DNA from: a virus
Length of the DNA stretch: 64,000 nt
Strand: one strand, 5' to 3'
Virus record (IMG/VR): IMGVR_UViG_3300031873_000001
Location: 62,001-126,000 of that record
Part shown: piece by piece, positions 1 through 64,000 of the stretch
Position numbering within the stretch: the stretch's first letter is position 1
How the letters are laid out: every line of letters starts with the position of its first letter
The notes under the pieces: model-generated
What the model was told of the DNA's origin: nothing
The model's database searches: none
Seen by the model: the letters and a program-made list of their open reading frames with translations, nothing else
Program-made: the position numbers and the translations under genes

Positions 1-1
1 T

Positions 2-619
2 ACGGAGGTCCAGAAGCCGAAGGCGCCAGCAGAGGAGAAGTCTGTCCCTGCGGGCGAGCCGGTCTCGGAGCCCGAGGCGACCGTTCCTGTTTCGGGTGTG
101 GCCGCCCGGATCGTTCAGCTCAGGGACGACGGGAAGACCCACTTGCAGATCGCCAACGAGCTCGGGGTCTCGAGGGGGAAGGTGTGGAGAGTTCTAAAGG
201 GGGGATCCAGCGGCGGGGGTCAATCCGAAAGCTCCCGTCGTGATGCAGGGCCGGAGTCTGCGGAGCCCCCCGATGGAGATGCCCCGCTGAAGTCCGTTGC
301 CCCGCAGACGCAGGGAGAGGCGCAGGAGGCTGAAGTTCCAGCCGCAGAGGTCTGTCCTGGAACTGCCCCGGCAGATGACGCGCCGGTCAAGTCTCCTCAA
401 GTGCAGGTCAAGATAATCAAGCCGTCCTTTGAAGGCCCGGAGATCGGGACGCTCGAGCCGGAGACGGTCTGCCGGACGGAGTGGGGGACGAAGGTCGTGG
501 TCAAGGAACAGCGTCCGACCACGACCGGGATATTCGTAGACCACCAGGGAGGCTTCACGAACAGCGTTCCCAAGACCTTGAAGGTGGAAGTCGTTCCCCC
601 GAACGGGAAGAGGGCGTGA
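2..619 (+). CDS. HTH-containing Pro/Ala/Glu-rich protein, 5' end outside window
   Basis: The frame is open from the first bases of the window, so the gene starts upstream. A GTG at 98 is in frame but has no convincing ribosome site, and the Pro/Ala/Glu/Lys-rich composition continues upstream of it. About 35 residues in is a resolvase-like helix-turn-helix (IANELGVSRGKVWRVL). Long Pro/Ala/Glu linkers flank it, and a charged C-terminal domain follows (from about IIKPSFEGPEIG). Possible DNA-binding or virion protein; the function is not recognised. The stop overlaps the next ATG. Confidence 0.7.
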   Translation, partial: TEVQKPKAPAEEKSVPAGEPVSEPEATVPVSGVAARIVQLRDDGKTHLQIANELGVSRGKVWRVLKGGSSGGGQSESSRRDAGPESAEPPDGDAPLKSVAPQTQGEAQEAEVPAAEVCPGTAPADDAPVKSPQVQVKIIKPSFEGPEIGTLEPETVCRTEWGTKVVVKEQRPTTTGIFVDHQGGFTNSVPKTLKVEVVPPNGKRA

Positions 620-831
620 TGATTACGGATCAGAATCGGGCCGAGCTCCAGCGGATCAGCCGGGGGATGAACTCCTGGATGCAGAGGCGGTTCTTCGGAA
701 GGCCAGCGCCCGTGGCTCCCGTCCGGGTCGTGTGCCCGAAGTGCGGAGGGCAGGCCGAGCAGAAGCGTGGCCGGGTGTGGGCTCACAGAAAACCGGACGG
801 GTCTGGGGTGTGCAACGGCATAGTGAAATGA
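619..831 (+). CDS. Small zinc-ribbon protein, 70 aa
   Basis: Starts at an ATG overlapping the upstream TGA, a translational-coupling arrangement. Encodes MITDQNRAELQR..., with one CPKCGG knuckle and a later Cys (GVCNG), suggesting a single zinc-binding site. No family recognised. It ends just before a strongly structured non-coding stretch. Confidence 0.6.
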   Translation: MITDQNRAELQRISRGMNSWMQRRFFGRPAPVAPVRVVCPKCGGQAEQKRGRVWAHRKPDGSGVCNGIVK

Positions 832-832
832 T

Positions 833-945
833 TCAGCGTGGCGAGCGCGATCTGGCGTGGAGGGACCCGTTTCTCCCCTCCTGCCTAAGCGGGTTGGATG
901 AACGAAGGCTTGGGGCTGATCGCCCAACCCACCGCGCCACGCTGA
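833..945 (+). ncRNA. Candidate structured RNA (three-way junction)
   Basis: A perfect 11-bp outer stem (TCAGCGTGGCG at 833-843 with CGCCACGCTGA at 935-945) encloses two more perfect stems: GGAGGG/CCCTCC (859-864 with 876-881) and GGGTTGG/CCAACCC (891-897 with 924-930). Together they form a closed three-way junction. It ends one base before the ATG of the next gene, which then has no room for a Shine-Dalgarno site, so it could be a cis-regulatory leader or a processed small RNA. The pairing is seen directly; the role is inferred. Confidence 0.5.
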
Positions 946-946
946 T

Positions 947-1138
947 ATGAAGAGACTGCTGAACGTTTCGGAGGCCGCTGAGTATCTCGGCCTCAAGAAG
1001 CAGACCCTCTACAAGTGGGTCTGCCTGAAGAAGATCGCCTACGTCAAGGCAGGCCGGAGGACGATGTTCGATATGGCCGATCTGAATACCTTTATCGAAT
1101 TGAACCGGGTCGATCCGGTCGTCGTGAGGAGTAGATGA
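947..1138 (+). CDS. Excisionase/AlpA-type helix-turn-helix protein
   Basis: A 63-aa protein of the MerR-like HTH_17 type: LLNVSEAAEYLGLKKQTLYKW is the helix-turn-helix, followed by a basic wing (VKAGRRTMFDMADLNTFI). Such proteins act as excisionases or small regulators. The start lies directly against the structured element at 833-945, suggesting that structure controls its translation. The stop overlaps the next gene. Confidence 0.75.
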   Translation: MKRLLNVSEAAEYLGLKKQTLYKWVCLKKIAYVKAGRRTMFDMADLNTFIELNRVDPVVVRSR

Positions 1139-1494
1139 GAGTCGGGTCTGTGGTGACCTTGAAGGTTGAAGGGATGCTCGGGTGTCCGGCAGGGACCCGG
1201 GGCGTGGCCTACGAAGAGTATGACATCGGCGCCGGGCATCCCGGACTCTCATTTATCTTCGCGAACGGGAACTATGACGGCTTCTCTCGGGAGGAGCAGG
1301 TGGCCTACCTGCATGAGATCGGATTCGACGGGGCCGTGGCGGGCTACCAGTTCTCGAATGTCATGAATTTGACCAGGGACTTCTCGATGGGGGTATTCGA
1401 CTTATGCCTGAAGATGGATCGGTTCACATGGAAGGATATTGCCGGGGAGACTGCTGTAGAGGAGGAAAAGTTTGGGGTCCAGGGAGGGCTGTGA
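1135..1494 (+). CDS. Unknown protein with C-terminal FGVQGGL motif
   Basis: 119 aa, start codon overlapping the previous stop. The N-terminus (MRVGSVVTLKVEGMLGCPAGTRG) looks like a small beta-barrel of the SH3/KOW type. It ends in an acidic stretch and FGVQGGL, the terminal motif shared by many proteins in this window (10.5-14.2, 50.1 and 60-63 kb). Function not recognised. Confidence 0.65.
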   Translation: MRVGSVVTLKVEGMLGCPAGTRGVAYEEYDIGAGHPGLSFIFANGNYDGFSREEQVAYLHEIGFDGAVAGYQFSNVMNLTRDFSMGVFDLCLKMDRFTWKDIAGETAVEEEKFGVQGGL

Positions 1495-1495
1495 G

Positions 1496-1753
1496 ATGGA
1501 GTGGAACGCTGGTGACTATTTCGTGGGATCGAGCGGTGACTCAAGGGGAGTTCGTGGATGCAGTTCGTGGGTGAGCTTTCCGTCCGTGGGCGTGGAGGTT
1601 CCTCTGGGGCCGTCTCCAACCATGCGGGGGTTCTTGCCCAACCGGATCGTGGAATGCGGTCACTGCGGGTATCAGACCGTGATCGGAGATCTGTCTAAGG
1701 CCGGGCTCACGGTCCTGAAGTGCCCGGAGTGCGCTGGTCCACTTAAAGTGTAA
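1496..1753 (+). CDS. Small zinc-ribbon protein, 85 aa
   Basis: The ATG at 1496 follows an AGGGAGGG ribosome site located in the end of the previous gene. The C-terminal half carries two CxxC knuckles (CGHC and CPEC), a typical zinc ribbon. The N-terminal half is Gly/Ser-rich. No specific function recognised. Confidence 0.6.
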   Translation: MEWNAGDYFVGSSGDSRGVRGCSSWVSFPSVGVEVPLGPSPTMRGFLPNRIVECGHCGYQTVIGDLSKAGLTVLKCPECAGPLKV

Positions 1754-1773
1754 TCACAGAAGGGAGAGGAGCA

Positions 1774-2442
1774 ATGCCAGACAGATTAGTTAAGATGTCG
1801 ATGTGGAAGGGAATCCTGAAGGACGTTCTCGGGATGACGACCTACGCCACGATACGGGATCCCGACACGGGCCGGGACAACCTGAAGAGCATCCGGATCA
1901 GGGGAGCGAAGGATAAGATCGGCTTCGTGGCGACCAACGGCCACCAGTTCGTTTCCTTAGAGCTCGACCTCGTCAAGGTTGGCGTGGAGGGCGAGGAGAT
2001 GCCGGAGGTTCTTTTGAACTACCGGGACGCCATCAGGATCGTGGACTTTCTCGAGCGTTCCGTCGTCGGGTTGGAGTCTGCGGATATCACCTTCAACCTG
2101 GGGGATCCCGAGGTGGACCTGAAGGAGCGGAAGGCGAGCCTCAGCATCTCGATGAACGGGCGTTCCCTGCAGGTTCCCCTGGCCTACGAGCCTGCCTATC
2201 CGAGCGTCGCCGATATCACGGCGAAGGCCAAGAGCATTCCCGTATCCGTCTGTTTCAACGCCAAGTATCTGATGGAGATGTGCCAGCACATCGGGGCCGA
2301 CGACATCAAGCTCTGCATAGACAAAGAGGCGGGATCTCTTACGCAGGTGACCTTGCTCCCGTCCGGAGTAAGGAAGAACGACAGCATCGATGCCCTGTGC
2401 ATCTTGATGCCGGTCCGTCTTCCGGGAGAGGTGCCGATTTGA
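1774..2442 (+). CDS. Sliding-clamp (DnaN-like) protein, shortened
   Basis: 222 aa; a GGGAGAGG site precedes the ATG. Two features recall bacterial beta clamps: an ATNGHQFVSLEL segment like the ATDGHRLA segment of DnaN, and a C-terminus CILMPVRL like the conserved YxIMPMRL end. Bacterial DnaN is about 370 aa with three domains, so this would hold only about two, perhaps forming a ring from more subunits. It would tether a polymerase, but no polymerase is recognised in this window. The call rests on short motifs. Confidence 0.55.
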   Translation: MPDRLVKMSMWKGILKDVLGMTTYATIRDPDTGRDNLKSIRIRGAKDKIGFVATNGHQFVSLELDLVKVGVEGEEMPEVLLNYRDAIRIVDFLERSVVGLESADITFNLGDPEVDLKERKASLSISMNGRSLQVPLAYEPAYPSVADITAKAKSIPVSVCFNAKYLMEMCQHIGADDIKLCIDKEAGSLTQVTLLPSGVRKNDSIDALCILMPVRLPGEVPI

Positions 2443-2663
2443 GCCCGACTGCTGGCGCCAGCAGTCATCGAGCTCACGAAAAAGTTGAGCTCACGAAGAG
2501 GCGGCTCGAAGTAACTTATCAGTGTCCCAACCTCCACCAGTGGAGCAAGGACTACGAGACGGATATCGTCGGGAAGCCTCTTAGAGCGTTCCCGTCGACC
2601 GACACGTGCTCGGTCTGCGGGAAGGTCGGCAAGACGATCTGCTGGGGATACTCATTGAAATGA
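2439..2663 (+). CDS. Small zinc-finger protein with TTG start
   Basis: A TTG at 2439 overlaps the upstream stop, with GGGAGAGG seven bases before it; the same TTG-in-stop arrangement occurs at 10561. The 74-aa product has C..H and CSVCG motifs suggesting a zinc site. Its first codons contain the 20-bp palindrome at 2447-2466. Function unknown. Confidence 0.55.
   Translation: MSPTAGASSHRAHEKVELTKRRLEVTYQCPNLHQWSKDYETDIVGKPLRAFPSTDTCSVCGKVGKTICWGYSLK
2447..2466. repeat. 20-bp perfect palindrome, copy 1 of 3
   Basis: GACTGCTGGCGCCAGCAGTC is its own reverse complement. Its core TGCTGGCGCCAGCA occurs at 24912-24925 and again, extended, at 57530-57547, each time at a gene boundary. No T-run follows, so it is not a standard intrinsic terminator. 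It may be a protein-binding site or an RNA hairpin. Confidence 0.8.
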
Positions 2664-3000
2664 TGTTAGGCAGGGAGGGGCCTGTGGTGACCCCCGAGCG
2701 GTTTAACTCCGCATGTTTGTAAGGGCGAGCAGGTACTCTAATTGAAATCGTGGAATCCAAAATTAACGAACGGATTCCCAAATTCCCTCCCTGCCTGGAA
2801 TTATAAAGGGCGCGGCGCCGTCATGCGGGCGGTGCGATCAAGTCGGGATTATCTCTACTGGCAAGTGGGGAGTGAGCCCCGGACGTCGCGCTCGATGATA
2901 TCGTGGGGAGCTGACGACTGCCGAGAAGGGACTGCCGTGCCCGGCGACGGTCTCGGATCAGCTGAAGCACTCCCCACGCAGGAATCATAAGGAGGATACG
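2664..3000 (+). ncRNA. Non-coding stretch with two long inverted repeats
   Basis: 337 bp without a convincing gene. It holds a perfect 11-bp inverted repeat (GGCAGGGAGGG 2669-2679 with CCCTCCCTGCC 2785-2795) and a perfect 9-bp one (TGGGGAGTG 2866-2874 with CACTCCCCA 2968-2976), each enclosing about 90-105 nt. Two separate structured RNA domains are plausible. No promoter was recognised directly upstream. Confidence 0.4.
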
Positions 3001-3219
3001 ATGAACGTGACGTTAGAGCAGATTGAAAAGATGGAGACGTTCAAGCCTCTTGAGCGTTGCGAGTCGTCTCGGGCGGAAGATCGGGAATGCCAGGGCTTCT
3101 TGAGGCTAGCTCAGGTGCGACGGGCGAAGGATGCTTCTCATGCGGTCGTGGTTCGGGTCTGTGATGCCTGTGGCCGGAAGCAGGAATCCCACATGGGCTT
3201 CTTTAAGGCGTCATTATGA
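3001..3219 (+). CDS. Small Cys-containing protein, 72 aa
   Basis: A strong AAGGAGG site precedes the ATG. Contains a CDACG knuckle and earlier cysteines (RC, ECQ), suggesting a zinc site. The stop overlaps the next start. Function not recognised. Confidence 0.6.
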   Translation: MNVTLEQIEKMETFKPLERCESSRAEDRECQGFLRLAQVRRAKDASHAVVVRVCDACGRKQESHMGFFKASL

Positions 3220-3812
3220 GGGGACGAACCATCGCGCTTAATAAGACCCAAGAAAGCGACCGAAGGTGGGTTAGAGAAAATAGGGATAAGATTAATAAGT
3301 GGCACCGAAGGTGGCGCGAGAAGAATCCCGAAAGAGTTAGGATTTATGAACAGGCGCGTAGGGCTCGGGAATATGCCAGCGAAGGAACGTTTACTCTGAG
3401 AGAGTGGAAGTTATTGAAGGTTATATATGGCTATCGTTGTCCTGTTTGTGGTGAGAGTGAACCAGAAATTAAACTTACGGTAGACCATATTATTCCACTG
3501 ATAAAGCATGGAAGTAACTTTATAGAAAATATTCAACCTCTCTGCCTGAAATGTAATATACGTAAGGGCGCAGAGGTCTGGAAGGTCTTGCCGAATGGTC
3601 AGAAGATTTTTTTCGACCTTCAAACTATAAACAACGGAAATACTATGAGGGCAAAAAGAATGGAAACGTCTCAACAGGTTCTTCGAGATTGGAAGGCAAT
3701 AATGACGACATGGCCATCCAGGGGGATACCGGGTAGCCCGGCTACCCCCCTGGACGCCTTCCAGGAGGGCAGGAAAGCCCCCTGGGTGCGAGAAGGGGGG
3801 TCGGGTCGATGA
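3216..3812 (+). CDS. HNH homing-type endonuclease
   Basis: 198 aa. The HNH core is clear: CPVCGE, then LTVDHIIPL with the catalytic His pair region, then ENIQPLCLKCN. A basic region rich in Arg/Trp precedes it. The first 450 bp are much more AT-rich than the neighbours, a sign of a mobile gene. The last 30 or so codons run through a strong hairpin (3717-3754) and GC-rich sequence, so the natural C-terminus may be longer than in the original gene. No duplicated neighbour gene end was found here, unlike the other endonucleases of the window. Confidence 0.8.
   Translation: MRGRTIALNKTQESDRRWVRENRDKINKWHRRWREKNPERVRIYEQARRAREYASEGTFTLREWKLLKVIYGYRCPVCGESEPEIKLTVDHIIPLIKHGSNFIENIQPLCLKCNIRKGAEVWKVLPNGQKIFFDLQTINNGNTMRAKRMETSQQVLRDWKAIMTTWPSRGIPGSPATPLDAFQEGRKAPWVREGGSGR
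3717..3754. repeat. Strong hairpin, terminator-like
   Basis: GGGTAGCC c GGCTACCC (3731-3747) is nested inside TCCAGGGGG (3717-3725) and CCCTGGA (3748-3754). There is no T-run. It lies inside the 3' end of the HNH reading frame. Confidence 0.6.
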
Positions 3813-4369
3813 AGTACCTCACCCGCTGGGAAAGGCCTATGGTGATCGGGATGAAAGCCTATGGCAGTATCACGGGGGACTTCCGGAAGCTCATGCCCCG
3901 CCTGGCCGGGGAAGGAGTCCGGCTCGCCGGAGAGCATGGCGTGGGGAACGCCCGGATCGGGATGGACGGGGTGTGCTTCTCAAGGCAGTGTGAGTTCACG
4001 AGCAAGCCCCGGAAGGTCATGGTCGGGGGATGGGATGGAGGAGCGGACGGAGGAGTCGCCGTAGCCGAGCAGAAGAAGGTCGGAGTCGATCCCTGGGAAG
4101 CGTTCTGCTTTCCCCGGACGATCCTTCCGGTCGACTGTGAGCCCTCCCGGGAACATCAGAGCATGGAGTTCGTGGCGACCGACGATGATAACTACCAGCT
4201 CGCCGTGGAGAGCTTCCTTCTGATCGCCAGTTTCTACCTGGGGGAGAATGTGGATGTCCAGACGCAGAGGGATGAGAATGCCAAGAAGGTATTCGCTCGG
4301 GCCATTGAGGTTTGCCGGGCCGTCCTGGGTTACAAAGTCGAGCGCATCCTTGAGAAGGTGGCCGAGTGA
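3809..4369 (+). CDS. Unknown protein, 186 aa
   Basis: The ATG overlaps the HNH stop. No recognisable domain. The N-terminal half is Gly-rich; the C-terminal half is helical (LAVESFLLIASFYL, then a charged helix ending KVERILEKVAE). The stop overlaps the GTG of the next gene. Confidence 0.55.
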   Translation: MKYLTRWERPMVIGMKAYGSITGDFRKLMPRLAGEGVRLAGEHGVGNARIGMDGVCFSRQCEFTSKPRKVMVGGWDGGADGGVAVAEQKKVGVDPWEAFCFPRTILPVDCEPSREHQSMEFVATDDDNYQLAVESFLLIASFYLGENVDVQTQRDENAKKVFARAIEVCRAVLGYKVERILEKVAE

Positions 4370-4728
4370 AGGTCTGTAGGTGGAAGAAGTGCCGGAAGAA
4401 GTTCAAGCCCCGGGCCAATGCTCAGGCGTATTGTAGCACCCGCTGTATGATGGATTCCGGTAACGAGAGGGATAAGCTTTGGTGGAAGGCTCACCCGGAT
4501 AAGGCGAAGAAGATGAACCGGAGGAAGCATCTGCGGAGGCGCCGGGATCCGAAGAAGTGGGAAGCCTACAAGAAGTATCATCGGGATTATAACGCCGTGC
4601 GGTTGGAGCTCGATAAGACCTTCAGGAAGCGTCGGAGGCTCTGGGAGAAGAAGGGACGCCTGAAGCGTCAGCTAATACGGATGGGAGTCGATCCGGCTAC
4701 TCTTGAAAGTCTAACATCGAAAGGATGA
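4366..4728 (+). CDS. Basic zinc-finger protein (CxxxxC...CxxxC)
   Basis: GTG start overlapping the upstream TGA. A short Cys4 finger (C-RWKK-C then Y-C-STR-C) is followed by a very basic helical tail. This finger occurs in phage HNH-associated proteins, and a related small one is at 45060. Probably nucleic-acid binding. Confidence 0.6.
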   Translation: MKVCRWKKCRKKFKPRANAQAYCSTRCMMDSGNERDKLWWKAHPDKAKKMNRRKHLRRRRDPKKWEAYKKYHRDYNAVRLELDKTFRKRRRLWEKKGRLKRQLIRMGVDPATLESLTSKG

Positions 4729-4729
4729 A

Positions 4730-4921
4730 ATGGGAAGAGTCAAGTTCGTGACTGTCCGGCATGTCTGTGGTCACACGGAGACGTTTGAGGTTTTCGGAGA
4801 CCCTCAGAGCAATGCTCTGCTCATGAAGGTCCAGAAGCAAAGGCCGTGCCCGACGTGCGTAACGAAGGCTAAGTCGATCGGCCTTCAGGAGCCCTCGAAG
4901 AATTTTCCGGCGAGGCCTTGA
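4730..4921 (+). CDS. Small zinc-binding protein, 63 aa
   Basis: Has a VCGH knuckle and a CPTC knuckle 30-35 residues apart, fitting one zinc site. The stop overlaps the -35 box of the promoter at 4918. Function unknown. Confidence 0.55.
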   Translation: MGRVKFVTVRHVCGHTETFEVFGDPQSNALLMKVQKQRPCPTCVTKAKSIGLQEPSKNFPARP

Positions 4922-4946
4922 CAATTACATTGAGAACCGTTATAAT
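4918..4946 (+). promoter_or_regulatory. Sigma-70 type promoter (family copy 1)
   Basis: TTGACA (4918-4923), a 17-nt spacer and TATAAT (4941-4946), all perfect consensus. The spacer resembles those of 21260 and 42432 (ATTACxTTGxGAAxCCG-like), so these look like copies of one promoter type. It drives the nucleotidyltransferase gene at 4970. Confidence 0.9.
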
Positions 4947-4969
4947 AAAGCCCATGAAGGAACGATCCG

Positions 4970-5479
4970 ATGGCGAAGGGTAAGCAAATCCCGAGGGAGA
5001 CCGTCGATCCGATCATTGACAAGGTCAACAAGCGACTGCAGGGCGTGGCGTTAAACTTTATGGTCTGCGGGTCGTATCGCCGGGGTTGTCCTCTCGTGAG
5101 GGACGTCGACCTTGTGGCGATCGCATCTCAGGAATCGGACAGGGATCAAATCTTGGAAGCCTTCGGGGAGCTTCTGGATCCGACGTTCCCCCGCTTCCAC
5201 GTCCAGGGCAACCGGGTCCACTCCGGCCCGATCGACTACGTCATGGTCGATCTGAACGTCGGCCTGCCGGACGAGTGGGCGGCGATGGTCTGCTACGCAA
5301 CGGGGAGCATGATGTTTAATATCAAGATGCGTGGCCTTGCCAAGAAGCAGGGATTCAAGCTGTCCCAATATGGCCTGTTCAGGCCGGACGGATCGAAGGT
5401 CGTTACGCCTACGGAGGAGGACGTCTTTAAGGCGATCGGGATGGAGTTCAAGTTTCCGGAAGAGAGAAATATCTACTAG
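4970..5479 (+). CDS. PolX-family nucleotidyltransferase, minimal form
   Basis: 169 aa. CGSYRRG followed by RDVDLVAI is the palm of family X polymerases (GS-x-RRG...D-x-D), a further Asp lies in IDYVMVDL, and the C-terminus has the thumb motifs GSMMFNIKMRGLAKK...YGLF and PTEEDVFKAIG. The N-terminal lyase and fingers domains of cellular PolX are absent. It should transfer nucleotides to DNA or RNA ends; the substrate is unknown. It is the first gene after a consensus promoter. Confidence 0.8.
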   Translation: MAKGKQIPRETVDPIIDKVNKRLQGVALNFMVCGSYRRGCPLVRDVDLVAIASQESDRDQILEAFGELLDPTFPRFHVQGNRVHSGPIDYVMVDLNVGLPDEWAAMVCYATGSMMFNIKMRGLAKKQGFKLSQYGLFRPDGSKVVTPTEEDVFKAIGMEFKFPEERNIY

Positions 5480-5497
5480 ATGGGAGGTGGATGCACG

Positions 5498-6022
5498 ATG
5501 AAGAGCAAAAAGAAACCGACACCCAAGAGGCCAAAGGCGAAGGCGAAGACCGAGGCCCCGAAGGTCAAGACACCCGAGGAGCCCAAGGGTCCAGCGGCTC
5601 CAGAGGCTCCAGCGGCTCCGGAGGCCAAGGCGCCGGAGAAGACTGCCCTTCCGACGTTCCCTGCGGACGTCGAGCTCAAGAACCTTCTGTTGTTTGAGGG
5701 GAGGCTTGGGCCCTTCCAGGTGGGAGAGAAGGTTTACAAGCACATCCTGGACTTTATGTGCGGCCGCTGGTTCTGGGACGAGTCCCTTTACGGTAGTTAC
5801 GTTCCGGAGGAAATTCGGGGGGGCTACGTCCTGCTGTCTAGAGGATGGGGGAATAGCCCGACCGAGAAGTGGAGGGAGTACCTGAGCAAGACTGCCGTCG
5901 ATCGGGGATCTCGAAGGTCGGACGGGACGCTTCCTTCGTGGATGGTGGATTCCCACATGGTCATGACCATTGATCAGTTCAAGGCATGGTTCAATAAGAT
6001 GCTTGATCTTAAATCCCAGTAG
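5498..6022 (+). CDS. Unknown protein with basic and Pro/Ala-rich N-terminus
   Basis: The ATG at 5498 is chosen because GGGAGGTGG lies just before it. The first 60 residues are Lys/Pro/Ala/Glu repeats of KTPEEPKGPAAPEAPAAPEA type, likely disordered. A folded domain of about 110 residues follows, rich in Trp/Tyr/Phe. No family recognised. Confidence 0.6.
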   Translation: MKSKKKPTPKRPKAKAKTEAPKVKTPEEPKGPAAPEAPAAPEAKAPEKTALPTFPADVELKNLLLFEGRLGPFQVGEKVYKHILDFMCGRWFWDESLYGSYVPEEIRGGYVLLSRGWGNSPTEKWREYLSKTAVDRGSRRSDGTLPSWMVDSHMVMTIDQFKAWFNKMLDLKSQ

Positions 6023-6051
6023 GGACTGAGTTCTTAGAGAGGAGGTGAATC

Positions 6052-6579
6052 GTGGCTCAGGAAATTGTCTATACGGGGGAGCCCCCGCAGTTCGTCGATC
6101 CACAGCTCATGCAGGTGTGGGCGTATGTGACGACCCTGGACCCGCTTGACGAGAAGCGGGACGTCGTGGTCGTCGACAATCTCTCTGCGGAGTGGCAGGA
6201 GCGGTATCGGGAGGTGTTCTTCTGGCGCTTCCACCGTCTGCGGACGAAGAACGAAATCGACTTCCACATGAGCGTGAAGGACTTCGAGCAGGTTGCCAAA
6301 CTGGCGGTCGAATACTTCCGCTTCGAGACGATGGAGAACGTCGCTATGCAGGTGTTCTACCGGGATATCCGGGAGAAGTTCAAGCAGTGGGACAAGACCC
6401 AGCTCGGACTCCGGGTGAATACCGAGAAGGACGGGAGGCAACAGCCCGTGGACGTCTGGAAGGTCGTGTGGGTGCCGCCCGTGACCGAATCGGGCAAGCA
6501 AGACACCCTCGTGGATATCATCAAGGCCAACCCGGATCAGGTTCGTCTCATGACCGATCCGTCCTTGAGGACGGGTTAG
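6052..6579 (+). CDS. Unknown protein preceding the Ubl cassette
   Basis: GTG start after GAGGAGGTGAA. 175 aa, mainly helical with many aromatic residues (WRFHRL, VEYFRF). No motif recognised. It lies 42 bp upstream of the Ubl gene and may be co-transcribed with it. Confidence 0.55.
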   Translation: MAQEIVYTGEPPQFVDPQLMQVWAYVTTLDPLDEKRDVVVVDNLSAEWQERYREVFFWRFHRLRTKNEIDFHMSVKDFEQVAKLAVEYFRFETMENVAMQVFYRDIREKFKQWDKTQLGLRVNTEKDGRQQPVDVWKVVWVPPVTESGKQDTLVDIIKANPDQVRLMTDPSLRTG

Positions 6580-6621
6580 TCTTAATCGTTAACTCATTTC
6601 AAACGAAGGGAGGTGACGTAA

Positions 6622-6858
6622 GTGGAGAACGAAAACTTCTTCTATCTGACCAAGCTCGGAGCGACGCCATCGACGCCTCAGCTTCCAACGGATGGGCAGA
6701 GGCTCACCGTAGCCGAGATGATGGAACAGCAGGTCGGCGCGAAGGGGAAGGAGGCCGAGGCCTACACGGTCAACGTCGACGGACGGTCGGTTGGTCTGAA
6801 CGACGTGATCATGCCCGGCTCGAAGGTCGTGGTGATGAAGTCCCTTAGACTTGGGTAA
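6622..6858 (+). CDS. Ubiquitin-like modifier (Ubl)
   Basis: GTG start with a GGGAGGTGA site. 78 aa with a beta-grasp-like pattern (AYTVNVDGRSVGLNDVIMPGSKVVVM), similar in size to the Ubl (protein C) of bacterial PRTRC systems. The chain ends KSLRLG, a free C-terminal glycine after a ubiquitin-like LRL, as needed for E1 activation without trimming. The next genes encode E2, JAB and E1 proteins, which makes the modifier reading strong. The target is unknown. Confidence 0.8.
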   Translation: MENENFFYLTKLGATPSTPQLPTDGQRLTVAEMMEQQVGAKGKEAEAYTVNVDGRSVGLNDVIMPGSKVVVMKSLRLG

Positions 6859-6859
6859 G

Positions 6860-6930
6860 TCCCCTCGGGGGTCCAAGCTCTAGGTCTGCAGACTCGGCGG
6901 CTTGTGGAGACCCCACAGCCGCCGAGGGGA
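6860..6930 (+). promoter_or_regulatory. Alternative hairpins between Ubl and E2 genes
   Basis: An inner 13-nt stem (6895-6907 with 6912-6924, one bulge) competes with an outer stem TCCCCTCGG (6860-6868) with CCGAGGGGA (6922-6930); both use the CCG at 6922-6924. It may adjust the ratio of modifier to enzyme by attenuation or processing. Confidence 0.5.
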
Positions 6931-6961
6931 CATTTAACGAAACGAGAAAGGACATGGCGCA

Positions 6962-7114
6962 ATGGAGGGCATTTACATGCTCAAGGGAGCAGGAGGAACT
7001 CCTGAGAGGATCCCGCATCAAGTATGCCCGTATCAATTCCTCAGAGGTTCAGGTTCCGGAGGGGGATGCCCAACGGGTTGCGGGGCTTCTCTGCTCGGGG
7101 CCGTGGAGCAATGA
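6962..7114 (+). CDS. Short Gly/Cys-rich peptide, 50 aa
   Basis: The ATG at 6962 is well spaced from AAAGGA at 6947-6952, whereas the ATG at 6954 is too close. It encodes MEGIYMLKGAGG... with the segment GSGSGGGCPTGCGASLLG. The stop at 7112 is one base before the E2 ATG at 7116. It lies in another frame from the E2 gene, where a longer open frame could hide it. It could be a Ubl target, a metal-binding peptide or merely a coupling leader. Confidence 0.5.
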   Translation: MEGIYMLKGAGGTPERIPHQVCPYQFLRGSGSGGGCPTGCGASLLGAVEQ

Positions 7115-7115
7115 T

Positions 7116-8423
7116 ATGAGCACCGCCAACGATATCGCCTTTCCCCCGATCACGGGTCGGAGGGATCGCAGGGACGCCGTAGAGGCGCCCAAGAAGCCAG
7201 CGCCGGCACCGGGGCCCCGGTTTATCATTCCCAATCTCGAGAACGCCGATGGGATGTTCTCGTGGCTCAACAAGTTTGCCGGGCTCAAGGCGGAGGTGAT
7301 CATCCCCCATGCGGAGACGCCTCCCAAGAATGTTCGGATCGACGTGGATCAGTTCGTCGATGAGAGGTTCCGGATTTTCGTTCTGGCCTTTCCGGATGCC
7401 GAGGCCGGGAACGTAGTTAAGAAGGGAACCCGGGAACGGTTCACCGTCCTGGGTCGGGATTTCAAGATGGTGTCCGGGGAGGAGGACTGTCTCGAGCTGT
7501 CTAACCCTAAAGCCTTCACGGATAAGGGATGGAAGATCATGACCGACGATCAGGGGGCCGCCCTGGCTCTCTGGAAGGATCGGAATCTATTCTTCCTGTG
7601 GGATATCGCCCACCGGAAAGACCTGAGCGGGGTCGAGCTCGAGGACAAGGTCAACCTATCGAAGTATATCGTCTTACTGTGGCTGTCGGACGTTAAGGAT
7701 CCCGAGCCCCTCAAGAAGTGGGTTGAGGAAGTTAAGTCCAGGTTCTCAAAGGATTTCGTGGTCGGTCCGATCCTACTTGATGCGCTGAAGGCCCGGCATA
7801 ATACGGAGGTCGAGAAGGTCGGTGCCGCCCTGAAGGACTTGAAGGGGAAGATCGATCAGGCCGCCCGGACGCTTCGCCTGCACTACGACGAGCGGCACAC
7901 CCTTGAGATCACTCTCGAGATTCACAAGACCCTGTCCGGGAAGGTCGATCAGATGTTCAAGGAGCAGATCGAAGCCCTTAGAGATCATCCTAAGATCGAC
8001 CGGATCAGGTTCATTGCGGCAGATGGCCGGGGAGATAACAACATGCGGTTGGAGGTCGTGACCAAGCCGATCTCCTGGCAGGACTGGTGGCTCGGGCAGT
8101 ATCAGTTCACGGTTCCTCTGGCGGAGGGGGCCCATCAGGTCATCGTGACCAATCTCTATCCCCCGCCATCGGGACGGCCTCACCCTCACATCAAGACGCC
8201 GGACAACGTCTGCTGGGGGAATTCCGGGTCGACGGTCCAGGAGCTCCTTTCCGGGATGAGGTTCTTCGAGCTCATCGATCTGATGGTGGGGATCGTGCAG
8301 TCTGTGACGCCCTCGGACGGATGGGGACAGACGATCTCGGAGTGGAAGGATAATTCGGTTCAAAGCAGGTACGTGAAGATTTTCGGTAAGGTTTCTAAAT
8401 CAAAAACGGAGGATGCGAGATGA
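7116..8423 (+). CDS. E2-like conjugating enzyme with long N-terminal region
   Basis: The ATG at 7116 has GGAG seven bases upstream and sits one base after the short peptide's stop. Of 435 aa, the last 120 form a UBC fold: YPPP, then H356-P-H358, then the expected catalytic cysteine C366 in NVCWG, then helices. The first 300 residues are a separate region with a helical middle, not recognised. Expected role: accept activated Ubl from the E1 and pass it on. No RING or other E3 is seen, so the N-terminal region may select targets. Confidence 0.8.
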   Translation: MSTANDIAFPPITGRRDRRDAVEAPKKPAPAPGPRFIIPNLENADGMFSWLNKFAGLKAEVIIPHAETPPKNVRIDVDQFVDERFRIFVLAFPDAEAGNVVKKGTRERFTVLGRDFKMVSGEEDCLELSNPKAFTDKGWKIMTDDQGAALALWKDRNLFFLWDIAHRKDLSGVELEDKVNLSKYIVLLWLSDVKDPEPLKKWVEEVKSRFSKDFVVGPILLDALKARHNTEVEKVGAALKDLKGKIDQAARTLRLHYDERHTLEITLEIHKTLSGKVDQMFKEQIEALRDHPKIDRIRFIAADGRGDNNMRLEVVTKPISWQDWWLGQYQFTVPLAEGAHQVIVTNLYPPPSGRPHPHIKTPDNVCWGNSGSTVQELLSGMRFFELIDLMVGIVQSVTPSDGWGQTISEWKDNSVQSRYVKIFGKVSKSKTEDAR

Positions 8424-9052
8424 AAACTAGGAGGACGGACGACGACGTTGTTGGGGTGCCGTCGTTGAAGATTACCCTCAAGGCGTGGCGTAAAATCCTG
8501 CTCTTCACCCAGGAGACGGACGTGGAGGTGGCCGGGCTCGGGACGGTCAAGATGCAGGGCAACAAACCCATCATCGACGACGTGATGGTTTTCAAGCACG
8601 AGAATCGCAGTGCGGCGGCGGCGGACCTCGACCCGCAGGATATCGCCGATGAGTTCTCCCGGCTGATGGAGGCGAAGCAGGACACCGGGAAGTATCGTCT
8701 GTGCTGGCATAGCCATGTGAATATGCCAGCGTCCTTCAGCGGGACGGACAGGGCCTGCATGAATAGCCTTGCCGATCTCTCGGAGTGGTTCCTGTGGATC
8801 GTGGTCAACAAGAGCGGGGAATATTCGGCGCAGATCGAAGTCTACTCCCCGACCAGGTTCAGAGCGGAGGCCAAGCTCGACATTCTCTTCGACGAGTACG
8901 ACAAGGGCTTGATCGCCGGGGTGAAGCAGGAGATGACGGAGAAACTTTTTCGTTCTACGGAGAAGGGCGAAGAGGACTTTGAAGAAACTCCTGCGGTGGA
9001 GGGGTTGATCGAAGCCTCGAAGACCGGGTCGCAGGTCCTGGAGGGCCCATGA
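8420..9052 (+). CDS. JAB/JAMM metallopeptidase (deubiquitinase-like)
   Basis: 210 aa. The zinc JAMM set is complete: E36 in VEVAG, H97-S-H99, S107 and D110 (HxH-x7-S-x2-D). Proteins of this family cleave isopeptide bonds to, or trim tails of, Ubl proteins. The Ubl here already ends in Gly, so removal of Ubl from targets seems more likely than maturation. Start overlaps the E2 stop; a GGAGGATGCGAGATG leader precedes it. Confidence 0.85.
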   Translation: MKTRRTDDDVVGVPSLKITLKAWRKILLFTQETDVEVAGLGTVKMQGNKPIIDDVMVFKHENRSAAAADLDPQDIADEFSRLMEAKQDTGKYRLCWHSHVNMPASFSGTDRACMNSLADLSEWFLWIVVNKSGEYSAQIEVYSPTRFRAEAKLDILFDEYDKGLIAGVKQEMTEKLFRSTEKGEEDFEETPAVEGLIEASKTGSQVLEGP

Positions 9053-9132
9053 CCACTCCGTCTACCATGAACCGGGACTTCTGGCGGCAGACGGACTTCT
9101 TCGATCCCATGAAGACGCCTGTGACTGCATAG
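9049..9132 (+). pseudogene. Orphan first exon-like piece of the E1 gene
   Basis: The ATG overlaps the JAB stop, the place where E1 would be expected to start. It encodes 27 residues, MTTPSTMNRDFWRQTDFF and onward, then stops. The intact E1 at 9555 starts with almost the same peptide (MNRDFWRQTDFFNPEKTPVSA) but with different synonymous codons. This is the original E1 start, cut off by the insertion of the endonuclease gene at 9148. Confidence 0.85.
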
Positions 9133-9147
9133 GAGAAAAGGAGAGAA

Positions 9148-9567
9148 ATGAGAGATTTCAAGTATGCGCACCCGGAAACTACGAAACATCATTACTATGC
9201 AAAAAATAGGGAGCGCATACTAGAGGCGCAGAAGGCTTTGCGTCCTGGATATAACACAGATATCGTATGGAGGAGAAGAATAAAAGAGCTGGGCATAGCT
9301 GATCCTCTAAAATTTTACGAGTCTGAACTTTGCAAGCAGGGCGGAGTGTGTAAAATTTGTCACGAACCACCAGAGAACGGAGTGCGGTTGTGTATTGACC
9401 ACGAGGAAGATTTTGACCACACCGGATATGTTCGGACGGTCAAAATCCGTGGACTTCTACACTATGAATGCAATCTCGGACTGGGGAACTTTCGCCACGA
9501 CCCCATATTGCTACGTAATGCCGCTGATTATTTAGGTCAAGGAGGTGAGTTGAAATGCAGAGCATGA
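9148..9567 (+). CDS. Endonuclease VII-type homing endonuclease in the E1 gene
   Basis: 139 aa of the phage recombination endonuclease VII fold: CKICHEPP, then LCIDHEEDFDHTG, then IRGLLHYECNLGLGNFRHD and an LLRNAADYL helix. These enzymes have Cys4 zinc and an H-D/N active site. The gene is AT-rich against GC-rich neighbours. It overlaps the replacement E1 start by 13 nt. Confidence 0.85.
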   Translation: MRDFKYAHPETTKHHYYAKNRERILEAQKALRPGYNTDIVWRRRIKELGIADPLKFYESELCKQGGVCKICHEPPENGVRLCIDHEEDFDHTGYVRTVKIRGLLHYECNLGLGNFRHDPILLRNAADYLGQGGELKCRA

Positions 9568-10259
9568 ATCGTGATTTTTGGCGTCAGACAGACTTTTTTA
9601 ATCCCGAAAAGACTCCAGTCTCCGCCACGGTCATAGGCGTCGGAGGGATCGGGTCGTTCACCGCGCTCGCTCTCGGGAAGCTGGGGATCAAGAGCCTCGT
9701 GCTCGTCGATCCGGACGTTGTGGAAGCCCACAACGTTCCTAATCAGCTCTTCCGGATGAATGACGTGGAGGAGGCAAAGGTCGTTGCCGCCGCTCGCTTA
9801 ATTAAGGAGCTTACGGGCATTGAGGAGATCAAGACCTGGGTCATGAGGTTTCCTCCGAAGGATAACCCGTACCCGAAGGATTTGATCACGACCGACCTCG
9901 TGGTCTGCGGGGTGGACACAATGCAAGGTCGGAAGGAGATCTGGGAGTCCGGGATCCGGCGCAACCCCGGGGTGAAGCTGTTTATCGACGGGCGGCTCGG
10001 GGGTCAACAGTTACGCATCCTGTCCGTCAAGGATACCGTCTCGACGGAGTCCATCGAACGCTACGAGCAGACGATCGTGCCGGATGAGACGGTTCCCGAC
10101 CTGCCCTGCACGGCCAGGGCGATCATCGACGTGGGCTTTCTCATCGCCTCTTACATCACCCGGATCGTCCGGAGGCACTTCACCGGACAGCCCATCCCGT
10201 TCGAGACCGTAGCCGACGTGAGCTTCCAGCTTCAGGATCAGCTCTTTGAGTGGGAGTGA
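9555..10259 (+). CDS. E1-like activating enzyme (ThiF/PRTRC type)
   Basis: 234 aa, AAGGAGG site. The ATP-binding loop is VIGVGGIGS, followed by LVLVDPDVVEAHNVPNQLF, where family members have D-x-D...N..R/Q, and VCGVDTM for magnesium. A PCTARA segment near the C-terminus resembles ThiF relatives. It should adenylate the terminal Gly of the Ubl. The first 25 codons are AT-rich and recoded relative to the orphan piece at 9049, showing the front of the gene came with the endonuclease. Confidence 0.85.
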   Translation: MQSMNRDFWRQTDFFNPEKTPVSATVIGVGGIGSFTALALGKLGIKSLVLVDPDVVEAHNVPNQLFRMNDVEEAKVVAAARLIKELTGIEEIKTWVMRFPPKDNPYPKDLITTDLVVCGVDTMQGRKEIWESGIRRNPGVKLFIDGRLGGQQLRILSVKDTVSTESIERYEQTIVPDETVPDLPCTARAIIDVGFLIASYITRIVRRHFTGQPIPFETVADVSFQLQDQLFEWE

Positions 10260-10564
10260 TGTCCTTCAAGCTCCAGGATTTCAAGGTGGGCGACACCGTC
10301 AAGGTCACCTGCCGTTGTGCGATGCATCGCAACGAGTTCAAGAACGATATGGGGGTCGTCGTTGCCCTCAAGCCTGCGGAGGGGGCTCTCCACTACGATA
10401 CCATGTTCATCTGCCTCGACCTGAAGCGGAAGGACAGGAAGAGGTCGTTTCCTCCTCGGGGAGTGGACATTCCATCGGACGAGTGCCTGGCCTTGTTTTC
10501 TCACCGATGCAGTGTGGAGTTCATCACTTCCGAGGAGAGGATATTTTTGAGGGAGCCGATTTGA
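10259..10564 (+). CDS. Small barrel protein, family member 1, ends FLREPI
   Basis: The ATG overlaps the E1 stop, so it is coupled to the cassette. 101 aa. Begins FKLQDFKVGDTVKVTC, the FxxGDxVKV start shared with the next genes. The end FLREPI is a weaker form of the shared C-terminal motif. Function unknown. Confidence 0.65.
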   Translation: MSFKLQDFKVGDTVKVTCRCAMHRNEFKNDMGVVVALKPAEGALHYDTMFICLDLKRKDRKRSFPPRGVDIPSDECLALFSHRCSVEFITSEERIFLREPI

Positions 10565-10890
10565 GTAGGAAGAGGAGGTTCAGGATCGGAGACGTGGTGA
10601 AGGCTACGAAGATAGCCTCTCAGAAGGAATCTGGGGAGCCCATCAGGGCCGTCACCACGGAGGGAGAGCTAGCTGATCGGAGCAGTCTTATTGGGCGATT
10701 GGGTGTCATTGAGGATGTCAGAGTGGTTCGGAATGAAAAATTGAAGGTCACGGCCTATGTCGTGGCCTTCTTTAAGTCCGGTTCCGGGGTCCAAGACAAG
10801 TCCTTCGACGGGTATGCCCCGTTTCTGGGGGACGAGCTCGAGCTCGTATCGAAGGTCGGGGAGAAGGCTATCGTGATCGGGGGGATATGA
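10561..10890 (+). CDS. Small barrel protein, family member 2, ends IVIGGI
   Basis: TTG start inside the upstream TGA, with GAGGGAG before it, as at 2439. About 109 aa starting with basic residues and FRIGDVVKATK. Ends KAIVIGGI, a clear case of the shared C-terminal motif. Likely an SH3/KOW-like fold by pattern only. Confidence 0.6.
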   Translation: MSRKRRFRIGDVVKATKIASQKESGEPIRAVTTEGELADRSSLIGRLGVIEDVRVVRNEKLKVTAYVVAFFKSGSGVQDKSFDGYAPFLGDELELVSKVGEKAIVIGGI

Positions 10891-11342
10891 TGTCCGTGAA
10901 ATACGATCTCTCTTTGATACCGAATCTCGATAAGTTCCGGCGTTTGGAAGTGATAGGCGTGGACTGGGGCGAGGGAGTTAATACCTCTACCGACCCCGAG
11001 CCGAAGCCGGAGCCCAAGTTCAAGGTGGGGGATGCTGTGAGGGTTATAGTCTCTCCCGAAGATGAAGTCATGGGGGAATGGCTGAGTAGGAAGCCCGGGC
11101 TCAAAGATTTATTCCGGATGACTGCGGGAATCATTATTGAGGTTGATCAAACCGAAGGGCCCTTCGGCCCGTTCTACCAGTATGCTATCGGGTTCGGGGT
11201 GGAGCATCCCGCCCTATCGGATTGCGGCCAGAGGCTTTCTCCTTACAGCGGGATCTGGATGCGGGAGGACGGTCTCATGCCCGCCCGGCTTGAGGATGTC
11301 CTGTCCGAATCCAAGCAGGTCTTTGTGATCGGGTCGCTCTGA
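10887..11342 (+). CDS. Small barrel protein, family member 3, ends FVIGSL
   Basis: Two adjacent ATGs (10887, 10890); either may be used. A variable Pro/Glu-rich N-terminus precedes the conserved FKVGDAVRVIVS segment at about residue 48. Ends VFVIGSL. One of six tandem relatives, probably arising by repeated duplication. Confidence 0.65.
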   Translation: MMSVKYDLSLIPNLDKFRRLEVIGVDWGEGVNTSTDPEPKPEPKFKVGDAVRVIVSPEDEVMGEWLSRKPGLKDLFRMTAGIIIEVDQTEGPFGPFYQYAIGFGVEHPALSDCGQRLSPYSGIWMREDGLMPARLEDVLSESKQVFVIGSL

Positions 11343-11617
11343 TGCCGTTTAGCATTGGGGATCCCGTCAAGGTGATATCTGTGAGCGACGCTCTGGACCC
11401 GGACGACAAGGCGTTCAGGGAGTTCATGATCGGTCGGGTCGGGGTCGTCGGGGCTATCTGTGCGGAGTGCCATGAGGAGTATGCCGTTCGCTTCGAAGCC
11501 GAATCGCAATTCCTAACGGACTGCGATGGGGTTCTTCCTGACGCCCACGGCTGGTGGTTTACGGAGGACGAGCTCGAGGCGACGGAGGGTGAGTTCGGGA
11601 TTGTAGGCGGGTTATGA
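11342..11617 (+). CDS. Small barrel protein, family member 4, ends FGIVGGL
   Basis: 91 aa starting directly with FSIGDPVKVISV. Contains a CAEC pair. Ends after a Glu-rich linker in FGIVGGL. Start overlaps the previous stop. Confidence 0.65.
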   Translation: MPFSIGDPVKVISVSDALDPDDKAFREFMIGRVGVVGAICAECHEEYAVRFEAESQFLTDCDGVLPDAHGWWFTEDELEATEGEFGIVGGL

Positions 11618-11979
11618 TCTCAGGGCTGAATAAATTAGTTAATTATCCTGGCTATCCTGGCGCGATAGAGCTACCCGGACATAAAACCAAGTTCAATCTT
11701 GGCGATCCAGTAAAGATTTTGGGTTATCCAGGGGTCCAGGAAGAGTATATTGGGTTGGAGGGCGAGGTAGTTAACATCGTTCATATTGTCAAAGAAGCCG
11801 AGGTGACCGGGGCGAACCTCGATCCGACCGATGGGACTCTCCATGTCGACATGAAAGTTAAGATCGATCACACCGAGTATATTATTAAAATTACGGGTCC
11901 GGCGAAAACTACCCTTACTTTCAAAGAGAACGAGCTCGTTCTTATACCAGAGAAGTTTGGGGTTAAGGAGGGTATCTGA
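11614..11979 (+). CDS. Small barrel protein, family member 5, ends FGVKEGI
   Basis: 121 aa; FNLGDPVKILGYPG at about residue 28 is the family segment. Ends PEKFGVKEGI, a variant of the terminal motif in which Glu replaces the first Gly. Base composition is more AT-rich than its neighbours. Confidence 0.65.
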   Translation: MISGLNKLVNYPGYPGAIELPGHKTKFNLGDPVKILGYPGVQEEYIGLEGEVVNIVHIVKEAEVTGANLDPTDGTLHVDMKVKIDHTEYIIKITGPAKTTLTFKENELVLIPEKFGVKEGI

Positions 11980-12353
11980 TGGCTATGCCAATGCGAGAGA
12001 GGGATATCGACCGTGTAGACGGTGGTCCTGGGTATTACTTGTCTCGAGTTCTCGATTCCCTTCAACGGATTGAGCACAGAATAGAACGCCTTCATGTCGT
12101 TATGGAAGAGCTCCGGAGAGAGCTTCGCATGAGAACCGGCGGGACCACCGAACCCCACCGGGGAATGGCAGGCGATCTGGATACCCCGGCGAGAGCGGCT
12201 CGGGAAGCGCTAGATGAACTGCGCCGTGAGATGGGGCTGGGTGGTTTTGACGACGATACTCCTCCGACGCAGGTAATAGAGCCCGATCCCGAACCGCCAG
12301 AGGAGGAGCAGGTCACTCCGGATGACACCCCGCACGTTGTGGGATCGATCTGA
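11979..12353 (+). CDS. Helical protein with acidic linker, ends HVVGSI
   Basis: 124 aa. Lacks the barrel segment; instead a coiled-coil-like helix (LSRVLDSLQRIEHRIERL) and a second helix. A long acidic Pro linker (EPDPEPPEEE...) leads to HVVGSI. This shows the terminal motif attached to a different fold. Confidence 0.65.
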   Translation: MAMPMRERDIDRVDGGPGYYLSRVLDSLQRIEHRIERLHVVMEELRRELRMRTGGTTEPHRGMAGDLDTPARAAREALDELRREMGLGGFDDDTPPTQVIEPDPEPPEEEQVTPDDTPHVVGSI

Positions 12354-12592
12354 TGAAGTTCGAGGTGGGAGACCGGATCAAGATCGTTCGGAATCTCACC
12401 GAGAAGGGTTGCAAGCTCAGGGGCAAGAAGGGGATGATCATGGGCGTGATTACAAAGAGAAAGCGTAACGGAGGGCCCCGGCTTTACTCCGTCCGCCTGG
12501 AAAGGTGTGCGGGGCTGTGGATTCTCGATGAGGCCGACCTCGACTTTGAGAGTAAGAAGCGTGAGCCCTTCCGTCTGATAGGAGCAATCTGA
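12353..12592 (+). CDS. Small barrel protein, family member 6, ends FRLIGAI
   Basis: 79 aa, start FEVGDRIKIVRNL, then a KGMIMGVI strand typical of KOW/SH3-like barrels. Ends PFRLIGAI. Overlaps both neighbours by the ATGA pattern. Confidence 0.65.
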   Translation: MKFEVGDRIKIVRNLTEKGCKLRGKKGMIMGVITKRKRNGGPRLYSVRLERCAGLWILDEADLDFESKKREPFRLIGAI

Positions 12593-13347
12593 TGTCCGAT
12601 TCTGGTAATGAGTCCCTGTTTGAACGGGTAATCCGGGGCATCGGACTGCAGAGGAGGCGAGAGTCGCCGCCGATAGTGATGTCGACCATGCCTTCCGGGG
12701 GGACGCAGGTGGACTTGGTTGAGAGAATAATGAATGAAGATCTCGCGAGGGCAATGCGAGCTCACGGGGAAGCGTATGGAGGTATGTCCGGATTCTCTGG
12801 ATTTTCCTTTGCCTCCGGTCTCTCCGGCTCTAGCTGGGCGCCTGGTGGAACGTGGGGCATGGCGGATCCAGCGACCGGGGTAAGGTTTGAAGGCCAGCGG
12901 GGTTATTTCGGCGTCCCGGGCTGGGAGGGAGTACCTGGGCTTCCCGAAGGTTGGCCGGAAGCCAAGCCTGCAGAGGGTTACAAGCCCGGGGAAAGAATAG
13001 CTCGGGTCGATGAGTCGACGGGACAGGTGGTCGTGGACGGTCCAGAGCATCCGACGACCCTCTACGGGTTGTCGATCGGGGACTTCGTCGTGGTGGATAG
13101 TGTTTTCCCCTTGGTGTCCCACGACAAGAAGTTTATTTTCAATAAGACGAGCGGTTACATTAAGCATATCATCCGGGCCGGGTACGCCTGGGTCGAGATC
13201 GACGGGCAGTGCCCCTGCAATGACGATTCCCGGGAGAGAAAGCAGTTATGGCATTCCGATAAGGGCCACTGCCACTGGTTTCCCAATTCCGTCCTCTTCC
13301 TTGCGGACGAGAGCACGGCAAAGTTCTATGTGAGGGGTTATCTATAG
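12592..13347 (+). CDS. Gly-rich protein with barrel segment, ends FYVRGYL
   Basis: 251 aa. A helical N-terminus, then a Gly/Phe/Ser/Trp-rich stretch (residues about 60-110), then a domain with LSIGDFVVVDSVFP and CPCN. Ends KFYVRGYL. Could be a virion or assembly protein; unknown. Confidence 0.65.
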   Translation: MSDSGNESLFERVIRGIGLQRRRESPPIVMSTMPSGGTQVDLVERIMNEDLARAMRAHGEAYGGMSGFSGFSFASGLSGSSWAPGGTWGMADPATGVRFEGQRGYFGVPGWEGVPGLPEGWPEAKPAEGYKPGERIARVDESTGQVVVDGPEHPTTLYGLSIGDFVVVDSVFPLVSHDKKFIFNKTSGYIKHIIRAGYAWVEIDGQCPCNDDSRERKQLWHSDKGHCHWFPNSVLFLADESTAKFYVRGYL

Positions 13348-13400
13348 CCGGGGCGAGAGGATCGCACCTGGGGGCATTTAAGGGGCTAAGGAGGGCTGAA

Positions 13401-14195
13401 ATGAGCGAGACGTTGGGGGGAGATACTACGATGGGCCCGACGGGTCCAGGGGAGGGAATGCCTGGGTTGGACACTCCCCGAGAAAGAGAGGCTCCGAATA
13501 GGAGGAATCCCGCACAAATCCTTACGGAGAGGATGAGGACGGGGGCGGCAATAGACCCGATGGAGTTTCCCGAGGGTAGCACGATCGGCGCGTGGGGGAC
13601 GACTCCACCGGATCAGGCGTGGACGCAGTCTCTGGCTCGGAAGCAGGTGATCGTCGGGGGCGCCATGCGGAGAATTCTACGAGTTCTCGGTCCCGCAGTT
13701 CCTGATCCCGGGATCCGAGATGATTCTGGTTTGATAAGGACCAGGATCGTTGCCATCCTGAAGGAGGTCTATCACGCCGGTGAGTTTTATGGTCGGAGTG
13801 TAAGCGGCAGGCCGGAATTCAACGTCATGGAGTTTCAGGCCGACTTCGAGAGGTTCCGTAGCCACACGGACGAGCGGCTTGATAACCTCTTTGGGCAGTA
13901 CCGGACTATTCTAAGGAGGCTCGAGAGCTTAATGCAGGAGAGGAGACCACCGACCGGAGTGAGGGTTGGCGCAGGGATCGGACCCCACAGAGAGGATCAC
14001 ATGGAAGGATTCGATCGGGCGTTGAGGGATATCCTGGGAGTAGATGATCCCCCGATCGGTGGGCCCCAGCCACCAGGGGAGGACCCCCCTGGGTTAGGGC
14101 CTATGCCGGAGAGACTTGATACGGATGATATCCTTGGTCCGGGAACCGATCTTATTGACCCTGAAGAGAGCCCGCACGTGGTGGGAGGAATATAA
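13401..14195 (+). CDS. Helical protein with Pro-rich tail, ends HVVGGI
   Basis: 264 aa, ATG after AAGGAGGG. A Gly/Pro-rich N-terminus, helical middle with coiled-coil character (QADFERFRSHTDERLDNL...), then an acidic Pro-rich linker ending SPHVVGGI. Pairs with the gene at 11979, which has the same layout. Confidence 0.65.
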   Translation: MSETLGGDTTMGPTGPGEGMPGLDTPREREAPNRRNPAQILTERMRTGAAIDPMEFPEGSTIGAWGTTPPDQAWTQSLARKQVIVGGAMRRILRVLGPAVPDPGIRDDSGLIRTRIVAILKEVYHAGEFYGRSVSGRPEFNVMEFQADFERFRSHTDERLDNLFGQYRTILRRLESLMQERRPPTGVRVGAGIGPHREDHMEGFDRALRDILGVDDPPIGGPQPPGEDPPGLGPMPERLDTDDILGPGTDLIDPEESPHVVGGI

Positions 14196-14207
14196 TTGCC
14201 CAACCTC

Positions 14208-14236
14208 TTGACACGCAATTTCGTTTATGATATAAT
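14208..14236 (+). promoter_or_regulatory. Sigma-70 type promoter
   Basis: TTGACA (14208-14213), 17-nt spacer, TATAAT (14231-14236). Only a partial match to the spacer of the 4918/21260/42432 group. Starts the replication module. Confidence 0.9.
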
Positions 14237-14269
14237 GGTTTTGCATTTAGCAAAGGAGCGGTGGTAAAC

Positions 14270-14491
14270 ATGGATGGTTTAAACGACCTCGTGGGACGCA
14301 CAATTTTACTGCGGGGGAGAGCCTATAAGGTGGAGGGGATCAAGGTGCGGGATGGTTACCCCTTGAGGATCGTGGCCATGCGGGCGCTCGACGATGGGAT
14401 CATGACTACGAAACTCGTGCCCGATCCGGAAGAGTTCCTCCACTTGGTGAAGGTAATCGACGGACGCTCACGACTTGCCAAAGTATCGTAG
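14270..14491 (+). CDS. Unknown small protein, 73 aa
   Basis: ATG at 14270 preferred to the GTG at 14261, which is only 2 nt from AAAGGAG. Begins MDGLNDLVGRTILLRGRAYKVEGIKV, a small beta-rich domain. First gene of the replication operon. Function unknown. Confidence 0.6.
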   Translation: MDGLNDLVGRTILLRGRAYKVEGIKVRDGYPLRIVAMRALDDGIMTTKLVPDPEEFLHLVKVIDGRSRLAKVS

Positions 14492-14494
14492 ACC

Positions 14495-15217
14495 GTGGTG
14501 CCTGCAGAGTCGCATGATGATGCTCGGCTTATAAGAAGATATGAAGACAGGACGGTCACAAACTTCAGCGACAGGGCACTCAAGATATACCTCGATGCCC
14601 GTAAAAGAAAGGGGATGCCCACCGATGCCGATACCATTTGTGAGGCTATCGGGATCCACCGGGCGACCTTCTTCCGGAAGATGGCAAGGTTGGAGAACGG
14701 AAACGGAAAGAGACCTGTGATGAGCGATGATGCGAGACCTTCTGAAGAGCTGGGAGCCATTCACCAGCGAGCGATCGCCAAGAGCGAGGCGGCCAGGAAC
14801 GAAAACCAACTAAAGAGAGATTCCAAGCTCCGGCAGAATCGCGACGAGCGCCAGATGAAGAAGGAAGCGGAACGGAAACCGATTATTCCTGTTATGAATG
14901 CCTATCGGGAGGGATTCAGGAGGCATCTCCCGGATGTCGAACCCATCCAGTGGTCTTCAAGGGAATGGAGCCAGGCCAAGATGCTGATAACTAACGTCGG
15001 GCCGGATCGGGCTCGTGTTCTCGTGGAGTATATTTTCAAAAACTGGGGTTCTCTTCGTGCGAGGTGGAAGCTGTCAAATGCGAGCGTCCCGACAATGGGA
15101 ATCATCTTAGGTTTTGGGGTTCAGCTGATCGGAGAGCTCGCACCTAAGACGGTGGAACGCAGGGCCGTTCCGGTATTGATACATAGACCGGCTCCCCCCG
15201 AGAGGAAATCAAAATGA
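14495..15217 (+). CDS. Putative replication initiation/organiser protein
   Basis: GTG start, 240 aa. An N-terminal winged or simple HTH (ICEAIGIHRATFFRKMARLE) is followed by a basic linker and a C-terminal helical domain (VLVEYIFKNWGSLRARW). It directly precedes a helicase loader and helicase, the place of origin-binding or DnaD-like proteins. Role inferred from context. Confidence 0.5.
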   Translation: MVPAESHDDARLIRRYEDRTVTNFSDRALKIYLDARKRKGMPTDADTICEAIGIHRATFFRKMARLENGNGKRPVMSDDARPSEELGAIHQRAIAKSEAARNENQLKRDSKLRQNRDERQMKKEAERKPIIPVMNAYREGFRRHLPDVEPIQWSSREWSQAKMLITNVGPDRARVLVEYIFKNWGSLRARWKLSNASVPTMGIILGFGVQLIGELAPKTVERRAVPVLIHRPAPPERKSK

Positions 15218-15963
15218 TACCCGAAGATAAAAAGGGACCTTACGCTCGAGCTGGAATACCGAAGGACTTTTGGGAAGCGGATATTTCCCAAGTCCCTGAG
15301 TCCGATCCAAACCCGGAGATAGACCTTTCTTATCGTAAGGCTGTTGCTGGCTACAAAGGAGATCTTCCCAGGATGGTTTCCGAGGGGTTAGGGTTGTGTC
15401 TTTATGGTCCAGCCAAGAGTGGGAAAACGTTTCTTGGATGTATTCTACTCAAGGAAGCCTTTGATAAAGGGAAACTTATTTACCGTGTAACGTTAGAAAA
15501 CTTAACCGAGAATGGTAAGAACACTTTTAATGATGCCTGCACCATTAGCGAGAGAGCTAGGGAGGTAAATGTCCTTCTCTTGGATGATGTTTTTCTTCAT
15601 GAGAAGGAGCTTCCTGCGCCTCAGGCTATAGTCCTTCGGACCATCCTGAAGTATAGGAATCTCGAGCGTAGAACGACGATTCTGGTAATTCAGGGTGATC
15701 TCGAAGAGGTCGTAGAGAAGGACACCCAAACCGGAGAAGTGATAAGGGAGGTCGACCCCGAGACCGGAAAAGAGATAAAGCGATACCGATTTAAGAACGT
15801 TTCTGATGCAGATCAAAAAGATATAGTGGAGGCAATGAAAATGGTGAAGGTGGCCGCCTACGACTACGGGGAAGCGAAGGTGAAGGAGAAGGAGAGGAAG
15901 ATGGATGCCTACATTGAGGAGGGGCTGAAAAACTTAGAGAACAATAATAAGCCTGCTTCTTAG
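15214..15963 (+). CDS. DnaC/IstB-like helicase loader ATPase
   Basis: 249 aa AAA+ protein. Walker A is LYGPAKSGKTFLG, Walker B is VLLLDDVFL, followed by a sensor-like strand (RRTTILVIQGD). DnaC-like proteins load the hexameric helicase, which is the next gene. The C-terminus is a basic coiled coil. Confidence 0.8.
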   Translation: MIPEDKKGPYARAGIPKDFWEADISQVPESDPNPEIDLSYRKAVAGYKGDLPRMVSEGLGLCLYGPAKSGKTFLGCILLKEAFDKGKLIYRVTLENLTENGKNTFNDACTISERAREVNVLLLDDVFLHEKELPAPQAIVLRTILKYRNLERRTTILVIQGDLEEVVEKDTQTGEVIREVDPETGKEIKRYRFKNVSDADQKDIVEAMKMVKVAAYDYGEAKVKEKERKMDAYIEEGLKNLENNNKPAS

Positions 15964-15995
15964 GTCCACTTAACAATTCCCGTTTAAAAGAAACG

Positions 15996-17255
15996 ATGGC
16001 GCAATCTATCCCCAAGATTGACATTCTGTTTCTAAGCAGTCTTATCCTTGCAGGGAAGGCTGGCTTTCTTGATGCTCGGGAGAAGGGGATCAATGACGAC
16101 CTTCTCTCGGGAAATGCTAAGGATGTCTGGGCGTTCATCGAGCGATATTACGCCGAGCACGGGAATACTCCCAACAAAGAAATCGTAAGAGTCGAAACTG
16201 GGTTTGTCACCCAACGAATAGGAGAGGAAGGCGACCTCTCCTACTTCATTGAGGAGGTGTGGAAGAGGCTCTTGCAGAACCTCCTCAAGAACAGGCTCCG
16301 GGACGTCGCCCGGGAGCTCGATACCTTCAAGCCGAGGGAAGCCTTTACCAAGCTTGAAGAGGTTATCACGGAGATTAGGCGGTCGGGGAGCGCTAGGGGG
16401 CTCGTGGACAACCTCATGAACTACGGGGATAAAGTTCGGGAGGACTACGAGAGGGCGAAGAACGGGGTCCTGGGGGTCTGCACTCCGTGGGGGACGGTCA
16501 ACCAGATCACGATGGGGTTTCAGGAGGCTGACCTCGCGACCTTCGTGGCAAGGACGAGCATCGGGAAGACTTGGCTTCTCCTGATTATGGCGCATCACGC
16601 TTGGAGGGATGGAAAGAACGTCCTCTTTGTGACGACGGAGATGGCCCGGCCAAAGATCGCCCTCCGCTTCGTGTCCCTCTATCTCCGGATCGCCTACGGG
16701 AAGCTCCGCAGGGGCCGGCTCGGGGAATACGGAGAGCCCCTGTTGTGGGAAGGGCTTGAACGTCTAAGAACCGAGCGCCCGTTCCACATTCTCGGTGACG
16801 TCTTCAACGTCGACATCTCCACGATCGATGCCGCCATCGAAAGGGTGAGGCCGGACATTGTGTTCGTGGACGGACTCTATCTAGTGAAGGCGACGGGTAA
16901 GGATCGGTTTGATAGGGTTTCCAATGTGGCCGATGAATTTAAGAGGATGGCTCATCACTGGAAGATGCCGATCATCGTGTCCACGCAGTTCAACCGGAGC
17001 GTTCCGCAGAACGCCCGTAGGGCAGACCTCACGTCAATGGCCATGTCCGACGTCGTTAACTTCGACTCCGACTGGGTGTTTGCGGCCTTTCAGGACGACG
17101 ACTTAAAGGACGGTCATAAGATGGCTCTCCTGCCACTTAAGACCCGTGAGAGTGAGGGGAATAAGGAGATCATCATTAACTGGAATTTTAATCACATGGA
17201 CTTTTCGGAAATCCCGATAGAAGGGGGGGTAGAGTTCGAGACTGAACCGCTATGA
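15996..17255 (+). CDS. Replicative DNA helicase, DnaB type
   Basis: 419 aa. A helical N-terminal domain (about 170 residues) is joined to a RecA-fold core: Walker A ARTSIGKTW (about residue 185), then NVLFVTTEM, Walker B IVFVDGLYLV, and the STQFNR motif. It should unwind the fork 5'-3' with the primase encoded next. 4-nt overlap with the primase gene. Confidence 0.85.
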   Translation: MAQSIPKIDILFLSSLILAGKAGFLDAREKGINDDLLSGNAKDVWAFIERYYAEHGNTPNKEIVRVETGFVTQRIGEEGDLSYFIEEVWKRLLQNLLKNRLRDVARELDTFKPREAFTKLEEVITEIRRSGSARGLVDNLMNYGDKVREDYERAKNGVLGVCTPWGTVNQITMGFQEADLATFVARTSIGKTWLLLIMAHHAWRDGKNVLFVTTEMARPKIALRFVSLYLRIAYGKLRRGRLGEYGEPLLWEGLERLRTERPFHILGDVFNVDISTIDAAIERVRPDIVFVDGLYLVKATGKDRFDRVSNVADEFKRMAHHWKMPIIVSTQFNRSVPQNARRADLTSMAMSDVVNFDSDWVFAAFQDDDLKDGHKMALLPLKTRESEGNKEIIINWNFNHMDFSEIPIEGGVEFETEPL

Positions 17256-18361
17256 AATACGAAAACGTAATGGAACTTCTCAGGACGTTGGATTGCCGGG
17301 GGATCGAGGTGACCAACCCGAAGGGATGGATCAGGGCGTCCTGTCCGTTCGCCCCGTACTCGCATTCTAAGGGGACGGATGTTCATCCATCGTTCGGAAT
17401 CAAGGTCCAGGAGGACGGTTATTCGTCGTTTAAGTGCTACTCCTGTGGGAGGATGGGGTCGTTGATGCTCTTGGCTCACGATATCTCCGTTTTTGATCGG
17501 AGTAAGCTTCCCATCCGGCAGTTCGTTATCGAAAAGGAAGTGAAGCCGACCGAGGAGAACATCGCGGGCAGGGTTCCGGACGGGGACTCGAAGTTTGATC
17601 CCATGCGGGGTGTGTTTAGCCCCGTGCCAACGGAGGGTGTCGTGTTTCCCAAGCCTCTTGGGAAGTCAGCAGAGGACTACGTGGAGTCCTGTGCGGGGCA
17701 GGCCCACAAATCCGTGATCGCCCGGGGGATCCCGAAGGAGATCATGAAGCTCTACAACATCGGCTACGATGCGAAGGAGCGTAAGACCCTCTTCCCGATC
17801 TACGACTGGGGAGGGAATCTCGTCGGGATCCTGCGACGGTCTGTCGATCGCAAGGAGTTCGGGTTCAACGTGGGGTTTAAGCGGAGCGTGTTCTATGGGG
17901 AGAGGGAGTTCACTTCAAGCCCCATCGAACGGGAGCCCTTCAACATCGTGTTCATCGTGGAGGGGCCATTTGACGTCATGTATCTCCGGGCTCTCGGCTT
18001 CAATGCCATCGGGCTCTTCGGTAAGGAATGCACGAGGGAGCAGTTAACGAAGCTCGATGAGATGAGGCTGTTCGGGGAGAGGTTATTCTTTAACCCCTAC
18101 ATATTTTTGGATGGGGATACGGTCCAGGCCAACGCCACGGCTACGGAGAAGCTCGTCCGGATATTTGAACCGCACTTTCCCGTCTACACCATTAAGACAC
18201 CAGAAGGGAGGGATCCAGACCAATTCACAAAAGAAGAGATTGAGAAGCTGATCACCGACGCAGAGTTCCGAGGATGGGAGACAGAGCCCCCGGCGCCGAA
18301 AGCACAGGCGGCACAGGTGGGTGAGCAACAAACCTTAACGCCAACAGAGGAGAAGAAATGA
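17252..18361 (+). CDS. DNA primase (CHC2 zinc finger plus Toprim)
   Basis: 369 aa. N-terminal zinc finger: CPFAPYSHSKG with C/H ligands, then CYSCGR. Toprim domain: IVEGPFDVMYL (the catalytic Glu) and IFLDGD (the DxD). Makes RNA primers for replication. Located between helicase and SSB-like genes in a compact operon. Confidence 0.85.
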   Translation: MKYENVMELLRTLDCRGIEVTNPKGWIRASCPFAPYSHSKGTDVHPSFGIKVQEDGYSSFKCYSCGRMGSLMLLAHDISVFDRSKLPIRQFVIEKEVKPTEENIAGRVPDGDSKFDPMRGVFSPVPTEGVVFPKPLGKSAEDYVESCAGQAHKSVIARGIPKEIMKLYNIGYDAKERKTLFPIYDWGGNLVGILRRSVDRKEFGFNVGFKRSVFYGEREFTSSPIEREPFNIVFIVEGPFDVMYLRALGFNAIGLFGKECTREQLTKLDEMRLFGERLFFNPYIFLDGDTVQANATATEKLVRIFEPHFPVYTIKTPEGRDPDQFTKEEIEKLITDAEFRGWETEPPAPKAQAAQVGEQQTLTPTEEKK

Positions 18362-19071
18362 GTGAATGGTATAAGCGAGGATTCGGAGGCCTCGACGAGT
18401 CGAGGAGAGCCCGTGTGTTCCGGTTCGGGATCCGGTTGGACAGGGGGATCGTCCAGGCCGGACGTCCGCAGAACGTAACCAAGAAGATTCTCTTCTTGGA
18501 TGACGAGCCGTTCTGCTTCTACGAACACTCCGTCAATCTGGGGGCGTCTCCGGCCACCCCGGATTGGCAACACTACACCTGCGGGGCAGACACTTACGGA
18601 CAGTGCCCTCTCTGCAACCCGGCCTTGAAGTGCAGTCCCTGGTATAAGGGGGTCTTCACGATCGTGGATCTCGAGGCTTGGAAGGCGAGGGATACCGGGG
18701 AGATAGTTCGGAACGTCCGGATGCTGTTCGTGGCCTCCGTAGAGCCCCTTGAGCTCTTGAGGCTGAAGAAGGGAACGAACGGGCTGAGGAACTGCCTCTA
18801 CAACGTCACGAGGGTGGACACCGGGACCGGCAAGTCGTCCGTGGTCGGGAGCGTCTTTGACTTCGTGGGAACGGTGACCGATCTGGCGCCCTACGCCGAC
18901 GGTCGGCGCAACATGCCTACGCCGTATAACTACGAGGATATTTTCAGACCGCTTCCTGTGGATACCCTTATCCGGGTAGCCGCACGAGTGGGCGGACCCC
19001 GGTTGATCGAAGATCCTCCGGAGACTGAGGCGCATCCGGAAACCACGCAGGACCAACCCGTCCGGTTTTAA
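18358..19071 (+). CDS. Zinc-containing ssDNA-binding-like protein
   Basis: 237 aa. A Cys cluster (CGADTYGQCPLC, then C) followed by long beta-strand segments (FTIVDLEAW, VRMLFVASVEPLELL, VFDFVGTV) recalls T4 gp32-like and other phage SSBs with structural zinc. Placement between primase and helicase supports a role at the fork. A true SSB of bacterial type is also present at 46773. Confidence 0.55.
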   Translation: MSEWYKRGFGGLDESRRARVFRFGIRLDRGIVQAGRPQNVTKKILFLDDEPFCFYEHSVNLGASPATPDWQHYTCGADTYGQCPLCNPALKCSPWYKGVFTIVDLEAWKARDTGEIVRNVRMLFVASVEPLELLRLKKGTNGLRNCLYNVTRVDTGTGKSSVVGSVFDFVGTVTDLAPYADGRRNMPTPYNYEDIFRPLPVDTLIRVAARVGGPRLIEDPPETEAHPETTQDQPVRF

Positions 19072-19098
19072 CCAACCCGAAGGTCTGTCGAGGGTCGC

Positions 19099-20556
19099 AT
19101 GCCCCGAAAAGTTATAATCAGCGATATGGCATGGCTCGAGCTCAAGACGCTCGATCCACTGCTTATCCACCGGCTCAAGAACGAGCTGACGATCTACCCG
19201 CATGTTTCTCCCCGGTTCAAGCCTGCGGCTAAGGACTACCATCCGATCATCCTGTGGAAGGAGGATCGGGGGTTCTTAGGCGTTCCTCGGGCTTACTTCC
19301 TGCAGAGGGCTAAGACCCTCTACGATATCGAATGGAAGGTGTCCGATGGGGGGAACTTGTCTCGGAGGATCGTAAATAAGTTTGCCCCAAACATGAGGGA
19401 GGAGCAGGGGCCGGTGGTGCAGGCGGCTCTCGACAGACTTCAAGGGAAGGGAGATATCTCATTTACGATTGGGGGAATCATCCGTTGCCGGAAGGGGTTC
19501 GGGAAGACCCTTCTCGGATTGGAGGTGGCCTATCGTCTTGGGATGAGGACGCTGATTATCGTGCAGACGAATCTCCTGGCCGCACAGTGGGAGAGGGCGA
19601 TCAAGGAGTGGTATCCCGGGGCGAAGATTGGCAAGATCCAGGGGAAGGATATTGATTACAACAAGAAGGACTTCACAGTCGCCATGCTTCAGACGCTTCT
19701 CGAATCGCACTCGAGAAAATTCACACCTCTCTTCTACTGGGAGTTCGGGACGGTCATTACGGACGAGGTAAACCGACTGGGGGCCCCGGAGTGGTCCAGA
19801 GTTGCTCCAATGTTCAAGTGCAAATACCGGATCGGGCTCACGGCAACCCTCGATCGGTTCGATCACTGTGAGAAGGTCTTTCTTTACCACATCGGGCAGA
19901 TCATAGCCGGGACGTCGGAGGAGCAGGATGCCGAAGCCTTGCAACCTAAAATCCTGCGTGTCTTTACGGACTTCGAGATTTTTAGGTCGTCGGGCTTTGA
20001 CCCCGACAGGATGTCCAGGGATACCCTTCTTAAGCCGCTCGTCCGGGATGGGGAGAGGAGTAATTTGATCGTTCGGAAGATCATGGAGGCTTACGAGAAG
20101 GATAGAAATATCCTCGTCCTAACCGAGCGGCTAGAGCAGATTAAGATTCTGATGGAGCTTTTGAAGCAAGCCCTTTTGCTTAGGGGGAGTGAGACTTCGG
20201 AGGTCGGCGTTATGATCGGGGGGATGAAGATCGATGAGATTGAGAAGTCCTCCCTCTGTCGGATAATCCTGGCGACGTTCCAATACTTTTCAGTCGGAGG
20301 GGATGTCCCCCGGCTCGATACCCTTTTCTTCGCCACGCCCAAGATCGGAATCGACCAGAGCATCGGGCGTATCCTTCGGGAGATGCCGGAGAAAGTTTTG
20401 GATGATCACCACACGCCAATAGTAGTGGATTTTTGTGATTGGAGAATGCCTGTCTTTAGGAAAGATGCTATTCGGCGTATGAGTTATTATAGGGAACATG
20501 GATGGGTTGTGGGAGATACTAATAAACCTAAATCTTTTGGGGGTGAATCATGTTAA
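19099..20556 (+). CDS. SF2 helicase (UvsW/SNF2-related)
   Basis: 485 aa. Walker A CRKGFGKTLLGLE (about residue 131), then TLIIVQTNLLAAQW, Walker B TDEVNRLG (DEVN instead of DExH), GLTATLDR, and C-terminal motifs VLTERLEQ and QSIGRILRE. Likely branch migration or recombination-dependent replication. The last 45 codons are AT-rich and recoded; an older version of the same end survives downstream of the HNH gene at 21133. Confidence 0.8.
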   Translation: MPRKVIISDMAWLELKTLDPLLIHRLKNELTIYPHVSPRFKPAAKDYHPIILWKEDRGFLGVPRAYFLQRAKTLYDIEWKVSDGGNLSRRIVNKFAPNMREEQGPVVQAALDRLQGKGDISFTIGGIIRCRKGFGKTLLGLEVAYRLGMRTLIIVQTNLLAAQWERAIKEWYPGAKIGKIQGKDIDYNKKDFTVAMLQTLLESHSRKFTPLFYWEFGTVITDEVNRLGAPEWSRVAPMFKCKYRIGLTATLDRFDHCEKVFLYHIGQIIAGTSEEQDAEALQPKILRVFTDFEIFRSSGFDPDRMSRDTLLKPLVRDGERSNLIVRKIMEAYEKDRNILVLTERLEQIKILMELLKQALLLRGSETSEVGVMIGGMKIDEIEKSSLCRIILATFQYFSVGGDVPRLDTLFFATPKIGIDQSIGRILREMPEKVLDDHHTPIVVDFCDWRMPVFRKDAIRRMSYYREHGWVVGDTNKPKSFGGESC

Positions 20557-21134
20557 GTGATAAACCGTCGAGAGGACTTGAATGGTGGAAGGGATTATCC
20601 CTTAAGAGAAGGAGGGAATATTTGAGAAAACATAGAAGTTATATAAAGATTCTTAAGGAGAAAGGATTATGCATAGATGATGGTAGGGAAAAAGTGGTTG
20701 AGGGGCATCTGGTGTGCGCTAGACATCTCCGGCTTAGACGCTTAAGGGGTCGGAAACGCTACCAAGACTTTACACCCGCCCAAAAGAGGTCGCACTATCT
20801 CGGGAATGTAAAGTATAGGAAAGACAATAAGGAGAGGCTCGCTGAAATTCGGAACCAGCGGAAGCGAGAAGTTAAGCGGGAAACTCTTAACGCCTATGGC
20901 GGAAAATGCATTTGTTGTGGGGAGGCCCGGTTAGAATTTTTGACTCTTCATCACGTGGATGGAGGTGGGGCCAAGCACAGGAAGAAAATCGGTTCTTGGT
21001 CTCGGGGTGGAGCATTTTATAGGTGGCTGAAGAAGAGAAGGTTCCCCAAGGTTCCCCGGCTTGTTGTGGAGTGTATGAATTGTCATTTAGCTATAGATCA
21101 ATATGGGTATTGCCCCCACAAGAAAAAGACGTGA
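20550..21134 (+). CDS. HNH homing endonuclease at the helicase 3' end
   Basis: 194 aa. Zinc/HNH residues: CICCGE, LTLHHVDG, then ECMNCHLAIDQYGYCPH. A very basic N-terminal half. The AT-rich composition starts inside the end of the helicase gene and continues through this gene, marking one imported segment. Immediately downstream lies the displaced original helicase end. Confidence 0.85.
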   Translation: MLSDKPSRGLEWWKGLSLKRRREYLRKHRSYIKILKEKGLCIDDGREKVVEGHLVCARHLRLRRLRGRKRYQDFTPAQKRSHYLGNVKYRKDNKERLAEIRNQRKREVKRETLNAYGGKCICCGEARLEFLTLHHVDGGGAKHRKKIGSWSRGGAFYRWLKKRRFPKVPRLVVECMNCHLAIDQYGYCPHKKKT

Positions 21135-21255
21135 CTTCGTCGACTGGCGAATGCCCGTTTACAGGAAAGACGCTATCCGAAGATCTGAATATTACCGGGA
21201 GCACGGTTGGGTAATTGGGGATACCGGGAAGCCAAAATCTTGGGGTGGCGCCTAA
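21133..21255 (+). pseudogene. Displaced original C-terminus of the SF2 helicase
   Basis: Without a start codon, this frame encodes DFVDWRMPVYRKDAIRR...YYREHGWVIGDTGKPKSWGGA and then TAA. The working helicase ends with DFCDWRMPVFRKDAIRR...YYREHGWVVGDTNKPKSFGG. The remnant has the GC-rich codon choice of the phage; the working copy is AT-rich, like the endonuclease. Confidence 0.9.
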
Positions 21256-21259
21256 CCTC

Positions 21260-21288
21260 TTGACAATTACTTTGGAATCCGCTATAAT
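21260..21288 (+). promoter_or_regulatory. Sigma-70 type promoter (family copy 2)
   Basis: TTGACA (21260-21265), 17 nt, TATAAT (21283-21288). Shares TTGACAATTACTTTGGAA with the promoter at 42432. Starts the methyltransferase pair. Confidence 0.9.
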
Positions 21289-21297
21289 ACTTCTGTC

Positions 21298-22152
21298 ATG
21301 AGCCTCTATTTCACAGCTAGGGATCAGAAGGTTTATCACGGGGACTTCCTTAAGGCGAAGGACGTTCCTGCAGGGTCGGTCGATCTGATAGTTACGTCAC
21401 CGCCGTATAACGTCGGGATTAACTACTCCGGCCACGAGGACAACCTTCCCTACGATGAGTTCCTCAAGTTCAGCGAGACCTGGATGGCGAAGTGTTTCCG
21501 GTTGGCGAAAGACGATTGCCGTTTCTGTTTGAACGTGCCGTTCAACACGCACAAGTGGGGGCATCGGGGGACGCTGGCCGACTTCACTTGGCTCGCCCAG
21601 AAGGTCGGTTGGCTGTATCACTCGACCGTCGTGTGGAACAAGCAGGCAGTTCCAAGCCGGACAGCCTGGGGATCGTGGATGTCAGCGAGTGCCCCGCACA
21701 TCCTTCAACCTGCGGAGGCCATCGTCGTCCTCTACAAGAAGAACTGGGCGAAGAACAAAGCGGGGGAGTCGAATATCACCCGGGAGGAGTTCATTGAATG
21801 GACGATCGGGATCTGGAACATCGGAGGGGAGGATCCCGCAGTGGCCGGACACCCGGCGCCTTTTCCCGTCGAGCTTCCCCGAAGGTGTATGCGCCTCTTG
21901 AGCTACGTCGGGGACACCGTGCTGGATCCCTTCGTCGGATCGGGGACGACTCTGGTGGCCTGCGCGCTCGATCGACGAATAGGGATCGGCTTCGAGAAAG
22001 ACGTTGCTTACTGTGAGGTCACAAAGAATAGACTGGTTCGGGACGGGATGGTTTTGCAGGAGGGTCTATTCGATCATCTCGAACGTGGGGAGACCTGCTT
22101 TCTGAAAACCAAACCGCAGGGGACGTTCCTCGAGGAGCTAGAGTTTGAGTAG
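21298..22152 (+). CDS. DNA amino-methyltransferase 1
   Basis: 284 aa. TSPPYNVG is the catalytic motif IV of N4-cytosine/N6-adenine beta-class enzymes, and DPFVGSGTT near residue 210 binds SAM. Short leader after a consensus promoter. No restriction partner is seen; it probably protects phage DNA. Confidence 0.85.
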   Translation: MSLYFTARDQKVYHGDFLKAKDVPAGSVDLIVTSPPYNVGINYSGHEDNLPYDEFLKFSETWMAKCFRLAKDDCRFCLNVPFNTHKWGHRGTLADFTWLAQKVGWLYHSTVVWNKQAVPSRTAWGSWMSASAPHILQPAEAIVVLYKKNWAKNKAGESNITREEFIEWTIGIWNIGGEDPAVAGHPAPFPVELPRRCMRLLSYVGDTVLDPFVGSGTTLVACALDRRIGIGFEKDVAYCEVTKNRLVRDGMVLQEGLFDHLERGETCFLKTKPQGTFLEELEFE

Positions 22153-22978
22153 GGAGTTAATCTCGAAGGTTTACGAAGGTGATTGCCTCGAGGTTCTCCG
22201 GAGCCACGAGGCTGATAAATTCGATCTCATTATGACGTCGCCTCCCTACGCCGATCGCCGGAAGAAAACGTATCAGGGTGTCCCTCCGGAGAAGTATGTG
22301 GAATGGTTTCTCCCCCGCAGTGAGCAGTTCCTGCGGACCCTGAAGCCGACCGGGACGTTCATCTTAAATATCAAGGAGAGTGCGGAGAACGGACAGCGGC
22401 TTACCTACGTCCTCGAATTGATTCTGGCGTTGGTCGATCAGGGATGGCTGTGGACGGAGGAGTTTATCTGGAACAAGGTCTGCTGTTATCCCGGGAAGTG
22501 GCCGAACCGATTCCGGGATGCCTGGGAGCGTCTCCTGCAGTTCAACAAGACGCCGAAGTTCAAGATGTTCCAGGATCGGGTGATGATTCCGGCCAGCGAG
22601 CGGACGGTCACCCGGGCTAAGAAAATGCGGGGCGACGACTACGTCCGGAGGACGAATAAGACGCAGAGCGGATTCGGGTCCAGGATCGCAAACTGGGTTG
22701 GTCGGACGAAGGTCTATCCGACGAACGTTTTGACCCTGCCGACCGAGACGCAGAACCGGATTCACAGTGCCGCATTCCCGCAGGTGCTTCCGGAGTGGTT
22801 TATCACGCTGTTCACGGACGAGTGGGACTGGGTTCTGGATCCGTTTGTGGGGGTTGGGACGACGCTCGATGCGTCGATCAAGCTCAACCGTCATTCGGTG
22901 GGCATCGAATTGAAACCGAGCTATGCGAAGATTGCAGAAGACCATACGCAAAAGTCCAGGGCACTGTTCTTCTTCTAA
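22145..22978 (+). CDS. DNA amino-methyltransferase 2
   Basis: 277 aa, TTG start overlapping the previous gene's end. Motif IV TSPPYAD near residue 30 and SAM-binding DPFVGVGTT near residue 235. A second specificity alongside the first enzyme. The target sequence cannot be read from the protein by eye. Confidence 0.85.
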   Translation: MSRELISKVYEGDCLEVLRSHEADKFDLIMTSPPYADRRKKTYQGVPPEKYVEWFLPRSEQFLRTLKPTGTFILNIKESAENGQRLTYVLELILALVDQGWLWTEEFIWNKVCCYPGKWPNRFRDAWERLLQFNKTPKFKMFQDRVMIPASERTVTRAKKMRGDDYVRRTNKTQSGFGSRIANWVGRTKVYPTNVLTLPTETQNRIHSAAFPQVLPEWFITLFTDEWDWVLDPFVGVGTTLDASIKLNRHSVGIELKPSYAKIAEDHTQKSRALFFF

Positions 22979-23241
22979 GGTGACTTCACTGATGTGCGCC
23001 AGGGTCCAGGTGCTCTACATGATGAGGCCGGGATGTAAAGTGAGGGACCGGATACTGGAAACGCTCGGAGATAATCTCCATAAGGGCGGGATCCTTAGAA
23101 CGTGGAAAGCGTGGGACAGGATAATGGCGATGGTGATTACGTCCATGCGGAGGAGGACAAAACAGCCTCGTCGGGAAGAGCTATTGGGTAGGGTCCTGGA
23201 CGGTATCGAATTTATGCTTCGGAAGAACGGGTATCGCAGAT
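22979..23241. other. Gap between methyltransferase 2 and tRNA-Glu
   Basis: 263 bp. A frame open from about 22992 to 23384 runs through the tRNA and into the next gene, so it is not trusted as a gene. No other structure was noticed. Confidence 0.4.
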
Positions 23242-23317
23242 CGGGGCGTGGTGTAGTCCGGCCTAACACACCTGCCCTTCAAGCAGGCGATCATGGGTTC
23301 AAATCCCATCGCCCCGA
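23242..23317 (+). tRNA. tRNA-Glu (TTC), C33
   Basis: Acceptor CGGGGCG/CGCCCCG; anticodon loop CCTTCAA, so position 33 is C rather than U. T-loop TTCAAAT. CCA is not encoded. The D-arm (GTGGTGTAGTCCGGCC) resembles archaeal tRNA-Glu. It lies apart from the main array. Confidence 0.85.
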
Positions 23318-23376
23318 CAAGGGAGCTATTACAGTCCGGAGCCCACGACGTGCCCGAACCATAATTTTAAACCTGG

Positions 23377-24930
23377 ATGGTTAAGCTCTTCATCGGAGAT
23401 GCCCGGGACGTGCTGGCCGCCCTGCCGGAGAAGAGCGTCCACGCCGTAATAACCAGCCCGCCCTACTACGGACTCCGGGCGTATAAGAGTCCACCTTCCG
23501 TGTGGGGAGGTAAGAGGGACTGCAAGCACAAGTGGGGGGCTACGATCCCTCACCCCATGCGAAAGTCTGGCCAGCACGGTCCGGGGAGCTGTGTGGCGGT
23601 CGGGACGAAGGCCGCTCAGCACGGGCTCAGGAAGACGGGGGATCAAGGATGCTTCTGTGGGCGTTGCGGGGCGTGGAGGGGTGTCCTTGGCATGGAGCCT
23701 ACCCTGGAGCTCTACGTGGAGCATCTGGGCGTGATTGGGGAGGGTATCCGGAGGGTCTTGCGGGACGACGGGATATTCTGGCTTAACCTCGGAGACTCCT
23801 ATATGGGGAGCGGCGGTCCAGGCGGGGATTTCCGAGACGGGAAGGGAGGAGACATCTACTGCCGACCCTACAACCGGAGTGGGGACGGCCTCAAGATGAA
23901 GGACATGTGCGCCGTGCCGTGGAGGGTCGCCCTGGCCTTCCAGATGAGCGGCTGGTGGCTACGATCCGACTGCATCTGGAAGAAGGAGAACGTCATGCCC
24001 GAGAGCATCGACGGATGGCGTTGGGAGAAGCACAGGGTGAAAGTGAAGAATCTCCGGAAGGCGTCTACCGAGTGGGCTACCAAGAGCGGGAATACTTCGG
24101 GAGACGCCGGGCCGGGCCTGTCCCACAATCCCTGGGCTGAATATAAGCCCTGCCCCGGGTGTGCGGAGTGCCTCCCGAACGATGGCCTCGTTCTTCGGAG
24201 GGGAGCGTGGAGGCCGACGAAGGCTCACGAGTACGTCTTTATGTTTACGAAGGGCGAGCGTTACTTCGGAGACGGGGATGCTGTCAGGGAAGAGGCCGTC
24301 ACCTCGGAGTGGCCGGGGATCGGACCGAAGCACATCTCAGCACGGTCCAGGCTTGAAGAATACGTTCCGATGGAAACCAGGGAGACCCGAAACCGCAGGA
24401 CGGTCTGGACGATCAACACGACGGGATTCAAAGGCGCCCACTTCGCCACCTTCCCTCCGGCCCTCGTGGAGGTCATGGTGAACGTGTCGACGAGCTTCCG
24501 GGGCGTCTGCAGGAAGTGCGGATCCCAGTGGGCCCGGGTCGTGAACCGGAAGAGCCTCGAGCGTCACGAGCTCGACCGAACAGATCCACGGTTCCGTCCG
24601 TCAAGATACAAGGGGAAATACGGAGAGCTCAAAGGCGAGACGGGGAACGCCCAACGGTATGTGGAGATCGAACATCTCGGATGGCGACCGACGTGCAAGT
24701 GCAACGCCGGGGAGCCCATTCCGGCAGTCGTCCTGGATCCATTCGTGGGATCGGGGACAGCCTGCTTCGAGGCCCAGCGTCTCGGGAGGGATGCCATCGG
24801 GATAGACGTCTCGGATGAGTATATCCAGATGAGCCTGAAGAGGGTGCGGGACGATGCCCCGCTGTTCAATCAGGTCGAAGTGATTTACGCGAATGGCCGG
24901 GTGAAGCGATGTGCTGGCGCCAGCAGGTAG
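23377..24930 (+). CDS. DNA amino-methyltransferase 3
   Basis: 517 aa. TSPPYYGLR near the start and DPFVGSGTA near residue 453. The middle has two Cys pairs (HKWG..., CFCGRC; CPGCAEC; CRKCGS), so it carries zinc ribbons. Related in layout to the enzyme at 29778. The stop lies beside the palindrome at 24912. Confidence 0.85.
   Translation: MVKLFIGDARDVLAALPEKSVHAVITSPPYYGLRAYKSPPSVWGGKRDCKHKWGATIPHPMRKSGQHGPGSCVAVGTKAAQHGLRKTGDQGCFCGRCGAWRGVLGMEPTLELYVEHLGVIGEGIRRVLRDDGIFWLNLGDSYMGSGGPGGDFRDGKGGDIYCRPYNRSGDGLKMKDMCAVPWRVALAFQMSGWWLRSDCIWKKENVMPESIDGWRWEKHRVKVKNLRKASTEWATKSGNTSGDAGPGLSHNPWAEYKPCPGCAECLPNDGLVLRRGAWRPTKAHEYVFMFTKGERYFGDGDAVREEAVTSEWPGIGPKHISARSRLEEYVPMETRETRNRRTVWTINTTGFKGAHFATFPPALVEVMVNVSTSFRGVCRKCGSQWARVVNRKSLERHELDRTDPRFRPSRYKGKYGELKGETGNAQRYVEIEHLGWRPTCKCNAGEPIPAVVLDPFVGSGTACFEAQRLGRDAIGIDVSDEYIQMSLKRVRDDAPLFNQVEVIYANGRVKRCAGASR
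24912..24925. repeat. Palindrome, copy 2 of 3
   Basis: TGCTGGCGCCAGCA, a 14-bp self-complementary core identical to the centre of the copies at 2447 and 57530. It forms the last codons of methyltransferase 3 and precedes the tRNA array. Confidence 0.8.
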
Positions 24931-24933
24931 CGT

Positions 24934-24961
24934 TGCGGGGTAGACCAACAGTAAGTCAGGG
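24934..24961 (+). pseudogene. 5' half of a tRNA (fMet-like acceptor)
   Basis: TGCGGGG, TA and a D-arm GACC...GTC. It lacks a matching 3' part nearby; the complementary 3' acceptor CCCCGCA plus ACCA lies at 25779-25789. A second similar 5' half (GCGGGATAGACC...GTAAGTCAG) follows at about 24966-24992. Confidence 0.6.
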
Positions 24962-24965
24962 GCGT

Positions 24966-24992
24966 AGCGGGATAGACCAATCCGGTAAGTCA
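24966..24992 (+). pseudogene. Second tRNA 5'-half repeat
   Basis: AGCGGGATAGACCAATCCGG and onward repeats the acceptor-plus-D-arm pattern of 24934 about 34 nt later. No anticodon arm follows; the intact fMet-type tRNA starts directly after it. Confidence 0.5.
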
Positions 24993-24997
24993 GAAGG

Positions 24998-25072
24998 GGC
25001 GGGGTGGAGCAATAGCAACTCGTCAGGCCCATAACCTGAAAATTCTCGGTGCGAATCCGAGCCCCGCTCCCA
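24998..25072 (+). tRNA. tRNA-fMet (CAT), C33
   Basis: Acceptor GGCGGGG/CCCCGCT with G-U at 1-72, as initiators have a weak first pair; disc C, CCA encoded. Body GGGGTGGAGCA resembles bacterial initiator tRNA. Anticodon loop CCCATAA (C33). T-loop TGCGAAT is odd, lacking T54-T55. Confidence 0.8.
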
Positions 25073-25083
25073 GATTAAGAAGA

Positions 25084-25689
25084 TTATAGTAATCCGTTTT
25101 CATGTTCCCAGTGATGGTTAGGGCAGAGATAAGAAAGGTTCTTGATATTGTTAATTTCAGATATGAAAGCCGTGTCCGGGAAGTCTGCGACCCTTTTATT
25201 GTGAGAGCATTCAACGTGTTTTCGATATCCACAGATTCTACATTTTGCTTTAATCCCGGATTTCCTTATGATCAGTCTTGCCATGCGAGCTATTTTGCTC
25301 CTAGCTAATTGCCAAGTGTTCTTTGATTTAAAGAATTCGCCTTTGGTTTTGCTCGCAATGCTTCTTTCGAACTTGATAATTTGAAGGCAGTCATTGCAAA
25401 ACCGTCTTTTGAAATTATATTGAATGGGATATGAACCGTGGCATCGTTCACATTCATAGGAGTATGTTTTGTGGGTTCGGCGTCTTCGGGCATTATTGAA
25501 AATTGCGGCACAAGTGTGGTTGCAGAAGCATTTGGATTTCGTTTCTCCAACCTTGTGGCCATCTGGAACCTCGATAACCTTATGGCATTGAAGGCAGACT
25601 GAGGGATGCTTGTAATATTTTTTGAGGGCCCGTTCTCTGAGGATTTTAGCTGTGGCTATGCCACCGGCGGACTGCCATACTTTTCTCAT
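25084..25689 (-). CDS. HNH endonuclease inside a split tRNA, antisense
   Basis: 201 aa on the minus strand, the only confident minus-strand gene here. Zinc fingers CLQCHK, CFCNHTC, CERCHG, CNDC and CRICGY lead to an HNH end (VECSHNKRVADFPD...LCPNHHWEHENG). AT-rich. It lies between tRNA 5' halves plus an intact fMet tRNA and the leftover 3' half. Confidence 0.85.
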   Translation of the reverse strand: MRKVWQSAGGIATAKILRERALKKYYKHPSVCLQCHKVIEVPDGHKVGETKSKCFCNHTCAAIFNNARRRRTHKTYSYECERCHGSYPIQYNFKRRFCNDCLQIIKFERSIASKTKGEFFKSKNTWQLARSKIARMARLIIRKSGIKAKCRICGYRKHVECSHNKRVADFPDTAFISEINNIKNLSYLCPNHHWEHENGLL

Positions 25690-25734
25690 GGGTATCTCCG
25701 ATTTAGGTTACGGTTAAATCATAGCACAGTAGGG

Positions 25735-25789
25735 TTACGGAAAGCAAGTCCTTGTCGGATTCTGGGTGCGACTCCCAGCCCCGCAACCA
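25735..25789 (+). pseudogene. 3' half of a split tRNA (fMet-like)
   Basis: T-arm CTGGG TGCGACT CCCAG, then CCCCGCA, A and CCA. Very similar to the 3' end of the intact fMet tRNA, including the unusual TGCGA T-loop. Its acceptor pairs perfectly with TGCGGGG at 24934-24940. Left end approximate. Confidence 0.65.
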
Positions 25790-25802
25790 GGACTTATAAA
25801 AG

Positions 25803-25891
25803 GGCGGGCTGATGAAATGGTAGACAAGTGAGGCTTAAACCCTCATGGCCTTTACATAGCCGTCTGGGTCCGAATCCCAGGCCCGCCACCA
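25803..25891 (+). tRNA. tRNA-Leu (TAA)
   Basis: Acceptor GGCGGGC/GCCCGCC, A, CCA. Anticodon loop CTTAAAC with U33. Long variable arm as expected for Leu. Confidence 0.95.
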
Positions 25892-25892
25892 T

Positions 25893-25969
25893 AGGAGCGT
25901 AGTTCAATGGATCAGAACGCACGGCTCCAACCCGTGTTGATAGGGGTTCAAATCCTCTCGCTCCTGCCA
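25893..25969 (+). tRNA. tRNA-Trp (CCA)
   Basis: Acceptor AGGAGCG/CGCTCCT, G73, CCA. Loop CTCCAAC, U33. Confidence 0.95.
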
Positions 25970-25975
25970 AAAATT

Positions 25976-26051
25976 GGGGATGTATTTCAATGGCGAGAAT
26001 GCCTGCCCTACAAGCAGGAGATTGGAGGTTCGAGTCCTCCCGTCCCCACCA
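25976..26051 (+). tRNA. tRNA-Val (TAC), C33
   Basis: Acceptor GGGGATG/CGTCCCC, A, CCA. Stem CCTGC/GCAGG, loop CCTACAA, so C33. Confidence 0.93.
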
Positions 26052-26052
26052 G

Positions 26053-26128
26053 AGGCCCTTAGCTCAAATGGAAGAGCGCCGGTCTCATAAGCCGAAGGTT
26101 CCGGGTTCGATTCCCGGAGGGCCCACCA
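26053..26128 (+). tRNA. tRNA-Met elongator (CAT), or Ile2
   Basis: Acceptor AGGCCCT/AGGGCCC with an A-C mismatch at 1-72; CCA encoded. Loop CTCATAA, U33. Could be an Ile tRNA modified at C34; the sequence alone does not decide. Confidence 0.9.
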
Positions 26129-26131
26129 AAC

Positions 26132-26216
26132 GGGGGAGTGGTGAAATTTGGTAGACACGCTGGTTCCAGACACCAGTGCTTATGGCGTAAGGGTTCAAAT
26201 CCCTTCTCCCCCACCA
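26132..26216 (+). tRNA. tRNA-Leu (CAG), C33
   Basis: Acceptor GGGGGAG/CTCCCCC, CCA. Stem CTGGT/ACCAG, loop TCCAGAC, C33. Confidence 0.93.
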
Positions 26217-26220
26217 ATGT

Positions 26221-26295
26221 TCTGGCGTGACTCAACGGTAGAGTGCCCGCCTGTTAAGCGGGTTGTTGGAGGTTCGACTCCTCCCGCCAGAGCCA
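26221..26295 (+). tRNA. tRNA-Asn (GTT)
   Basis: Acceptor TCTGGCG/CGCCAGA, G, CCA. Loop CTGTTAA, U33. Confidence 0.95.
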
Positions 26296-26299
26296 GAAT

Positions 26300-26373
26300 G
26301 CCGATGTAGCTCAACCCGGTAGAGCAACGCACCTGTAATGCGAAGGTTGGGGGTTCGACTCCTCTCGTCGGCT
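26300..26373 (+). tRNA. tRNA-Thr (TGT), C33
   Basis: Acceptor GCCGATG/CGTCGGC; CCA not encoded. Stem CGCA/TGCG, loop CCTGTAA, C33. Confidence 0.92.
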
Positions 26374-26376
26374 TAT

Positions 26377-26449
26377 GGTGGCCGTCGTCCAACGGTAGGA
26401 CACGTGGCTGTGGCCCACGGAACAGGAGTTCGACACTCCCCGGTCACCC
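26377..26449 (+). tRNA. tRNA-His (GTG)
   Basis: Acceptor GGTGGCC/GGTCACC, C73. Loop CTGTGGC, U33. Confidence 0.93.
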
Positions 26450-26457
26450 CAAGATAT

Positions 26458-26534
26458 CGCGGCATCGCCAAGTGGCTAAAGGCGGCGGTCTGCAGAACCG
26501 CTATGCGGGGGTTCGACTCCCCCTGCCGCGTCCA
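26458..26534 (+). tRNA. tRNA-Cys (GCA)
   Basis: Acceptor CGCGGCA/TGCCGCG, T73, CCA. Loop CTGCAGA, U33. Confidence 0.95.
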
Positions 26535-26538
26535 GAAT

Positions 26539-26611
26539 GCTGGCATAGCTCAAACGGTAGAGCGTCTCTTTCGTAAGGAGAAGGTTGGGGGTTCGATGCC
26601 TCTTGCCAGCT
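26539..26611 (+). tRNA. tRNA-Thr (CGT)
   Basis: Acceptor GCTGGCA/TGCCAGC; CCA not encoded. Loop TTCGTAA, U33. Confidence 0.93.
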
Positions 26612-26633
26612 TTAACCAAAGGAGGGATGCGAG

Positions 26634-26870
26634 ATGAAGAAATCGGTTAGGTCTCACAAGAAGAAGGAGCCGGAGATTCCGGCGAGAGGGACGGTGGCCT
26701 GGGCCGACAAGCAGTTAGGCGAGCGTCAATTTAAGGCTCTGGTCGAGCGGGGAAACTCGAAGGAGAGCCTTCAAGCCTTCTGCTTCTTTGCCGGGAAGGT
26801 GGAAGGGATCATGGAAGTTCGGGGGATTCTGTCCACGGTCCGGATCCCGAAGGTCAAGAAGAAAGGGTGA
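26634..26870 (+). CDS. Small basic protein inside the tRNA array
   Basis: 78 aa with AAAGGAGGG and the GGATGCGAGATG leader seen at 8408 and 29483. Lys-rich ends, a helical middle (ERQFKALVERGNSKESLQAF). The last codons overlap the first bases of tRNA-Tyr. Function unknown. Confidence 0.65.
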   Translation: MKKSVRSHKKKEPEIPARGTVAWADKQLGERQFKALVERGNSKESLQAFCFFAGKVEGIMEVRGILSTVRIPKVKKKG

Positions 26871-26953
26871 GGTGCCAGAGTCCGGTCGATTGGGTCCGCC
26901 TGTAGAGCGGAAGCCGACAAGCCACGCAGGTTCAAATCCTGCCCTCACCACCA
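26866..26953 (+). tRNA. tRNA-Tyr (GTA)
   Basis: Acceptor GGTGAGG/CCTCACC, A, CCA; loop CTGTAGA, U33; long variable arm. Its acceptor 5' strand includes the stop codon of the upstream gene. Confidence 0.94.
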
Positions 26954-26960
26954 ATTTCAG

Positions 26961-27047
26961 GGAGAGTGTCCGGTTGGTCGAGGAAGCGGTTCCGAAAACC
27001 GTTACCGTTAACTGCGGTCGAGGGTTCGATTCCCTCACTCTCCGCCA
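26961..27047 (+). tRNA. tRNA-Ser (CGA), C33
   Basis: Acceptor GGAGAGT/ACTCTCC, G, CCA. Loop TCCGAAA, C33. Long variable arm. Confidence 0.93.
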
Positions 27048-27052
27048 TAGAT

Positions 27053-27139
27053 GGAGGGCGATCCGGCTGGTACGAGGAGGCAGTCCTGAAAACTGCTGGC
27101 GTGTAAAAGCGCTCGGGGGTTCGAGTCCCCTGCCCTCCG
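27053..27139 (+). tRNA. tRNA-Ser (TGA), C33
   Basis: Acceptor GGAGGGC/GCCCTCC, G; CCA not encoded. Stem GCAGT/ACTGC, loop CCTGAAA, C33. Confidence 0.93.
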
Positions 27140-27147
27140 CTGTAATG

Positions 27148-27235
27148 GGAGACGTGATCGAGAGGCTTAAGATGGCTGTCCGGAAAGCAGTCGAGCTGAA
27201 AAGCTCCCCGGGTTCAAATCCCGGCGTCTCCGCCA
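27148..27235 (+). tRNA. tRNA-Ser (GGA), C33
   Basis: Acceptor GGAGACG/CGTCTCC, G, CCA. Loop CCGGAAA, C33. All three UCN serine tRNAs carry C33, while the AGY one (27654) does not. Confidence 0.93.
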
Positions 27236-27238
27236 TTC

Positions 27239-27314
27239 TGGGGGATCATCTAATTGGATAGGATACGAGGCTCTGACCCTCGGTATCTGGGTTCGAATCC
27301 CAGTCCCTCAGCCA
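27239..27314 (+). tRNA. tRNA-Gln (CTG)
   Basis: Acceptor TGGGGGA/TCCCTCA, G, CCA. Loop CTCTGAC, U33. Confidence 0.94.
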
Positions 27315-27317
27315 AAC

Positions 27318-27401
27318 GTCGGGCTGGCGGAACTTGGTATACGCGAATGGCTCAAACCCATTTGAGCGATCGTCGGGGTTCGAATCCCCGGCCCGACACC
27401 A
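27318..27401 (+). tRNA. tRNA-Leu (CAA)
   Basis: Acceptor GTCGGGC/GCCCGAC, A, CCA. Loop CTCAAAC, U33. Confidence 0.95.
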
Positions 27402-27404
27402 CGA

Positions 27405-27475
27405 TGGGGGATAGGCCAACGGTAGGCCGCAAGGCTTTGAACCTTGTGATGAGGGTTCGACTCCTTCTCCCTCAG
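27405..27475 (+). tRNA. tRNA-Gln (TTG)
   Basis: Acceptor TGGGGGA/TCCCTCA, G; CCA not encoded. Loop CTTTGAA, U33. Confidence 0.94.
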
Positions 27476-27481
27476 CTTAAT

Positions 27482-27566
27482 GCCGAGATGGTGAAACTTG
27501 GTAGACACGCACGTTCGAGGGGCGTGTGCCTTTGGCGTGAGGGTTCAAATCCCTCTCTCGGCACCA
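27482..27566 (+). tRNA. tRNA-Leu (GAG), C33
   Basis: Acceptor GCCGAGA/TCTCGGC, A, CCA. Loop TCGAGGG, C33. Both CUN leucine tRNAs have C33; the UUR ones have U33. Confidence 0.92.
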
Positions 27567-27571
27567 GATTA

Positions 27572-27647
27572 GCCGGAGTAGCTCAAATAGTAGAGCGCAG
27601 GTCTGAAGAGCCTGGCGTAGGCGGCGCGATACCGCCCTCCGGCACCA
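27572..27647 (+). tRNA. tRNA-Phe (GAA)
   Basis: Acceptor GCCGGAG/CTCCGGC, A, CCA. Loop CTGAAGA, U33. T-loop CGCGATA lacks the usual TTC. Confidence 0.92.
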
Positions 27648-27653
27648 GATCCC

Positions 27654-27741
27654 GGAGCGATGGCCGAGTGGTCGAAGGCGACGGTTTGCTAAACCGTTGG
27701 ACTCACGGGTCCCGAATGTTCGAATCATTCTCGCTCCGCCA
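27654..27741 (+). tRNA. tRNA-Ser (GCT)
   Basis: Acceptor GGAGCGA/TCGCTCC, G, CCA. Loop TTGCTAA, U33. Confidence 0.94.
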
Positions 27742-27749
27742 TAAGACGA

Positions 27750-27825
27750 GCGGGTGTAGCTCAGATGGTAGAGCGCCTGTATGCCACGCAGGAGGTCGCG
27801 GGATCGAAACCCGTCACCCGCTCCA
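27750..27825 (+). tRNA. tRNA-Gly (GCC)
   Basis: Acceptor GCGGGTG/CACCCGC, T73, CCA. Loop ATGCCAC, U33. Confidence 0.94.
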
Positions 27826-27829
27826 GATC

Positions 27830-27901
27830 GCAGGTGTGATGCAATGGTAGCAGACCTGGCTTTTAACCAGGGGGTTGGAGGTTCGACTCCTCTCACCTGC
27901 A
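27830..27901 (+). tRNA. tRNA-Lys (TTT)
   Basis: Acceptor GCAGGTG/CACCTGC, A; CCA not encoded. Loop CTTTTAA, U33. Confidence 0.94.
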
Positions 27902-27904
27902 CTA

Positions 27905-27979
27905 GCGGGCGTAGCTCAATGGTAGAGTACCAGATTCTTAATCTGGGTGTTGAGGGTTCCAATCCCTCCGCCCGCACCA
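27905..27979 (+). tRNA. tRNA-Lys (CTT)
   Basis: Acceptor GCGGGCG/CGCCCGC, A, CCA. Loop TTCTTAA, U33. Confidence 0.94.
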
Positions 27980-27985
27980 AGATAC

Positions 27986-28060
27986 GCAGGCACAGCTTAG
28001 GGGTCAAGCATCCGGCTGATATCCGGACGAGCACAGGTTCGATTCCTGTTGCCTGCACCA
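27986..28060 (+). tRNA. tRNA-Ile (GAT)
   Basis: Acceptor GCAGGCA/TGCCTGC, A, CCA. Loop CTGATAT, U33. Confidence 0.94.
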
Positions 28061-28066
28061 GAACGG

Positions 28067-28143
28067 ACGCCCGTAGTTTAACTGGACAGAACGCCAGGCT
28101 ACGAACCTGGAGGCTGGGGGTTCGACTCCTCTCGGGCGTACCA
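28067..28143 (+). tRNA. tRNA-Arg (ACG)
   Basis: Acceptor ACGCCCG/CGGGCGT, A, CCA. Loop CTACGAA, U33. Confidence 0.95.
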
Positions 28144-28146
28144 ATT

Positions 28147-28222
28147 GCGCCTGTAACTCAATGGATCGAGTATCGGGTTTCTACCCCGAGAGTTGAGGGT
28201 TCGACTCCCCCCAGGCGCGCCA
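28147..28222 (+). tRNA. tRNA-Arg (TCT)
   Basis: Acceptor GCGCCTG/CAGGCGC, G, CCA. Loop TTTCTAC, U33. Confidence 0.95.
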
Positions 28223-28224
28223 AC

Positions 28225-28300
28225 ATGCCCGTAGCTCAATGGATAGAGCGTCTGCGTCCTAAGCAGAGGGCTGAGGGTTCGAGTCCCTCCGGGCGTACCA
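28225..28300 (+). tRNA. tRNA-Arg (CCT)
   Basis: Acceptor ATGCCCG/CGGGCGT, A, CCA. Loop GTCCTAA, U33. Sequence close to the next tRNA, so the pair likely arose by duplication. Confidence 0.95.
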
Positions 28301-28309
28301 GAAGATCGT

Positions 28310-28386
28310 ATGCCCGTAGCTCAAATGGATAGAGCGATGGCCTCCGGAGCCGTAGGTTGGAGGTTCGAGTCCTCTCGGGCATACCA
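28310..28386 (+). tRNA. tRNA-Arg (CCG)
   Basis: Acceptor ATGCCCG/CGGGCAT, A, CCA. Loop CTCCGGA, U33. Confidence 0.95.
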
Positions 28387-28398
28387 AAGGAGGAAGCG

Positions 28399-28569
28399 AT
28401 GTGGGCATTGATACAGCATTACTGGTGGATCCCGGTCGGGGTGATCATTCTCTTTGGGATTGAAAGAGGAGCCGATCGAAGGGCCAAGGAGGAGCATGCC
28501 CACCGGGAGGGGCATTGTTTGGATCATTACTGTTCGATCTGTCGGGACCGTATCGATGATGAATTTTAG
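28399..28569 (+). CDS. Small membrane protein with C-terminal Cys/His cluster
   Basis: 56 aa from the ATG at 28399 after AAAGGAGG. One N-terminal membrane segment ([15 protein letters not shown]) and a tail with [12 protein letters not shown]. Sits inside the tRNA array. Function unknown. Confidence 0.65.
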
Positions 28570-28575
28570 GCCATT

Positions 28576-28649
28576 GCGGTTGTGGTGAAGCGATATCATG
28601 TCTGCCTTCCAAGCAGAGGTCGCGGGTTTGATTCCCGCCAGCCGCACCA
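28576..28649 (+). tRNA. tRNA-Gly (TCC)
   Basis: Acceptor GCGGTTG/CAGCCGC, A, CCA. Loop CTTCCAA, U33. T-loop TTTGATT and a D-loop without a clear GG. Confidence 0.9.
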
Positions 28650-28652
28650 TGT

Positions 28653-28694
28653 GGGACCGTCGTCTAACGGGAGGACTACTGGTTTGCACCCGTT
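28653..28694 (+). pseudogene. 5' two-thirds of a split tRNA-Ala (TGC)
   Basis: GGGACCG, D-arm GTC TAACGGGA GGAC, then an anticodon arm with loop TTTGCAC (TGC, U33). The sequence then leaves the tRNA pattern. A matching T-arm and acceptor (GAGGG TTTGACT CCCTC, CGGCTCC, ACCA) lies at 29447-29474. Confidence 0.65.
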
Positions 28695-28723
28695 GACTTC
28701 GGTAAGCCTTCCTATGCTATAAT
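28693..28723 (+). promoter_or_regulatory. Possible promoter within a hairpin
   Basis: TTGACT (28693-28698), a long 19-nt spacer and TGCTATAAT (TATAAT 28718-28723), an extended -10. It could drive the endonuclease frame at 28763. The -10 lies in the left arm of the inverted repeat at 28711-28754. Confidence 0.45.
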
Positions 28724-28754
28724 TGCTTGAAGTTTCAAGTAGTTATAGCATAGG
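28711..28754. repeat. 44-nt near-perfect hairpin
   Basis: CCTATGCTATAA (28711-28722) pairs with TTATAGCATAGG (28743-28754), and inside it CTTGAA (28726-28731) pairs with TTCAAG (28734-28739). It marks the left side of the inserted segment in tRNA-Ala and may be an element end or a regulator of the endonuclease. Confidence 0.75.
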
Positions 28755-28762
28755 AGAATGAC

Positions 28763-29359
28763 ATGAAGCAAGATTTATGGGTGCTGGAAGGAGGAATCGA
28801 ACCTCCAGCCGCTACGTTAGGAAAACGAAGGCGAGCAAAGAGGACGGCGTGTGGAACTTGTAAGAAAGGTTTCCTTTAGAGGAAAAGCGGGACGAAACGG
28901 TTTTGCTCGAGAAAGTGTCGGGACATATCGCTTCAGAATAGAGAAGAGCTAAAGTGCTTTACTTGCGGGCGGAAATTCTTTAGGCCAATAGGTCATATCA
29001 AAAAGTCGAAACATGGAATTTTCTTTTGTCGCAGGAAGTGCAAGGACAAAGGGCAAAGATTAGAAGGCGGATGCAGGGAAATATGGCCTTCTCATTATGG
29101 CAAGATAGATGCTACGGGAATCGACTACCGGAGCAAGATGGAGAGGGAACTCAAGCGAGGGTGCGTGGATTGCGGGGAGAAAACGCATTACCTTTTAACC
29201 GTTCATCATATCGATGGAGACAGGGGAAGCCGCAAGAAATCAAACTGGGAAGTGGTCTGTTGGAATCATCATGCTAAAAGGCATTTAAGAAAGACGGCCA
29301 ATGGATGGGTGGTGGCTTGGGGATGCTTAACTCCGAGACGACTTTTGAAGAAGATTTGA
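28763..29359 (+). pseudogene. HNH endonuclease frame broken by one in-frame TAG
   Basis: From the ATG at 28763 the frame reads MKQDLWVLEGGIEPPAATLG... through a zinc finger start (ACGTCKKGF) to TAG at 28877-28879, and continues in the same frame (RFCSRKC, CFTCGRKF, FFCRRKCKD) to a full HNH end (CVDCGEKTHYLLTVHHIDG...VVCWNHHAKRH) at 29359. The stop splits one Cys4 finger. The first codons are the reverse complement of a tRNA T-arm. Either a recent knock-out or a read-through stop. Confidence 0.75.
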
Positions 29360-29368
29360 AAACCGTGT

Positions 29369-29443
29369 GGGCTGGTGGTGTAATTGATAGCATCGTAGAC
29401 CTGCAATCTATGGGTCGGGGTTTGAGTCCCCGCCGGTCCACCA
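29369..29443 (+). tRNA. tRNA-Ala (TGC), C33
   Basis: Acceptor GGGCTGG/CCGGTCC, A, CCA. Stem TAGA/TCTA, loop CCTGCAA, C33. T-loop TTTGAGT. An intact replacement next to the split tRNA-Ala. Confidence 0.92.
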
Positions 29444-29446
29444 AAT

Positions 29447-29474
29447 GAGGGTTTGACTCCCTCCGGCTCCACCA
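29447..29474 (+). pseudogene. 3' part of the split tRNA-Ala
   Basis: T-arm GAGGG TTTGACT CCCTC, acceptor CGGCTCC, A, CCA. The acceptor pairs with GGGACCG at 28653 with one mismatch. Confidence 0.65.
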
Positions 29475-29496
29475 AAAATTAAACGGAGGATGCGAG

Positions 29497-29700
29497 ATGG
29501 ATCAGGCAACGAAGGAGCGGATCGACGGGATGGACTACGAGTCGATGCTCCGGCTGTGGAGGAATGCTCCGGTTGGGGAGCCGTTGTTCCAGGGGGAGAC
29601 GGGGGATTACTTTTCTAAGGTCATGGCAGAGAAGCGGGACGCCCTTCCCGAAGGGGCCCACGTTGCGGCCAGCAAGAAGATAGGATGGACGGGGGCGTAG
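29497..29700 (+). CDS. Unknown small protein, 67 aa
   Basis: ATG after ACGGAGGATGCGAG, the leader shared with 8420 and 26634. An acidic/aromatic helical protein. Its last codons overlap tRNA-Asp. Function unknown. Confidence 0.6.
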   Translation: MDQATKERIDGMDYESMLRLWRNAPVGEPLFQGETGDYFSKVMAEKRDALPEGAHVAASKKIGWTGA

Positions 29701-29766
29701 TTCAGGTGGGAGAACGCCTGATTGTCGATCAGGAGGTCGCGGGTTCGAGTCCGGCCTCCCCGACCA
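29690..29766 (+). tRNA. tRNA-Asp (GTC)
   Basis: Acceptor CGGGGGC/CTCCCCG, A, CCA; a mismatch in the acceptor and one in the T-stem. Loop TTGTCGA, U33. Last tRNA of the array. Confidence 0.88.
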
Positions 29767-29777
29767 AGAGAGGGAAT

Positions 29778-31079
29778 GTGATTCTTAAAGGGCACGTCTT
29801 GGATATCCTTCCCTCGTTAGAATCCGATCACTTTCACGCCGTCGTGACCAGCCCGCCCTACTGGTCGCTCAGAAAATACGACATCCCGGACGTGACCTGG
29901 CCGGATTCCTGGCGTGGTCAGCTCGGCCTTGAGCCAACGATAGGACTTTATGTTTCTCACCTGATTGTCGTATTCCGTGCGGTCAAGAGGGTGCTCAGGC
30001 CGGATGGGACGCTGTGGGTTAATATCGGGGACTCTTACTTCGGGGACAGCCCGGTGAGGTCGAGCTCGATGGAACAGTTCGATCCGACCAAGCAGACCGT
30101 TCTGAAGCGAAGTGCGGGAGGGATTAGGCGATCCGCCGCCTCTACCGATGGCCTAAAGCCAAAGGACCTCTGTTTAATTCCCGCTCGCTTCGCCCTGGCG
30201 ATGCAGGAAGACGGCTGGTGGCTCCGCTCGGACATAATCTGGGCCAAGCCGAACCCCATGCCAGAGGCGGTGGATGGTTGGCACTGGGAAAGGCATAAGA
30301 TTAAAGTGAATGCCGCCCGGCGCCCGAGGCAATGCTTTCACCATTCCGAGGGTCGTGAAATCTCGGTTCCCGTTAGCCAGCAACCGAAGACCGAATGGAC
30401 CGACTGTCCCGGCTGTCCAAAGTGTTCTCCGAATGATGGGCTTGTTCTGGAACGGGGGTCGTGGAGGCCGACCAATTCCTTTGAGCATATTTACATGTTC
30501 ACCAAGTCCCCGAAATACTTCTGCGATGCAGACGCAGTGAGAGAGAAGAATGCCGACCCCACTCGAACTAACTTCACGGCTGGTGGTCGTTCACGTGGAA
30601 TTAACAAGGATAGGAACGATAACGATTTAGGTGAGAGGTCGAAGAATTTTGTGGCCGCAGGGCGAAATCTAAGGTCGGTCTGGGAGATAGTTACGCAACC
30701 CTACCGGGAAGCCCACTTTGCTACCTATCCAGAGGAAGTCCCCCGCCGTTGCATCCTTGCCGGAACGAGCTCGAGAGGGTGTTGCCCGCAGTGTGGGTCT
30801 CCGTGGGCTAGGGTGATTAAGAAATCTTTAATCTCTCTACGCCCAAACTTTGACAAACAACGTGGAAATTATTTATCCCGAACCATCGGATGGCGACGAA
30901 CCTGCGAGCATGACACGTCGGGTATTGCTATTCCTTGCCGGGTGCTGGATCCTTTTATCGGCTCGGGCACGACGGGGAAGGTTGCGGAGAGTCTGAGTCG
31001 GGACTGGGTTGGGATCGACCTGGGATACAAAAGCATGTCTCGAAAACGATCCGTCACGACAATGGGACTAGCGTTATGA
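29778..31079 (+). CDS. DNA amino-methyltransferase 4
   Basis: GTG at 29778 chosen because the longer frame would run through tRNA-Asp. 433 aa. TSPPYWSLRKYD near the start, DPFIGSGTT near residue 393, and zinc-ribbon pairs (CPGCPKC, CCPQCGS) as in methyltransferase 3, its likely relative. Confidence 0.85.
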   Translation: MILKGHVLDILPSLESDHFHAVVTSPPYWSLRKYDIPDVTWPDSWRGQLGLEPTIGLYVSHLIVVFRAVKRVLRPDGTLWVNIGDSYFGDSPVRSSSMEQFDPTKQTVLKRSAGGIRRSAASTDGLKPKDLCLIPARFALAMQEDGWWLRSDIIWAKPNPMPEAVDGWHWERHKIKVNAARRPRQCFHHSEGREISVPVSQQPKTEWTDCPGCPKCSPNDGLVLERGSWRPTNSFEHIYMFTKSPKYFCDADAVREKNADPTRTNFTAGGRSRGINKDRNDNDLGERSKNFVAAGRNLRSVWEIVTQPYREAHFATYPEEVPRRCILAGTSSRGCCPQCGSPWARVIKKSLISLRPNFDKQRGNYLSRTIGWRRTCEHDTSGIAIPCRVLDPFIGSGTTGKVAESLSRDWVGIDLGYKSMSRKRSVTTMGLAL

Positions 31080-31500
31080 ATGATCAGATTATAAATCCGG
31101 AGGCGGTTCTGGATCCGCAGGGATCGCAGAAGGAGTTCCTCGTGGCGGTGACTACGGAGACGCCGGGGGAGGTGGCTTGGAAGCGGGAGCTCGGGGAGGA
31201 GATAACCGTTCCCGGCCTTGAGGAGTTCCGGCTGTTTATCCAGCGACCCATCCAGTTACAGAGGTTCAAAGACGGCGTTCCGATGTCCGAGAAGAAGGAA
31301 GGGCTTTGCGTCGTCGAGGTCACTACGGGCAGGATACTTTTCAGTTTGGATTATAATGCTTCTCTCGATGAAGTATTTCGCTATACCACTACCTTTCTCG
31401 GTGCGGAGGGTCGGATCGAAGCGATGAGAAACGCTTTGGCGATCTTCGATTTGGCGCCTTTCGTTCCGGATGGGGAAATCCGAGTTAAGGAGCCAATCTG
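31076..31500 (+). CDS. Unknown protein, ends IRVKEPI
   Basis: 140 aa, ATG overlapping the upstream TGA. Mixed alpha/beta, no family recognised. The end GEIRVKEPI is a weak match to the shared C-terminal motif (compare FGVKEGI at 11979 and FLREPI at 10564). Confidence 0.6.
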
Positions 31501-31725
31501 ATGGATGCTAAAAAGCTGATAGAGTTCATGCAGTCCGACCAGTTCGATGAGATGAGCAAGCATCTTATGGAGAAAGTTGTCCCTCGGTATCTCCGGGGAA
31601 CGGTTGCCGTTGCCCCGATAAGAAAATGCCAGAAAGAGAAGTTCCTTCGGAAGATCAACGGGGGGCTTAATATGGCGCAGTCAGCTCATGGGATCGCACG
31701 GCAGTTTATCAGGAGGAAAACATGA
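31501..31725 (+). CDS. Unknown small basic protein, 74 aa
   Basis: Starts directly after the previous stop. Helical, with a basic C-terminal half. No family recognised. Confidence 0.55.
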   Translation: MDAKKLIEFMQSDQFDEMSKHLMEKVVPRYLRGTVAVAPIRKCQKEKFLRKINGGLNMAQSAHGIARQFIRRKT

Positions 31726-32399
31726 ACCCCGAGCTTGGTAGACTGAGGGCCCGCTGTAACGTCGTCCCTCGTTGGTTTCACAGGATTTCGATCAAGAAGG
31801 TGGGCAACGATTGGTTTCAGACGCCCGGGACGGAGCCTGCCGAGTTCTCCCTCTGGAAGATTAAAGCCATCCCCGCCGTGACCGGGAAGAAGTGCTTGGA
31901 CGTCGGCGCCTGGGATGGGCTGTTTACGTTCTACCTTCGGGAGCAGGGGGCTTCGGATGTCTTGGCGATCGACTCCTACCAGAACAAAGTCGGAATGAAA
32001 GGCTTCGAGCTCGCCCGGGAACTTCTCAACGAGGTGGGGAGGCCGGTGGACGGGATCCGCTACCTACACATGGACGTCCGGGATCTACCGTCCCTCAAGG
32101 AGGAGTTCGATGTCTCCCTTTTCTTCGGGACGATCTATCACCTGGAAGACCCCTATATGGCCATGAAGGTTCTTGCTCGGCTGACGAGGCAGTGCATGGT
32201 CTTGGAGGGGCATTTTATCAAGGGAGACGATCCGATCGGCTACTTCTACAACCCCCGGCAATTGAATAACGATGACACCAATTATTGGGGGCTTACGCTT
32301 CCCTGCATTGTGCGAATGGCGACCCGGGCCGGATTCAAGAAGCATGAGATGGTGGACACTATGGGTGACCGCTGTCTCATTCGCTTTTTCAAGGAGTAA
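31722..32399 (+). CDS. SAM methyltransferase, CmoB/DUF1698-like (copy A)
   Basis: 225 aa. FSLWKIKAIP is followed by the SAM loop CLDVGAWDGLF and IDSYQ, then TIYHLEDPYMAM, the order seen in CmoB-like proteins (tRNA wobble-uridine carboxymethyl transfer) and in related sugar O-methyltransferases. A paralogue is at 39959. The glycosyltransferase context favours glycan methylation; wobble modification of phage tRNAs is the alternative. Confidence 0.7.
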   Translation: MNPELGRLRARCNVVPRWFHRISIKKVGNDWFQTPGTEPAEFSLWKIKAIPAVTGKKCLDVGAWDGLFTFYLREQGASDVLAIDSYQNKVGMKGFELARELLNEVGRPVDGIRYLHMDVRDLPSLKEEFDVSLFFGTIYHLEDPYMAMKVLARLTRQCMVLEGHFIKGDDPIGYFYNPRQLNNDDTNYWGLTLPCIVRMATRAGFKKHEMVDTMGDRCLIRFFKE

Positions 32400-32401
32400 C
32401 A

Positions 32402-33397
32402 ATGAAGAGCATAGCCGTCTTAGGACCTACTGGAATGCTCGGGTCGATGGTCTTGGATTACTTCTACCAGGGCGTTCTCGATGGGGCGTGTCATCTGGTG
32501 GCCATAGGTCGGTTTCCAATCCGGGAAGAGGATCCCGAACCCGATCTCTACGTTAAGCTGAAGGAGTCCTACCCCGGAGTGGAGTTCCGACACCTGGATG
32601 CCGAGCTTTGTGTGTCGGGAGATGTCGGAGAATCTCTAAAGGGCGTGGATTGGGTCGTGAATTGCATCGGGGTGATCAACAAGCATATCGTAGAAAATGA
32701 CCGGGAGAGCGTCGAGCGGGCGGTTCGGGTGAATGCGATCTTCCCGTACCTCCTTGCGGTCACCTCGGAGTGGGAGAGCTTCCGGGTGATGCAGATTAAC
32801 ACGGACTGCGTGTTCTCGGGGCAGACAGGATTATACTCAGAGAACGCTCTCCATGATGCTACCGACGTCTACGGCAAGACCAAGAGCCTCGGGGAAGTTT
32901 CCTCGGATCGGTTTATCAATCTCCGGTGTTCTCTTGTCGGCCCGGAGCTCAGGACCCACCAGTCCTTGCTCGACTGGTTTCGGAGCCAGGAACGGGGGGC
33001 CAGCGTAAACGGTTTCGTTGGCCATACCTGGAACGGGATAACATCCCTGCACTTCGCCAAGATCTGCTGGGGGATCATGTGGGACTATCGCACGTTGAAG
33101 TTCCGGGGGGTCCAGCACGTCGTCCCCCGGGACCGGATCAATAAGTTTGAGCTCTTGAAGTGTTTTGCTACGGCTTATCATCGGGAGGACATCCGGATCG
33201 TACCGCATCAGGGCAGGGCTCCACATGAGATGGGTTTGGACCGATCGCTGTCAACCGTGTATGCGAATATCAACCGTGAACTATGGAGGCTCGCAGGCTA
33301 CGAAGAGATTCCTACGATTCCGAAGATGGTGGAGGAGCTTGCTTCCTACCATCCGAGGCTTCTGGACAAATCTCTCTCGGCAATCGTCTTGCCATGA
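32402..33397 (+). CDS. RmlD-like NAD(P)H sugar reductase
   Basis: 331 aa Rossmann short-chain reductase: VLGPTGMLGSMV for nucleotide binding, NTDCVFSG and YGKTKSLGE with the catalytic Y-x3-K. Similar to dTDP-4-dehydrorhamnose reductases. Probably makes or modifies a nucleotide sugar for the adjoining glycosyltransferases. Confidence 0.8.
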   Translation: MKSIAVLGPTGMLGSMVLDYFYQGVLDGACHLVAIGRFPIREEDPEPDLYVKLKESYPGVEFRHLDAELCVSGDVGESLKGVDWVVNCIGVINKHIVENDRESVERAVRVNAIFPYLLAVTSEWESFRVMQINTDCVFSGQTGLYSENALHDATDVYGKTKSLGEVSSDRFINLRCSLVGPELRTHQSLLDWFRSQERGASVNGFVGHTWNGITSLHFAKICWGIMWDYRTLKFRGVQHVVPRDRINKFELLKCFATAYHREDIRIVPHQGRAPHEMGLDRSLSTVYANINRELWRLAGYEEIPTIPKMVEELASYHPRLLDKSLSAIVLP

Positions 33398-34440
33398 TTC
33401 CCGGCAAGCCTCCCTTCGAGAACAAACTGCGGTTCGATGCGCCTTTAGGGATTGATGACGGCTATGGCCATGCCGCAGAGAAGATCATTATGTGGTTGGA
33501 TCGGCTCGGGGTCGACATGTATTCCACGACGGCCTGGGGGCATACCAGGCTCGTCGGTGTTCATCCCCGGGTCCAGCAGATCGCCCAGCGGGGCCTCCAT
33601 GTGGAGACGACCTACGGGATCCGCATGTCGACGCCTCCGAGCTTCAACCTTGCCCCGGGGAGCGTTAAGATCGGCTTTTCGATGTGGGAGTTCATTCCCT
33701 TCCCGCAAGCCTGGGTCGCCGGGACGAACATGGTAGCCGCGAACTTCGTTCCCTGCGAGCAGAATAAGCAGTTATGGATTGAGGCCGGATGCACTCAACC
33801 CGTCTACGTCATACCCCTGGGTGCGGATGTGGAGGTCTATCAGTATTATGAGCGGCCGCCCCGGGAGACTTTCACCTTCGTCATGGCCGGGACGCTCTCA
33901 GCTCGGAAGAACCCCAATATGGTCGTGGAAGCCTTTCTCGACCTGTTCAAGGACGTGGACGACGTCTACCTGTATATAAAATCCGCTCCCTATCTCGCTC
34001 ATGGATTTAACTTTGATAAGATCAAGGTCATAAATGATCTCTATGAAGAGGGGGAGATGGCTGAGATGTATAAGTCCTGTGACGTATTCGTCTATCCGTC
34101 GCAGGGGGAGGGTTGGGGGATGTCTCCCTGTGAGGCGATGGCGACGGGGATCCCGGCGATCGCCCCGGCGCACTCCGGCATGGCCGAATACATGACAGAT
34201 GAGATCGGATATCCCATACGCTTTGAGCCTACCCGGAACATAGTCGGGTCCGGCCCGGAGCTCAAGGGACAGCAGTTCGGGTTCGCTGTGATCAAGATCG
34301 AAGATCTGAAGGAGCTTATGTGGCACTGTTACAAGCACCGGGATGAGGTTCATGAGAAGGGAAAGAAGGCCGCACAAAGGATGCGAGAGAGATTTACTTG
34401 GGAAATAACGGCTCGTAGAATTTTAGAGATTTTGAGATGA
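33394..34440 (+). CDS. Glycosyltransferase, GT4-like
   Basis: 348 aa; ATG 33394 overlaps the upstream stop. The GT-B C-terminal domain is clear: FVMAGTLSARKNP, then VFVYPSQGEGWGMSPCEAM with the E-x7-E pattern. Transfers a sugar to an unknown acceptor. Its last 15 or so codons are AT-rich and end TARRILEILR; the endonuclease gene downstream ends in the leftover TARRILEVLR. Confidence 0.8.
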   Translation: MIPGKPPFENKLRFDAPLGIDDGYGHAAEKIIMWLDRLGVDMYSTTAWGHTRLVGVHPRVQQIAQRGLHVETTYGIRMSTPPSFNLAPGSVKIGFSMWEFIPFPQAWVAGTNMVAANFVPCEQNKQLWIEAGCTQPVYVIPLGADVEVYQYYERPPRETFTFVMAGTLSARKNPNMVVEAFLDLFKDVDDVYLYIKSAPYLAHGFNFDKIKVINDLYEEGEMAEMYKSCDVFVYPSQGEGWGMSPCEAMATGIPAIAPAHSGMAEYMTDEIGYPIRFEPTRNIVGSGPELKGQQFGFAVIKIEDLKELMWHCYKHRDEVHEKGKKAAQRMRERFTWEITARRILEILR

Positions 34441-34940
34441 GGAAAATAGATTTAACTACTATTGCAGACCCCCGTAGAAGAGCCAAAATTCTGAGGGATA
34501 GAAGAAACTATCAGAACAACAAACCGGCTCGCCACAAATCTTGGCAAAAGTGGTATCGTAAGAATAGGACTGCGAAGCTCGCTCGTGATAGACAATATAG
34601 GAAAGATCACCCGATAGATAAGCGCGCCTATCATCTTAAGTCTGTGTATGGACTTTCGTTGAAGGATTATGATGCTTTATATAAAAGGCATAAGGGGAGA
34701 TGTGCTATCTGTGGGGTGTCCGTTAAACATCCCTCAGATCCAGAGGCTACGCATAGTAATATGGCTACGGTTGATCATGATCACGTTACCGGGAAGGTGA
34801 GGGGTATTCTCTGTAAGATACACAACATCATGTTGGGATTGGCTGGGGATGATCATGAAATCTTAAAAGAGGCCATCAAGTATCTTAGGGAATTTGGTCG
34901 GGAACACACGGCAAGGAGAATTTTGGAGGTGCTGAGATGA
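34437..34940 (+). CDS. Endonuclease VII-type homing endonuclease with captured tail
   Basis: 167 aa. CAICGV, VDHDHVTGKVRGILC, then H-N and LLxx-like helix (HEILKEAIKYLREFG) match the endonuclease VII family. AT-rich. The final residues HTARRILEVLR are not part of the family but copy the end of the glycosyltransferase, so the frame runs into the displaced old gene end. Confidence 0.85.
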   Translation: MRKIDLTTIADPRRRAKILRDRRNYQNNKPARHKSWQKWYRKNRTAKLARDRQYRKDHPIDKRAYHLKSVYGLSLKDYDALYKRHKGRCAICGVSVKHPSDPEATHSNMATVDHDHVTGKVRGILCKIHNIMLGLAGDDHEILKEAIKYLREFGREHTARRILEVLR

Positions 34941-35212
34941 GAGCGCCTCTCGTTAAGGAAAGTTTATGGGAGCTTAGTAATTTACCGAGCATCGTTATAG
35001 ATCGAAAAGACAGGGAGGGAACGATTGCATATATCAAAAAGATATTAGGAGTTGTCCAGCGGGATGATTTGGTGCGGTTGTTTATTCTAGATTTGAACGA
35101 GGTGAGTGACTGGATTAAAGTATGCGAGGTATATGGTAGAATGGCCAATAGAAGATTCAGGGCTGTCTTGGCTAGAAAGCGATCGGAATGGGATAGGAGG
35201 TTTCATCGATGA
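34937..35212 (+). CDS. Unknown protein, 91 aa
   Basis: Starts with ATG overlapping the endonuclease stop. Charged alpha-helical protein. No family recognised. Confidence 0.55.
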   Translation: MRAPLVKESLWELSNLPSIVIDRKDREGTIAYIKKILGVVQRDDLVRLFILDLNEVSDWIKVCEVYGRMANRRFRAVLARKRSEWDRRFHR

Positions 35213-35586
35213 GTAGGTTTCTTCTTTGGATTCTGCCTATCGTAGCCCGTCTGCATCCCAAGAACTGGCGGCCCGACAGGTGGCAGTATCCCCAGCTCTG
35301 GTATTGCGGCCCGAAGAGGTGGAAGCGAAACAAGCGGGGTGTGATCTTACGGAAGGCCAGGCCGAGGCTGTTTCTCGAGTGGCTGTGCGGGGCAACGACG
35401 GGCCATGAGTTAAGCAAGACGGAGTGGGGCTACGGAGGGGGGAAGTTTATAGGCCGAAACTGCCGCTGGTGCGATAAGTTTGTTCAAGTTCCAAAGGATG
35501 AGGAGCCGACCAAGAGGGATTATCTGCTGGATATTTACCTTAGTCATGGGGAGGGAGAGGAATGGAATACAAGCCCGTCAACCTAG
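35209..35586 (+). CDS. Unknown basic protein, 125 aa
   Basis: Trp/Arg-rich N-terminal half (NWRPDRWQYPQLW), then CRWCDK. No family recognised. Its 3' end overlaps the small SEC-C gene at 35562. Confidence 0.55.
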   Translation: MSRFLLWILPIVARLHPKNWRPDRWQYPQLWYCGPKRWKRNKRGVILRKARPRLFLEWLCGATTGHELSKTEWGYGGGKFIGRNCRWCDKFVQVPKDEEPTKRDYLLDIYLSHGEGEEWNTSPST

Positions 35587-35717
35587 ACGTTCTCCCGAAG
35601 GCGTTGCGGGAGAGGATTCTGAAGGATCGGAAGTGGATCAGCCGGAACAGCAGGTGCATCTGCGGGAGCGGTGTGCGGTTCAAGCGGTGCTGTGCCAAGG
35701 GGATCAGGCTGAGATGA
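35562..35717 (+). CDS. SEC-C motif zinc-binding protein, 51 aa
   Basis: Encodes MEYKPVNLDVLPKALRERIL... ending in the SEC-C pattern CICGSGVRFKRCC (C-x-C-G-S-G-x2-F-K-x-C-C), as at the C-terminus of SecA, where zinc helps contact partners. Preceded by GAGGGAGAGG. Overlaps both neighbours. Confidence 0.7.
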   Translation: MEYKPVNLDVLPKALRERILKDRKWISRNSRCICGSGVRFKRCCAKGIRLR

Positions 35718-36397
35718 CTATAAGACAAACTCGGATCTGGATTCCCCGAACGAAACGCTTTGAGACCCTGTGGGCCGAGACGGTGTTCGGAGCAATCATC
35801 GCCCCGGTCGTGAGGAAGTATCGTGTGGCCTTGAAGTGGTTTTGGTTCACCCGTTACGGTTGTGTTCCGGAGCTCGATTCCGGGGACAGTGACTTCTCTA
35901 AAGTCCCCGCCGACTTTAAGGATCCCGAGACCGGGGAATTCCGGAGCGTCAAGTTCCGTTACTGCCTGTCCTCGCTTTCGCCCTATCTCTCGAAGCGTGT
36001 GCCGAAGTCGTTTGAGTCTATGGTCCAGAAGCTCGTTACGGAAGCCGGATGCTTGATCACGGACTTCCGGGACTACGACTACCTTGCCGACCTGGGAGGC
36101 TCCCGGCATCTCGAAGGCGAACCAACGAAGGAGCGATCGAAGGAACGCGCTTTGCTCGTGGCCGAGAACTACTGCTCTCTTTCGAAACTCGTCCTGCATG
36201 CTTTGAAGGGTCCAGACCACTGGGGTCGGTATGCCCTTCCGCACAGCTGTTGGAATCCGTATGACGGGGAGACGCCCTTCCACGTGATCCACCACATCCT
36301 TTGTAACATGACCCACCTTCCGCTGTATAACGCCTTTCCCGTTTATTTCAAGGACGATAAGACCTACGAGGTCAGACTCTGCAAGGTGAGGTTCTGA
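35714..36397 (+). CDS. Unknown protein, 227 aa
   Basis: ATG at 35714 overlaps the previous stop. Rich in Tyr/Trp, Cys and His (HSCWNPYDGETPFHVIHHILCNMTHLPLY), maybe metal binding. No family recognised. Confidence 0.55.
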   Translation: MTIRQTRIWIPRTKRFETLWAETVFGAIIAPVVRKYRVALKWFWFTRYGCVPELDSGDSDFSKVPADFKDPETGEFRSVKFRYCLSSLSPYLSKRVPKSFESMVQKLVTEAGCLITDFRDYDYLADLGGSRHLEGEPTKERSKERALLVAENYCSLSKLVLHALKGPDHWGRYALPHSCWNPYDGETPFHVIHHILCNMTHLPLYNAFPVYFKDDKTYEVRLCKVRF

Positions 36398-36858
36398 TGG
36401 ATATCCTGGTGACGACGCCCAAGTCCGAGCACGAGACCGCCAAGATGGAGGGGGAGGCGCTCGCTGATGGCAACGGGTACTGGTTCAGGGTCTTCCCGAG
36501 AAGGCCGAACGTCCAGAGGGGAGATAAAGTTTACTTCGTGGATGGGGGAGTCATCCGGGGCTACGGAGTCGTCTTCTGCGACGTGGAGCAGTTAGAGGAG
36601 CCCGAGGAATGCGACCTGACAGGCAGAATTTGGGGTCACAGGGGGTCATGGTGCGTCCGCTACCACGAATGGCAGTGGTTACCCCTCCCCGTCCCGTTCA
36701 AGGGCTTCCAGGGATTCCGGTACGTTTCCCGGATCCCGGGGCTACAGGAGAAGCTCAGGCAGGGACCCGGGAGGGCCTTGGTGGCCGTCGATAAGGCTTT
36801 GGGAGGAGCCCTATCGGTTGGCATGAAGGCTGTGCTGGGAAGCCATGCTGGAAGTTAA
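36397..36858 (+). CDS. Unknown protein, PUA/EVE-like by pattern
   Basis: 153 aa. NGYWFRVFPRRPNVQRGDKVYFVDGGVIRGYGVV resembles the opening of EVE/ASCH-type RNA or modified-base readers, a weak call. C-terminal helix. Overlaps the macro-domain gene. Confidence 0.45.
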   Translation: MDILVTTPKSEHETAKMEGEALADGNGYWFRVFPRRPNVQRGDKVYFVDGGVIRGYGVVFCDVEQLEEPEECDLTGRIWGHRGSWCVRYHEWQWLPLPVPFKGFQGFRYVSRIPGLQEKLRQGPGRALVAVDKALGGALSVGMKAVLGSHAGS

Positions 36859-37294
36859 GGGAGACATCTGGCGGTGCCACGGGGAAGGGGAGTGGGTCGT
36901 TGTCACAACCAATGGGGCGACACGCCGCGACGGGGCCTGCATTATGGGCAGAGGGGTGGCCCTGCAGGCCGCTCAGCTCTACCCTAAGCTTCCCTTCGAG
37001 CTCGGGGATCGGCTACGGATGTTCGGCAATCGGGTATTCCTTTTCGACGATCGCAAGATCGCATCCTTCCCCGTGAAGCACTCCTGGGAGCAGAAGGCCG
37101 ATCTCAAGCTCATAGAGTCGTCGGCCCGGCAGTTAGCTGTCCATGTCCGTGAGAAGGAGATCCCGATCATTTATCTGCCCCGCCCTGGGTGCGGTAACGG
37201 GCGGCTCGACTGGGAGAAGGAAGTGAAGCCCGTCCTGTCGAAGATTTTGGATGACCGTTTTTGCGTCTTAGAAAGAGAGGAGGTTAAACAATGA
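36845..37294 (+). CDS. Macro-domain protein (ADP-ribose binding)
   Basis: 149 aa. VTTNG...GACIMGRGVALQAAQLYP, ASFPVKHSWEQKADLKLI and PRPGCGNGRLDWEKEVKPVL match the phage macro-domain family. These bind or hydrolyse ADP-ribose derivatives. In a phage this could reverse ADP-ribosylation or blunt NAD-based defence; that role is inferred. Confidence 0.85.
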   Translation: MLEVKGDIWRCHGEGEWVVVTTNGATRRDGACIMGRGVALQAAQLYPKLPFELGDRLRMFGNRVFLFDDRKIASFPVKHSWEQKADLKLIESSARQLAVHVREKEIPIIYLPRPGCGNGRLDWEKEVKPVLSKILDDRFCVLEREEVKQ

Positions 37295-37428
37295 CTTTCT
37301 TCTGGAACGTCTTTTGGCCTGTCCTGGCCGCCTCACTGATCGTCCACGTCCTCGGATGGATGTGGCATCAGGCGATTTATCTTTTGAGGGCAATCGGAAT
37401 GAGGGGTCCCAAGAGGAGGGGAAAATGA
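37291..37428 (+). CDS. Small membrane protein, 45 aa
   Basis: ATG after GAGAGGAGG. One membrane segment (VFWPVLAASLIVHVLGWMW) and a basic tail (MRGPKRRGK). Function unknown. Confidence 0.6.
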   Translation: MTFFWNVFWPVLAASLIVHVLGWMWHQAIYLLRAIGMRGPKRRGK

Positions 37429-37640
37429 AGGTCGAAGTATCGGGAAAGATTAAATACGGCAAGAGGAAGAAGGCAATCGCCAGTCTCGCCAAAGACCTTA
37501 CCGGAAGGTTCGATAGGGCCGTCGAGACAGCCAGGGGCGGGCTCGTTTCGGGAGAGCAGTTCAAGACGTCCCCGATCCTTGTCGTGACCATGTCCGTGGA
37601 GATGGAGGCTGAGATCAAAGATCGGGACTATGGGCCATGA
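37425..37640 (+). CDS. Unknown small protein, 71 aa
   Basis: ATG overlapping the previous stop, AGGAGGGG upstream. Basic N-terminal half and a beta strand (SPILVVTMSVEMEAEI). No family recognised. Confidence 0.55.
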   Translation: MKVEVSGKIKYGKRKKAIASLAKDLTGRFDRAVETARGGLVSGEQFKTSPILVVTMSVEMEAEIKDRDYGP

Positions 37641-38152
37641 AGATCGATGCGATCGTAGCTTCCTCTGTCGTCCCGAATGGAACCGGAGCATTCACGCCTC
37701 CCGAGGCGTTACAACACCTTGCCAAGATGATCAAGGACACGGAGGTCTTTTTCCTTGAGGGGGATGAGTGGGGCCCTCCGAATGAGGATGGAGGTGATCT
37801 CCCGGAGAGCATGAAGAAGGTTGGGTTCGTAGACGACGCCTTCGTGAAGGAGGGCGACCTTGTGGCCAAGATCAATATGGATGACACGACCGACCTCGCC
37901 CATGCCCTTGCGATCGCAGTACCCTTCGCCCCGACGCCGGAGTCTGCTTATTCCCATATCAAGCCGGAGGCTCCGAAGGCGTTCCCCGGGATCCGCATGC
38001 TTTGCAAGATCGACGCGAATGGAGCCCTCTTTATGCCCTACTGGGCTCGGGTCTGCTTCGCTACGGTCGTTCCCAACGAGCGGTGCGGGATTTTCCGGAG
38101 GGACGGAATGAACATCTGGCACGGGCCTCCTCTCGTGCATGGGGAGGTATAG
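37637..38152 (+). CDS. Unknown protein, 171 aa
   Basis: No clear family. Acidic, with segments FFLEGDEWGPPNE and MNIWHGPPLVHG. Overlaps the following glycosyltransferase start. Confidence 0.55.
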   Translation: MKIDAIVASSVVPNGTGAFTPPEALQHLAKMIKDTEVFFLEGDEWGPPNEDGGDLPESMKKVGFVDDAFVKEGDLVAKINMDDTTDLAHALAIAVPFAPTPESAYSHIKPEAPKAFPGIRMLCKIDANGALFMPYWARVCFATVVPNERCGIFRRDGMNIWHGPPLVHGEV

Positions 38153-38907
38153 TGAGAGTCGTAATCTTTATTCCAACGCCGGATGTTAGAGGCCCGAACG
38201 CTCAGAGGTGCATTGAGTCGGTCAAGGTTTCTCTCGGAACAGCAGGGCTCGATCACTACGATATCGATAGCCGGATGGTTATCTGCGATAATGGGTGGTC
38301 CAGAACTTTCAGCCACACCCAAGAAATAAACCGAATCATGATCGGATGGGGATCGGATGCGGAAGCCTTGGTGCTTATTGACGATGACTGTTTTATCGAC
38401 CCGTTATGGTTTAAGAGAGCTATCGATGCGACGATCCAGGAGCCGAGAGGTGGCGTGTTTGGAAGCCGGATCATTACGGAAGTGGGAGCTGTGCACCACG
38501 CGGGCGGGGTGATTAAGCTGGAGCCAGAGATTTTCCCATTCCACAGGGTCGACGAAAGTGACCATGTTCGGGCCTCCATGTATGTCACCAGTGCGGCTTG
38601 CCTGATTACCCGAAGGGCGTTCATGGAGGTCGGGGCGTTCGATGCCGAATACAGGAAGTTCTACCAGGAGGTCGATTTCAGTCTCAAGGCATGGGAGAAG
38701 GGACTTGAGAGTTACTATGTCCCATCGATGGGAGCTGTCCATTTAGTCGGGGCGACGATAAACCAGACCGGGAGGACTGGTGAAATGGACATGATTGACA
38801 GAGCCACGTTTACGAGGAAGTGGAAAGAGACCGGACGCCTGATGACCCTGTTCACGAAATACGAGCAGACCTGGGGTGTCCGTCCAAACGGCGAGGTCTT
38901 TGCATGA
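38152..38907 (+). CDS. Glycosyltransferase family 2-like
   Basis: GTG start. 251 aa. N-terminal VVIFIPTP strand, the metal-binding LIDDDCF (DxD), and FYQEVDFSLKAWEKGL, which matches the ED-x-D acceptor-site region of GT2 enzymes. Part of the modification cassette. Confidence 0.8.
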   Translation: MRVVIFIPTPDVRGPNAQRCIESVKVSLGTAGLDHYDIDSRMVICDNGWSRTFSHTQEINRIMIGWGSDAEALVLIDDDCFIDPLWFKRAIDATIQEPRGGVFGSRIITEVGAVHHAGGVIKLEPEIFPFHRVDESDHVRASMYVTSAACLITRRAFMEVGAFDAEYRKFYQEVDFSLKAWEKGLESYYVPSMGAVHLVGATINQTGRTGEMDMIDRATFTRKWKETGRLMTLFTKYEQTWGVRPNGEVFA

Positions 38908-39956
38908 GGAAAATGGGCCGCCGTGGCGTGATGTATCCCACGATGAGATGTAATACCAAGTGCAAGTTTTGTTATTACTTCGACACGAAAGAACCTGCTT
39001 GGAGGACGAGGGCGGACGTCATGGCTGAAGCCTCGAAGCTGAGAGACGTCTTTAAGCTCGAGGCCGTCGACATCACCGGAGGGGAGCCCACGATCTATCC
39101 TGATATCGGGGGCCTGGTGAAGCACTGTGCGGATATAGGATTGAAGCCGACCATCATCACGAACGGGCTTCTGACCGGGAGGATCGCCGGGCTGATAGAG
39201 AGCTATGGGTTAGAGGACGTCCTGTTGTCCATCCACGGCTTTCAGGACAGGCATAGTGAAGCGGTGAGCAAGCCGATGGCCTGGACGCAGGTCGGGTTGA
39301 CGATCGAGACTCTGATCGGGAGGAAGTTTCCCTTCCGGACGAACACGACGCTGACCGGATTCTGCGTTCCCGATCTCGATCGGTTGGCCAAGTTCTTCGT
39401 TCAGATCAAGCCGAGGATCGTAAACTTTATTAGCTTCAACCCTCATCCCGGAACTAAGTGGTCGGAGAAGAACGGTGTCGTCTTCCAGCTGAAGCACTCC
39501 GATGTGGCGCCCAAATTGAGGGAGGCCATTGCCATTCTGGATGAGGCCGGGATCTGGGTGAACGTCCGCTACTTCCCGATGTGTCTCTTGAAGGGTTTTG
39601 AGGGCCACGTTTGCGGATTCCGGCAGTGGCAATATGACCCTTACGAGTGGGAATACTTTTCCGCTTACGGGACGATGACAAGTCAATTGGCGGAGCTCGA
39701 CAAACAGGCAACTAACGAGAGAGCTTTCGGGGACTCCGTGGAGGAGCGTGTCCTGAATATGTTTGCATCCAGAGTGGTCGCCTCGAGCATGTTCGGGGAG
39801 AAGTGTCAGAGATGCGCCGCCCGGGTGATCTGCGACGGTCTTTATCCGCAGTATGTTAGAAACTTTGGAACCGATGAGGTTCAGCCCTATGAAGGAGAAC
39901 CGATTCGGGATCCGTTGTTTTTCAGAGAACCTTTTAGAGACCGATGGGGAGGATAG
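38904..39956 (+). CDS. Radical SAM enzyme
   Basis: 350 aa. CNTKCKFCYYF is the C-x3-C-x2-C cluster motif, ITGGEPT the SAM-binding GGE motif. Later cysteines (CLLKGFEGHVC and CQRCAARVIC) suggest an extra SPASM-like Fe-S cluster. Such enzymes modify peptides, sugars or nucleotides. The substrate is unknown; the location between glycosyltransferase and methyltransferase suggests the same pathway. Confidence 0.85.
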   Translation: MRKMGRRGVMYPTMRCNTKCKFCYYFDTKEPAWRTRADVMAEASKLRDVFKLEAVDITGGEPTIYPDIGGLVKHCADIGLKPTIITNGLLTGRIAGLIESYGLEDVLLSIHGFQDRHSEAVSKPMAWTQVGLTIETLIGRKFPFRTNTTLTGFCVPDLDRLAKFFVQIKPRIVNFISFNPHPGTKWSEKNGVVFQLKHSDVAPKLREAIAILDEAGIWVNVRYFPMCLLKGFEGHVCGFRQWQYDPYEWEYFSAYGTMTSQLAELDKQATNERAFGDSVEERVLNMFASRVVASSMFGEKCQRCAARVICDGLYPQYVRNFGTDEVQPYEGEPIRDPLFFREPFRDRWGG

Positions 39957-39958
39957 GG

Positions 39959-40621
39959 ATGTTAAGCCCAAATGAAGTTCATGAGCGAATGTCCGTCGTC
40001 CCCCGATGGTGGGGACAGATAGAAGTCCATCCGGGTATCAGGACGCCCGGATGCGAACCGTTCGGATTTTCCGATTGGAAGCTAACCTCAATCCCGCCTA
40101 ATGATTTTAAGACAGCCCTCGATGTCGGGGCATGGGATGGCTATCATTCCTTCCGGCTGAGAGAAGGGGGATTTACGGTGACGGCGGTCGACTCGTATCA
40201 GCACAGTGCCGCTGGAATGAAGGGGTTTGAGGTTGCCCGTGACCTAAGAAGGATATGGGGGAAACCCGTAGACCAGATAGAGTATATGAATATGGATGCT
40301 CAAGATCTGTCGGGTCTAGGCGATGCCAAGTTTGATCTGGTGCTCGCTTTCGGGTTGATCTACCATATCCAGGACCCCTACAAGGCCATGTGTCAGTTAG
40401 CCAGGGTGACCGGGCAGTGCATGGTTTTGGAGGGGCATGTCTTTCCGGGCGATCAGCCGATCGGATACTTCTACAGCGATAGGGAGCTGAATAACGACCC
40501 CACGAACTTCTGGGGGCTTACGGTTGCCTGTATCGGAAAGATGGGACAGAGGGCTGGTTTCTCAAGATTTGAAGCGGTCGGACAGCAGGGAGACAGGGCT
40601 CTCGTGAGGTTCTGGAAATAG
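39959..40621 (+). CDS. SAM methyltransferase, CmoB/DUF1698-like (copy B)
   Basis: ATG at 39959 follows GGGGAGG. 220 aa, clearly a paralogue of the gene at 31722: VVPRWW, DVGAWDGYHSF, VDSYQ, LIYHIQDPYKAM, CMVLEGH and PIGYFY are all shared. Two diverged copies flank the glycosyltransferase region. Confidence 0.75.
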   Translation: MLSPNEVHERMSVVPRWWGQIEVHPGIRTPGCEPFGFSDWKLTSIPPNDFKTALDVGAWDGYHSFRLREGGFTVTAVDSYQHSAAGMKGFEVARDLRRIWGKPVDQIEYMNMDAQDLSGLGDAKFDLVLAFGLIYHIQDPYKAMCQLARVTGQCMVLEGHVFPGDQPIGYFYSDRELNNDPTNFWGLTVACIGKMGQRAGFSRFEAVGQQGDRALVRFWK

Positions 40622-41203
40622 ATGTGTGCCGATCGCTCTCGAATTAAGAGCATCGCACATGAAATTCCGGGATGGCTTCACGATGAGGATGTCGAACTGC
40701 TCTACCGCTCTGCGATGAGAGTGCCCGCAGGTTCTTGTATCGTAGAGATAGGTTCGTGGGTTGGGAAGTCGACGGTGGTGTTAGCTGAGGGTTCTTTGTC
40801 TGGCAACAAAGTGCCGGTCTACGCTGTCGATCCACATGAAGGTGGGATGGAACACGCTCGGGAAGGTGTGCTGAATACCCTCCAATCCTTTCGTAGTAAT
40901 ATCGAGAGGTTTGGGGTTAAGGAATTAGTCCATGAAGTGGTTGCGACGTCGCAGTCCGCTTCGATGCCGAGCTGTCCGATCGGACTCTTGTTCATCGATG
41001 GTGACCATGAATACGAGTCGGTCAGGATGGATTTCGACCTTTGGGTTCCGCACGTTATCTCTGGTGGCGTGGTTATCCTGCACGACGTTGTTGCTTGGTG
41101 GCCTGGACCAACGAGAGTGGCCATAGAGAGCGTGAAAAACAATCCGATGTTTGGGAATGTCCAACAGATCGGATACTGCCTATACGCAGAGAGGATGCGA
41201 TGA
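40622..41203 (+). CDS. SAM methyltransferase, Methyltransf_24-like
   Basis: 193 aa. IVEIGSWVGKSTVVLA and VYAVDPHEG form the SAM pocket, and FIDGDHEYESVRMDFDLW with LHDV matches the CmcI/Methyltransf_24 group often found with glycosyltransferases. Confidence 0.75.
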   Translation: MCADRSRIKSIAHEIPGWLHDEDVELLYRSAMRVPAGSCIVEIGSWVGKSTVVLAEGSLSGNKVPVYAVDPHEGGMEHAREGVLNTLQSFRSNIERFGVKELVHEVVATSQSASMPSCPIGLLFIDGDHEYESVRMDFDLWVPHVISGGVVILHDVVAWWPGPTRVAIESVKNNPMFGNVQQIGYCLYAERMR

Positions 41204-42435
41204 AAATCATGTATGTCGGGGAGAACACGTTCATCGGAAGCGGGTTTGCCGCCCAGGGGTCCAAGATTCTGGAAGCCCTTTCGAAGAAGCATGAAGTCCA
41301 CGCCTGTTTTTGGAGCTATAATGGGACGGACCCGATCGTGGGGGCGCCTTATAAGTGCTATCCCCTTTCGATGATCGACTACTGGGGAGTGCAGTTAATT
41401 CCCCGCTACATGGATAAGATATGCCCCGACATGGTCTTTACCTACGGCGATCCCCACTTCATGAGCGATCGTGGCCACAACGCCGTCCACGAGGCGAAGA
41501 TCCGGGAGCTTCCCGTAGCCGCCTATATCGCCATCGATTCAGAGAACCATACCCTCCACGTCAAGCACGTCGTTGAGCAGATCGACTACCCCGTGTTCTT
41601 CACGAACTGGGCGAGGGAGGTTATTGCCGGAGAATTTCCCGAGCTGGCCCCGAAGCTCCGGACGATCTACCACGGGGTCAAGCCGATGAAGGTGATCGAT
41701 GACGACAAGAAGCTAGAGTTCAAGTCCATGAACGGCTTCCAGGGCCGGTTTATCGTGGGAGCGGTATTCCGAAACTGCATACGTAAGCACCCCGAGCGCC
41801 TTATGCGGGCCTTCCGGAAGGTCCTGGAGCATATCCCTAATGCCATGCTCCTGCTTCACACCCAGCCCGTCGACGTGGCGAAGGACTGCCTGGATATCGT
41901 TCAGCTAGCATCCTACATGGGCTACAAGAAAGGGGAGCTCTTCATCTCGAAGGTTCCCAATCCAACCGACATGAGCAGGATGGCATCAGAGGAGGAGCTC
42001 AACAAAATCTACGGGATGATGGACGTCCACGTCCTGACCTCGGGTCGGGAGGGATGGGGGCTTCCTCTGATCGAAGCGGCGATGGCCGGGAGGCCGTCGG
42101 TCGGGACGAACTACGCATCGATGACGGAAATCCTTGCGGACAAGAGGGGATGGCTTGTGGACTACTCCGACTGGTATCCTCTGGACTCCGCCCTGAATTT
42201 CAAGGACGTTCTCATTGACATCGACAAGCTTGCTGAGGCGATCGTGGAGGTCTGGCGGTATCCGAAGGAGGGTGAGCTCAGGGCCCAGAGGCTCCGCCGT
42301 TGGGTCCAGGAGCACTGTGAGTGGAAGAACATTCAGGCTCAGTGGGTCGCCCTCTTCGATGAGATCGAGAAGAAACTGCCGCCCAGGATGTCTAAGGTCG
42401 ACGTTCCCGAGAAGATAGAATCTAAGCCATCTTGA
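41200..42435 (+). CDS. Glycosyltransferase, GT-B type
   Basis: 411 aa. N-terminal MKIMYVGENTFIGSGFAAQG and C-terminal VLTSGREGWGLPLIEAAMAG, the GT4 E-x7-E region. Last gene before a consensus promoter. Diverged from the GT4-like enzyme at 33394. Confidence 0.8.
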   Translation: MKIMYVGENTFIGSGFAAQGSKILEALSKKHEVHACFWSYNGTDPIVGAPYKCYPLSMIDYWGVQLIPRYMDKICPDMVFTYGDPHFMSDRGHNAVHEAKIRELPVAAYIAIDSENHTLHVKHVVEQIDYPVFFTNWAREVIAGEFPELAPKLRTIYHGVKPMKVIDDDKKLEFKSMNGFQGRFIVGAVFRNCIRKHPERLMRAFRKVLEHIPNAMLLLHTQPVDVAKDCLDIVQLASYMGYKKGELFISKVPNPTDMSRMASEEELNKIYGMMDVHVLTSGREGWGLPLIEAAMAGRPSVGTNYASMTEILADKRGWLVDYSDWYPLDSALNFKDVLIDIDKLAEAIVEVWRYPKEGELRAQRLRRWVQEHCEWKNIQAQWVALFDEIEKKLPPRMSKVDVPEKIESKPS

Positions 42436-42460
42436 CAATTACTTTGGAAACCGTTATAAT
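42432..42460 (+). promoter_or_regulatory. Sigma-70 type promoter (family copy 3)
   Basis: TTGACA (42432-42437), 17 nt, TATAAT (42455-42460). TTGACAATTACTTTGGAA is shared with 21260. Starts the recombination module. Confidence 0.9.
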
Positions 42461-42486
42461 ACACAACCAACCATAAGGAGGAAGGG

Positions 42487-42828
42487 ATGTCAGAGAACAC
42501 GCCAGGCGAGAATATCCTGTTTCGGATGCCGGAGAAGATGTTCACCGTAGCTGTGAAGGTTCGGACGCTTCTTCAGATGTATGAAGAGGCCAGGATGTCC
42601 TGTGTGGACTTCGAGACCCGGAGGGAGATGTTCCGTCAGATGGGCATGTTGGCTCAGGTCAAGGAGCTCAACATGCACATCGAAAAGCAGAAGGTCGCCG
42701 TCGACAAGACGATCTCCATGATGGCCGCCCTTCTGGACCTCCCAGACGTTGTCCTGCCGGAGGAGACGAAGGTCGCACATGCAGGAGCCGAGACGTTGAT
42801 TTTCACACCACCGGGCGTGGCTGAATAA
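42487..42828 (+). CDS. Unknown protein, 113 aa, helical
   Basis: ATG after AAGGAGGAAGG. Mostly alpha-helical with a coiled-coil-like middle (QVKELNMHIEKQKVAVDKTI). First gene behind the promoter. Function unknown. Confidence 0.6.
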   Translation: MSENTPGENILFRMPEKMFTVAVKVRTLLQMYEEARMSCVDFETRREMFRQMGMLAQVKELNMHIEKQKVAVDKTISMMAALLDLPDVVLPEETKVAHAGAETLIFTPPGVAE

Positions 42829-42848
42829 CTAATCAGGAGGTGGTTAGT

Positions 42849-43370
42849 TTGGTTCCGCAATCAGTAACCGTCAGGAAGAGATACTTCCGTAGGTGGTATC
42901 TCGATCACAAGGATGAGCTCTTGGATAAGCGACGCAAGAAGCGGGAGGAGTTTCGGATGACCCATCCCGATTACAAAGCTCCGTCCGTCATAAGGAGACT
43001 TCTGTACCGTCGGCTTAAGTTCAACAAGAAACGCCAGGAGCGGATCGCCAAGGCTCCGTTGGGCCGGACTAGACGTCCGGTCGAATCGAAGGGTGTGACT
43101 TATTTTCATAGTAGTTTTCTGTCGCACATCCTTGGAGTCCGGAAGGTGACGATCGCAAAGTGGGAGCGGCTGAGGGTGCTTCCAAAAACTCCCTTCCGTC
43201 GCCGGGGAGCCAGGCTCTACACTGCGGACATGATCGAAGCCGTCCAGGTAGCGGCGCCCTGTGTCATAGGGCTTCCCCGGGGGAAGAACGATAGGGCTCT
43301 CTTGTATCGGCTGGTTGCGGATAAGTGGAAAAAGTTAGGTGTCAACATCACTAAACCCGTAGAGATTTAG
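42849..43370 (+). CDS. Basic MerR-like DNA-binding protein
   Basis: TTG at 42849 is better spaced from AGGAGG than the GTG at 42840. 173 aa. Strongly basic N-terminal half, then SHILGVRKVTIAKWERLRVLPKTPFRRRGARLYT, a MerR-type winged helix. Probably a transcriptional or architectural DNA-binding protein. Confidence 0.65.
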   Translation: MVPQSVTVRKRYFRRWYLDHKDELLDKRRKKREEFRMTHPDYKAPSVIRRLLYRRLKFNKKRQERIAKAPLGRTRRPVESKGVTYFHSSFLSHILGVRKVTIAKWERLRVLPKTPFRRRGARLYTADMIEAVQVAAPCVIGLPRGKNDRALLYRLVADKWKKLGVNITKPVEI

Positions 43371-43382
43371 GAGGAACAGAAG

Positions 43383-43895
43383 ATGCGAGCGAAACCGAAA
43401 GGAGCAAAGGGGAAAGAGGGTGATGCCTTCAAGGGGTTATCGAAGGTGTTGGATAAGTTTCTCAAGGGTTTTGAAACCATCCTTCAGGGGGCTTCTAGAC
43501 TATCCTTTCCCGCCCCAACCCAGCCCGACGCCCGGGCGGTCCCGTCGACCATCATGGTCGAGCGTTCCTATCCGGGGGGCGATCCGGTCACGGAACGCAC
43601 CCTCGAGGTCAAGTCCTTCGTTACAGCGCCCGCCACGGTCACGGCGGGCTTCGGTTTGACGATCCCGTTGGCGCCTTACGCTTCGGGGCGTATTTACGTC
43701 CAGGTCACCCTTCCCTGCTACAAGGAGGAGCTGGATGCCACTCTGCTCGTGGCAAAGGGGATGGTGGAGAAGGAAGTCTCCGTGGAGGCTGAGAAGATTT
43801 ACGCCAAGAGGGATGAGCTCTCCGGACAGGTTCGACCCGGTGCTGAGGCTTCCCGTCCCGGCGAAGAGCATGCCCCGGAAGTTCCTGGGGCGTAG
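43383..43895 (+). CDS. Unknown protein before RecA
   Basis: 170 aa, ATG after AGGAGGAACAG. Helical start, beta-rich middle (GRIYVQVTLPCYKEEL), disordered acidic tail. Position suggests a recombination accessory role, unproven. Confidence 0.5.
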   Translation: MRAKPKGAKGKEGDAFKGLSKVLDKFLKGFETILQGASRLSFPAPTQPDARAVPSTIMVERSYPGGDPVTERTLEVKSFVTAPATVTAGFGLTIPLAPYASGRIYVQVTLPCYKEELDATLLVAKGMVEKEVSVEAEKIYAKRDELSGQVRPGAEASRPGEEHAPEVPGA

Positions 43896-43907
43896 GGAGT
43901 TTTCCTG

Positions 43908-45056
43908 ATGGCAAAAGATAGTGCCGAGAGGGAAGCTCCCAAAACAAACAGAAGCCTCAAAAGTGTAGTCTCCGATCTTAACGAGAAGTTCGGGGAAGTA
44001 ACCGCCGCTGGCTCAGAAGCGTTGGAGATAGACATTCCGAGACTGTCGACGGGTATTTTTGCTCTCGATTTCGCCTCGGGCGGCGGGATCCCCATGTGGC
44101 GGTTCTCGGAAATCTACGGAATGAAGTCGTCCGGCAAGACGACCATGTCCTTGAGGGTCTGTGCTGAGGCCCAAAAGACCTGCCGGAATTGCTACGTCTA
44201 TCTCTCTTCCTGCACGTGCGGTAAGAAAGTTCCCATGAGGGTTGTCTACATAGATGTGGAGGGGAAGCTCGACGAGGCCTGGGCGATCCATCTCGGGGTG
44301 GACATGAATAAGGACGGGCAGAACCCTTGCTACGTTTCAAAGCCGGACTCTGCCGAGCAGACGGGGAACATCGTGGAAGAGTTTATTAAGTCCACCGCCG
44401 TGGACGTTCTGGTGGTGGACAGCCTGGCCGCCATGATGCCCTTCGATGAGGGACAGCAGGCGATGGAGAAGCAGTATCAGGGACTGGCGGCAAGAATACT
44501 CAACAAGGGCATCCGGAAATGGACGTCGGCTTTCAACCACTCCTGGACGCAGAACAGAAGATGCCCGGCAGTCATCCTGCTCAACCAGATCCGTCACAAG
44601 GTTGGCGTCCTGTGGGGTGACCCCACCGTAACCCCCGGAGGGTTTGGGCACCGCTTCGCTACAGGGATCGAAATCCGGATGTGGGGAGGAAAGGTCGACT
44701 ACGATGACGACCAGAAGACGGGGATCAAGTTTCCTCTAGCTACGACTCTTGGCTTCGAGGTTAAAACTTCCTCTCTCACGACTCCCTACATACAGGGCGA
44801 ATACAAGATGGTTTTGGCGAACACCCAGACCAAGAAGATCGGGGACATATTTGATGAGGATCGGGTGTTGGCTATCGGCATGCGTTACGGGATTATCAGT
44901 AGGGCTGAGGGCCGCTACCTTATTGATGGCCGGGAGTATGCTCCGATGGAGACTCCCCTTAAATCGGAGTCCAGCATCGTGGACTTCTGGATGGCCAACC
45001 CGAAGGAATACGACAAGGTGAAGAGGCTCCTGCTCGATAAGATAAAGTTAAAGTGA
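43908..45056 (+). CDS. RecA-like recombinase with zinc insert
   Basis: 382 aa. Walker A EIYGMKSSGKTT (about residue 71), Walker B VLVVDSLAAMMPF, and a loop VILLNQIRHKVG...TPGG like RecA L2 region. Between Walker A and the next strand is CRNCYVYLSSCTCGKK, two cysteine pairs that likely bind zinc, absent from bacterial RecA. Catalyses strand exchange. Confidence 0.85.
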   Translation: MAKDSAEREAPKTNRSLKSVVSDLNEKFGEVTAAGSEALEIDIPRLSTGIFALDFASGGGIPMWRFSEIYGMKSSGKTTMSLRVCAEAQKTCRNCYVYLSSCTCGKKVPMRVVYIDVEGKLDEAWAIHLGVDMNKDGQNPCYVSKPDSAEQTGNIVEEFIKSTAVDVLVVDSLAAMMPFDEGQQAMEKQYQGLAARILNKGIRKWTSAFNHSWTQNRRCPAVILLNQIRHKVGVLWGDPTVTPGGFGHRFATGIEIRMWGGKVDYDDDQKTGIKFPLATTLGFEVKTSSLTTPYIQGEYKMVLANTQTKKIGDIFDEDRVLAIGMRYGIISRAEGRYLIDGREYAPMETPLKSESSIVDFWMANPKEYDKVKRLLLDKIKLK

Positions 45057-45059
45057 GCC

Positions 45060-45245
45060 GTGTTCGAAATTCACGTTTACAACCGTGTCTGTAAAGGATG
45101 CGGAGATTCTTTTAAGACTTATACCCGAATGGCCGTTCCGGAGCACAGACGATCTAGCTTCTGCTCCTCACACTGCTATTCTCGTTTCAGAAAGCGACAA
45201 CAAAAGCGAAAGCGAGCAAAGAGATGTCTTTCGATAAAGTCTTAG
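45060..45245 (+). CDS. Small Cys4 zinc-finger protein
   Basis: GTG start just after the RecA stop. VCKGCGDSF and FCSSHC form one finger with a basic tail (RKRQQKRKRAKR), like the protein at 4366. Probably binds nucleic acid. Overlaps the nuclease gene. Confidence 0.6.
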   Translation: MFEIHVYNRVCKGCGDSFKTYTRMAVPEHRRSSFCSSHCYSRFRKRQQKRKRAKRCLSIKS

Positions 45246-46117
45246 GGGTAGTCGGCATTCGGGATTTAATTAAGGCCGAACCATTAGCCAAGCCGCATAA
45301 GGAGAAGAAACCCGAGCCGCCCGTAGCGAAGTCGGACGTCGCATCGGCACTCGAGATGTGGACGAGAGTTCAGGTTGTGAAGCCCCTCGGCCCGGAGGAC
45401 TTTATCCGGGTGTCCAACATTGTGAATCAGGACTTTTGTCCCCGGGAGGTCGCTCTGGCTTCGATCCACAATCTTACTCTAACAAGAAAGGTGGACATCC
45501 ACAGTGGCTATATCATGGACGTCGGGACGAAGATTCACGAGTTGGTCCAGACCTACTTGGGACAGCTCGGGATCCTGATCGGGGACTGGCGGTGTCCGGA
45601 GTGTCTTACGATCGTAGAGAATACCTACTACCCGGCTAAGTGCGTTTGCGGTCAGGATGGGGAGTGGCGGTACGTGGAGCAGACGATCGAGAGCAAACAG
45701 TATCACTTGCGGGGGCATTACGATGGCCTGCTGATGCCCATGAAGAGGACGGACGGGGTCACTGGGGTGGACCGCCTCTTGGAGATCAAGACGGTCGACG
45801 CCCAGGCATTCAATCGGATGACTGCCCCGAAGGTTACTGCCGTTCACCAGACGCAGATTTACATGCATCTCAAGGGGGTCCCGAGGGGGCATATCCTTTA
45901 CGCCCCCCGGGGGAAGCCCAGGGATCCCGCCCTATTCAAGGGATTCGATGTGGATCTCGACAACTCGATAGTGAATCCCTATCTCGAGATGTCCCAGAAG
46001 ATTTTCGATGCCATCACGGGGGCCGGGCCTGTTCCGGAGGCTACCTGTGCACCATCCCGGAGGGCTTATTGCCAGACCCTCAAGCAGTGCGTCGACACAG
46101 CTTGGAAGACCCCATGA
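45224..46117 (+). CDS. Cas4/RecB-type PD-(D/E)XK exonuclease
   Basis: 297 aa. VSNIVNQDFCPREVAL, GTKIHELVQ, a zinc finger CPEC...CVCG, the active site HLRGHYDGLL...LLEIKT (D and E-x-K), and HQTQIYMHL (Q-x3-Y). Cas4-like exonucleases make ssDNA ends for RecA. Confidence 0.85.
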   Translation: MSFDKVLGVVGIRDLIKAEPLAKPHKEKKPEPPVAKSDVASALEMWTRVQVVKPLGPEDFIRVSNIVNQDFCPREVALASIHNLTLTRKVDIHSGYIMDVGTKIHELVQTYLGQLGILIGDWRCPECLTIVENTYYPAKCVCGQDGEWRYVEQTIESKQYHLRGHYDGLLMPMKRTDGVTGVDRLLEIKTVDAQAFNRMTAPKVTAVHQTQIYMHLKGVPRGHILYAPRGKPRDPALFKGFDVDLDNSIVNPYLEMSQKIFDAITGAGPVPEATCAPSRRAYCQTLKQCVDTAWKTP

Positions 46118-46671
46118 AGAAAATCAAGTCCTCTTTTGTGGGAGTTAAACGTAACTGTGTCATGGGGATCGACCTGAGCCTGCGGTCGACGGGTATCGTC
46201 CTGCTCTCCCTGGACAACGATGAGTTCCACCAATACGGGGCAGGGTGTGAAGTCAAGAAGGACGATGAGGAAGGTCGGTTTCAAAGGCTTGTCGATATCT
46301 CAACTGAGATTCAGAATCAGGTTGGGTCTTACGATCCCCGGCTGATCGGGGTGGAGGGTCCGGCCTACTCCAAGTTCCAGGGGCCTCAGTTCAGTCTCGG
46401 GAGGCTTCTGGGCTGGGTGGAGTCTGGGATCTGGTCAAACTTCGGAAAGAGGATTGTGGTCGTCAGTTCGACGGCGGCCCGAAAGTTCTTTATCGGAACG
46501 AAGGGCGGGGGAGCGATCAAGAAGGACCGGCTCTGGGAGTTCCTAACTAGTCGGGGGATGGAATTCAAAAATAAGGACATGATGGATGCCTGGATGATAG
46601 CCATCTATCTGAAGGGCAAGGTGTTGGGCATAAAAATCCCACGCATGGTTTTGAAGATGGAGGGGCTATAA
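46114..46671 (+). CDS. RuvC-like Holliday-junction resolvase
   Basis: 185 aa RNase H-fold nuclease: GIDLSLRSTG (first Asp), VEGPAYS (Glu), and KDMMDAWMIA (final Asp pair). Resolves recombination junctions. ATG overlaps the upstream stop. Confidence 0.85.
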   Translation: MKKIKSSFVGVKRNCVMGIDLSLRSTGIVLLSLDNDEFHQYGAGCEVKKDDEEGRFQRLVDISTEIQNQVGSYDPRLIGVEGPAYSKFQGPQFSLGRLLGWVESGIWSNFGKRIVVVSSTAARKFFIGTKGGGAIKKDRLWEFLTSRGMEFKNKDMMDAWMIAIYLKGKVLGIKIPRMVLKMEGL

Positions 46672-46676
46672 GGGCA

Positions 46677-46772
46677 TAGGGTTTCCTCACCCTCTTGAAA
46701 ACGGTAAACCCTTATGGTGTATTATTATCGGGTGCCTTTGGCAGAAAGACACCCTAACATGAGGAAACCCTA
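46677..46772. promoter_or_regulatory. Promoter region of ssb bracketed by a 13-bp inverted repeat
   Basis: TAGGGTTTCCTCA (46677-46689) and TGAGGAAACCCTA (46760-46772) are exact reverse complements, the second ending right at the ssb ATG. Between them lie TTGAAA (46695) and TGTATTAT (46718-46725), a plausible promoter with a long spacer. The repeats may be an operator pair or a long-range hairpin that hides the start. Confidence 0.7.
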
Positions 46773-47177
46773 ATGCTCGGAATCAACAACGTCGTCGTCG
46801 CGGGGAATGTCGCCAGGGACCCTGCGTTCGATAAGACGAAGGAAGGGATGGATGCCTGCACCTTCGTGATCGTGATCAACGAGAAGGGCTCGAGGTCGGA
46901 GGACATCGTAACGTGGGTCCGAATCAATATGTTCGGGGACGTTATTCCGGTCGTCCGGGAGAAGGTCAAGCAGGGGGACTACGTGATCATTCGGGGGGAG
47001 CTCATGAACCGAGCGGCCTCGGGGGATCCCGCCAAGTCCCTCGGAGCCCGGAACCTTCTCGAGATCAGGGGAAGGGGCTTTGTCGCTCTCCGGAAGCCGA
47101 GAGCAAACCATGTCGGGAAAATCCCGCCAGTCGAAGGAGGGGGAGCAGATTCAAGGGAGTCTCATATCCCCGAGTAG
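46773..47177 (+). CDS. ssb: Single-stranded DNA-binding protein (OB fold)
   Basis: 134 aa. NNVVVAGNVARDPAF, then TWVRINMFGD and GDYVIIRGEL follow the bacterial SSB OB-fold. The tail lacks the DDDIPF-type acidic tip. Coats ssDNA in replication and recombination. Confidence 0.85.
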   Translation: MLGINNVVVAGNVARDPAFDKTKEGMDACTFVIVINEKGSRSEDIVTWVRINMFGDVIPVVREKVKQGDYVIIRGELMNRAASGDPAKSLGARNLLEIRGRGFVALRKPRANHVGKIPPVEGGGADSRESHIPE

Positions 47178-47211
47178 ATGCAATCTCAAACGATGAGAAG
47201 GGAGAACGCCC

Positions 47212-47934
47212 ATGTTGGAGGTAGCCAGGATTCAGAAGTCTGTGGATGGACTTTCCGAGTCCGAAGTCAGGCGCCGGGCAGTGCAGTTAAAGGAGCGGGT
47301 GGAGGAGGCCTATTTTGAGCTTGCAGGGCTCCTCTACCGGGTCAGCACGAAGGAGATGTTTAGGAAGTGGGGCTTCGAAAGATTTGAGGACTATATCGAA
47401 GCCGAGATGGGTTTCAAGGGCCGGAAGGCTTATTACCTGATCTCTCTCTACGAGCACTTCTGCGTCAAGCACAAGGATAATCCTGAGATGATCAAGGGGG
47501 TCTCGGAAATTGGCTTCGAGAAGGCGAAGGAGCTCGTGGGCGTAGCTACGCCTAAGAATATCAAGAAGCTCGTTGCCCTCGCCGAGACCTCGAACGTCTT
47601 TCAGTTCCGGGAGCATGTCAAGAAAGAGGCCGGAGTTATCCCGCAGGTGGAGGAGGTGTTCCGGTCCTCCTTCGTCCTCTACCGGGATCAGCACCAGTCG
47701 GTCATGGAAGCGATCGAGATGGCGAAGAAGATGGGGCAGACGGACAAGCCCTCTCATGCCCTCTCGCTGATCTGCCTTCACTTCGTGAGTAACAATATCG
47801 GGACAAAGGGTTCGCCAGCCATAGTTCTATCTCTCCTGAAGCGTTGGGAGAAGCAGGGGGAGCTACGGTTCCTCGTGGTCGATGGCAACGACAAGGTGAT
47901 CTACAAGAGCCGTGGCCTCCCGGAGCCGGACTGA
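47212..47934 (+). CDS. Unknown protein, 240 aa, helical
   Basis: GGGAGAA site. Helical throughout; YFELAGLLYRVSTKEMFRKW and FEDYIEAEMGFKGRKAYYLI look like a DUF3102-type DNA-associated segment. Function unknown. Confidence 0.55.
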   Translation: MLEVARIQKSVDGLSESEVRRRAVQLKERVEEAYFELAGLLYRVSTKEMFRKWGFERFEDYIEAEMGFKGRKAYYLISLYEHFCVKHKDNPEMIKGVSEIGFEKAKELVGVATPKNIKKLVALAETSNVFQFREHVKKEAGVIPQVEEVFRSSFVLYRDQHQSVMEAIEMAKKMGQTDKPSHALSLICLHFVSNNIGTKGSPAIVLSLLKRWEKQGELRFLVVDGNDKVIYKSRGLPEPD

Positions 47935-47941
47935 GGATGCC

Positions 47942-48247
47942 ATGGCTCAAGCTCGACGGATCAAAGTAGACGAGTGGGAGGTAGATTCCCTCACGAATCC
48001 CGGGACGATTTACATCGTGGTTTCCGGGGCGTGGTCTTGCACCTGCCCGAGCTTCGTGTTCCAGCACGTCCGGATATGCAAGCACATCCTGCTGATTCAG
48101 GATATCATGACGAGGGTCTTCCCGATGTTTCAGTCGGCTGGAAATCCTCCCCCAAACGAATATGATATCAAAGAGTTTGAGCAGGTTGGGGTCGGGCGGG
48201 GAGGGCATGTGCTCAGGGCCGTCGACGAAAACGATCAGGCGATTTAA
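47942..48247 (+). CDS. SWIM zinc-finger protein
   Basis: 101 aa from ATG 47942. SCTCPSFVFQHVRICKHIL is the SWIM motif (CxC...CxH). Such fingers bind nucleic acid or proteins and occur with recombination genes. Confidence 0.75.
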   Translation: MAQARRIKVDEWEVDSLTNPGTIYIVVSGAWSCTCPSFVFQHVRICKHILLIQDIMTRVFPMFQSAGNPPPNEYDIKEFEQVGVGRGGHVLRAVDENDQAI

Positions 48248-48252
48248 GGAGT

Positions 48253-48462
48253 ATGATGAACGAATACGTCGGTAAGGGAATTTGCTTTATCTGTAATGGG
48301 GAAGTTCTGTTGAGGAACGACCGGGACTTCACTGGGGGTGTGGCGGTTTGTCCGAAGGATGCCCGGAAGGTCGGGAAATCTCTCGGGGCGATCCGGAGGA
48401 TGAAGGTCTGCCAATATCTCGAGGCGTCCGTTGGGTCTGTCGCACGAGAAGAAACTCGCTAA
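48253..48462 (+). CDS. Small Cys-containing protein, 69 aa
   Basis: AAGGAG upstream; ATG at 48253 or 48256. CFIC and VCPKDARK suggest a zinc ribbon. Overlaps the next gene. Function unknown. Confidence 0.55.
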   Translation: MMNEYVGKGICFICNGEVLLRNDRDFTGGVAVCPKDARKVGKSLGAIRRMKVCQYLEASVGSVAREETR

Positions 48463-48982
48463 GGAGCTGGGAGGACGTCCCCAGCCCGGGTCCGGATCGG
48501 GCCACTTCCGCAAGGAGGATGTCTTTTTCCCCGGCTTTTTATGCCAAGAGAAGGAGACTGCCAAGTCGTTTATGTCTGTCCAGTCGCAGTGGCTTCGTCA
48601 GCTCGATGTGCATGCGATGGAGAGAAGCAAGATACCCCTTCTTAATCTTTGCTTCACCCGTCCGGACGGGGTTCGGGAGTGGATGGGTTTTCCGGAGCAG
48701 GATGTTGAGAAGGTTTTGAATGAGAATACGGAAGAGTGGCAACTCGGGCCTAGCCAGCTCCCACCGATCTCTACCGAGAAGAAGAGCCAGCGGGTTTGTG
48801 TGGCTCATCTCGATGCGGCTATCCGGGACCGCAAGGAACAGGGAGACCACGACTACACCCTTGTCCGGCTTCACTTCACTAAAATATATTTCCCGGCGCC
48901 TCAGATGTGGTATCTGATGCCGCTGGATGATTTTAAGAAGGTCGTCAATCCGTCACTCCTAGGAAAGAATTGGAAACGATGA
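48431..48982 (+). CDS. Hjc-like Holliday-junction resolvase (PD-(D/E)XK)
   Basis: TTG start at 48431 is the upstream limit. KKLAKELGGRPQPGSGSGHFRKEDV, then FLCQEKETAKSFMS and QWLRQLDVHAMERSKIPLL follow phage Hjc-like resolvases (PGSG, K-D, E-x-K-x-T, S). A second resolvase besides the RuvC-like one at 46114. Confidence 0.7.
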   Translation: MGLSHEKKLAKELGGRPQPGSGSGHFRKEDVFFPGFLCQEKETAKSFMSVQSQWLRQLDVHAMERSKIPLLNLCFTRPDGVREWMGFPEQDVEKVLNENTEEWQLGPSQLPPISTEKKSQRVCVAHLDAAIRDRKEQGDHDYTLVRLHFTKIYFPAPQMWYLMPLDDFKKVVNPSLLGKNWKR

Positions 48983-49131
48983 CTACTCTAAAATTATCTG
49001 GCATTTATAGGCTAAGAAACCTCTTTAACGGACATGCGTATGTCGGCTCCGCTGTTAATTTGAAAAGACGGAATGGGGAACACTTTAGGGTTCTTCGGAG
49101 CGGGGGAAAATGCGGCAAGCGCATTTGTTAA
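48979..49131 (+). pseudogene. Truncated GIY-YIG endonuclease
   Basis: 50 aa: SGIYRLRNLFNGHAYVGSAVNLKRR...H holds the GIY and YVG strands and the Arg, but the catalytic Glu and the rest of the domain are missing before TAA. AT-rich start. Likely remnant of a homing gene. Confidence 0.7.
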
Positions 49132-49134
49132 GGT

Positions 49135-49380
49135 ATGCCAGAAGCAGATCCTAAGTGCGACCAGTGCGGGACGGAGACCGTTCCGTTCGCCGACGATGGA
49201 AGGGTGAGGACTTACTACTGCATGCACTGCAATGTCGAAACCGATAACCGAGGGGTAGCGATATGGAGTTTGAGTTCGATTCCGGATCCCGTTCTGGCCG
49301 AAGAGGAAGAGGTTCCGGACGTGATTTCAACCGAGGATTTGCTGATGGAGGAAGAGGTTGGAAGTCGTGACGATTCTTGA
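49135..49380 (+). CDS. Small zinc-ribbon protein with acidic tail
   Basis: 81 aa. CDQCGTE and CMHCNVE form a ribbon; the tail is Glu/Asp-rich. Function unknown. Confidence 0.6.
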   Translation: MPEADPKCDQCGTETVPFADDGRVRTYYCMHCNVETDNRGVAIWSLSSIPDPVLAEEEEVPDVISTEDLLMEEEVGSRDDS

Positions 49381-49411
49381 TTTACTCGTCCCCCTAATGT
49401 TGGGAGGTTTT

Positions 49412-49783
49412 ATGAAGACCCTCACCGCCTCGGTGATCATGCTGGTGGCCTTATGGGTCGGCGTGACCATTTCAGAAGAACTTAACGGGCCGATCGCCAA
49501 GGAAATTACTGCCCGGTTTAACTACGCCGGGAAATTTAAGTTAACCCACTACGTTTACGGGAAGGTTACTTCGAGCGGGGCAAAGGCCTGCTCAAGCGTC
49601 GTGGCAGTGGATCCCGCTGTCTTCCCGGAAGGCACGATTGTTTACATCGAAGGGGTTGGGTTCCGTTGGTGCGGAGACAAGGGAGGCCTTGTCAAGGGCC
49701 ACCGGATCGATCTCCGTGGACACCACGTGGACCCTCCGGACTCGGTAAACGTCTGGGTGGTATTCGATCCACCGAAGAAATGA
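49412..49783 (+). CDS. 3D-domain lysin (MltA/RlpA-like barrel) with signal anchor
   Basis: ATG at 49412, GGGAGG before it. A membrane segment (LTASVIMLVALWVGVTI) precedes a 3D domain: VVAVDPAVFPEGTIVYIEG, then CGDKGGLVKGHRIDLRG with the Asp triad. These cut peptidoglycan. The anchor suggests a secreted or SAR-type lysin. Next to a holin-like gene. Confidence 0.75.
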   Translation: MKTLTASVIMLVALWVGVTISEELNGPIAKEITARFNYAGKFKLTHYVYGKVTSSGAKACSSVVAVDPAVFPEGTIVYIEGVGFRWCGDKGGLVKGHRIDLRGHHVDPPDSVNVWVVFDPPKK

Positions 49784-49790
49784 GGTTTGG

Positions 49791-50138
49791 GTGACGGACG
49801 AGCGGAAGGAATGGATTCTCAAATGGTCGGTTAAGATGGTTTCCGGGGCAATGGGACTTGTGATTATGAAGATCATCCATCACATCACCGGCTCGAGTTT
49901 TTGGGCTTATCCGAACCTTGGTTCTATAGAGCAGATGATGACGTCCCTGGCTATGTTTGTGGGTCTCTGCTGGGGGTTGGAGAGGCCCATTAACGATATA
50001 AGAAAATTCTTTGCTTCTCACCACGTGCGCCAGGAACCTGACGGGAGAGAGCAGTGGCTAGCCAAGGAGAGGGAGAAGGCGAAGGAGGAGCAGGAACCTC
50101 CGGACGACGACAAGATCAGGGTGATAGGCTATCTATGA
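49791..50138 (+). CDS. Holin-like membrane protein, ends IRVIGYL
   Basis: GTG start. 115 aa with two membrane segments (VSGAMGLVIMKIIHHIT and MMTSLAMFVGLCWGL) and a charged tail. Its size, topology and lysin neighbour fit a holin, but any small membrane protein would fit. Ends in an acidic linker and IRVIGYL, the shared C-terminal motif, probably facing the cytoplasm. Confidence 0.6.
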   Translation: MTDERKEWILKWSVKMVSGAMGLVIMKIIHHITGSSFWAYPNLGSIEQMMTSLAMFVGLCWGLERPINDIRKFFASHHVRQEPDGREQWLAKEREKAKEEQEPPDDDKIRVIGYL

Positions 50139-50226
50139 AACGGCTAGCCCGTTCGACAGGAGCGTTTGATGGGCGAGATCCTTTTATCAAGAGCAAACCA
50201 TCGGCGGGCTGGCCGCTACTCGGGTG

Positions 50227-50439
50227 ATGGCTGTCTACACGGATGGGAAGCACCTGGTGGCGGATACCATCGATGAGCTTCATCGATTTGCTGAGAAGAT
50301 GAATTTGAAGCGGTTGTGGTTTCAGGATCATCGGCATCCGCACTACGATCTCACAACGAAGAGAGCAGTCATGCGGGCAATATCCGGAGGGGCTACGATG
50401 GTTACCCCTCGGGAGGCGGCCAGCGTAATGACTATCTAA
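50227..50439 (+). CDS. DUF4031-family protein
   Basis: 70 aa: MAVYTDGKHLVADTIDELH, then FAEKMNLKRLWFQDHRHPHYD matches DUF4031 proteins common in phages. Function unknown. Confidence 0.75.
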   Translation: MAVYTDGKHLVADTIDELHRFAEKMNLKRLWFQDHRHPHYDLTTKRAVMRAISGGATMVTPREAASVMTI

Positions 50440-50448
50440 GGAGGAACC

Positions 50449-50649
50449 GTGGATGCAATTCTAAGGTTCGTCGTCGATCACCCGCAGGTTCACGGGGCCC
50501 TGTTCTGGATCCACGTGATCAGCGGGCTCGTGGTCTTTCTGGTGGCCGTGGCCGCTCTTACGCCGCTTTTATGGTTTCTCGTCGATTCATGGCTTCGGGA
50601 GAACATCAAATACACCTACAGCCGGAAGTCCAATGAGTATATTGGATGA
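50449..50649 (+). CDS. Small membrane protein, 66 aa
   Basis: GTG start after AAGGAGGAAC. One long membrane segment (ISGLVVFLVAVAALTPLLWFL). A possible lysis accessory (spanin or antiholin), by position only. Confidence 0.6.
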   Translation: MDAILRFVVDHPQVHGALFWIHVISGLVVFLVAVAALTPLLWFLVDSWLRENIKYTYSRKSNEYIG

Positions 50650-50833
50650 AGATAAGGTTATTTCGCTCGGAGAGGATGCCATCCGGGAGTGTGCCGCCGA
50701 AGGCCACCAGGATAAGATGAAATACTTTGGCTGGGATCGATGCCGTTGCGGAGAGGTCTTTTACTGTCCTAAGTGCGGGAAGTCTGTTGTCCCGATCGGA
50801 GAATTTGTGGGAGGATGCGAGGAGCACAAATGA
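50633..50833 (+). CDS. Small zinc-ribbon protein, 66 aa
   Basis: C-R-C and CPKCGKS with later C and H form a zinc site. Overlaps both neighbours. Confidence 0.6.
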   Translation: MSILDEDKVISLGEDAIRECAAEGHQDKMKYFGWDRCRCGEVFYCPKCGKSVVPIGEFVGGCEEHK

Positions 50834-51207
50834 GAAGATTTATCAATGCGATCAGGGGGTTTTTTGGCTGGCGGGAGCGGATGATACCCGCTCGACCGAC
50901 GTGTCATATCTTGGAGCTGATAGGTAAGGCCGGACGGGGTCGGAAGCTGGACGGCGGGAATATCCACTACGTCACGATTGACCGGGTGCTTTTCAAGTGC
51001 TCGGTCTGCGGGTCGAAGAAGGAGTATGCCACTCTTCCCGTCAACCACTATAGTGAGGAATACGTCGATCTCATAAATCAAGTCCACAAGGTCGCCTTCG
51101 GGGACGATCCGAGCGACTGGGGCTTTGATACCCATGAGGTCATCCGGATGGTTTTCGATGCGATCATAACCAGGGGAAAGATTCCCGTCTCGATGGGGGT
51201 GCAATGA
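50830..51207 (+). CDS. Unknown protein, 125 aa
   Basis: ATG 50830 overlaps the previous stop. CSVCGS knuckle and a helical C-terminal half. No family recognised. Confidence 0.55.
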   Translation: MRRFINAIRGFFGWRERMIPARPTCHILELIGKAGRGRKLDGGNIHYVTIDRVLFKCSVCGSKKEYATLPVNHYSEEYVDLINQVHKVAFGDDPSDWGFDTHEVIRMVFDAIITRGKIPVSMGVQ

Positions 51208-52247
51208 AGAAGCAGAAGCAGAAAAGGTCGTTCCGAAGAGTCGTCGACAAGTTCGGGAAAGGGCGAAAGCCTGTCCCGGTCGAAGAAGCCCCAAAAGAGG
51301 GGGAGAGCCCGAGCGAGGCTACTACCCCTCCCCAGGCCGAGAAAAGCCTCCCAGAAGCCCCTGTAGCCCCTACGGAAGCCCCCCATGAGGGTTCTCAGGC
51401 GCCACAGCCTGTCCCCGGGTCGGGAATTACCCCTACGGAGGGGATCCAGGGGGTCACAGCCGTTCCGGGCGTGGTTCAGATGGTCGACCCGGACAAGCTC
51501 GTGGCCAACGACTGGAATCCCAACCAGATGACGGACGATGAGTTCGATCGACTGGTGGAGGAGATCGGAACGATGGGCTATATCTCCTACGCCGAGGTCG
51601 TCCCGCTCGACAGCGGGAATTACCGGATTCTTGGGGGAGAGCACCGGATCAGGGCGATTAAGGTCTTGCGGGAGCAGGATCCCGATAAGTGGCGCCAGAT
51701 CCCCGTGAACGTCTTGACCGATGCCCGGTTTCAGGATGTGGACCTCCAGAAGTTTCTGACCGTCCGTCTGAACGTTCTGCGGGGTAGGATGAACCCCTTG
51801 AAGTTCAAGAAACTTTACGAGGACATGGCCATCCGGTACGGCGATGAGGCGTTGCAGAAGCTGTTCGCCTTTACCGATCGGGGGAAGTTTGAAGAGCTCC
51901 TAAAAAACGTCGGGGAAGGCTTGGGGCAGTCGGGGGCCCCAAAGAAGGTCGTCGATGAGTTTGCTCGCATGTCCAAGAACGTCAACTCGATGGAGGGATT
52001 GTCCGCTCTCCTCCGGAAACTATTCTTAGAGCACGGGGATCAGCTCCGGTCGAATTTCATGGTCTTTTCGTACCAAGGGAGCGACAAGAAGATTCTGTTC
52101 GTCGTGGCCAATGATGCCGTCTTTGAACTTGCTGAGCAAATTGCTACCCGTGCCTATGATCATGGGCAGGACGTGAACGCACCCTTCGAGCAGGCTTTCC
52201 GCTGGTATCAGACTCAGAACCCTGTGCCTGCTACAGAAACTCTTTAG
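51204..52247 (+). CDS. ParB/Srx-like protein
   Basis: 347 aa. A 90-residue Pro/Glu-rich leader, then LVANDWNPNQMTDDEFDRLVEEI and YRILGGEHRIRAIKVL, the ParB N-terminal nuclease/CTPase-like fold (GGEHR). No HTH of classical ParB is obvious. Near the terminase, so it may act in genome packaging or segregation. Confidence 0.75.
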   Translation: MKKQKQKRSFRRVVDKFGKGRKPVPVEEAPKEGESPSEATTPPQAEKSLPEAPVAPTEAPHEGSQAPQPVPGSGITPTEGIQGVTAVPGVVQMVDPDKLVANDWNPNQMTDDEFDRLVEEIGTMGYISYAEVVPLDSGNYRILGGEHRIRAIKVLREQDPDKWRQIPVNVLTDARFQDVDLQKFLTVRLNVLRGRMNPLKFKKLYEDMAIRYGDEALQKLFAFTDRGKFEELLKNVGEGLGQSGAPKKVVDEFARMSKNVNSMEGLSALLRKLFLEHGDQLRSNFMVFSYQGSDKKILFVVANDAVFELAEQIATRAYDHGQDVNAPFEQAFRWYQTQNPVPATETL

Positions 52248-52270
52248 GCATTAGAATAAGGAGACCCACC

Positions 52271-53110
52271 ATGATGAAGATCGAAGAAGTAGAAGTCCTG
52301 CGGAATAAGAAGCGGGACTTTCTCGACCGCCTCGAGAAGTTTATCGGCGTGTCCCACCTGAACGGAGCCCGGTCGGCGGGCCTGAAAGCCAAGATGGAGT
52401 GGCTTTACGAGCTTCGTCGCCAAAAGAGCGATGAGGTGAACGACGTAGCCGAGGCGTTTATCAAGGTCATCGAATCCACCAGGGACATGTGCGGGAGATC
52501 TGTGGAGTTCCTGCAGGGCTACAAGGACGTCGCCCAGCGGACGCAGGAGACTGCCTCGGCCATGATGGAACGGGGCATGATCAAGATGATCACCGACGAC
52601 GACATTGGCCTTAACTTCTCCGGGGATGCCTTCCTTCTTAACTGGGAGAAGGGCGTCTCGATGATCAACGACGCTTCGGAGGAGTTTTTCTACTATCTCC
52701 TCGTCCTGATCTTCCCGGCCTGGGTCGATCCGGCCATCACGAGCGGGCAGATGGAGATCGTGCGGACGTTCGGGGCTTCCCTGTCCCGGACAAGACCGTC
52801 CAAGCACGAGGAGGACCGCCTTCTCAACCCATGCGATGTGAGCACAGCTTACGCTACTGACCTGTCTGTGAGCCTCGAGAATCTTACCATCGAAGAGCTC
52901 AAGGCTAAGTATCTCGCATCGCTCGTAAACTCCATCGGGGATATGGAGCGAAAGATGATGGAGTTCCGGGGGCAGGTCGCCGACGAGTGTAAGCGCCTGC
53001 GGGAGCTCGAGCGGACGTTGCAGTTAGCTCCTCTTCCGGAGGTGCCTGTTCCTCCGGCTGTGGAATCGCCAACCGCACCCGAATCGCCCATCCCTCCACC
53101 GGCCGTTTAA
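52271..53110 (+). CDS. Unknown helical protein, 279 aa
   Basis: ATG at 52271 (or 52274) after AAGGAGA. Long helices, a central hydrophobic helix, and a Pro-rich tail (PPLPEVPVPPAVESP-like). Could be a virion assembly protein. Confidence 0.5.
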   Translation: MMKIEEVEVLRNKKRDFLDRLEKFIGVSHLNGARSAGLKAKMEWLYELRRQKSDEVNDVAEAFIKVIESTRDMCGRSVEFLQGYKDVAQRTQETASAMMERGMIKMITDDDIGLNFSGDAFLLNWEKGVSMINDASEEFFYYLLVLIFPAWVDPAITSGQMEIVRTFGASLSRTRPSKHEEDRLLNPCDVSTAYATDLSVSLENLTIEELKAKYLASLVNSIGDMERKMMEFRGQVADECKRLRELERTLQLAPLPEVPVPPAVESPTAPESPIPPPAV

Positions 53111-53125
53111 CCCGGGAGGTGTACC

Positions 53126-53326
53126 TTGGGACCGGTAACTAAAACCGTCGTCCTCAAGATCACACTTAGGGAGGAAGAACCGGATACGTCGATCCCCGAG
53201 TTTCTTGATGCTCTCCGGACGGGAAAATCGGAGGGGATTCAAGCCATGATGAAGGGAATGAGCTTTGAAGTCTTTGAGGACGTAAGAAGCGTTTCTATCG
53301 GACCACCTTCAAAAGCAACCTCTTGA
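53126..53326 (+). CDS. Unknown small protein with TTG start
   Basis: GGGAGGTG seven bases before TTG. 66 aa, mixed alpha/beta. Function unknown. Confidence 0.5.
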   Translation: MGPVTKTVVLKITLREEEPDTSIPEFLDALRTGKSEGIQAMMKGMSFEVFEDVRSVSIGPPSKATS

Positions 53327-53332
53327 TTACGG

Positions 53333-54103
53333 ATGCCAAAACATTATCGTCATCGAGTCAACAGCGGGGGAAGGACGTTTGCTAAAATACCCTTCCCCCG
53401 AGCGAAGATTGAACGTCTTCGCGGCCTAATCTGCTTTCCCGAGGTAGATCGGAGAATCAGGGAAGGCCAGCCCGCCCTAAAAATAGCGGAGTTCATCCAG
53501 AGCCAGAACGAATACACGGACGTTAAGCTCGAAAGCCTTCGCCGGGTTGTGGACGCATTCCGAGAGTCTATTCCGCCCGGCGAACTTGCCTCGACCAGAA
53601 TCCCTCCCACCATATCTAAGGCTATCGAAGCTCTTGAGGCCGGAATCCGGCCTATCAAGGAACTGTGGGAGATTTATGCCATCCAGAAGGAACGCCTGAA
53701 TATCGATCTCGCCACCGAGCGCCAGATTCACAAGATTTTCAAGAACGCTTTTGAGGTTGAGGTCGCCCGGAAGATTCTCGAGACGATCATGGACAAGGAA
53801 ATGGATCTAGGGATTTTCAGAAGGCACGTGCCTTGGATGGAAGGTGGTGGGCCGGACGACATGAGCCGCATTATGTCGGATGCCCACAAGCAGTTCGGTC
53901 ATAGCCGGGCTCTCATGAACGTCTTGGAGACGCCGGAGAAGCGGACCAGGGTCCTCGGGGTTATCCGGAAGCTAAGGGGCCTCGGGCCGGAGGGGATGTC
54001 CAAGCTCATTGGAATGAGGCCGTCTATCGATGCGGTCCAGGAGGGAAGGCGGCCAAAAGCCAGACGGGGGAATATGGCGGTTGAGGTGGACGTGGAAAGA
54101 TGA
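53333..54103 (+). CDS. Candidate terminase small subunit
   Basis: 256 aa, helical, basic N-terminus. It overlaps the large-subunit gene by 4 nt, which is the usual place for the small subunit. No clear HTH could be assigned, so the call is from context. Confidence 0.5.
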   Translation: MPKHYRHRVNSGGRTFAKIPFPRAKIERLRGLICFPEVDRRIREGQPALKIAEFIQSQNEYTDVKLESLRRVVDAFRESIPPGELASTRIPPTISKAIEALEAGIRPIKELWEIYAIQKERLNIDLATERQIHKIFKNAFEVEVARKILETIMDKEMDLGIFRRHVPWMEGGGPDDMSRIMSDAHKQFGHSRALMNVLETPEKRTRVLGVIRKLRGLGPEGMSKLIGMRPSIDAVQEGRRPKARRGNMAVEVDVER

Positions 54104-56106
54104 TCGAAACTTCAGGGGGACATAGCCGGAGCATCCGGACGGTGGATGATGCTCTCTGGGACACCATACCTGAATTGCAGGGGTTGGGTCCCGATGAGAT
54201 CGAAGCCATCATGTTGTATGTCCGGAACCTGGATGTTATTGGGGAGGATTTCGAAAAGACCCTCAGTCGCATGGAATACAAGAGCCAGCCCGTAGATATA
54301 GAAACCTTTCTGACCAACGATTACTTTTTCGGGCGGTTGGGGATCCAGGTTTTCCCCAAGATCATCGATGATCTCTACGAGCTATTCTCCGGGGAGTATT
54401 ATGAAGCCCTGGTGACCGGGGCGATCGGATGGGGCAAGACCACGGTCGTGGATGTAGCCGAGCTCTACTCCCTCTATCAGACGTCCCTTCTGCGGAGCCC
54501 GCAGATGACCTACGGTCAGATGGAGACCACTTCGATCGTCATCTCCTTCATCTCTCTCACCCTGAAGCTTGCCAAGCACGTTGTGTTCGGGGAAATTGCC
54601 GCCATGCTGAACGCCATCCCCTACTTTCGGGAGGAGTTCAAGTTTGCAGAGACGCAGGAGGAGCTTAGGTTCCCGAACAAGATTTTCCTCTCCGTTGCCA
54701 GCTCGCAGGATACTTCCGTTCTCGGACAAAATGTGATCAGTGCTGTAGTTGATGAAACTAACTTCATGGATCTCGGTCATAAAAACAAGGCCATCCCGAT
54801 TTTCGGGACGAGGATTTATGGCAAGGCCGAGGGACTTTACTACGCCTTGAGCCGGCGCATGCAGTCCCGTTACATGAAGCACGGGAAGCTCCCCGGCATC
54901 CTGTTCCTGGTGTCGTCCAAGCGGAGCAAGACCGACTTTCTGGACCGGAAGATCGCAGAGGTCAAGAACGATCCTCACGTGTTCGTGCGGGATTATTCGC
55001 TGTGGGATACTCGGGAACAGGTTTTTATGCAGAGCAAGAGGTTCCGGGTGTTCGTCGGCAACGAGCGGATCCCGTCGCGGATTCTTTCTCCCGGAGAGGA
55101 GCCCCTCCTCGAGGAGGGGTGCTTCATTATCGAAGTCCCGGAGGACTTCCGGAAGAACTTTGAGGACGATATCGATGGGTCACTCAGGGACTTTGCCGGG
55201 ATCTCCACGACGGCGATCAACCCCTTCATCCACCGTAGGGAGAAGATCGCCCAGGCCTTCGATCGGGAGAGGGAGAGGAAGAACCCCTTCCGTTGCGGGG
55301 GAAGCCTCATCCACATGAGCGGGGAGAGGTATACGATCGACTGGGACTATCTCTGCACGACCAACGAGCGGGGTGAGAGGGTCCCACGGGAGAGCCCGGA
55401 TGCCCCACGGTTCGTTCACATTGACACATCGAAGTCCGGCGACCGAACGGGTGTGGTCATCGCTCACTCTGCGGGGAAGGTTCGGGTCAAGAGGCAGAAG
55501 CGGGAGGAGTCCGAGGAGAACGTCCTCATGGAATATTTTGAGGAGGTTCCTGTCATCCGGACCGACCTTACTCTGGCGGTCCAGGCTCCACCGGGCGGGG
55601 AGATCAGCTTTGCGGAGATCAGGGGTATCATCTACGACTTCGTGGAGCATGGGTTCCACATTCTGAAGATCACGGCAGATACCTACCAGAGCGCGGACAG
55701 CATCCAGCAGTTCAACGCCCGGGGCTTCGATGCGACCATCCAGTCCGTGGACACGACGCCGGAGCCCTACCGGTCCTGCCGGACGTCTCTCTATGAGGAT
55801 CGGGCGATCTTCTACCACTACTATATCCTCGAGAAGGAACTACGGGAGCTTCAATACGACGTGGGGAGTCAGAAGATCGATCACCCCGAAGGTGGGAGCA
55901 AGGACGTCGCCGATGGGCTTGCTGGGGTGACCTACCAGATCGACATGCACACCGTGTCCGGGGCAGAGCTTCCGGAGCCGAGGCTTGGGATCAGCGAATC
56001 GCCCGAACCCGAGGATGAGGGGCCCAAGGGAGACTCCTGGGTGATCGGGGGGATGATTCCACAGGAAGAGGGAGGGAGGGGAGGATGGCCAACAAGACCC
56101 CGATAG
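54100..56106 (+). CDS. terL: Terminase large subunit
   Basis: 668 aa. ATPase Walker A TGAIGWGKTTVV (about residue 107), Walker B SAVVDETNFM, then a nuclease domain with VHIDTSKSGDRTG (first Asp), KITADTYQS and SKDVADGLAG (last Asp). Packages DNA into the prohead. Longer than many TerL proteins. Confidence 0.9.
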   Translation: MIETSGGHSRSIRTVDDALWDTIPELQGLGPDEIEAIMLYVRNLDVIGEDFEKTLSRMEYKSQPVDIETFLTNDYFFGRLGIQVFPKIIDDLYELFSGEYYEALVTGAIGWGKTTVVDVAELYSLYQTSLLRSPQMTYGQMETTSIVISFISLTLKLAKHVVFGEIAAMLNAIPYFREEFKFAETQEELRFPNKIFLSVASSQDTSVLGQNVISAVVDETNFMDLGHKNKAIPIFGTRIYGKAEGLYYALSRRMQSRYMKHGKLPGILFLVSSKRSKTDFLDRKIAEVKNDPHVFVRDYSLWDTREQVFMQSKRFRVFVGNERIPSRILSPGEEPLLEEGCFIIEVPEDFRKNFEDDIDGSLRDFAGISTTAINPFIHRREKIAQAFDRERERKNPFRCGGSLIHMSGERYTIDWDYLCTTNERGERVPRESPDAPRFVHIDTSKSGDRTGVVIAHSAGKVRVKRQKREESEENVLMEYFEEVPVIRTDLTLAVQAPPGGEISFAEIRGIIYDFVEHGFHILKITADTYQSADSIQQFNARGFDATIQSVDTTPEPYRSCRTSLYEDRAIFYHYYILEKELRELQYDVGSQKIDHPEGGSKDVADGLAGVTYQIDMHTVSGAELPEPRLGISESPEPEDEGPKGDSWVIGGMIPQEEGGRGGWPTRPR

Positions 56107-56321
56107 TTCAAAGGTTCGTGCGGGCGGTTTTAATCGATGCAGACATGTCTACGATAACCGGACGGGGATTCGATCCAAATGGCCTTCAGGATCTCGCCAC
56201 GAAGGTCATGGGGACAGAGGTCACGATCGCCGGTGAGGGGGCAGGTAAGATAATCAAGTCGTGGGTTGAGGGCCGGAAGGTGTGTGTGGATATCCGGATG
56301 AAGAAAGGGCTGTGGCTATGA
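56085..56321 (+). CDS. Unknown small protein, 78 aa
   Basis: Overlaps the TerL end; GGGAGG upstream. Basic N-terminus. No family recognised. Confidence 0.55.
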   Translation: MANKTPIVQRFVRAVLIDADMSTITGRGFDPNGLQDLATKVMGTEVTIAGEGAGKIIKSWVEGRKVCVDIRMKKGLWL

Positions 56322-56596
56322 GCGTCCTTCCCCGTATCCCCCGGAATTACGAAGAGGATCCCGATCTGACGTATCTCTGGCGTAGGATATGCGAGGCCTT
56401 CAAGCTGAAGAACATGTTTCACGTTACGTGCCCGAAATGCCACCAGGAAACCATCGTTCATCTCGGAATGCGGAAGTGCCAGATCAAGCACCTTCTTGAT
56501 TGCTGTCTGCATGTCATTACGAGACGCATGACGATGGAGAGAGGGGCCGGACTTGTGGATCAGCTCTACAAAAAATACTCTGATACGTCCGAGTAG
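56318..56596 (+). CDS. Small zinc-binding protein, 92 aa
   Basis: ATG 56318 overlaps the previous stop. CPKCHQE and later CC form a possible zinc site; helical C-terminus. Confidence 0.55.
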   Translation: MSVLPRIPRNYEEDPDLTYLWRRICEAFKLKNMFHVTCPKCHQETIVHLGMRKCQIKHLLDCCLHVITRRMTMERGAGLVDQLYKKYSDTSE

Positions 56597-56791
56597 ATGA
56601 CCCATTATTACGCCTGGAAAAACAACCCAAAGCGAAAACAGCTATACGGTCGGGAGTGCCGTGTTATCGCACGGGGTTCAATGAATAGCATTCTAGTGGA
56701 GTTTACTGACGGCCAGCGGGAATGCGTATCCCGAAATTCCGTTCGGAGGCTTCCCCTGCGATCTGGGATGAATGGCCATGCCCGAGGCTGA
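56597..56791 (+). CDS. Unknown small basic protein
   Basis: 64 aa, starts directly after the previous stop. GRECRVIARGSMNSILVEFTDG looks like a small barrel. Function unknown. Confidence 0.5.
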   Translation: MTHYYAWKNNPKRKQLYGRECRVIARGSMNSILVEFTDGQRECVSRNSVRRLPLRSGMNGHARG

Positions 56792-57065
56792 AGAGATTAT
56801 CAGGATTCTTACGGCGTCTGCCCCGATGTGGAACGGGTCTAAGTTCGATGAGATCATTAAGACCCTGCCAGTCTGCTCGGCCTGTGTCCGGAGGATCAGG
56901 AACAAGAAGAACCGGGGGCTGAGGAAGTGCAAGAAGCAGGAAATGATTCGGTGTTGTCTGCTGGACCGGGAGCACGATGCCCGACGCTGGCCAGTCCTGC
57001 GGGATGCCAAGAGGATGCTTCGGAGGATGGGGATCACGACTTCTGCTGTGACCGATATGACGTAG
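56772..57065 (+). CDS. Cys-rich basic protein, 97 aa
   Basis: ATG at 56772 or 56778. CSACVRRIRNKKNRGLRKC and CC suggest a zinc-binding, nucleic-acid-contacting protein similar in style to 56318. Confidence 0.5.
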   Translation: MAMPEAEEIIRILTASAPMWNGSKFDEIIKTLPVCSACVRRIRNKKNRGLRKCKKQEMIRCCLLDREHDARRWPVLRDAKRMLRRMGITTSAVTDMT

Positions 57066-57095
57066 TGCAGTTAACCTTTAATGCAAGGAGGAAGT

Positions 57096-57530
57096 ATGTC
57101 GAGAGCGGAGTGGATGTCGGATGAAGGGGGAGGATCGTTCGTCGAACTAAGGCAGTATGTCGGTCGGGACGTGACGGTGGTCTTGCGGGAGAGAAGGACG
57201 TGCGTCCTTCAGACCGTGATTGGGCCCCTTATCGGGGTGGACGAGGAGAAGAAGGTCGTCCACATCGGAAGGGGTCTTGTCTACGATGTGAACGTCGTAT
57301 CGAAAGCCTCGGCCAAGAAAGCTCGATTGAGGCCGACCTATCTCTATGTCGGCCCGGGAGCGGTCGACCCGATCGGCCCCGGAAAGATATGGGCCGCGAA
57401 TTGGATCACCCTTGCTTCGATTCCCGGGAAGCTCATTCGGGAGGTCGTCATTCGGGATGAGACCCTCGGGAACATTAAGATCACGCCGGTCCTTCCGGAT
57501 GTCAAGGTTCGTCGCGATCACCATTCCTAA
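57096..57530 (+). CDS. Unknown protein, 144 aa, beta-rich
   Basis: ATG 57096 chosen because AAGGAGG lies just upstream and inside any longer frame. YVGRDVTVVLRERRTCVLQ and later strands suggest a barrel. Stop touches the palindrome at 57530. Confidence 0.6.
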   Translation: MSRAEWMSDEGGGSFVELRQYVGRDVTVVLRERRTCVLQTVIGPLIGVDEEKKVVHIGRGLVYDVNVVSKASAKKARLRPTYLYVGPGAVDPIGPGKIWAANWITLASIPGKLIREVVIRDETLGNIKITPVLPDVKVRRDHHS

Positions 57531-57547
57531 CTGCTGGCGCCAGCAGT
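57530..57547. repeat. Palindrome, copy 3 of 3
   Basis: ACTGCTGGCGCCAGCAGT, 18-bp perfect, beginning on the last base of the upstream stop codon. Same core as 2447 and 24912. Confidence 0.8.
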
Positions 57548-57562
57548 GGCTATAGCCGCCCA

Positions 57563-57805
57563 TTGAAGACGGGATGGAGTGATACGACAGCCGGTCCGGG
57601 ATCCAACGACCCTCTTGGCGATCTCAAGAGGAGCATGGAGAAGATTCTAAATACCCCTCCCCAACCCCCGGTAGACGTCCCGTTCAATGAGCCCCACAGC
57701 AAGAGGTTCTGGAATGCCTTCTTCGGGTCTATGCTAACGTCGTCCCGTAGAGCTACGAGACGCTCGTTCATAGCGTGGGTTAAGTCGAGAAGGAAAATTT
57801 CGTAG
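57563..57805 (+). CDS. Small unknown protein, TTG start
   Basis: 80 aa with a Pro-rich middle and basic end. Weak ribosome site. Lies just before a promoter. Low confidence. Confidence 0.4.
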   Translation: MKTGWSDTTAGPGSNDPLGDLKRSMEKILNTPPQPPVDVPFNEPHSKRFWNAFFGSMLTSSRRATRRSFIAWVKSRRKIS

Positions 57806-57809
57806 GGAC

Positions 57810-57838
57810 TTGACTGTTACGTTGGGAATAGGTATAAT
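57810..57838 (+). promoter_or_regulatory. Sigma-70 type promoter for a structured RNA
   Basis: TTGACT (57810-57815), 17 nt, TATAAT (57833-57838). The expected start, about 7 nt downstream, falls on the first base of the stem GGCGGGC at 57845. Confidence 0.85.
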
Positions 57839-57844
57839 GTTTCT

Positions 57845-57942
57845 GGCGGGCGTGGGAAGTGGGACGGGGGATAGGCCAACCTGTCCGGCTGAATCCTAAG
57901 CCCGGAAGCTAGGGGATAGGTACTGCTTCCTCCCTGCCCGCC
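57845..57942 (+). ncRNA. Candidate structured RNA, first domain
   Basis: A perfect 7-bp closing stem GGCGGGC (57845-57851) with GCCCGCC (57936-57942), continued by GTGGGAAG with CTTCCTCCC-type pairing. The inside contains GGGGGATAGGCCAAC, similar to the 5' end of the Gln tRNA at 27405. No reading frame of note. Confidence 0.55.
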
Positions 57943-57953
57943 TTGAAAATGAA

Positions 57954-58082
57954 CTGACGGTGCGGTGTGGTGGGAACACGCCCGATGACCGAATGTAGGC
58001 GTTGCACGCTGTCGGTAGCGGTTGCCGTATGCGATCCTATAAAAGCGAAACACGTAAGCCGGTTCGAATCCGGCCCCGTCAG
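57954..58082 (+). ncRNA. tRNA-like RNA of unusual length
   Basis: CTGACGG (57954) pairs with CCGTCAG near 58082, and just inside is a perfect T-arm GCCGG TTCGAAT CCGGC and a D-arm-like GTGT GGTGGGA ACAC. Total about 127 nt, far longer than a tRNA, with extra hairpins (ACCGA...TCGGT, CGGTTGCCG) in place of the anticodon arm. No CCA. Could be a tRNA with an insert, a tmRNA-like decoy or a new RNA. Confidence 0.5.
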
Positions 58083-58111
58083 TTAAGAACTTATAATACG
58101 AGGAGAGACCG

Positions 58112-58297
58112 ATGGCCGAGAAGAAGGAAGTCAAATACGACTGGACCGATCCGATGGAGAGATGCCCGAATCCAGACTGCCGGAGTCGGGTCATCCAGCT
58201 CGGAGGATGCGGTCATGGTCATTGCTTGGCCTGTGGTCTTACCTGGGACTACCGGACGCATGAAATCGTGCAGGACATGTTCAGGATGACGCCATGA
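58112..58297 (+). CDS. Small zinc-binding protein, 61 aa
   Basis: CPNPDC and HCLAC knuckles form a zinc ribbon. GAGGAGA upstream. Function unknown. Confidence 0.65.
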   Translation: MAEKKEVKYDWTDPMERCPNPDCRSRVIQLGGCGHGHCLACGLTWDYRTHEIVQDMFRMTP

Positions 58298-58683
58298 TGT
58301 TTAAGATCGGGCATATCGTTCTGAACGCCACAACGGGAAAGAAGGGCCTCGTCGTTCCCGACTTTATGGGAACCTGTGCGTCTTACGAGATTCCCGTCGT
58401 CTACGAAGGGACGACGAGTTTCTGCGGGACGAACAAGGAGGAGCTCGAAGATCTGGGTCCAGAGAACCCGAATCCCTCCTTCGAGAAGTGCGGGGGAGGC
58501 AAGGGAGCGAACTGCTGTATGTTCCTGGTGGCCGGAGGGGAGCTCATGTGTGCCCGGGCAACCGAGATGAGGTATGACATCATCTTTAAGGCCTCGAGCC
58601 CGGGGTGGAGGGCCAAGAGGCATCCTGTATCTCTCTTTCCGGCCTGTCAGCTTAACGGGAAGGCTCCGTGGCCAGAAAGGTGA
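58294..58683 (+). CDS. Cys-rich unknown protein, 129 aa
   Basis: Begins MMFKIGHIVLNATTGKKG, a barrel-like start. Cysteines in KCGGGKGANCCMF and MCA may bind metal. No family recognised. Confidence 0.55.
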   Translation: MMFKIGHIVLNATTGKKGLVVPDFMGTCASYEIPVVYEGTTSFCGTNKEELEDLGPENPNPSFEKCGGGKGANCCMFLVAGGELMCARATEMRYDIIFKASSPGWRAKRHPVSLFPACQLNGKAPWPER

Positions 58684-58901
58684 GGGGAGGCTGGACGGAC
58701 AAGGTGCATGGGATTTACATAGCCCATAACCCTTCTCCTCGTGAAAGAAAGGAGGATGGTGGGCTGTCCGTTGCTCGGGCCGACCTGCCGAGGCATTTTA
58801 GGCCGACATTATATCCGGGTCGAAGTCCGGGGTATCGACTTATGGGGAGGATGCTTCTCGATATGGGCTACAGGGAGGAGGGCTGTGATGCGAGATTTTA
58901 A
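58668..58901 (+). CDS. Possible small protein, GTG start
   Basis: 77 aa, basic, overlapping both neighbours. Kept with low confidence because the region would otherwise be a gap of about 200 bp. Confidence 0.35.
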   Translation: MARKVRGGWTDKVHGIYIAHNPSPRERKEDGGLSVARADLPRHFRPTLYPGRSPGYRLMGRMLLDMGYREEGCDARF

Positions 58902-59424
58902 CGAGCTGTTGGGTGTGGCGAAGCGGGCGTATGAGCCGGTGGCGGAGACGATGTCTGCCGAGACGATGCAGAAGCACATGATCGAGGCCGAGAAAATGAA
59001 GGCTATGATCAAGAAGAAGCTCGGATTCGATGCGGAGATCGTGCAGGTGGAGAACTGGCGAGCCCACCACGATCCGAAGTATGCCGGGAAGATCGTCGTG
59101 GTCAAAGAACCTTCCTATGCCGGTCCGGCCTTTGTTGTGAACTCCGTCGTGCGGATACTGCTCGTCGAAAATAACTGGCCGACCGGGAGGTTGACTGAAG
59201 GGGTGCATGCCAAGTATGAAGGGGTCATGGGGGATTACCTGATGGGATCGAACATGCTCGGGTACATCTCGAAGATGCCGTCGGCGGTCTACTCTCATAC
59301 TGACGTCCTGATTGTTTCGCTTGCCGACCTCGGGGGCTTCGTCGAGCAGAGCAAACCGTTGGAGGAGTGGGTCAGGAAGCACGGCGGGATGAAGCTGTTT
59401 ATCGAGCGGGATAAGAGGGATTAG
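58889..59424 (+). CDS. Unknown protein, 178 aa
   Basis: ATG 58889 after GGGAGGAGGG; a longer in-frame start at 58741 has poor spacing. Helical N-terminus and a barrel-like middle (KIVVVKEPSYAGPAFVVNSVVRILL). No family recognised. Confidence 0.6.
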
Positions 59425-59426
59425 AT

Positions 59427-59636
59427 GTGGCTAAGTTCGAGACAATCCTCGGGATCACCGACATCATAGAGCACTGCGGGGAATGCTTCTACTGCCAGGT
59501 GCCGCTTGGAAGTCATTCTCCACTCTGTTCCCGGAGGGTCTTCCTTCCCGTTCAGGCTCATTTACCGCCCCCCAAGAGATGTCCTTTAAGGGACCTCGAG
59601 CACGCAAATCTTGATTTTCACAAAGTATCGGTATAG
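59427..59636 (+). CDS. Small Cys-rich protein, 69 aa
   Basis: GTG start. CGECFYCQ and further cysteines suggest zinc binding. Function unknown. An AT-richer 90-bp gap follows, with nothing recognised. Confidence 0.55.
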   Translation: MAKFETILGITDIIEHCGECFYCQVPLGSHSPLCSRRVFLPVQAHLPPPKRCPLRDLEHANLDFHKVSV

Positions 59637-59725
59637 GTTTGGCACTTCAAAATCCACAACGAGCACTTTTTCAATGACTTATGATTTTCCCGACTGCATA
59701 CTCCTGCACTCACTAGCATTGATGG

Positions 59726-60064
59726 ATGCCCTTTTCAGACCCCTTAGAGGCCCTGTTTAGCCCCATGAGAATCAAGAAGACCCTGCGCCATTGGATAGAG
59801 GTGGATCCCGCCCTCTACTACGACACCCCCCGGAACTGGGAGGATGCGGCTGAGGATCTCGAGAAGCTCTTGAAGGAGCATGATGCCTTCTCGAAGTACC
59901 GGGTATCGCTCGAGAAGGAGGAGTTCGACGTCTGCTCGCTCTGTGGCCGGGACTGGGAGGTGGACGAGGAGGGGACTCCGGCCTGTTGCGAGAAGGCGGT
60001 AGCCGAGCATGAGGCCGAGCAGGAGCGGAAGCGGAAGGAGATTGCCGTGGTGGGGAGTTTGTGA
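59726..60064 (+). CDS. Small zinc-site protein, ends IAVVGSL
   Basis: 112 aa. CSLCGRDWE and CC form a zinc site. Ends in a charged linker and IAVVGSL, a good copy of the shared C-terminal motif. Confidence 0.65.
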   Translation: MPFSDPLEALFSPMRIKKTLRHWIEVDPALYYDTPRNWEDAAEDLEKLLKEHDAFSKYRVSLEKEEFDVCSLCGRDWEVDEEGTPACCEKAVAEHEAEQERKRKEIAVVGSL

Positions 60065-60786
60065 TGGCTGATCTCAGCACTCCCGACTTAGGACCTTACT
60101 CGGTTGGCTTCCGGGAGGATGTCGTCAGGGCCCCGGATGGGCGGGTCGTCAGGGATCGGGGGAGTGCCGTGATGCGAAGGTGCAATCTTTGCAGTGGGGT
60201 GTTCAATAACATCGGGAGCCCGTCCTGCCCGTATTGTGGTTCGATAGACACCATAGAGACGGTGGCCTCGGCAGGGGTCAACATCGGGCAGTTATATCAA
60301 GTGCTTGACGCGATGGAGCCGGGGGAGTTTATGGACATCCGCATCGCCCGGGAAGTTATCATAGAAGAAGTCTTTGAGCATCGGGAGGAATTCTGGGGGA
60401 AGTATCCCGGGTTTCCTCTCGGCCCAGACGTTCATCCCAACCGTCCGATCTGCGTGGGGATAGTAAATCCTTCTTCGAACCTTCCCGTTCATCCCCATCC
60501 CCTCCGTTTTTATTCTACCAACGAAGAATGGGTCTGGCAGGTTGTCTCGATGATGAGGGCCCATACGAGCTTGTGTTCTCTGACTTACGATAGCCGCCGT
60601 TACCGTGCGAGCTTTATTGATGTCGGGGACGGTGTTCACGTCTTCCCGCTCAAGGGCGAGTTTGGGGCTACGAACTTTCCCGAGGCGATCTGCAAGGCCG
60701 CTCTCTTTGCCGTCCGGTCGGCGAAGGGGATGGTGCCTTTAAACCCGCCCGGAGAGGAAGCCTTCGGGGTCCGGGGAGCTATATGA
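60061..60786 (+). CDS. Unknown protein with zinc ribbon, ends FGVRGAI
   Basis: 241 aa. CNLCSGVF and CPYCGS form a ribbon near residue 40. The C-terminal end is PPGEEAFGVRGAI. No enzyme motif recognised. Confidence 0.65.
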   Translation: MMADLSTPDLGPYSVGFREDVVRAPDGRVVRDRGSAVMRRCNLCSGVFNNIGSPSCPYCGSIDTIETVASAGVNIGQLYQVLDAMEPGEFMDIRIAREVIIEEVFEHREEFWGKYPGFPLGPDVHPNRPICVGIVNPSSNLPVHPHPLRFYSTNEEWVWQVVSMMRAHTSLCSLTYDSRRYRASFIDVGDGVHVFPLKGEFGATNFPEAICKAALFAVRSAKGMVPLNPPGEEAFGVRGAI

Positions 60787-60947
60787 GGACGGGTCACATA
60801 GCGATCTGCGTCCCGGCCACCAAGAAGTGCTATGCCATCATGTGGAGCTACGGGGAGATCTGCGTCCATTGTAACTGTTGCGGGGTGATGCAGAAGGGCT
60901 TGGCTATGTGGGTCGCCCGGGCTCGCTACCACACATCCACGAGATAG
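60783..60947 (+). CDS. Small Cys-rich protein, 54 aa
   Basis: ATG 60783 overlaps the previous stop. Encodes MRTGHIAICVPATKKC..., with CVHCNCCG. Likely binds metal. Function unknown. Confidence 0.5.
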   Translation: MRTGHIAICVPATKKCYAIMWSYGEICVHCNCCGVMQKGLAMWVARARYHTSTR

Positions 60948-61096
60948 CCGAGGCCTGCGAGAAGGCGATCAAAGACCCGAAGTGGTATCTGGACCGAACG
61001 AAGGCTGTTTACTTTCATCCCAATTTAAGGCATACTATAAGGGAGTACCGTTACACCCTTCAGAAGGTGGGGGAATGGGAAGCGAGAAGAAGCTGA
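60908..61096 (+). CDS. Small unknown protein, GTG start
   Basis: About 62 aa, basic and helical. The start is uncertain (TTG 60878 or GTG 60908). Overlaps both neighbours. Confidence 0.4.
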   Translation: MGRPGSLPHIHEIAEACEKAIKDPKWYLDRTKAVYFHPNLRHTIREYRYTLQKVGEWEARRS

Positions 61097-61251
61097 CCGT
61101 AGACGTCACGGAAATGATCACGGATGAGATTCAGCGTTGCGAGGCGAACGCCAAGACCTGGGCCCACTGCAAGTGCGCCACCTGCCAGGGGATGGCGAAG
61201 GCGTTCCGTGCAAGGGCCGATCGCTTGCGGGACAAACTGAGGAGGCTGTGA
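61075..61251 (+). CDS. Small Cys-containing protein, 58 aa
   Basis: ATG 61075 after GGTGGGGG. CEANAKTWAHCKCATC may bind zinc; helical basic tail. Function unknown. Confidence 0.55.
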   Translation: MGSEKKLTVDVTEMITDEIQRCEANAKTWAHCKCATCQGMAKAFRARADRLRDKLRRL

Positions 61252-61415
61252 TGCGATATCTATTCTGTATTCTAACGGGCGTGGTTCTCGGGTTTATTCC
61301 TCTCGGGGTTGCTCTGGCGGTTCCCCACTCTAAGATCGGGTTTTACATGGGGTTCGCCTCGGGCACCGTTTACCTGGGCGGGATGATCGCACGGAGAATC
61401 TGGAAGGTGCTGTGA
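61251..61415 (+). CDS. Small membrane protein, 54 aa
   Basis: Two membrane segments (LFCILTGVVLGFIPLGVALAV and FYMGFASGTVYLGGMI). GAGGAGG upstream. Function unknown. Confidence 0.6.
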   Translation: MRYLFCILTGVVLGFIPLGVALAVPHSKIGFYMGFASGTVYLGGMIARRIWKVL

Positions 61416-61446
61416 TGCGGAAGAAGAACAAGCGGGGGAAACGAAG

Positions 61447-61815
61447 ATGAGCGAGCCCATTCAAGTAGAGCAGTTTGGGAAAGACCACTGGTCCACGCTG
61501 ACCTACGCCGAGAGCCGGTGCGTGGACAACAAGGGCGAGCTGGACTTCCGGCACATGAGAACGAACCCGGAGAAGCATCCGGGATCTCAGGGAGGCCACT
61601 GGGCCCCGGGCTACGCTACCCGACTCAGGGACGGGTCAGTCATTCCCGGTCACGACGACTGGGACTGCCTGGACGATCTCGAGAAGTCCGGGATGGTCAC
61701 CGTGATGTCGATGGTCAACGGGTCGGTCCGGATGACGGATTTGGGCTTTGAGGTGGTTGCCCGGATTCGTAAACACCTAGCATCAGGAGGGAATTATGCG
61801 GGATTCATTTTCTAA
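61447..61815 (+). CDS. Unknown protein, 122 aa, winged-helix-like end
   Basis: The C-terminal DDLEKSGMVTVMSMVNGSVRMTDLGFEVV looks like the helix and wing of a small DNA-binding domain. No family recognised. Confidence 0.55.
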   Translation: MSEPIQVEQFGKDHWSTLTYAESRCVDNKGELDFRHMRTNPEKHPGSQGGHWAPGYATRLRDGSVIPGHDDWDCLDDLEKSGMVTVMSMVNGSVRMTDLGFEVVARIRKHLASGGNYAGFIF

Positions 61816-61960
61816 CCTCAAGTTCATGGACGGGACGACGGTGCCTCCGGAGTATATGGAGAAGCTCGCTCCGCTCATTTCAGTGGCCGCCCGGGCCCAG
61901 GAACTCATGACCACGGAGGAGCTCGATGCGCTCGAGCGACAAGTTCAAAAAGCAGGTTAG
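61796..61960 (+). CDS. Small helical protein, 54 aa
   Basis: AGGAGGG upstream of ATG 61796. MRDSFSNLKFMDG... with an amphipathic C-terminal helix. Overlaps both neighbours. Confidence 0.5.
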   Translation: MRDSFSNLKFMDGTTVPPEYMEKLAPLISVAARAQELMTTEELDALERQVQKAG

Positions 61961-62276
61961 GATGGTTTCGAGAAAGATACGGAAACTGAAGGCGGACTTA
62001 GCGGACGCGAGAACCGCTCTTCTCACGCCCAAGCAGAAGCAAGCCCTGGCGATCGTGCAGGCCAACCCCGGGATCCGGCCTCAGCGGTTTGCGAAGCTGA
62101 TGTGGCCGGACTCGGAGTGCTGGGAGAAGCGGTATCGGTGCGGGAACGGGACCCACAAGGGAGGCGGGATGCACACGGCGGGCGGTGCTTATCTCGGGAA
62201 GCTCCGGAAGCTCAGACTGGTTCATCTCGAAGGGGAGTGGGGACACGAGGGCTACTATGTCTCAAAAAGGGTCTGA
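61926..62276 (+). CDS. Winged-helix-like basic protein, 116 aa
   Basis: Coiled basic N-terminus, then QALAIVQANPGIRPQRFAKLMW and GAYLGKLRKLRLV, a winged-helix pattern, with a CGNGTH insertion. Possibly DNA binding. Confidence 0.55.
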   Translation: MRSSDKFKKQVRMVSRKIRKLKADLADARTALLTPKQKQALAIVQANPGIRPQRFAKLMWPDSECWEKRYRCGNGTHKGGGMHTAGGAYLGKLRKLRLVHLEGEWGHEGYYVSKRV

Positions 62277-62706
62277 TCTGTTCGCCCGCTGGGCCCCCGG
62301 AATAGCTCAGGCTATCATCTACGCCTATTTCACCGTGATGTTTTCCCGGGAGTATTTTGTGAGCCATAAGCCGTGGTATTATCTTCTTCTGTCCGCCGTC
62401 TGTTGCCTCGTTTCTGCTGGGATGATATCCTTCACAATTTATAAGACCGTGTTGGAGGACAAGATAAAGGAAGCCCGCCGAGCGGTCGATGAGGCTTGCC
62501 CTCGCTGTGGCGGTCTGGGTGAAGTGGGAATTGATGGCTATCCCGGGAGCCGTAGTTCCTGTCCAGTCTGTAATGGGAGCGGAAGGACCATAGAGAGAGA
62601 CCTTCTGTGGGTAGCGGGCGGTCAGGCCCGCCGGGTCGCCCCGGGCAAAAGACCGACCCCGGATCCCGACAAGGAAGAACCCTTCGGCGTGAAGGGGAGC
62701 CTGTAG
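62257..62706 (+). CDS. Membrane protein with zinc-finger tail, ends FGVKGSL
   Basis: 149 aa. Two membrane segments in the first 70 residues, a DnaJ-type CPRCGGLG...CPVCNGSG finger, a Pro/Asp linker and FGVKGSL. The shared terminal motif here is on the cytoplasmic side if both ends are inside. Confidence 0.65.
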   Translation: MSQKGSDLFARWAPGIAQAIIYAYFTVMFSREYFVSHKPWYYLLLSAVCCLVSAGMISFTIYKTVLEDKIKEARRAVDEACPRCGGLGEVGIDGYPGSRSSCPVCNGSGRTIERDLLWVAGGQARRVAPGKRPTPDPDKEEPFGVKGSL

Positions 62707-62730
62707 TGGCTCACGTCCGTCCCCGCCATA

Positions 62731-62806
62731 CTTCTCTTCCCGTTCGATCTTGTGGATATCCTTGAGCGGGACCCCGGCAAACGTCAAGATCGAACGGGAA
62801 GAGAAG
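62731..62806. repeat. 22-bp perfect inverted repeat
   Basis: Left arm 62731-62752 begins CTTCTCTTCCCG, right arm 62785-62806 ends CGGGAAGAGAAG; all 22 positions pair, with a 32-nt loop. It lies in the only sizeable gap between the two membrane-protein genes. No T-run follows. Strong candidate for a regulatory or processing hairpin. Confidence 0.85.
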
Positions 62807-62823
62807 TTCGGAGCGGAGGGGTT

Positions 62824-63033
62824 ATGAATGTGCTAGATTGGATAAACGTAATACTCGGCTTAATTCTGTGTTTGGTCGTTTCGATTTCCCTACTGATGAT
62901 GTTTCTCGGATGGGTTGCGGATGGATGTGGGGACTGGATCATAGCTCGGGTTTTCCGGAGAAAGAAACGGGTCGTTATGGAGAGAGACGATGGATCCCGG
63001 GAAGAAAAGTTCGGGGTGCGAGGGTATTTATAA
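62824..63033 (+). CDS. Small membrane protein, ends FGVRGYL
   Basis: 69 aa. One or two membrane segments (VILGLILCLVVSISLLMMF), a basic stretch (RRKKR), an acidic linker and FGVRGYL. Same build as the 62257 protein without the zinc finger. Confidence 0.65.
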   Translation: MNVLDWINVILGLILCLVVSISLLMMFLGWVADGCGDWIIARVFRRKKRVVMERDDGSREEKFGVRGYL

Positions 63034-63048
63034 ACGGAGGGATGCACG

Positions 63049-63510
63049 ATGGATATCAAGATGTTCGAGATCAGGGACGTGGGGACGCTTATTCCCGCAA
63101 TCGGGATCCGGCTAAACCCTACCGATGGAGGCGAGCGATGGCTTCTGGCTCTGGCCGGGTTCGGGCAAGACGTGGAAGGAGTGGATGGGCAGGGTTCTTA
63201 CGTCCTTCTCATTTTTCTCACCAGGGACATAGCTCATTACGATCCGGCCCAGTGGGGAGACCGGACGATGCTTCAAGCCCACCTGTTCATCCGTGATAAG
63301 TGGTTTGCCTTAAGGACAGGGGACGTGGTCGACGTGCAGTTCGTTTTGGGCGAGACGGATCATCCCAAAACTGCGGAACGGTGGGGCCCATCTCTGTTGG
63401 AGCTTGCGGGAAAAGATATGCCTAGCCTCAAGAGAGCTTCAGCGTCTCCTGCGCCTCGGGCGGATGTGGTTGGGGGAACGGTTCCTTCTGACGCAGATAT
63501 CCCGTTTTAA
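63049..63510 (+). CDS. Unknown protein, 153 aa
   Basis: GGAGGGATGCACG precedes the ATG. Beta-rich N-terminal 110 residues and a Ser/Pro/Ala tail. No family recognised. Confidence 0.6.
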   Translation: MDIKMFEIRDVGTLIPAIGIRLNPTDGGERWLLALAGFGQDVEGVDGQGSYVLLIFLTRDIAHYDPAQWGDRTMLQAHLFIRDKWFALRTGDVVDVQFVLGETDHPKTAERWGPSLLELAGKDMPSLKRASASPAPRADVVGGTVPSDADIPF

Positions 63511-63515
63511 GTATA

Positions 63516-63641
63516 ATGAGCCTGTCCGAGGTTAACGAGCTCCGCAGGTGCAATGCCTGTGGTCACGAATGGGAGGACGAAGGGGATGTCAAGTGCCCCC
63601 GTTGCGATTCAGAGGATACCGATATTGTCCGGAATGATTGA
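63516..63641 (+). CDS. Small rubredoxin-like zinc ribbon, 41 aa
   Basis: Encodes MSLSEVNELRRC... with CNACGHEWE and CPRCDSED, a compact zinc ribbon. Function unknown. Confidence 0.65.
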   Translation: MSLSEVNELRRCNACGHEWEDEGDVKCPRCDSEDTDIVRND

Positions 63642-63652
63642 AAGGAGATCGC

Positions 63653-64000
63653 ATGAAGCGTAAGAATAAGGAGCAGTCGCTCTCCCGCTGGGACTGCCTC
63701 CGGTTTTGCCTTCCCGAGCGGGGATCGGACGTTCCCTATGTCCCGCCCATTGTCCGTCCCCCTCACTATGCCCCCAAAATGCCTCCCAAAGCCCCAGAAT
63801 ATGCCCTACGGCCTCTCTTCGTGACGGGTCCAGGGAGTAAGGCCTCCGACAAGGCCTACCCCCTTAACAGCCTACCCGTGTCGGAGCTCGGACCGGGATG
63901 CCGGGGCGTGTCGATCTACGGGGTGGAGTTCCGGGTCAGCAGGTACTTCAAGGCCCGGGGGGACGTCAAGGTCGAGGTGGACGTGTTCGACGTGAACGGG
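63653..64000 (+). CDS. Unknown protein, 3' end outside window
   Basis: ATG after AAAGGAG; open to the window end (116 codons). Pro-rich N-terminal part, then a beta-rich domain beginning VSIYGVEFRVSRYF. Function unknown. Confidence 0.6.
   Translation, partial: MKRKNKEQSLSRWDCLRFCLPERGSDVPYVPPIVRPPHYAPKMPPKAPEYALRPLFVTGPGSKASDKAYPLNSLPVSELGPGCRGVSIYGVEFRVSRYFKARGDVKVEVDVFDVNG

What the first reader, a model, noticed from the sequence alone, without database searches (positions are those of the whole stretch)
24930..25790. Split initiator-type tRNA with HNH gene and an intact replacement
A 5' tRNA half (TGCGGGG at 24934) and a 3' half (CCCCGCA, A, CCA at 25779-25789) match each other across 0.85 kb that holds an intact fMet tRNA and an antisense HNH gene. 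The leftover 3' half shares the unusual TGCGA T-loop with the intact tRNA. This looks like the RNA-gene version of the replacement strategy.
Basis: partly seen in the sequence, partly recalled or inferred. Interest (0 to 1): 0.72.

Follow-up and report, generated by a model that had tools for sequence, protein, structure and literature searches.

The report
Phage homing gene carrying replacement tRNA
In a large bacterial virus, a selfish DNA-cutting gene has broken a transfer-RNA gene in the middle and sits beside a complete substitute copy of that tRNA, so the virus probably loses nothing; the same design occurs a second time in this virus and in unrelated viruses.

Summary
The split is real. 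A near relative of this 160-kb phage contig (L009, about 90-97% identical) carries the same tRNA-CAU gene unbroken: its first 30 nt equal window 24934-24963 (28/30) and its last part equals 25755-25800 (45/46). Ten nt of the relative, including the anticodon, are replaced in the window by 791 bp holding a second 5' tRNA half, a different intact tRNA-Met(CAU) and an antisense HNH gene. The same happened 3.7 kb downstream: native tRNA-Ala(UGC) is split around an HNH gene and a foreign intact tRNA-Ala(UGC), while L009 has it whole. Independent cases: MT836666 (tRNA-Asp), L202 (tRNA-Met, clean CA|U insertion), probably L059. HNH relatives lie in phage tRNA arrays, often directly beside a tRNA-CAU (18 of 44 against 45 of 588; p = 6e-11). 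Some split initiator tRNA genes at the same site without a substitute; others sit in group I introns of tRNA genes. Best reading: a homing cassette (HNH plus rescue tRNA) targeting tRNA anticodon arms, working like yeast WHO elements but unrelated. Architecture is shown; cleavage, homing and rescue are inferred. The halves in this window cannot be spliced into a CAU tRNA.

The parts
24934..24963 (+). 5' half of the native tRNA-CAU (acceptor, D-arm, 5' anticodon stem)
   Evidence: 28/30 identical to the intact tRNA of L009 7043-7072
24966..24997 (+). second, different tRNA 5' half in tandem (acceptor AGCGGGA, D-arm GAC/GTC)
   Evidence: 32-nt spaced repeat family; origin as an older broken copy is inferred
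24998..25072 (+). intact tRNA-Met(CAU), the presumed replacement
   Evidence: ARAGORN, Rfam 49.2 bits
25084..25689 (-). HNH endonuclease gene, 201 aa; its 3' end faces the intact tRNA
   Evidence: PF13391; family alignment with HNH residues conserved
25755..25789 (+). 3' half of the native tRNA-CAU (variable region, T-arm, acceptor, CCA)
   Evidence: 45/46 identical to L009 7083-7128 including downstream spacer
28653..28690 (+). second event: 5' half of the native tRNA-Ala(UGC), through the anticodon loop
   Evidence: matches L009 10438 onwards; homology stops at 28676
28719..28754 (+). long perfect hairpin ahead of the second HNH gene
   Evidence: fold z-score -6.9; role unknown
28763..29359 (+). 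second HNH gene, with an in-frame TAG at 28877-28879 (probably decayed)
   Evidence: relative in LR756511 (39.6%)
29369..29443 (+). intact foreign tRNA-Ala(UGC), the presumed replacement
   Evidence: ARAGORN; 0.69 identity to the L009 native, lowest of the array
29445..29474 (+). 3' half of the native tRNA-Ala(UGC)
   Evidence: homology with L009 resumes at 29445 <-> 10482

Best explanation
It is a homing-endonuclease cassette made of an HNH gene and a complete tRNA gene, inserted in the anticodon arm of a phage tRNA gene. Proposed cycle: in a mixed infection the HNH enzyme cuts the unsplit tRNA gene in its anticodon arm; the break is repaired from the carrier phage, using the flanking tRNA halves and array as homology; the recipient's tRNA gene ends up split around the HNH gene and the carried tRNA. 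The carried tRNA has the same anticodon but a diverged sequence, so it replaces the lost function and is presumably not cut. Shown: split native gene, intact relative, same-anticodon tRNA within the insert, HNH gene, recurrence with other tRNAs and in other phages. Inferred: cleavage site, transfer by repair, resistance and function of the substitute. Repeated invasion would explain the extra 5' half at 24966.
For: Unsplit orthologue in L009, exact loss of the anticodon loop and gain of 791 bp. Second event at tRNA-Ala in the same array. Same layout at tRNA-Asp in MT836666 and at tRNA-Met in L202, where removing the insert restores a perfect tRNA; probable case L059. Excision scan: 17 of 110 HNH entries against 3 in the reversed-order control. 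HNH family next to tRNA-CAU 18/44 against 45/588 in all, p = 6e-11. Relatives inside split initiator tRNA genes at the CA|U site and inside group I introns of tRNA genes point to anticodon-arm targeting.
Against: No cleavage or transfer data. The HNH gene is antisense here but sense in the second event, MT836666 and L202. Junctions in the window lost 10-20 nt, so they are not clean. The second HNH has an in-frame stop. The substitute CAU tRNA has a G.U 1-72 pair and C33, so its function as initiator is uncertain. Only one near relative exists for polarising the event, and the assembly cannot be checked at read level. Most HNH-tRNA neighbours in the family show no tRNA halves.
Confidence: 0.75

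Rival explanations
1. Ordinary array decay: a duplicate of the tRNA was present, a free-standing HNH gene landed nearby, and deletions or illegitimate recombination broke one copy. No homing and no rescue logic.
For: Tandem 32-nt tRNA 5' pieces and lost bases at the junctions show messy recombination. Most HNH genes of the family sit beside tRNAs without halves.
Against: The same order (half, HNH plus same-anticodon tRNA, half) arose at four or five tRNA genes of three anticodons in unrelated phages; L202 lost nothing at the junction; L009 has a single tRNA where the window has three pieces and a whole one.
Confidence: 0.15
2. The insert is an intron, or the halves are joined in trans, and the native tRNA is still made.
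For: Insertion is in the anticodon arm, where tRNA introns lie; family members do sit in group I introns of tRNA genes (L128, L139); L202 and MT836666 halves would join to a correct tRNA.
Against: In the window the anticodon CAU is missing from both halves. No intron family matches at E up to 10. A full tRNA in the insert would be cut out by RNase P and Z (general knowledge), parting the halves.
Confidence: 0.04
3. An integrase-type element in a tRNA gene, which restores the gene with its own copy of the 3' end.
For: Direct repeat of the tRNA 3' part, 84% over 32 nt (25042-25073 / 25759-25790), recalls att sites.
Against: The 0.8-kb insert holds no recombinase, only the HNH gene; the repeat is diverged, and a native 5' half is left behind as well.
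Confidence: 0.03

Closest known systems
WHO homing elements at FBA1 in Torulaspora and Lachancea yeasts (PMC7282813)
   Same: Endonuclease gene plus replacement sequence that keeps the hit gene working and is held to resist cutting; leftover gene fragments; repeated invasions build fragment clusters; endonuclease may lie in either orientation.
   Different: Yeast, protein gene, intein-derived enzyme with zinc fingers; only the 3' end of the gene is replaced, not the whole gene. No homology shown.
SegB of phages T4/T6 (PMC13096335)
   Same: Phage homing enzyme beside and cutting within tRNA genes of an array.
   Different: Free-standing; not described as lying inside a split tRNA with a substitute; different endonuclease type by my recollection (GIY-YIG).
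[quoted passage not shown]
   Different: Carried in a self-splicing intron in bacteria; no substitute tRNA. Paper itself not read.
HNH genes in the T5 tRNA region (HegA / F-TflIV)
   Same: HNH gene annotated in a T5-like phage; location in the tRNA region is from memory.
   Different: Only a short local match (27 aa) between HegA and a relative of the second HNH; its locus was not examined for split tRNAs.

Membership tests
HNH endonuclease (PF13391 HNH_2) | profile match above curated cut-off | tested here: met
   22.0 bits against 21 for the window HNH; MT836666, L084, L059 also above; L202 just below (20.8)
HNH endonuclease (PF13391 HNH_2) | conserved catalytic His and Asn/His motif | tested here: met
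   H163, N184, H193 invariant in the family alignment
homing endonuclease element | site-specific cutting of the allele that lacks the element, and transfer | not testable with these tools
   an empty allele exists in L009; activity needs experiment
group I intron | ribozyme core in the insert | tested here: not met
   no match at E up to 10 in 24880-25850
trans-spliced split tRNA | halves together contain the whole tRNA, anticodon included | tested here: not met
   CCCATAAGCC missing
WHO element | replacement sequence for the hit gene next to the endonuclease gene | tested here: met
   intact tRNA-CAU 12 nt from the HNH gene
WHO element | intein-derived HO-like endonuclease | tested here: not met
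   protein matches HNH_2 only
tRNA-integrated island | recombinase gene in the insert | tested here: not met
   ORF list of the insert

The most novel reading that the evidence does not exclude
A lineage of HNH homing enzymes specialised on the anticodon arm of tRNA genes keeps tRNA function by separate devices: a group I intron, a carried substitute tRNA (this finding, a natural cleave-and-rescue element on an RNA gene), and, in phages such as L072, L084 and L096, where initiator tRNA is split at CA|U with no substitute and no recognised ribozyme, an as yet unknown splicing or repair of the tRNA.
Probability: 0.3. Interest if true: 0.85.

Novelty: new variant of a known kind. Interest (0 to 1): 0.72.

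Why it matters
Homing elements are known to spare the gene they hit by RNA splicing, by protein splicing or, in yeast WHO elements, by replacing part of it. A cassette that breaks an RNA gene and brings a whole substitute would be a further solution, a natural counterpart of laboratory cleave-and-rescue gene drives. It would help explain why phage tRNA arrays turn over and hold tRNA fragments and HNH genes, and it makes a direct prediction: the enzyme cuts the native gene but not the substitute.

Tried and rejected
Group I or II intron in the window insert: no Rfam match. Joining of the halves: anticodon missing. Integrase island: no recombinase. Direct search of viral contigs with the window HNH gave no relative; only profiles did. 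A DNA pattern for the tRNA halves found only L009. No near DNA relative among sequenced phages. TomSawyer and Ep030 HNH genes lie beside tRNAs but show no clear halves. LR756511 has an HNH next to tRNA-Val without halves. A looser excision scan with an artificial anticodon arm was not specific (37 entries against 18 in the control) and was not used; the script's anticodon tally for event 1 (Ala/AGC) is meaningless because the anticodon is lost. An apparent tRNA-Asp split in L202 was an intact tRNA missed by ARAGORN. An early simple regex scan found only event 1. No paper found describing such a cassette, but the library lacks most subscription journals, and the T4 SegB paper of 2008 is not held.

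Full report
Setting. The window is bases 62001-126000 of a 159.5-kb virus contig with a tRNA array of over 30 genes at 23242-29766. No sequenced phage is a near DNA relative, but one IMG/VR contig, L009/L031 (160 kb), is colinear through the array at about 90-97% identity.

The observation. In the window a tRNA 5' half (24934-24963) and a 3' half (25755-25789) lie 791 bp apart. In L009 the two are joined in an intact tRNA-CAU, 7043-7117 (Rfam 49.9 bits). The DNA match runs from the methylase gene at 23377 to 24963, stops there, and resumes at 25755. The L009 bases between are CCCATAAGCC, the anticodon loop and part of the stem. Because the window lacks these bases, L009 cannot be a precise excision of the window form; the window form is most simply the derived one. 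The insert holds, in order, a second 5' half (24966-24997, 32-nt tandem spacing), an intact tRNA-Met(CAU) at 24998-25072, and an HNH gene on the minus strand.

A second event. tRNA-Ala(UGC) of L009 (10438-10511) is split in the window: 5' half 28653-28690, HNH gene 28763-29359 (in-frame TAG at 28877), a different intact tRNA-Ala(UGC) at 29369-29443, 3' half 29445-29474. The substitute Ala gene is the least conserved of the array tRNAs compared between the two phages (0.69; the others 0.80-1.0), as expected of a foreign gene.

Other phages. The best HNH relative among sequenced phages (33%) is in MT836666, a gut phage scaffold. There tRNA-Asp is split: CGAGGCTG...CACTGTCA / HNH / intact tRNA-Asp(GUC) / CTGTGAAGG...CAGTCTCGG, with complementary acceptor and anticodon stems. 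Profile searches brought 80 and 80 viral loci (overlapping) and 28 genome loci. An excision scan, which joins flanks in the computer and asks ARAGORN for a tRNA, gave hits in 17 of 110 HNH entries in the right order and in 3 in the reversed-order control; a same-anticodon tRNA between the halves was found automatically in two (MT836666, L202) and in none of the control. The cleanest is L202...CGACTCTCA | RNA motif, HNH, intact tRNA-Met(CAU) | TAAGGTCG..., an insertion between A35 and U36 with nothing lost. L059 shows 5' half, HNH, intact tRNA-Met and 3' half, with a damaged anticodon arm, and is counted as probable.

What the family does. Among 110 nonredundant HNH entries, 44 tRNAs start directly after the HNH gene; 18 are CAU, against 45 of 588 tRNAs in all these loci (p = 6e-11; related loci are not fully independent). 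In L072, L084 and L096 the HNH gene sits inside an initiator tRNA gene at the same CA|U site, its stop codon TAA being U36-A38 of the tRNA; the joined tRNAs have the 1-72 mismatch and A11:U24 of initiators. No ribozyme is recognised in L084 or L096. In L128 (cyanobacterial bin) and L139 (Anaerolineales bin) the HNH gene lies antisense within a group I intron-like insert of a tRNA gene (42.9 and 32.5 bits, below the gathering score of 50 but E 8e-8 and 1e-4). A 2014 review states that all phage group I introns known by then were in protein genes (PMC3984707).

Mechanism and limits. The simplest account is homing: an anticodon-arm endonuclease, carried with a same-anticodon but diverged tRNA, converts unsplit alleles. 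Shown by sequence: insertion, empty relative, substitute, recurrence. Inferred: cutting, repair-based transfer, resistance of the substitute, its expression. The tandem 5' halves at 24934 and 24966 may record repeated invasion, as proposed for WHO clusters (PMC7282813), but a plain slippage duplication is not excluded. [quoted passage not shown] this is a likeness of principle only. SegB shows that phage homing enzymes do cut within tRNA genes (PMC13096335).

Verdict. I rate it a new variant of a known kind (homing elements), with interest 0.72.

Noticed in passing
L072 2638-3474, L084 2503-3320, L096 2526-3338: Initiator tRNA genes of phages split at CA|U by an HNH gene with no substitute tRNA; conserved hairpins at the start of the insert (CGGUUUAAAAGCCG / CAGUUUUAAAAGACUG) and no recognised ribozyme. 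Either gene loss or an undescribed intron.
   Followed up: partly
L202 2420-2470 and 3477-3525: Two copies of a structured RNA motif (three-way junction, GAAAAGGGUAGCUCCCCU core) with compensatory changes, each between a tRNA piece and an HNH start; no other fetched locus has it and Rfam has no match.
   Followed up: partly
L127, L128, L139 (reverse strand): HNH of the same family antisense within group I intron-like inserts of bacterial tRNA genes.
   Followed up: partly
window 24998-25072; L009 7043-7117; L037 2853-2926: Phage tRNA-CAU genes with a T-loop reading TGC instead of TTC (G55); the window and L009 ones also have C33 instead of U33.
   Followed up: no
window 28790-28806: The start of the second HNH reading frame overlaps an antisense tRNA T-arm (GGAGGTTCGATTCCTCC on the minus strand), perhaps another tRNA remnant.
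   Followed up: no
window 24912-24927: Palindrome TGCTGGCGCCAGCA at the end of the methylase gene, found again at about four other places in the phage contig.
   Followed up: no
IMGVR_UViG_3300037484_000435 (L048, L049, L087, L161, L164, L176, L177, L182, L185): One 545-kb phage contig holds many diverged copies of this HNH family, spread over its length.
   Followed up: no
L009 7117-7427 and 9031-9370: Small ORFs sit between array tRNAs in L009 but not in the window, so the array gains and loses short genes often.
   Followed up: no
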